Of a DNA stretch of 11,486 nucleotides, positions 1 through 11,486 are shown piece after piece. Within the stretch, counting starts at the first letter, position 1; every line of letters starts with the position of its first letter. The stretch lies in assembly GCA_027297085.1 (NCBI GenBank), contig JAPUIL010000296.1, positions 1 through 11,486 on the forward strand, read 5' to 3'. The position numbers and the translations under genes were made by a program. The notes under the pieces are model-generated. The model made no database searches and had not been told where the DNA came from. It worked only from the letters and a program-made list of their open reading frames with translations. Source of the DNA: Verrucomicrobiota bacterium. Its GTDB lineage: Bacteria > Verrucomicrobiota > Verrucomicrobiia > Opitutales > UBA2995.

Positions 1-524
1 GGAAAGCCGCGAACCGGCCGATTGCTCCACCGCCTCTCGGAGGCTCTGGCACGCAGGCTCTTGCAGTTGGAAGTACCCCAGGAACCCAGTATGCTCAAGA
101 AACAGTTCAACCCGGCACTCCTCTTAGTCAGATTGACAGTGCTTATGCGGCCCTATTTCCCCGTGTCGGATTCTGGTGGAGAACATTGGCCACTCTGATC
201 GACTTCATATTGGTGGCGCTAGTCAGTTCTGTGTCAAATGCTCCTGGCCCGCTCATACCGTTATTTATTTATTTCATCGTATTCTGGGGATGGAAAGGTT
301 CTACCTTGGGTGGCATGGCCTTGGGACTTCGCGTGCAGAAGATTTCCGGTGAACCGCTCGATTGGTCAACTTCCATAGTCCGGAGCCTTAGTTCCATTGT
401 TTCCTTTTTGCCACTTTGTCTTGGCTTTTTCTGGGCCGGTTGGGATCCGGAAAACCAATCCTGGCACGACAAAATTGCAGGAACCACCGTCGTGCGGATT
501 CCAAAAGGCTATACCTGGAGTTGA
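1..524 (+). CDS. RDD family membrane protein, 5'-truncated by the window
   Basis: The reading frame is open from the first complete codon (position 3) to a TGA at 522-524, giving 173 visible residues; the true start lies upstream of the window. A TTG at 186 could be mistaken for a start, but it falls inside the RDD signature, so it is not the real one. Visible residues 1-57 are a Pro/Gly/Gln/Thr-rich linker. Then comes FWWRTLATLIDF, carrying the Arg and Asp that name the RDD family, a first hydrophobic stretch, a second hydrophobic stretch (FIYFIVFWGW), an amphipathic GLRVQKI segment, and a third hydrophobic stretch (SFLPLCLGFFWAGW). It ends with the typical WHDKIAGTTVV. RDD proteins are small polytopic inner-membrane proteins of mostly unknown function; some have been linked to ion exchange. 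In this group they often carry an N-terminal soluble domain, which would explain the linker. The gene is followed by a terminator. Confidence 0.85.
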   Translation, partial: KAANRPIAPPPLGGSGTQALAVGSTPGTQYAQETVQPGTPLSQIDSAYAALFPRVGFWWRTLATLIDFILVALVSSVSNAPGPLIPLFIYFIVFWGWKGSTLGGMALGLRVQKISGEPLDWSTSIVRSLSSIVSFLPLCLGFFWAGWDPENQSWHDKIAGTTVVRIPKGYTWS

Positions 525-543
525 TCCTAATTATTTTCCACTG

Positions 544-576
544 AGACTCTCGCAGAAATGTGAGAGTCTTTTGTTT
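544..576 (+). terminator. Intrinsic terminator after the RDD gene
   Basis: A 10-bp stem (544-553 paired with 560-569, core GACTCTC/GAGAGTC, one G-U pair) closes a 6-base loop and runs into TTTTGTTT. It lies 20 bases after the RDD stop codon and upstream of cls, so the two same-strand genes are probably separate transcription units. Confidence 0.85.
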
Positions 577-603
577 ACCTGGAGGGATGTTTGGGGCTAT
601 ATC
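574..603 (+). promoter_or_regulatory. Possible weak sigma70-type promoter for cls
   Basis: TTTACC (574-579) and TATATC (598-603) are separated by 18 bases, each matching 4 of 6 consensus positions. They lie between the terminator and the cls ATG at 630, where a promoter is expected. The match is modest and could be chance. Confidence 0.3.
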
Positions 604-629
604 TAACGGTCCCTTTCTAATCAGCAAGC

Positions 630-2054
630 ATGTTTGAATTCCTCAACAAATTCTGGGAGTGGATCCTGTCGTCGTTCCAGTGGATCCTGGGCGCTCTTTT
701 TTCCAATGTACTGGCTGTTTTTGGATTTATCCTGGCGATCGTCATAATCATGCGGATTTTCCGCGAACAGCGCAGACCGAGTAGTATCCTGGCCTGGAGT
801 TTTTTCATCATTATGATCCCGTATCTGGGAGTTCCGCTCTATTTTCTATTTGGAGGGAGAAAGTTGAAGAAAAAGATTCGGGCCAAAGGTTTATTAACCG
901 GTACTGGCGAAAGCCACGCCACTTCCTTTCCGGTCAGGGATCTGTTTCACGCGACGGGAAACAAAGTCAAATTCCAGACTGACGGTCAGGTCGCCTTTCA
1001 TAATTACTGCCAGGCCATAGAGGAGGCAGAAAAGGAAATTCACATTCTGACCTACATCTTGGGTGATGACGCAGTGGGCAATGCCATCCTTGACTTACTT
1101 ATCGGTAAAGCCCGTCAAGGTGTAAGGGTGCGACTGCTGGTAGATGCTTTGGGATCGTTTCATAAACCAGCTGAGAAAATCAAGGCTCTGAAAACGGCAG
1201 GGGCCGAAATGTTTACGTTCATGCCCGCATTCCCCTTTCAGACCCATGGATGGGCGAATCTGAGAAACCACCGAAAAATTGCCGTCATGGATAATCGCAA
1301 GTGTATTTTGGGTGGAAGAAATTTGGATGTCCGGTTCATGGGTGACAAACCTGACCCTGATCGTTTTTACGACTTTGGCGCAACCTATGAAGGTCCCATC
1401 GTGGAGTACCTGAATCGCATATTCCTGTCTGACTGGGCTTTTGCCAGTAAGCAGGCATTGGAAGATATCGCGGATCTTGTTCCTCATTCTTCGGAGGTGA
1501 TGGGGAATAGTAATATAACGGGAATTGCAAGTGGACCCGATGTGATTGGCGATATGTTGTACGAACGGCTGGTCAACGTTATTCAAGAGTTTGAAGATGA
1601 GTTGATTATCGTAACGCCGTATTTTATTCCGGATGAAGTGCTGCTTCGTTCACTCATTGTAAAGGCTCGTAGGGGGAAAAAGATTACACTTATCCTTCCT
1701 GAGAAATCGAATTGGGCTTTGGTAGACTTTGTTCGTAGTGAATACTTGCGTGAACTGCTTGAGGCGGGGCTCAATATTCAGCTGTTCCAAGGAGGAATGT
1801 TGCACGCAAAGGTTATGGTTTCAGACCGGAAATTGGCGCTGCACGGGTCGGCCAATTTTGACATTCGCAGCCTGTTTGTGAATTTTGAAATTGGAATGGT
1901 CCATACGTCTTTGGAAGATATCCAACCGATCCTTACCTGGTTAGACTGGTTGACCGATCGTTGCCGGCCATTCGGTAATGAGTTGGAATTGAACCCTCCC
2001 AGAATCAGGAAGGTCTTGGAAAATGCCGCACGCCTTGTTGCTCCATTACTTTAA
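630..2054 (+). CDS. cls: Cardiolipin synthase (phospholipase D superfamily)
   Basis: The enzyme condenses two phosphatidylglycerol molecules (ClsA-type reaction) to cardiolipin and glycerol at the inner membrane. The 474 residues match ClsA length. Residues 15-45 and 52-75 are two hydrophobic segments, the usual PLDc_N anchor, ending in a basic stretch (GGRKLKKKIRAKG). Two catalytic HKD motifs are intact: H214-K216-D221 in NHRKIAVMD followed by GGRN, and H392-K394-D399 in LHAKVMVSD followed by GSANFDIRS. ATG 630 is the first possible start, because a TAA lies in frame at 618-620. No clear Shine-Dalgarno site precedes it. The gene appears to be transcribed alone, between the RDD terminator and a convergent glycosyltransferase operon whose stop codon lies 28 bases beyond. 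A phosphatidylethanolamine-using (ClsC-like) or other PLD-type transferase is less likely given the N-terminal membrane anchor. Confidence 0.95.
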   Translation: MFEFLNKFWEWILSSFQWILGALFSNVLAVFGFILAIVIIMRIFREQRRPSSILAWSFFIIMIPYLGVPLYFLFGGRKLKKKIRAKGLLTGTGESHATSFPVRDLFHATGNKVKFQTDGQVAFHNYCQAIEEAEKEIHILTYILGDDAVGNAILDLLIGKARQGVRVRLLVDALGSFHKPAEKIKALKTAGAEMFTFMPAFPFQTHGWANLRNHRKIAVMDNRKCILGGRNLDVRFMGDKPDPDRFYDFGATYEGPIVEYLNRIFLSDWAFASKQALEDIADLVPHSSEVMGNSNITGIASGPDVIGDMLYERLVNVIQEFEDELIIVTPYFIPDEVLLRSLIVKARRGKKITLILPEKSNWALVDFVRSEYLRELLEAGLNIQLFQGGMLHAKVMVSDRKLALHGSANFDIRSLFVNFEIGMVHTSLEDIQPILTWLDWLTDRCRPFGNELELNPPRIRKVLENAARLVAPLL

Positions 2055-2082
2055 GCGTCAATAACCCTGTGCCTCACGCAGG

Positions 2083-4074
2083 CTAGGAAGAATAGTACTC
2101 CTGGAACAATTTCTTCGAAGGATCTTTGCCGAGCAGCCTTAAAACTTTGTATCGAATTAGCAATGACAACACTTGTCGAATCCGGACAAAGGGCTGGTCT
2201 TTTTCCCAGCGACGGGCTGAGCACTTGAGATCGCAACCCAGAAGAACGAGATCACCTTTCCATTTCAACCGGGTTGTCAGCTCGACGTCCTCCATGAGAG
2301 GAATATTCGGAAAACCGCCCACGTCTTCGAGGGTTGATCGTCTGAAAAACTGTCCCTGGTCGCCAAAGCTGTTTCCTTGCCACTGTGCCCGGAAGTCATT
2401 CAAAGCTTCCACCATGACCAAAACGGGCTTGGTTTTCGCTGAAATAAAGCGCTGTCCAATAGCCCCTCCGACCGCTTCCGGGTTCGCATTTAGTACGTTG
2501 AGAATCTGTCCGGGAGTGTCAGGGGTCACTTGTGCGTCGGCATGAAGCACCAGGACGACATCCGAGGTGCTTGCCTTTACTCCAGTGGAGATCTGGTAAC
2601 CTCGTCCCTTCTGGCCGACCAAAAATTGAACGGGAAAAGACTTCACTATGGTTTCTGTATCGTCTGTGGATCCTCCATCCACGACCACGATTTCATGAAG
2701 GGGGATTCTGGAGGCCTGCAACGACTTTAAACAAGAGGACAGGTGCGAACTTTCGTTTAAAGCCGGTATTACTACCGACAAGGTCTCTGCGCGTGTGTAC
2801 GGCTTGGACTTGAACAGATTGCGCACACCGAGGAAAAACTTGGGAGTCCAAAGTAAGTAAAAGGGGATCCATTGGAGGCGAAGGTATCCGATGGACTGAT
2901 ACCACTCACCTGTTTTCCCGAATTGAACCCAGGCGGAGAAGTAAAATGCTGAAAGACCGAGAAGTACTAACCAGGGCAAGGATGGGAAAAACACTATCGA
3001 AGGTAGAACCCAGGAAAAATACCAGTAGTGAACAGTGGGCGATAGTAGAATAAGTGCGCCAAAAATGATATAACTCCCTTTCAGCACATCGCGGGTTTTG
3101 AGAGATGTTATCAGAATTACCGCGAGTAATAGAACCACCGATAGCCTGGAAGCCAGTTCCCTACTTCCCCAGAAATCGATAAAAAGATGATTGATTGAAC
3201 CGTTGTGAGACATGGTTTCGCCATAATGGAGAATGCCCTCCAAAAGGTTGGGCAAGTCGTTCCAGAAAACCAGTGAGGGGAGGATCAGGGGGACCAGAAT
3301 CCATAGCACCTTGACCGAACGGTATTTCCAGAAGAGAAGTGGAATTATCAACACGCTAATCAGTTTTACTTGAATGCTCAGACCGAGAATGACCCAGGCC
3401 TGCGCGATTTTCCCTTTCTCCCAAAAAACCAGAGAGGCCAGCACAAGAAAGATAAACAATGAGTCAAAGTGTGCCTCTCCACTGAACGCAATGATTGTAA
3501 TCGGATTCAGCGCGTAGAACAGACTGTTGCGTAGCGGCAGCTTTCTCATCTTCAGGATCCGGACAATCATTCCCAGCACCGCTAAGTCCATGAGCCCGAA
3601 AAATAACTTGTAGATCCAGGAGTGGTAGCTGATCAGGTTCAATCCGGCAAAAACCGTCAATACCAGCGGTGGGTAAGCCGTTCTCTGTTCCCGGTGGTTC
3701 ATCTCTTCCCAGAAACCATCGCGGTACTTTTCCAATTCTGGAGCATCCGCGGTTAACGCATAGGGGCTTTCACCCGCAAGAAGAAGTTTTCCTTCCCAGA
3801 GGTAGCGGTTCACGTCGTCGCTAGTGGGAAAGTTAGCCATCAGCAACCGGCTGATCACGGCCAGACCGAATATTATGAGGAAGGACGTCCGTTTGTCTGT
3901 CCGGTCAGGAAAAAATGCCCAGACCAGCAGGCACGTACCAGCCATGGCCAAATAAAGTACGATTAGTGTAGAAGCGTCCTCTGCCAGGGAATCGGTAAAC
4001 CCAACTGCCAGGGAAAGACTCAGAAATACTAAAACAGAAACGCAGAAAACCAGTGGTCGCAGAATCCGATTCAC
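2083..4074 (-). CDS. Fused glycosyltransferase: GT-C-like membrane half plus TIGR04283-like GT2 half
   Basis: A 663-residue two-part protein. Residues 1-420 are polytopic (about ten hydrophobic segments). They carry features of GT-C, lipid-linked-sugar-dependent mannosyltransferase-like enzymes (GT87/DUF2029 type): an acidic pair in the first long loop (SDDVNRYLWEG, D86/D87) followed by GESPY and TAYPPL, and GEAHFDSLFIFL at 199-210. Residues 431-663 form a GT-A fold GT2 domain: SVVIPALNE (433-441), VDGGSTDDT (465-473), HAD (511-513) at the metal-binding position, GDQGQFF (571-577), LMEDVEL (593-599) and SARRWEK (619-625). This motif order matches the TIGR04283 transferases. The start is GTG at 4074, 11 bases after the stop of the upstream glycosyltransferase, so the two genes are surely cotranscribed and perhaps coupled; no clear Shine-Dalgarno site is seen. 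Donor, acceptor and product are unknown; a cell-envelope glycan or glycolipid is the reasonable inference. Confidence 0.85.
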   Translation of the reverse strand: MNRILRPLVFCVSVLVFLSLSLAVGFTDSLAEDASTLIVLYLAMAGTCLLVWAFFPDRTDKRTSFLIIFGLAVISRLLMANFPTSDDVNRYLWEGKLLLAGESPYALTADAPELEKYRDGFWEEMNHREQRTAYPPLVLTVFAGLNLISYHSWIYKLFFGLMDLAVLGMIVRILKMRKLPLRNSLFYALNPITIIAFSGEAHFDSLFIFLVLASLVFWEKGKIAQAWVILGLSIQVKLISVLIIPLLFWKYRSVKVLWILVPLILPSLVFWNDLPNLLEGILHYGETMSHNGSINHLFIDFWGSRELASRLSVVLLLAVILITSLKTRDVLKGSYIIFGALILLSPTVHYWYFSWVLPSIVFFPSLPWLVLLGLSAFYFSAWVQFGKTGEWYQSIGYLRLQWIPFYLLWTPKFFLGVRNLFKSKPYTRAETLSVVIPALNESSHLSSCLKSLQASRIPLHEIVVVDGGSTDDTETIVKSFPVQFLVGQKGRGYQISTGVKASTSDVVLVLHADAQVTPDTPGQILNVLNANPEAVGGAIGQRFISAKTKPVLVMVEALNDFRAQWQGNSFGDQGQFFRRSTLEDVGGFPNIPLMEDVELTTRLKWKGDLVLLGCDLKCSARRWEKDQPFVRIRQVLSLLIRYKVLRLLGKDPSKKLFQEYYSS

Positions 4075-4085
4075 AGAAAGTCGAT

Positions 4086-5606
4086 TCAGGCCGCGGCCGT
4101 TGCTGTGTCAGGCTTTTTCGTGCGTCCCGTCATTTTACCGGCCATGGTTCCCTGGATCAGTCCAAGTAGGCCTATATAACCAAACCCTATGGCATAAATA
4201 ACCAGGAATGGAGCCACGAACCACTTGTTCAATGGGAAAAACTGGACGACCGAATACCAGCAGTAGAGGCTAAAGACAATTTCCAACACCGGGAGGATAG
4301 GCATCTTGACCGTGTAGTTTTTCAAAGCTTTATCTCCGCTTTTAGGGGTCCTCACAAATCCACTTTCCACACCCAGTAAAGCTTCCAAGACTGCTCGTGT
4401 ATTCGAAATGGCAATGCCAACGCCGGTAAACATAAGTATGGGAATTCCCAGCAACCGTTTGGCCCAATGGATTCCAGCCTGCTTCTGGCTGAACCAGTAA
4501 AGTGTGCTAGGTGCAAACGTGGCCAGGCTCATCAGGCTTCCGATTCCCAAAATCAGCGCTGGGGTGAATCTGGATTCGGCCGCCAGGATGACGGGCAGCC
4601 CGAGCAGTGCCAGCAGCACCATTAATGGGTGTATTGCGTAATGAGTGAGGTGAAAGTATGCCTGGACTTTCTGGAATAGACTCAAGTCCGATCTCCAGAG
4701 CTTCGGCAACAATTTGAGTGCCGTTTGAATGGATCCCTTTGCCCAGCGAAATTGTTGGTTCTTAAAGGCCGCGACTGTTTCTGGAATCTCGGCCGGAACC
4801 ACAACATCGGGCACGAAAGTAGCCTTCCAGCCGGCGAGTTGCGCACGGTAGGAAAGGTCCAGATCCTCAGTCAGGGTGTCGTGTTTCCACCCGCCCGCGT
4901 CGACAATGGTTTGTTTTCGCCAGATGCCGGCGGTTCCATTGAAGTTCATATAAAGTCCTGAAAAGGCCCTGGCACTTTGCTCTACTATAAAGTGTCCGTC
5001 GATGCCCAGTGACTGTGTTCTGGTAAAGAGCGAATGCCCTTTGTTGAGATGCCCCCAACGCGCTTGAACCAATCCTACTTTGGAGTCGTTCAGGAAGAAC
5101 GGAACCAGCCTCCGCAGGAAGTCGGGATTGGGGACAAAATCGCTGTCGAATACGGCCAGGAGTTCACCTTTGGCCTGCATGGTACCTTCTTCAAGAGCTC
5201 CGGCCTTGTAGCCTATCCGGTTCTTTCTGCGGATTACGGTGATATCGATACCTTGCTTCCTCAATTCATCCGCGACTTGGTCAACCCGGAGCTGAGTCTC
5301 ATCCGTTGAATCGTCCAATACCTGAACTTCATGTTTTCCAGTGGGATATTCCAAGGCTGCAGCGGCCCGAATTGCCCGTTCGGCAACATTCAATTCGTTG
5401 TAGAGGGGAATCTGGGTGGTAATGGTGGGAATCTGATCTTGATGATCCCAGATCGAGGCCTTTGATTTTTCGATGGCGGCATTGGTTTCGCAGCCACGGC
5501 GGAACGACCGTAAATAAAGCCACACAACCACGTAGCAGTTCATGCCGTAGGAAAACAGGAATAACGATGCTGCAAAATAGATGCCTAGTATGGTGAGATC
5601 GATCAT
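4086..5606 (-). CDS. Cellulose-synthase-like processive glycosyltransferase (GT2)
   Basis: A 506-residue inner-membrane GT2 enzyme of the CESA/CslA-like type, expected to polymerise a beta-linked glucan or mannan from nucleotide sugar while moving it across the membrane. Residues 5-32 are an N-terminal membrane segment. The catalytic domain shows IPLYNE (66-71), LDDSTD (97-102), the metal-binding DSD (154-156), TED (246-248, catalytic base region) and QQFRW (284-288, the QxxRW acceptor-site motif). These are all the residues of an active processive synthase. C-terminal hydrophobic segments lie near 323-343, 348-370, 387-402, 437-457 and 462-486, with GFVRTPKSG (416-424) typical of this subfamily. 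No PilZ domain is visible, so direct c-di-GMP control is not indicated. No bcsB, bcsZ or bcsC neighbours are present, which argues against classical cellulose export. It is the first gene of an operon with the fused glycosyltransferase downstream. The substrate is not determinable from sequence alone. Confidence 0.9.
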   Translation of the reverse strand: MIDLTILGIYFAASLFLFSYGMNCYVVVWLYLRSFRRGCETNAAIEKSKASIWDHQDQIPTITTQIPLYNELNVAERAIRAAAALEYPTGKHEVQVLDDSTDETQLRVDQVADELRKQGIDITVIRRKNRIGYKAGALEEGTMQAKGELLAVFDSDFVPNPDFLRRLVPFFLNDSKVGLVQARWGHLNKGHSLFTRTQSLGIDGHFIVEQSARAFSGLYMNFNGTAGIWRKQTIVDAGGWKHDTLTEDLDLSYRAQLAGWKATFVPDVVVPAEIPETVAAFKNQQFRWAKGSIQTALKLLPKLWRSDLSLFQKVQAYFHLTHYAIHPLMVLLALLGLPVILAAESRFTPALILGIGSLMSLATFAPSTLYWFSQKQAGIHWAKRLLGIPILMFTGVGIAISNTRAVLEALLGVESGFVRTPKSGDKALKNYTVKMPILPVLEIVFSLYCWYSVVQFFPLNKWFVAPFLVIYAIGFGYIGLLGLIQGTMAGKMTGRTKKPDTATAAA

Positions 5607-5723
5607 GAACGGTCATGTTGGCTCGGTTGGAAGCCTTTTACTCCAAGAACCATGTTTGAGTTTCTATGCAATCGGAAGAGTGTTGAAGTTCATTTATTCC
5701 AGAGGAAACGATAGCTTCCGGGA

Positions 5724-6623
5724 TTAGTCTTTGGATGAACCCGCCCGTCCGGGAAACGTCAGTTCCGCGACGGCGGACTTATCGAGCTGCCCTAGCCCCA
5801 GAGATTTCAGTTTCTCATATTGTTCAAAGGTCGCCTTGGCCAATGGAAGTTTGATCCCGGCTTGGTCAGCGAGTGTCAGTGCGATTCCCGTATCTTTGGC
5901 TGCGTGCTCGGATGAGAAATAACAGTCGTGTTCACGGGTTACCATGTCCTCGGCGTCTGTTTCCAGAACGCGTGAATTGGCTCCCGTTTGGGCAAATACC
6001 TCGCGGAGCATTTTAAGGTCCAGTCCCATTGCTTGCCCCAATCCCAAGCCTTCCGCCAGAGCGGCAGTGTTGATGTTCATTACCATGTTCACCAACGCCT
6101 TTACTTGCGAGGCTGATCCTGCGGGACCGACAAAACGCAGGGATTGGCTGAGGCACTCGAGCAGCTCCTTAATGGCCGTGAAAACAATCTGGGTTCCACC
6201 CACCATCAGATAAAGGGTTCCTTGCCGGGCCTGAGGTATACTCGATGCCATACAGGCCTCCAGGGATTGTGCCCCTGCATCGTGACATGCATTCTGGAGG
6301 TCTTCGTGGATGGACGGGCTGAGAGTCGCGCAGTTTATAAATGTCTTCCCTTCGGCCTCCATGAGGAGGTTGTCAGCCTCATTGTAGAAAATATGCCTCA
6401 TCGCGGCATCATCCGTAACCACCGTAAAAACGATATCAGCCAGGCGTGTGACCGATTTCAGATCGCTACACGCCGTAGCGCCGGTTTGTTCAGCCAGCTT
6501 CTGGGCGGTTTCCGAGTCAATGTCGTAAACGGCGGTGATGGGGTATTTACAGTCGTGCAGGCGCAGCGCCATGTTGAACCCCATGCGGCCAACGCCCACA
6601 AATCCGATTGTTGGTAATGTCAT
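5724..6623 (-). CDS. NAD(P)-dependent beta-hydroxyacid dehydrogenase (3-hydroxyisobutyrate dehydrogenase family)
   Basis: A cytosolic oxidoreductase of 299 residues, the usual family length. The Rossmann half begins with IGFVGVGRMG (GxGxxG, residues 6-15), and a following acidic residue (YDID, D34/D36) suggests NAD+ rather than NADP+. The C-terminal all-helical half carries the catalytic lysine in SQVKALVN (K175, with N179 four residues on) and ends with the family-like GLGQLDKSAV (276-285). The substrate-carboxylate motif, usually DAPVSGG, reads EACMASSIPQARQGTL (122-137), so the Gly-Gly is missing and the substrate may not be 3-hydroxyisobutyrate. Tartronate semialdehyde reductase, succinic or glyoxylic semialdehyde reductase, or an imine-reductase-like activity are alternatives. 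The gene is separated from the upstream sigma operon by a terminator and from the downstream glycosyltransferases by 117 bases, so it is probably monocistronic. No Shine-Dalgarno site is apparent before ATG 6623. Confidence 0.88.
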   Translation of the reverse strand: MTLPTIGFVGVGRMGFNMALRLHDCKYPITAVYDIDSETAQKLAEQTGATACSDLKSVTRLADIVFTVVTDDAAMRHIFYNEADNLLMEAEGKTFINCATLSPSIHEDLQNACHDAGAQSLEACMASSIPQARQGTLYLMVGGTQIVFTAIKELLECLSQSLRFVGPAGSASQVKALVNMVMNINTAALAEGLGLGQAMGLDLKMLREVFAQTGANSRVLETDAEDMVTREHDCYFSSEHAAKDTGIALTLADQAGIKLPLAKATFEQYEKLKSLGLGQLDKSAVAELTFPGRAGSSKD

Positions 6624-6673
6624 AATGGAGAGGAGATGTATGAAAGTGTGCCGGCGAGCCTAAAACCTTTCAA

Positions 6674-6715
6674 CAAAAAGAAAAAGGCCGAAATGAGCCA
6701 TCTTCATTCCGGCCT
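6674..6715 (-). terminator. Intrinsic terminator of the sigma operon
   Basis: On the minus strand a 12-bp stem (6704-6715 paired with 6685-6696, one mismatch, GC-rich base AGGCC/GGCCT) closes a 7-base loop. It is followed by a T-rich tract, the complement of AAAAAGAAAAAC at 6674-6685. It lies downstream of the DUF3106-like gene and upstream of the dehydrogenase gene, separating the two. Confidence 0.88.
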
Positions 6716-6737
6716 GAAATTGTCTGTTAATTCGAGG

Positions 6738-7184
6738 CTATTTTTTGATCGCCTTCTTGACTTGCTCGATCTGCTTGTCCCAGGGCAACTCTTTGAACTT
6801 CTTTCGCTCAGAGGCGGATAATTTGCGCAGGTGATCGAAATATGCTTTCTTGAGATCAGGACTGAGCTCGTTCCAACGGGCGATAGTTTCCTTCCGTTGC
6901 TCCGTGGGCATCTTGTTCAGATTCTGGATTCGTTGCAAAGCCTTCTTCCGGTCTGTGGGAGACATATTCTCGATGGTCTCCAAGGTGAGGCGGACCCGTT
7001 TCAAGTCCTCCTTAGGCATTTTCAGAAGCTGTTGCAGAGTGGTCAGATCTTCATTACTCTCCTTAGAGTTCTTTTTCTCATCGGCTCCAATTAGTGACAC
7101 CGCCGTCGAGAAAATCACAAAAAGCAGCCAGAGTGAGAAGCTCTTTCTCAGTCCAGTAGCGGGAAATGTTTTCCAGAGTTTCAT
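6738..7184 (-). CDS. DUF3106-like exported helical protein
   Basis: A 148-residue protein with a basic N-terminus, a hydrophobic core at about 15-33 and a likely signal-peptidase site near IGAD (32-35), so it should be periplasmic, or a membrane-anchored protein facing the periplasm. The mature part is highly charged and predicted all-helical. It is built from recurring short units that begin with a turn and run into a basic helix: MPKEDLKR (56-63), MSPTDRKK (74-81), MPTEQRKE (92-99), LSPDLKKA (107-114) and LSASERKK (122-129). This resembles DUF3106 proteins, which occur beside ECF sigma genes in other bacteria, and superficially resembles CpxP/Spy-like periplasmic sensors or chaperones. The start ATG overlaps the preceding stop (ATGA), and GAGG sits 7 bases upstream. 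As last gene of the sigma operon it may act as sensor or effector for the sigma/anti-sigma pair; that is inference. Confidence 0.72.
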   Translation of the reverse strand: MKLWKTFPATGLRKSFSLWLLFVIFSTAVSLIGADEKKNSKESNEDLTTLQQLLKMPKEDLKRVRLTLETIENMSPTDRKKALQRIQNLNKMPTEQRKETIARWNELSPDLKKAYFDHLRKLSASERKKFKELPWDKQIEQVKKAIKK

Positions 7185-7663
7185 GAATCGGCCTCGTTGA
7201 AAAAGATATATAGAGGAACTGTCTTCTCGAGCTCAATGAGAACTTTCGCAGAAGCGAGAGTTTCTTCCAGATATAAAAGTTCCTCGAGTTCCATCCCTGC
7301 AATATCGATTTGGGCGACTTGGGAGGAAGATACAGATGGGCTTTGGCCTTGCCAAACCGAATAGCTGAACAAGCCTACGAGCAGGACAGCGGCCACCATG
7401 CCCATTTTAACCAACCAACTTGGTCCAGGAAAACGAAATATATTTGAGGGAGCCTTGGCTTCTATCCGATCAAGCGTGCGCTCAGTGAAGTCCGGGCTTA
7501 TCGTAACAAGGTTCCCAGCCAGAAGTACATCCACTTCTACCTCCGAAACGGGAGATGCTTTAATTAAAATCCTTTCAGCAAAGGAATCTTGCGGTGCGAC
7601 TGGACTCCCGGATAAGAGGGCATCCAGCTCTTCATCGGTGATGGTGCGTTTCCCGGGGTTCAT
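7181..7663 (-). CDS. Putative anti-sigma factor, single-pass membrane protein with internal duplication
   Basis: Encodes 160 residues from ATG 7663. A longer frame to 7714 exists, but the chosen start has GGAGG 7 bases upstream and overlaps the sigma stop as TAATG. Residues 1-80 should be cytoplasmic, about 84-104 form one membrane helix, and about 105-160 would be outside. There is no HxxxCxxC zinc motif. The cytoplasmic part is a tandem duplication with a 31-residue period: ELDALLSG (12-19) with DSFAER (26-31), then EVDVLLAG (43-50) with PDFTER (57-62). The outer part is acidic and helix-prone (ELEELLYLEETLASAK). Position directly after an ECF sigma gene, translational coupling and single-pass topology support an anti-sigma role. 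It parallels the DUF3619-type gene of ECF-DUF3619-DUF3106 operons in Betaproteobacteria (recalled, not searched). No database family is assigned with certainty. Confidence 0.75.
   Translation of the reverse strand: MNPGKRTITDEELDALLSGSPVAPQDSFAERILIKASPVSEVEVDVLLAGNLVTISPDFTERTLDRIEAKAPSNIFRFPGPSWLVKMGMVAAVLLVGLFSYSVWQGQSPSVSSSQVAQIDIAGMELEELLYLEETLASAKVLIELEKTVPLYIFFNEADS
7192..7195 (-). promoter_or_regulatory. Ribosome binding site of the DUF3106-like gene
   Basis: GAGG on the minus strand, 7 bases before the ATG at 7184 and inside the 3' end of the anti-sigma coding region, supports that start. Confidence 0.6.
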
Positions 7664-8223
7664 TATAAGGCCTCCATTTCTTTCTTCAATTGGGTCCGAG
7701 CCCGGTGAATCCATGTTTTGACGGCATTCTCGTTTGCTTTCATTACCTCTGCTATCTCCTGATAGCTAAGTTGTTGCTGTTTATAAAGTAGTAGAGCTGT
7801 TCTGTGTTTTTCCGGCAGTTTCTTTATGGCCAATTGGAAAACCTCCTCAATTTCGTTCAATCGGCGCTGGACCTCCGGATCCTCGTTTTCACCGTAGTTA
7901 AACTCCTGGGGATCTACATAATCCACTGGTTTACGGCTTCGACGGCGGAATTCATTGAGCAGGACTCGCCGGGCTACATGGAACAAGAAGGTAGAGAATT
8001 TGGCACGGGCCTGGTAACGTTCCGCGGCACGGTAGATTTTGATGAAAACCATTTGGGCCAAATCTTCCGACTCAGCATAAGAACCCAGGGAACGATAGAA
8101 AAAATTGATGAGCGGCTTTTTCCATTTGTCGATCAGCTGACGCAATGCCTCGGAATTGCCTGCGGCGACCTCAAGCATGAGGCTGATATCTTCGTCGATT
8201 GGTATCACGGCAGGTTCGGACAT
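7663..8223 (-). CDS. ECF-type RNA polymerase sigma factor (sigma-70 family)
   Basis: Encodes 186 residues from ATG 8223 (MSEPAVIPIDEDI). An in-frame ATG at 8310 would add 29 residues that look unlike a sigma factor, so the shorter form is preferred, though neither start has a clear Shine-Dalgarno site. Region 2 spans about 24-97: DLAQMVFIKIYR (54-65) is the core-binding/-10 recognition part, followed by FSTFLFHVARRVLLNEFRRR. A linker rich in acidic residues (100-120) leads to region 4 at about 132-180: LPEKHRTALLLY, then the helix-turn-helix LSYQEIAEVMKANENAVKTW that reads the -35 element. Region 3 is absent and the length is that of ECF factors. The downstream putative anti-sigma gene starts within the stop codon (TAATG), so the two should be made in a fixed ratio. 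The stimulus and regulon are unknown; the neighbouring exported protein suggests an envelope signal. Confidence 0.9.
   Translation of the reverse strand: MSEPAVIPIDEDISLMLEVAAGNSEALRQLIDKWKKPLINFFYRSLGSYAESEDLAQMVFIKIYRAAERYQARAKFSTFLFHVARRVLLNEFRRRSRKPVDYVDPQEFNYGENEDPEVQRRLNEIEEVFQLAIKKLPEKHRTALLLYKQQQLSYQEIAEVMKANENAVKTWIHRARTQLKKEMEAL
7671..7675 (-). promoter_or_regulatory. Ribosome binding site deciding the anti-sigma start
   Basis: GGAGG on the minus strand overlaps the last sigma codons and stands 7 bases before the ATG at 7663, fixing that start over the upstream in-frame alternative at 7714. Confidence 0.8.
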
Positions 8224-8360
8224 ATCCCATGTGGCTATGTTCTGCCTTTGTAGCTGCCAAGCTGATAATGGAGAGGCTGTTAATTCCATGAACCATAAAT
8301 CCCCTTTCATCGGGAAAAGTTGCAGCTAAAACGGGATTTTTTTGTCTATCACCTTGATGA

Positions 8361-8373
8361 ATAAGGTCCTTAT
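8361..8373. repeat. Odd palindrome ATAAGG-T-CCTTAT
   Basis: A perfect 6+1+6 inverted repeat, sharing its last base with the longer palindrome beginning at 8373. It lies about 140 bases upstream of the preferred sigma start and about 50 bases upstream of the alternative one. A protein-binding site is possible; it has no T-tract and so is not a terminator. Confidence 0.5.
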
Positions 8374-8390
8374 GAAATTCGCGAATTTCA
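8373..8390. repeat. Perfect 18-bp palindrome, candidate operator upstream of the sigma operon
   Basis: TGAAATTCGCGAATTTCA is its own reverse complement over all 18 bases. It lies in the sigma/nrd intergenic region, nearer the sigma gene (about 150 bases from ATG 8223, 63 from ATG 8310). This is the form of an operator for a homodimeric regulator, but no family is recognised. It is well away from the nrd promoter. Confidence 0.55.
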
Positions 8391-8496
8391 AAGCCTAAAA
8401 TTGGGAAGAACTTGTGAATTGTTTGTGGAAAATTTTTAAAATCAGCCACTGTCAGCGACTTAGGTGCTATTCACATATGTTAACAACTAAAATCCA

Positions 8497-8525
8497 TTGA
8501 CACAAGATGTAGGGGTTCCCATAAC
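8497..8525 (+). promoter_or_regulatory. nrdBA promoter (sigma70 type)
   Basis: The -35 element TTGACA (8497-8502) is a perfect consensus, and a 17-base spacer leads to CATAAC (8520-8525), a 4 of 6 match to the -10 consensus. Transcription would begin near 8532, giving a leader of about 150 bases before nrdB. NrdR box 1 overlaps the -35 and spacer, and box 2 covers the expected start site. Confidence 0.7.
8500..8515 (+). promoter_or_regulatory. NrdR box 1
   Basis: acACAAGATGTAGGGG fits the 16-bp NrdR consensus (acaCwAnATnTwGtgt): the left half and central AnATnTwG match, and the right end is degenerate. It overlaps the -35 element, as expected for repression of dNTP synthesis genes when dATP is high. 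Confidence 0.75.
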
Positions 8526-8531
8526 TTTTCC

Positions 8532-8547
8532 CCACAACATATGGGGG
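8532..8547 (+). promoter_or_regulatory. NrdR box 2
   Basis: ccACAACATATGGGGG matches the NrdR consensus core ACwAnATnTnG. It begins exactly 32 bases after box 1 (16-base gap, three helical turns), the spacing typical of paired NrdR boxes, and would cover the transcription start. Confidence 0.75.
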
Positions 8548-8684
8548 ATAGTAGGATTTACGGATCCAATTCTCACCCAAACCTTAATCAGTCTCTTCTG
8601 GAAGTCATAATAGCCTCTGATTTCTGGTGTTTGCTTCATTTCCTAACCTGAATTCACACCAAACTTTTCTCTTTTTCTGCGCTG

Positions 8685-9770
8685 ATGGACAAAATATTTA
8701 CGATTGGAAGTAAGACTTTCATCCTGGACGAAACCAAAGCCGAAGCCGCTTACGCCGCCAAAAAAATCATCAATGGTCGTGAGTCCATGACCTTCAACCT
8801 CTTACCCTTGAAGTACAAGTGGGCGTATGACCTATACCGCACCATGAAGTCCAACCATTGGGAGCCTGAAGATATTCCGATGAACGTGGACATTGACCAA
8901 TGGAAATCTACAGACCTGCTCAGCGATGTAGAACGTTGGATCATACGGATGGGTATTGGATATTTTTCAGCCGCTGAGGGAATCGTTGGTGACAATATTC
9001 TCCATGTAATCCGTGAAGTTGTCACTGCTCCGGAGTTGAAGCTCGTTTTGGGACGCCATGCGCATGAGGAAAACATCCATGCGGATTCACTGCTTTATAT
9101 GATCAGTTCTCTGGGTATCAACCCGCATGAATGTGAGGCTATGTTCGAGGACATCGATACCATCGTTAAGAAAAATGAATTCGTTACCCGTACTTCCCAG
9201 GCGCTTCGCAGGGATCTCGATCTCACCCAAATTGAGAACAAGCAGCTACTGGCTAAGAACATGTTTATCTTCGGACAGTGCATGGAAGGCACCCAGTTCT
9301 ACGGATTATTCGGTATGGTCTTGTCTCTTTATCGGCAAAACAAGTTTCCCGGTATTGGCCAGATGTTTCGTTACACCCTGCGCGATGAATCCAACCACAT
9401 CGAGTTATTGCGAAACTTGTTTATGGATTTGATCTCGGAGAATCCCGATATATGGACCGAATCCTTCCGGCAAGAGTGTGTGGACCTCATGAGGGAGGCT
9501 GTCTCCCTCGAAAAGGAATTCATCCAGGATTGCCTGCCCGTGAACGCGGTAGGTTTGAGCGCCGAATCTTTTACACAATATATTGATTACATAGCAGATC
9601 GCCGTCTCGAAGGCGTCGGGCTTCCTTTGATTAATCCAGGTGTTTCCAATCCATTCCCCTGGCTCGCCGAAATGATGGATATCCAGAAGGAGCAAAACTT
9701 CTTCGAAGGTCGAGTCACTGAATACCAGAAAGCATCTGCCCTGGAACATGTAAATGATGACGAACTCTAA
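8685..9770 (+). CDS. nrdB: Ribonucleotide reductase class I small subunit, class Ic type (Leu at radical site)
   Basis: Makes the metal-based oxidant that starts reduction of ribonucleotides to deoxyribonucleotides in partnership with NrdA. The 361 residues fit the family. Metal ligands by alignment (from memory) to Chlamydia trachomatis R2: E98 (AAEGIVGDN), E129 and H132 (EENIH), E201 (CMEGTQFY), E235 and H238 (LRDESNH). All six are present, with Glu rather than Asp at the first site, as in Chlamydia. The position of the radical tyrosine (E. coli Y122, Chlamydia F127) is L136 in HADSLLY. Electron-transfer residues are kept: W59, D234, Y230 (Chlamydia Y222) and C-terminal Y347. These facts point to a Mn/Fe class Ic enzyme. 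There is no N-terminal ATP-cone, so allosteric activity control must reside in NrdA. ATG 8685 lacks a visible Shine-Dalgarno site. The gene precedes nrdA by 28 bases and follows an NrdR-controlled promoter. Confidence 0.95.
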   Translation: MDKIFTIGSKTFILDETKAEAAYAAKKIINGRESMTFNLLPLKYKWAYDLYRTMKSNHWEPEDIPMNVDIDQWKSTDLLSDVERWIIRMGIGYFSAAEGIVGDNILHVIREVVTAPELKLVLGRHAHEENIHADSLLYMISSLGINPHECEAMFEDIDTIVKKNEFVTRTSQALRRDLDLTQIENKQLLAKNMFIFGQCMEGTQFYGLFGMVLSLYRQNKFPGIGQMFRYTLRDESNHIELLRNLFMDLISENPDIWTESFRQECVDLMREAVSLEKEFIQDCLPVNAVGLSAESFTQYIDYIADRRLEGVGLPLINPGVSNPFPWLAEMMDIQKEQNFFEGRVTEYQKASALEHVNDDEL

Positions 9771-9798
9771 CAGCTAATCCTGCCAACTCTCTAGTTTC

Positions 9799-11486
9799 AT
9801 GCTTAACCGTACCTCCGCTCTTAAGGAAGATCTTGCTCTTAAGAAAATTGTCCAGGACAACCACCAGGAAAAATCAAAATTCAATTGGCGCGAAGTCCTC
9901 ACCGACGACCGGCTCATTCAGCCCGACCTGAAAGTTGAGTCGCAAGACGGCGCCGTTGATATCGAATTGGCGGATATCGCCGATATGGTGGGTAACGCCT
10001 TAACCAATCTGTTGGTATCACGCGAAGACCAGAACGTATTTACCAAGGAAAACCAGGAGTTTGTCGCCAATATTACCAGGGAAGTCGGTAAACACCTGCT
10101 CGACCTGCCGCACGCCCCAGGCGTTCCCAATAGCATATCCCAACGCGCGCTCAACCTTGAGATCGAGAGAACCCTCGTCGACAACAATGCGCACGATGTG
10201 GCCAAGAGCCTGGTGGTCAATCGTTCTCACTTGATCCCGGTGCAACAGCCGGCCTCGACCTGCCGTGTTATCCGTCGCAACAATCAGGTAGTCCCCTGGA
10301 ATGAGAACAAGGTAGAGATTGCAATTCGCAAAGCCTTTCTCTCCCTGGAAAAAGATTCTTCCCCAGCGATTGAAGTTGCTCAGGCAGTTTCGCTACGCGT
10401 GCGCGATTCACGCCGTACATTCATCCACATCGAGGATGTGCAGGACATCGCTCAGGAAGAGCTCATGAAAGCAGGTCACTTCAAAGTGGCCGAAACCTAT
10501 ATCCTTTACCGTGCCCAGCGCACGATGTTGCGGGAAATGGAAGGCGATACAGCGACCGAGGTGGCTGATACGCAGCAAAATTCCATGGTTGTGGTCAAGC
10601 ATCCTGATGGAAATACCTTTTTATGGAACGGAGCTGACCTGAAAGAGCGAATCCGTTATGCCATGATCGGCCTCGAGCTTGACATGGGCGAAGAGGAAAT
10701 TGAGTCCGAGCTGCGCCGTTCCCTCTTCGACGAGATCACGGTGGCCGATTTACAGAAAACCATTATTCTGAATGCCAAGTCTCTCATCGAGAAGGACGCC
10801 GACTTTGCAAAATTTGCCGGACGGGTCCTTAGCACGTACATTTATGAGGAAGTCATCGGGTGGGATATAACCAAGCACGGTATTGGATTGCTCAAACGTT
10901 TTCACACCAATTACTTCAAACGGTACCTGAAACACGGAATCAAAATCAAGCGGCTCTCTCCCCGCTTGAAAGAGTTCGATATCGATAAACTCGCAGAAAC
11001 ACTCGACCCTGCTGCGGATCTCGATTTCGACTACCTGGGGATCCAGACCCTTTATGATCGTTACCTCATTGTCGACAAAACCGGCGATAAACATCGTCGC
11101 ATGGAAACACCCCAAGTATTTTGGATGCGTGTCGCCATGGGCCTCTTTGTCGACGAAAAGAAAAACAAAGAAGAAAAAGTCATTTCACTTTATACGCTGT
11201 ATAAAAGCCGCCGGTTCTGCTCATCCACTCCTACCTTGTTCAACTCCGGTACTCTACACTCCCAACTATCCTCCTGTTACCTGTATTGGGTTGATGATTC
11301 CATTGAAGGAATCATGCAACGTGGTATTGCCGAGAACGCCTACCTATCTAAATGGGCAGGCGGTCTCGGTGGGAGTTGGACATCGGTTCGAGGCACAGGC
11401 GGCTACATCAACGGAACCAACGGCGAGAGCCAGGGTATCATTCCGTTCCTCAAGCTTCACAACGACCAGCTAGTGGCTGTTAATCA
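9799..11486 (+). CDS. nrdA: Ribonucleotide reductase class I large subunit, 3'-truncated by the window
   Basis: Catalytic and allosteric subunit reducing ribonucleoside diphosphates; 562 codons are visible and the frame is open at the window end. A long N-terminal extension is present. Residues about 53-142 look like a degenerate ATP-cone (ending DNNAHDVAKSLVVNR) without the usual VxKRDG start. Residues about 155-245 form a more complete one (CRVIRRNNQVVPWNENKVEIAIRKAF, here in two parts: CRVIRRNNQVVPW then NENKVEIAIRKAF; ending GHFKVAETYILYR). Residues about 263-350 (VVVKHPDG onward) are the standard R1 N-terminal helical region. The catalytic barrel begins near 415 with LYDRYL, then STPTLFNSGT (476-485) and QLSSCYL, where C493 is the first redox-active cysteine. 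AGGLGGSW and RGTGGYI follow. This architecture matches the roughly 1,050-residue chlamydial NrdA, so nearly half lies beyond the window. No Shine-Dalgarno site is seen before ATG 9799. It is cotranscribed with nrdB. Confidence 0.95.
   Translation, partial: MLNRTSALKEDLALKKIVQDNHQEKSKFNWREVLTDDRLIQPDLKVESQDGAVDIELADIADMVGNALTNLLVSREDQNVFTKENQEFVANITREVGKHLLDLPHAPGVPNSISQRALNLEIERTLVDNNAHDVAKSLVVNRSHLIPVQQPASTCRVIRRNNQVVPWNENKVEIAIRKAFLSLEKDSSPAIEVAQAVSLRVRDSRRTFIHIEDVQDIAQEELMKAGHFKVAETYILYRAQRTMLREMEGDTATEVADTQQNSMVVVKHPDGNTFLWNGADLKERIRYAMIGLELDMGEEEIESELRRSLFDEITVADLQKTIILNAKSLIEKDADFAKFAGRVLSTYIYEEVIGWDITKHGIGLLKRFHTNYFKRYLKHGIKIKRLSPRLKEFDIDKLAETLDPAADLDFDYLGIQTLYDRYLIVDKTGDKHRRMETPQVFWMRVAMGLFVDEKKNKEEKVISLYTLYKSRRFCSSTPTLFNSGTLHSQLSSCYLYWVDDSIEGIMQRGIAENAYLSKWAGGLGGSWTSVRGTGGYINGTNGESQGIIPFLKLHNDQLVAVN

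Follow-up and report, generated by a model that had tools for sequence, protein, structure and literature searches.

A ribonucleotide reductase small subunit with leucine at the radical site in a mostly verrucomicrobial clade: a probable class Ic-like enzyme

The nrdB–nrdA locus and its surroundings

The window, by which we mean the whole stretch of 11,486 nucleotides analyzed here, carries a ribonucleotide reductase (RNR) gene pair that runs to the end of the contig, along with the following genes and sites.

630-2054, plus strand: cardiolipin synthase-like PLD protein (272 bits, cut-off 290)
2083-4074, minus strand: 663-aa ORF with a C-terminal family-2 glycosyltransferase domain (TIGR04283, 176 bits, cut-off 182)
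6738-7184, minus strand: DUF3106 protein, after the 177-aa ORF
7181-7714, minus strand: 177-aa ORF with no family match, overlapping the sigma factor gene
7663-8310, minus strand: ECF-type sigma factor gene
8500..8515, plus strand: putative NrdR box 1 (ACACAAGATGTAGGGG), upstream of nrdB
8532..8547, plus strand: putative NrdR box 2 (CCACAACATATGGGGG), upstream of nrdB
8685..9770, plus strand: nrdB, class I RNR small subunit (R2), ORF of 361 aa
9799..11486, plus strand: nrdA, large subunit with an N-terminal ATP-cone (PF03477, PF00317, PF02867), its 3' end open at the contig end

The minus-strand genes at 6738-8310 possibly form a sigma/anti-sigma operon. The N-terminal part of the 663-aa ORF has no Pfam match and looks membrane-bound.

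NrdB matched PF00268 at 225.6 bits and scored above the cut-offs of two NCBIfam RNR beta-subunit equivalogs, NF005550 (342.7 bits) and NF007186. It was the sole PF00268 match in its own genome, a fragmented assembly that is 75.86% complete. The best solved chain was the R2c of Chlamydia trachomatis (275.8 bits), followed after the C. trachomatis chains by the R2 of PDB 6y2n (243.5 bits), and neither sequence nor fold comparison found a solved structure nearer than C. trachomatis R2c. The AlphaFold model of NrdB, built with 34 close relatives, had low confidence (mean pLDDT 64.3), and for this reason we took no pocket geometry from it; Foldseek with this weak model also ranked C. trachomatis R2c best, which serves as a consistency check only.

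Pairing with nrdA is the usual arrangement. In 69 of 80 loci, the large-subunit gene follows nrdB in the same orientation within 1.5 kb; in six the contig stops within 1.5 kb past nrdB, and in five (L033, L061, L075, L076, L082) no nrdA was found within that distance. The NrdA of a genome from the same genus (G002) is full length at 1081 aa, has the ATP-cone, and retains a Tyr-Tyr pair, an N-x-C-x-E motif, and a C-terminal Cys pair. The putative NrdR boxes at 8500 and 8532 lie 32 bp apart. When the four best-scoring sites upstream of nrdB were considered for each of 25 other, hand-picked fetched loci, a box-like pair spaced 31-33 bp was present in 23 (including L004 and L010, whose upstream DNA is identical) and in neither L040 nor L043. 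By comparison, 200 single-base shuffles gave such a pair in a mean of 2.4 and a maximum of 6 of the 25 loci. An nrdR gene was found in all 13 genomes tested, and the nrdB–nrdA pair is probably under NrdR control.

The radical site and metal ligands among relatives

The original prediction held that NrdB has leucine where the tyrosyl radical should be, within ADSLLY at codons 133-138 and encoded by CTG at 9090-9092, and this was borne out to the base. The residues concerned are as follows.

8976..8978, plus strand: E98, metal ligand 1 (C. trachomatis E89)
9069..9080, plus strand: E129-x-x-H132, metal ligands (C. trachomatis E120/H123)
9081..9098, plus strand: ADSLLY, codons 133-138 of nrdB
9090..9092, plus strand: codon 136, CTG, Leu at the radical position (C. 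trachomatis F127)
9285..9287, plus strand: E201, metal ligand (C. trachomatis E193)
9372..9374, plus strand: Y230 (C. trachomatis Y222)
9375..9377, plus strand: T231, a signature of the Leu clade, Ile in 14/14 Phe-type alignment rows
9387..9398, plus strand: E235-x-x-H238, metal ligands (C. trachomatis E227/H230)
9723..9725, plus strand: Y347, C-terminal pathway Tyr (C. trachomatis Y338)

Alignment to characterized R2 proteins, a check named beforehand, placed L136 opposite F127 of C. trachomatis R2c and gave no Tyr for the radical position; with Leu at position 136, a classical tyrosyl radical is impossible there, as had been claimed. The six ligands said to be retained, with Glu as the first, are indeed all present, E98, E129, H132, E201, E235, and H238 falling on E89, E120, H123, E193, E227, and H230. 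W59 of NrdB aligns with W51 of the chlamydial protein. The prediction was also right that Leu had precedent at this position: PMC3824934, citing Hogbom 2010, lists R2c variants whose radical position is Leu, Ile, or Val. Leu here is already on record and is not new.

A search of genome contigs with NrdB returned at least 587 relatives, of which the best 80, at 77-92% identity, were kept. By record title, these best 80 of at least 587 are mostly Opitutae and other Verrucomicrobiota, and Kiritimatiellaeota, Lentisphaerae, Armatimonadetes, and Fimbriimonadaceae also occur among them; a few titles of metagenome-assembled genomes, such as Rubrivivax, look misnamed. All six genomes of the genus had an NrdB match, as did, at a threshold of E 1e-10, 41 of the 145 genomes in the phylum and 57 of the 113 in the class, with Phe- and Tyr-type matches counted in. 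An NrdB-type protein is common in the phylum, yet far from universal.

To describe the residues at the site, we used 156 distinct sequences from fetched loci that span residues 98 and 136. The fetched sets were chosen by likeness to the window NrdB and are part of the genome-search matches, so the counts describe the clade and not all R2 proteins. E98 and L136 are found in all 116 sequences with at least 48% identity (window included), and the 40 below 48% have Phe (17) or Tyr (23) at position 136. At 65% identity or more, E98, L136, T231, and Y230 are present in 109/109. Between 48 and 65%, E98 and L136 are kept in 7/7; these include a fragment at a contig end and the second G121 copy, which has N230. 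Between 35 and 48%, positions 98/136/231 read E/F/I in 17 and D/Y/I in 5, and below 35% Tyr is at 136 in 18/18. A stricter collapse on residues 95-208 gave 110/110 Leu, 17 Phe, and 23 Tyr (bins of 103, 7, 22, and 18), and the pattern was unchanged. Across the set, Glu as ligand 1 goes with Leu or Phe, and Asp goes with Tyr in 21 of 23 cases; the two Tyr sequences without Asp have one Glu and one Gln, the latter read from a pairwise alignment. The sole exception to the Asp-Tyr pairing in the multiple alignment is a Glu row, L144. This Blattabacterium plasmid sequence has Glu98/Tyr136 as in class Id, but Gly, not Lys, past the first Glu.

Could L136 reflect faulty sequencing or assembly, or a mutation peculiar to this genome? 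The source assembly is fragmented and 75.86% complete, which would leave room for error, but Leu is found in every one of the relatives with at least 48% identity, before and after the stricter collapse. We regard this explanation as refuted, its probability being practically negligible. The E98/L136 trait is real and fixed across a large clade that is mostly Verrucomicrobiota by record title.

No close Leu-type copy was seen on phages or plasmids: 2859 phage and 355 plasmid records match, and their best places are all below 60% identity. A scan of viral contigs with the single NrdB sequence gave no match, and an alignment-based scan gave one, at 23% identity. Half-length R2 pieces in two genomes (G166 and G167) look like fragments of duplicate or contaminating contigs rather than inteins.

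Place in the R2 tree and other reductases in the genomes

The original prediction placed NrdB in class Ic. The Glu first ligand and the nearest solved relatives, the C. trachomatis R2c chains, agree with this, but the proposed tree with other R2 proteins, once run, put the Leu sequences in a supported clade of their own outside the chlamydial Phe clade. In the 78-sequence tree they form one clade (SH-aLRT 98.2, bootstrap 99) that adjoins a clade mixing Glu/Phe and Asp/Tyr proteins. The Phe members of this neighbor are haloarchaeal, chlamydial-type, and 6y2n, and its Asp/Tyr members come from Acidithiobacillus, Flagellatimonas, a Pseudomonas plasmid, and phage Lauda. A mixture-model tree that left out the trait columns recovered the Leu clade (bootstrap 96, SH-aLRT 93); with the long-branch rows kept, the clade joins L122/L139/L141/L144 in this trait-free tree. 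Nine long-branch rows (L143, L144, L127, L138, L140, L122, L139, L141, and the second G121 copy) were dropped from a later tree, in which the Leu clade (100/99) is sister to the Phe/Tyr clade, with a warning from the program that long branches meet at the outgroup. On that tree, the minimum number of changes between Tyr and non-Tyr is three. Forcing all non-Tyr rows into a single clade costs 9.5 log units (p-AU 0.20) and forcing the Phe rows into one costs 26.0 (p-AU 0.14), and neither is rejected.

The Leu clade is thus distinct from the chlamydial Phe clade, and class Ic is not cleanly one branch; either the non-Tyr site arose several times or Asp/Tyr was regained. A class Ic RNR has been reconstructed for the last common ancestor of Chlamydiae, according to the part of PMC9816063 consulted. 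Five of our loci (L132, L133, L135, L136, and L156) have Asp/Tyr R2 proteins nested beside Glu/Phe ones, a placement that suggests conversion of a tyrosyl-radical type into a metal-oxidant type or the reverse.

Whether the Leu form works can be approached from the other RNRs encoded alongside it. In four relatives (G001, G002, G005, and G127; 94, 97, 90, and 100% complete), PF02867 matches a single NrdA and nothing else, and profile searches detected neither NRDD nor NrdI; an RTPR-type match was missing from G127 and was found in the other three only as a weak one on the same NrdA. The 75.86%-complete source genome likewise had only one RNR detected. Since this is the only RNR detected in the four relatives, and organisms need an RNR, the Leu-form R2 is presumably catalytically active. 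G003 has, besides its Leu-type RNR, an extra open frame read as class II NrdJ, and G023, G093, G096, and G145 have RTPR-like matches elsewhere, all below the cut-off; in these genomes the Leu protein need not be the sole RNR. The PF02867 search can miss genes: it failed to pick up the RTPR-like genes in G015, G080, and G104 and, as a control, gave no match in Corynebacterium glutamicum, an organism that has a class I RNR. These three near-complete genomes of the same order had no NrdB match at E 1e-10 and no PF02867 match, and each had an RTPR-like class II match under the family cut-off, so that the Leu-type RNR appears to be replaced or absent there.

The same genomic setting bears on the idea that NrdB is no RNR subunit at all but an R2lox or an inactive paralogue. 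R2lox proteins share Glu as the first ligand (PMC4118035, in part), and R2lox models do match NrdB, if weakly (at most 44.8 bits, where the cut-off is 194). However, nrdB is paired with nrdA, it is the sole PF00268 match in the genome and belongs to the only RNR detected in the four relatives, and its product keeps the C-terminal Tyr Y347, which R2lox lacks, as well as F205, the Phe lying between the metal sites, which is Ala in R2lox in the same source. With F205, Y347, and the nrdA neighbor present, we rejected R2lox membership, and a non-RNR role is very improbable.

Cofactor of the leucine form

PMC8463856 gives the pairing of radical-site residue and first ligand as Tyr/Asp in classes Ia and Ib, Phe/Glu in Ic, and Tyr/Glu in Id. 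Leu136 and Glu98 set NrdB apart from Ia and Ib, and NrdI (PF07972), the partner in class Ib, had no match in 13/13 genomes; its control matched in 3 of 14. Class Ie, in which three ligand Glu residues are lost, does not fit a protein with all six ligands. Leu/Glu is not the Tyr/Glu of class Id, and Gly102 in place of Lys and the ATP-cone of the alpha subunit also exclude NrdB from that class. It has the Glu of class Ic, but Leu for Phe, and the part of PMC4009431 consulted treats class Ic as the Phe form; the Leu does agree with the listed R2c variants.

The closest comparison is with C. trachomatis R2c (PDB 1syy, 4d8f, 4m1i), the best match in sequence and fold. Both proteins have six ligands with Glu first and no radical-site Tyr, and W51/Y222/Y338 have equivalents in NrdB; the ATP-cone of the window NrdA is described as typical of class Ic alpha (PMC8463856, excerpts). 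Unlike R2c, NrdB has, in chlamydial numbering, Leu for Phe at 127, Thr for Ile at 223, and Thr and Asn for Ile at 195 and 229, and it sits in a separate clade. The 6y2n R2 is likewise Glu/non-Tyr; it differs from NrdB in having Phe and Ile, and it groups with proteobacterial Asp/Tyr proteins.

Together, the Glu/non-Tyr pairing, the closest structures, and the conserved W59, Y230, and Y347 support a class Ic-like assignment. We consider it probable that NrdB is the R2 of an ordinary, working aerobic class Ic-like RNR whose oxidant is borne by the metals, most likely as Mn(IV)/Fe(III). This draws on direct observation of the residues, the gene pair, conservation across the clade, and genomes with no other RNR detected; from these we infer which metals are bound, in what oxidation states, and how electrons travel. 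Since the site offers no oxidizable side chain while every ligand is in place and Glu comes first, the oxidant is most naturally read as metal-based. The Mn(IV)/Fe(III) cofactor put forward in the original prediction is likely by kinship with R2c, although sequence does not fix the metals and, according to PMC4118035, the first ligand alone does not set metal specificity. The dimetal centre of E98, E129, H132, E201, E235, and H238 would react with O2 or H2O2, and the oxidizing equivalent would stay on the metals because L136 cannot hold a radical, most likely as Mn(IV)/Fe(III), site 1 being occupied by Mn. The hole would then travel a conserved aromatic route, from W59 through the region of Y230 to Y347, and from there reach the Tyr-Tyr pair and finally the catalytic Cys of NrdA. 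By analogy with known R2 proteins, W59, Y230, and Y347 are the candidate route to NrdA.

A different oxidant would be a superoxide-activated di-manganese Mn2(III/IV) centre like that of class Id (F. johnsoniae, L. blandensis). NrdB shares with class Id its Glu as ligand 1, the absence of NrdI from the 13 genomes searched, and a Thr located four positions ahead of the Glu in the second ExxH. This residue, T231, aligns with a Thr of the class Id chain 6sf4, T215 by count and 87 residues past Y128; the spacing equals that of Tyr104 and Thr191 in F. johnsoniae (PMC8463856, excerpts), and over the matched stretch 6sf4 resembles 5olk, whose title names L. blandensis. In class Id, the residue at this position forms a hydrogen bond to the unused Tyr. 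In the alignment, Thr231 is found in 23/23 Leu rows and Ile in all Phe rows, and on this basis Thr231 reads as a departure of the Leu clade from R2c towards class Id. However, Ser occurs at 231 in some Asp/Tyr rows (the 16 Tyr rows have Ile in 11, Ser in 4, and Val in 1), and a polar residue at 231 therefore does not mark out class Id. At the fourth residue past the first Glu, class Id has a Lys that is missing here, with Gly102 in 24/24 Leu rows; class Id also has Tyr at the radical site and an alpha subunit that, in the PMC8463856 excerpts, lacks the ATP-cone present in the window NrdA; and the nearest solved relatives are class Ic, not Id. We consider a di-manganese oxidant unlikely.

Alternatively, the enzyme might be di-iron, with a radical on another residue (Y230 or Y138) or a high-valent Fe centre. 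Y230 is invariant at 65% identity or more (109/109 distinct fetched sequences) and has an equivalent in C. trachomatis R2c, but in that enzyme, a member of class Ic, the metal centre serves as the resting oxidant (PMC8463856, excerpts). Y138 is His in the subclade at 50-56% identity (L114, L152-L155), and we rejected it as a radical site. We consider the di-iron reading quite unlikely.

The class Ic-like reading does not require chemistry identical to that of R2c. The Leu clade lies outside the Phe clade and has polar residues of its own, T203, T231, and N237, which with position 136 are among 18 positions special to the Leu rows under the rule used, and its chemistry may differ. One could go further and treat the Leu136/Glu98/Thr231 proteins as a cofactor subclass of their own, in which the smaller Leu, Thr231, and T203/N237 would form a polar pocket by site 1 that either donates the proton when the cofactor is reduced or selects metals other than the chlamydial Mn/Fe, such as di-Mn; we find this rather doubtful. 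The proton source for reduction of the chlamydial cofactor is called a matter of speculation in the part of PMC11883743 consulted.

As far as we have seen, the Leu/Glu class Ic-like R2 is an ordinary but little-studied natural variant. A limited literature search found no report of a characterized Leu-type enzyme, and we do not claim that none exists. In the literature examined, accounts of class Ic chemistry come from work on C. trachomatis R2c. Nature provides a large sister set in the Leu clade, which includes free-living bacteria and has a different second sphere. With this set one can ask which features of the former radical site give rise to a metal-based oxidant, and where the cofactor proton originates.

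In L130 (G121:C11), tandem nrdB genes, at 5218-6327 and 6447-7529, stand ahead of nrdA. The product of the second is 52% identical to the window NrdB and keeps the six ligands, Leu136, and Thr231, and has Asn at 230 and His at both 138 and 209. It is possibly a helper subunit, for which the R2 heterodimer of yeast offers a loose parallel.
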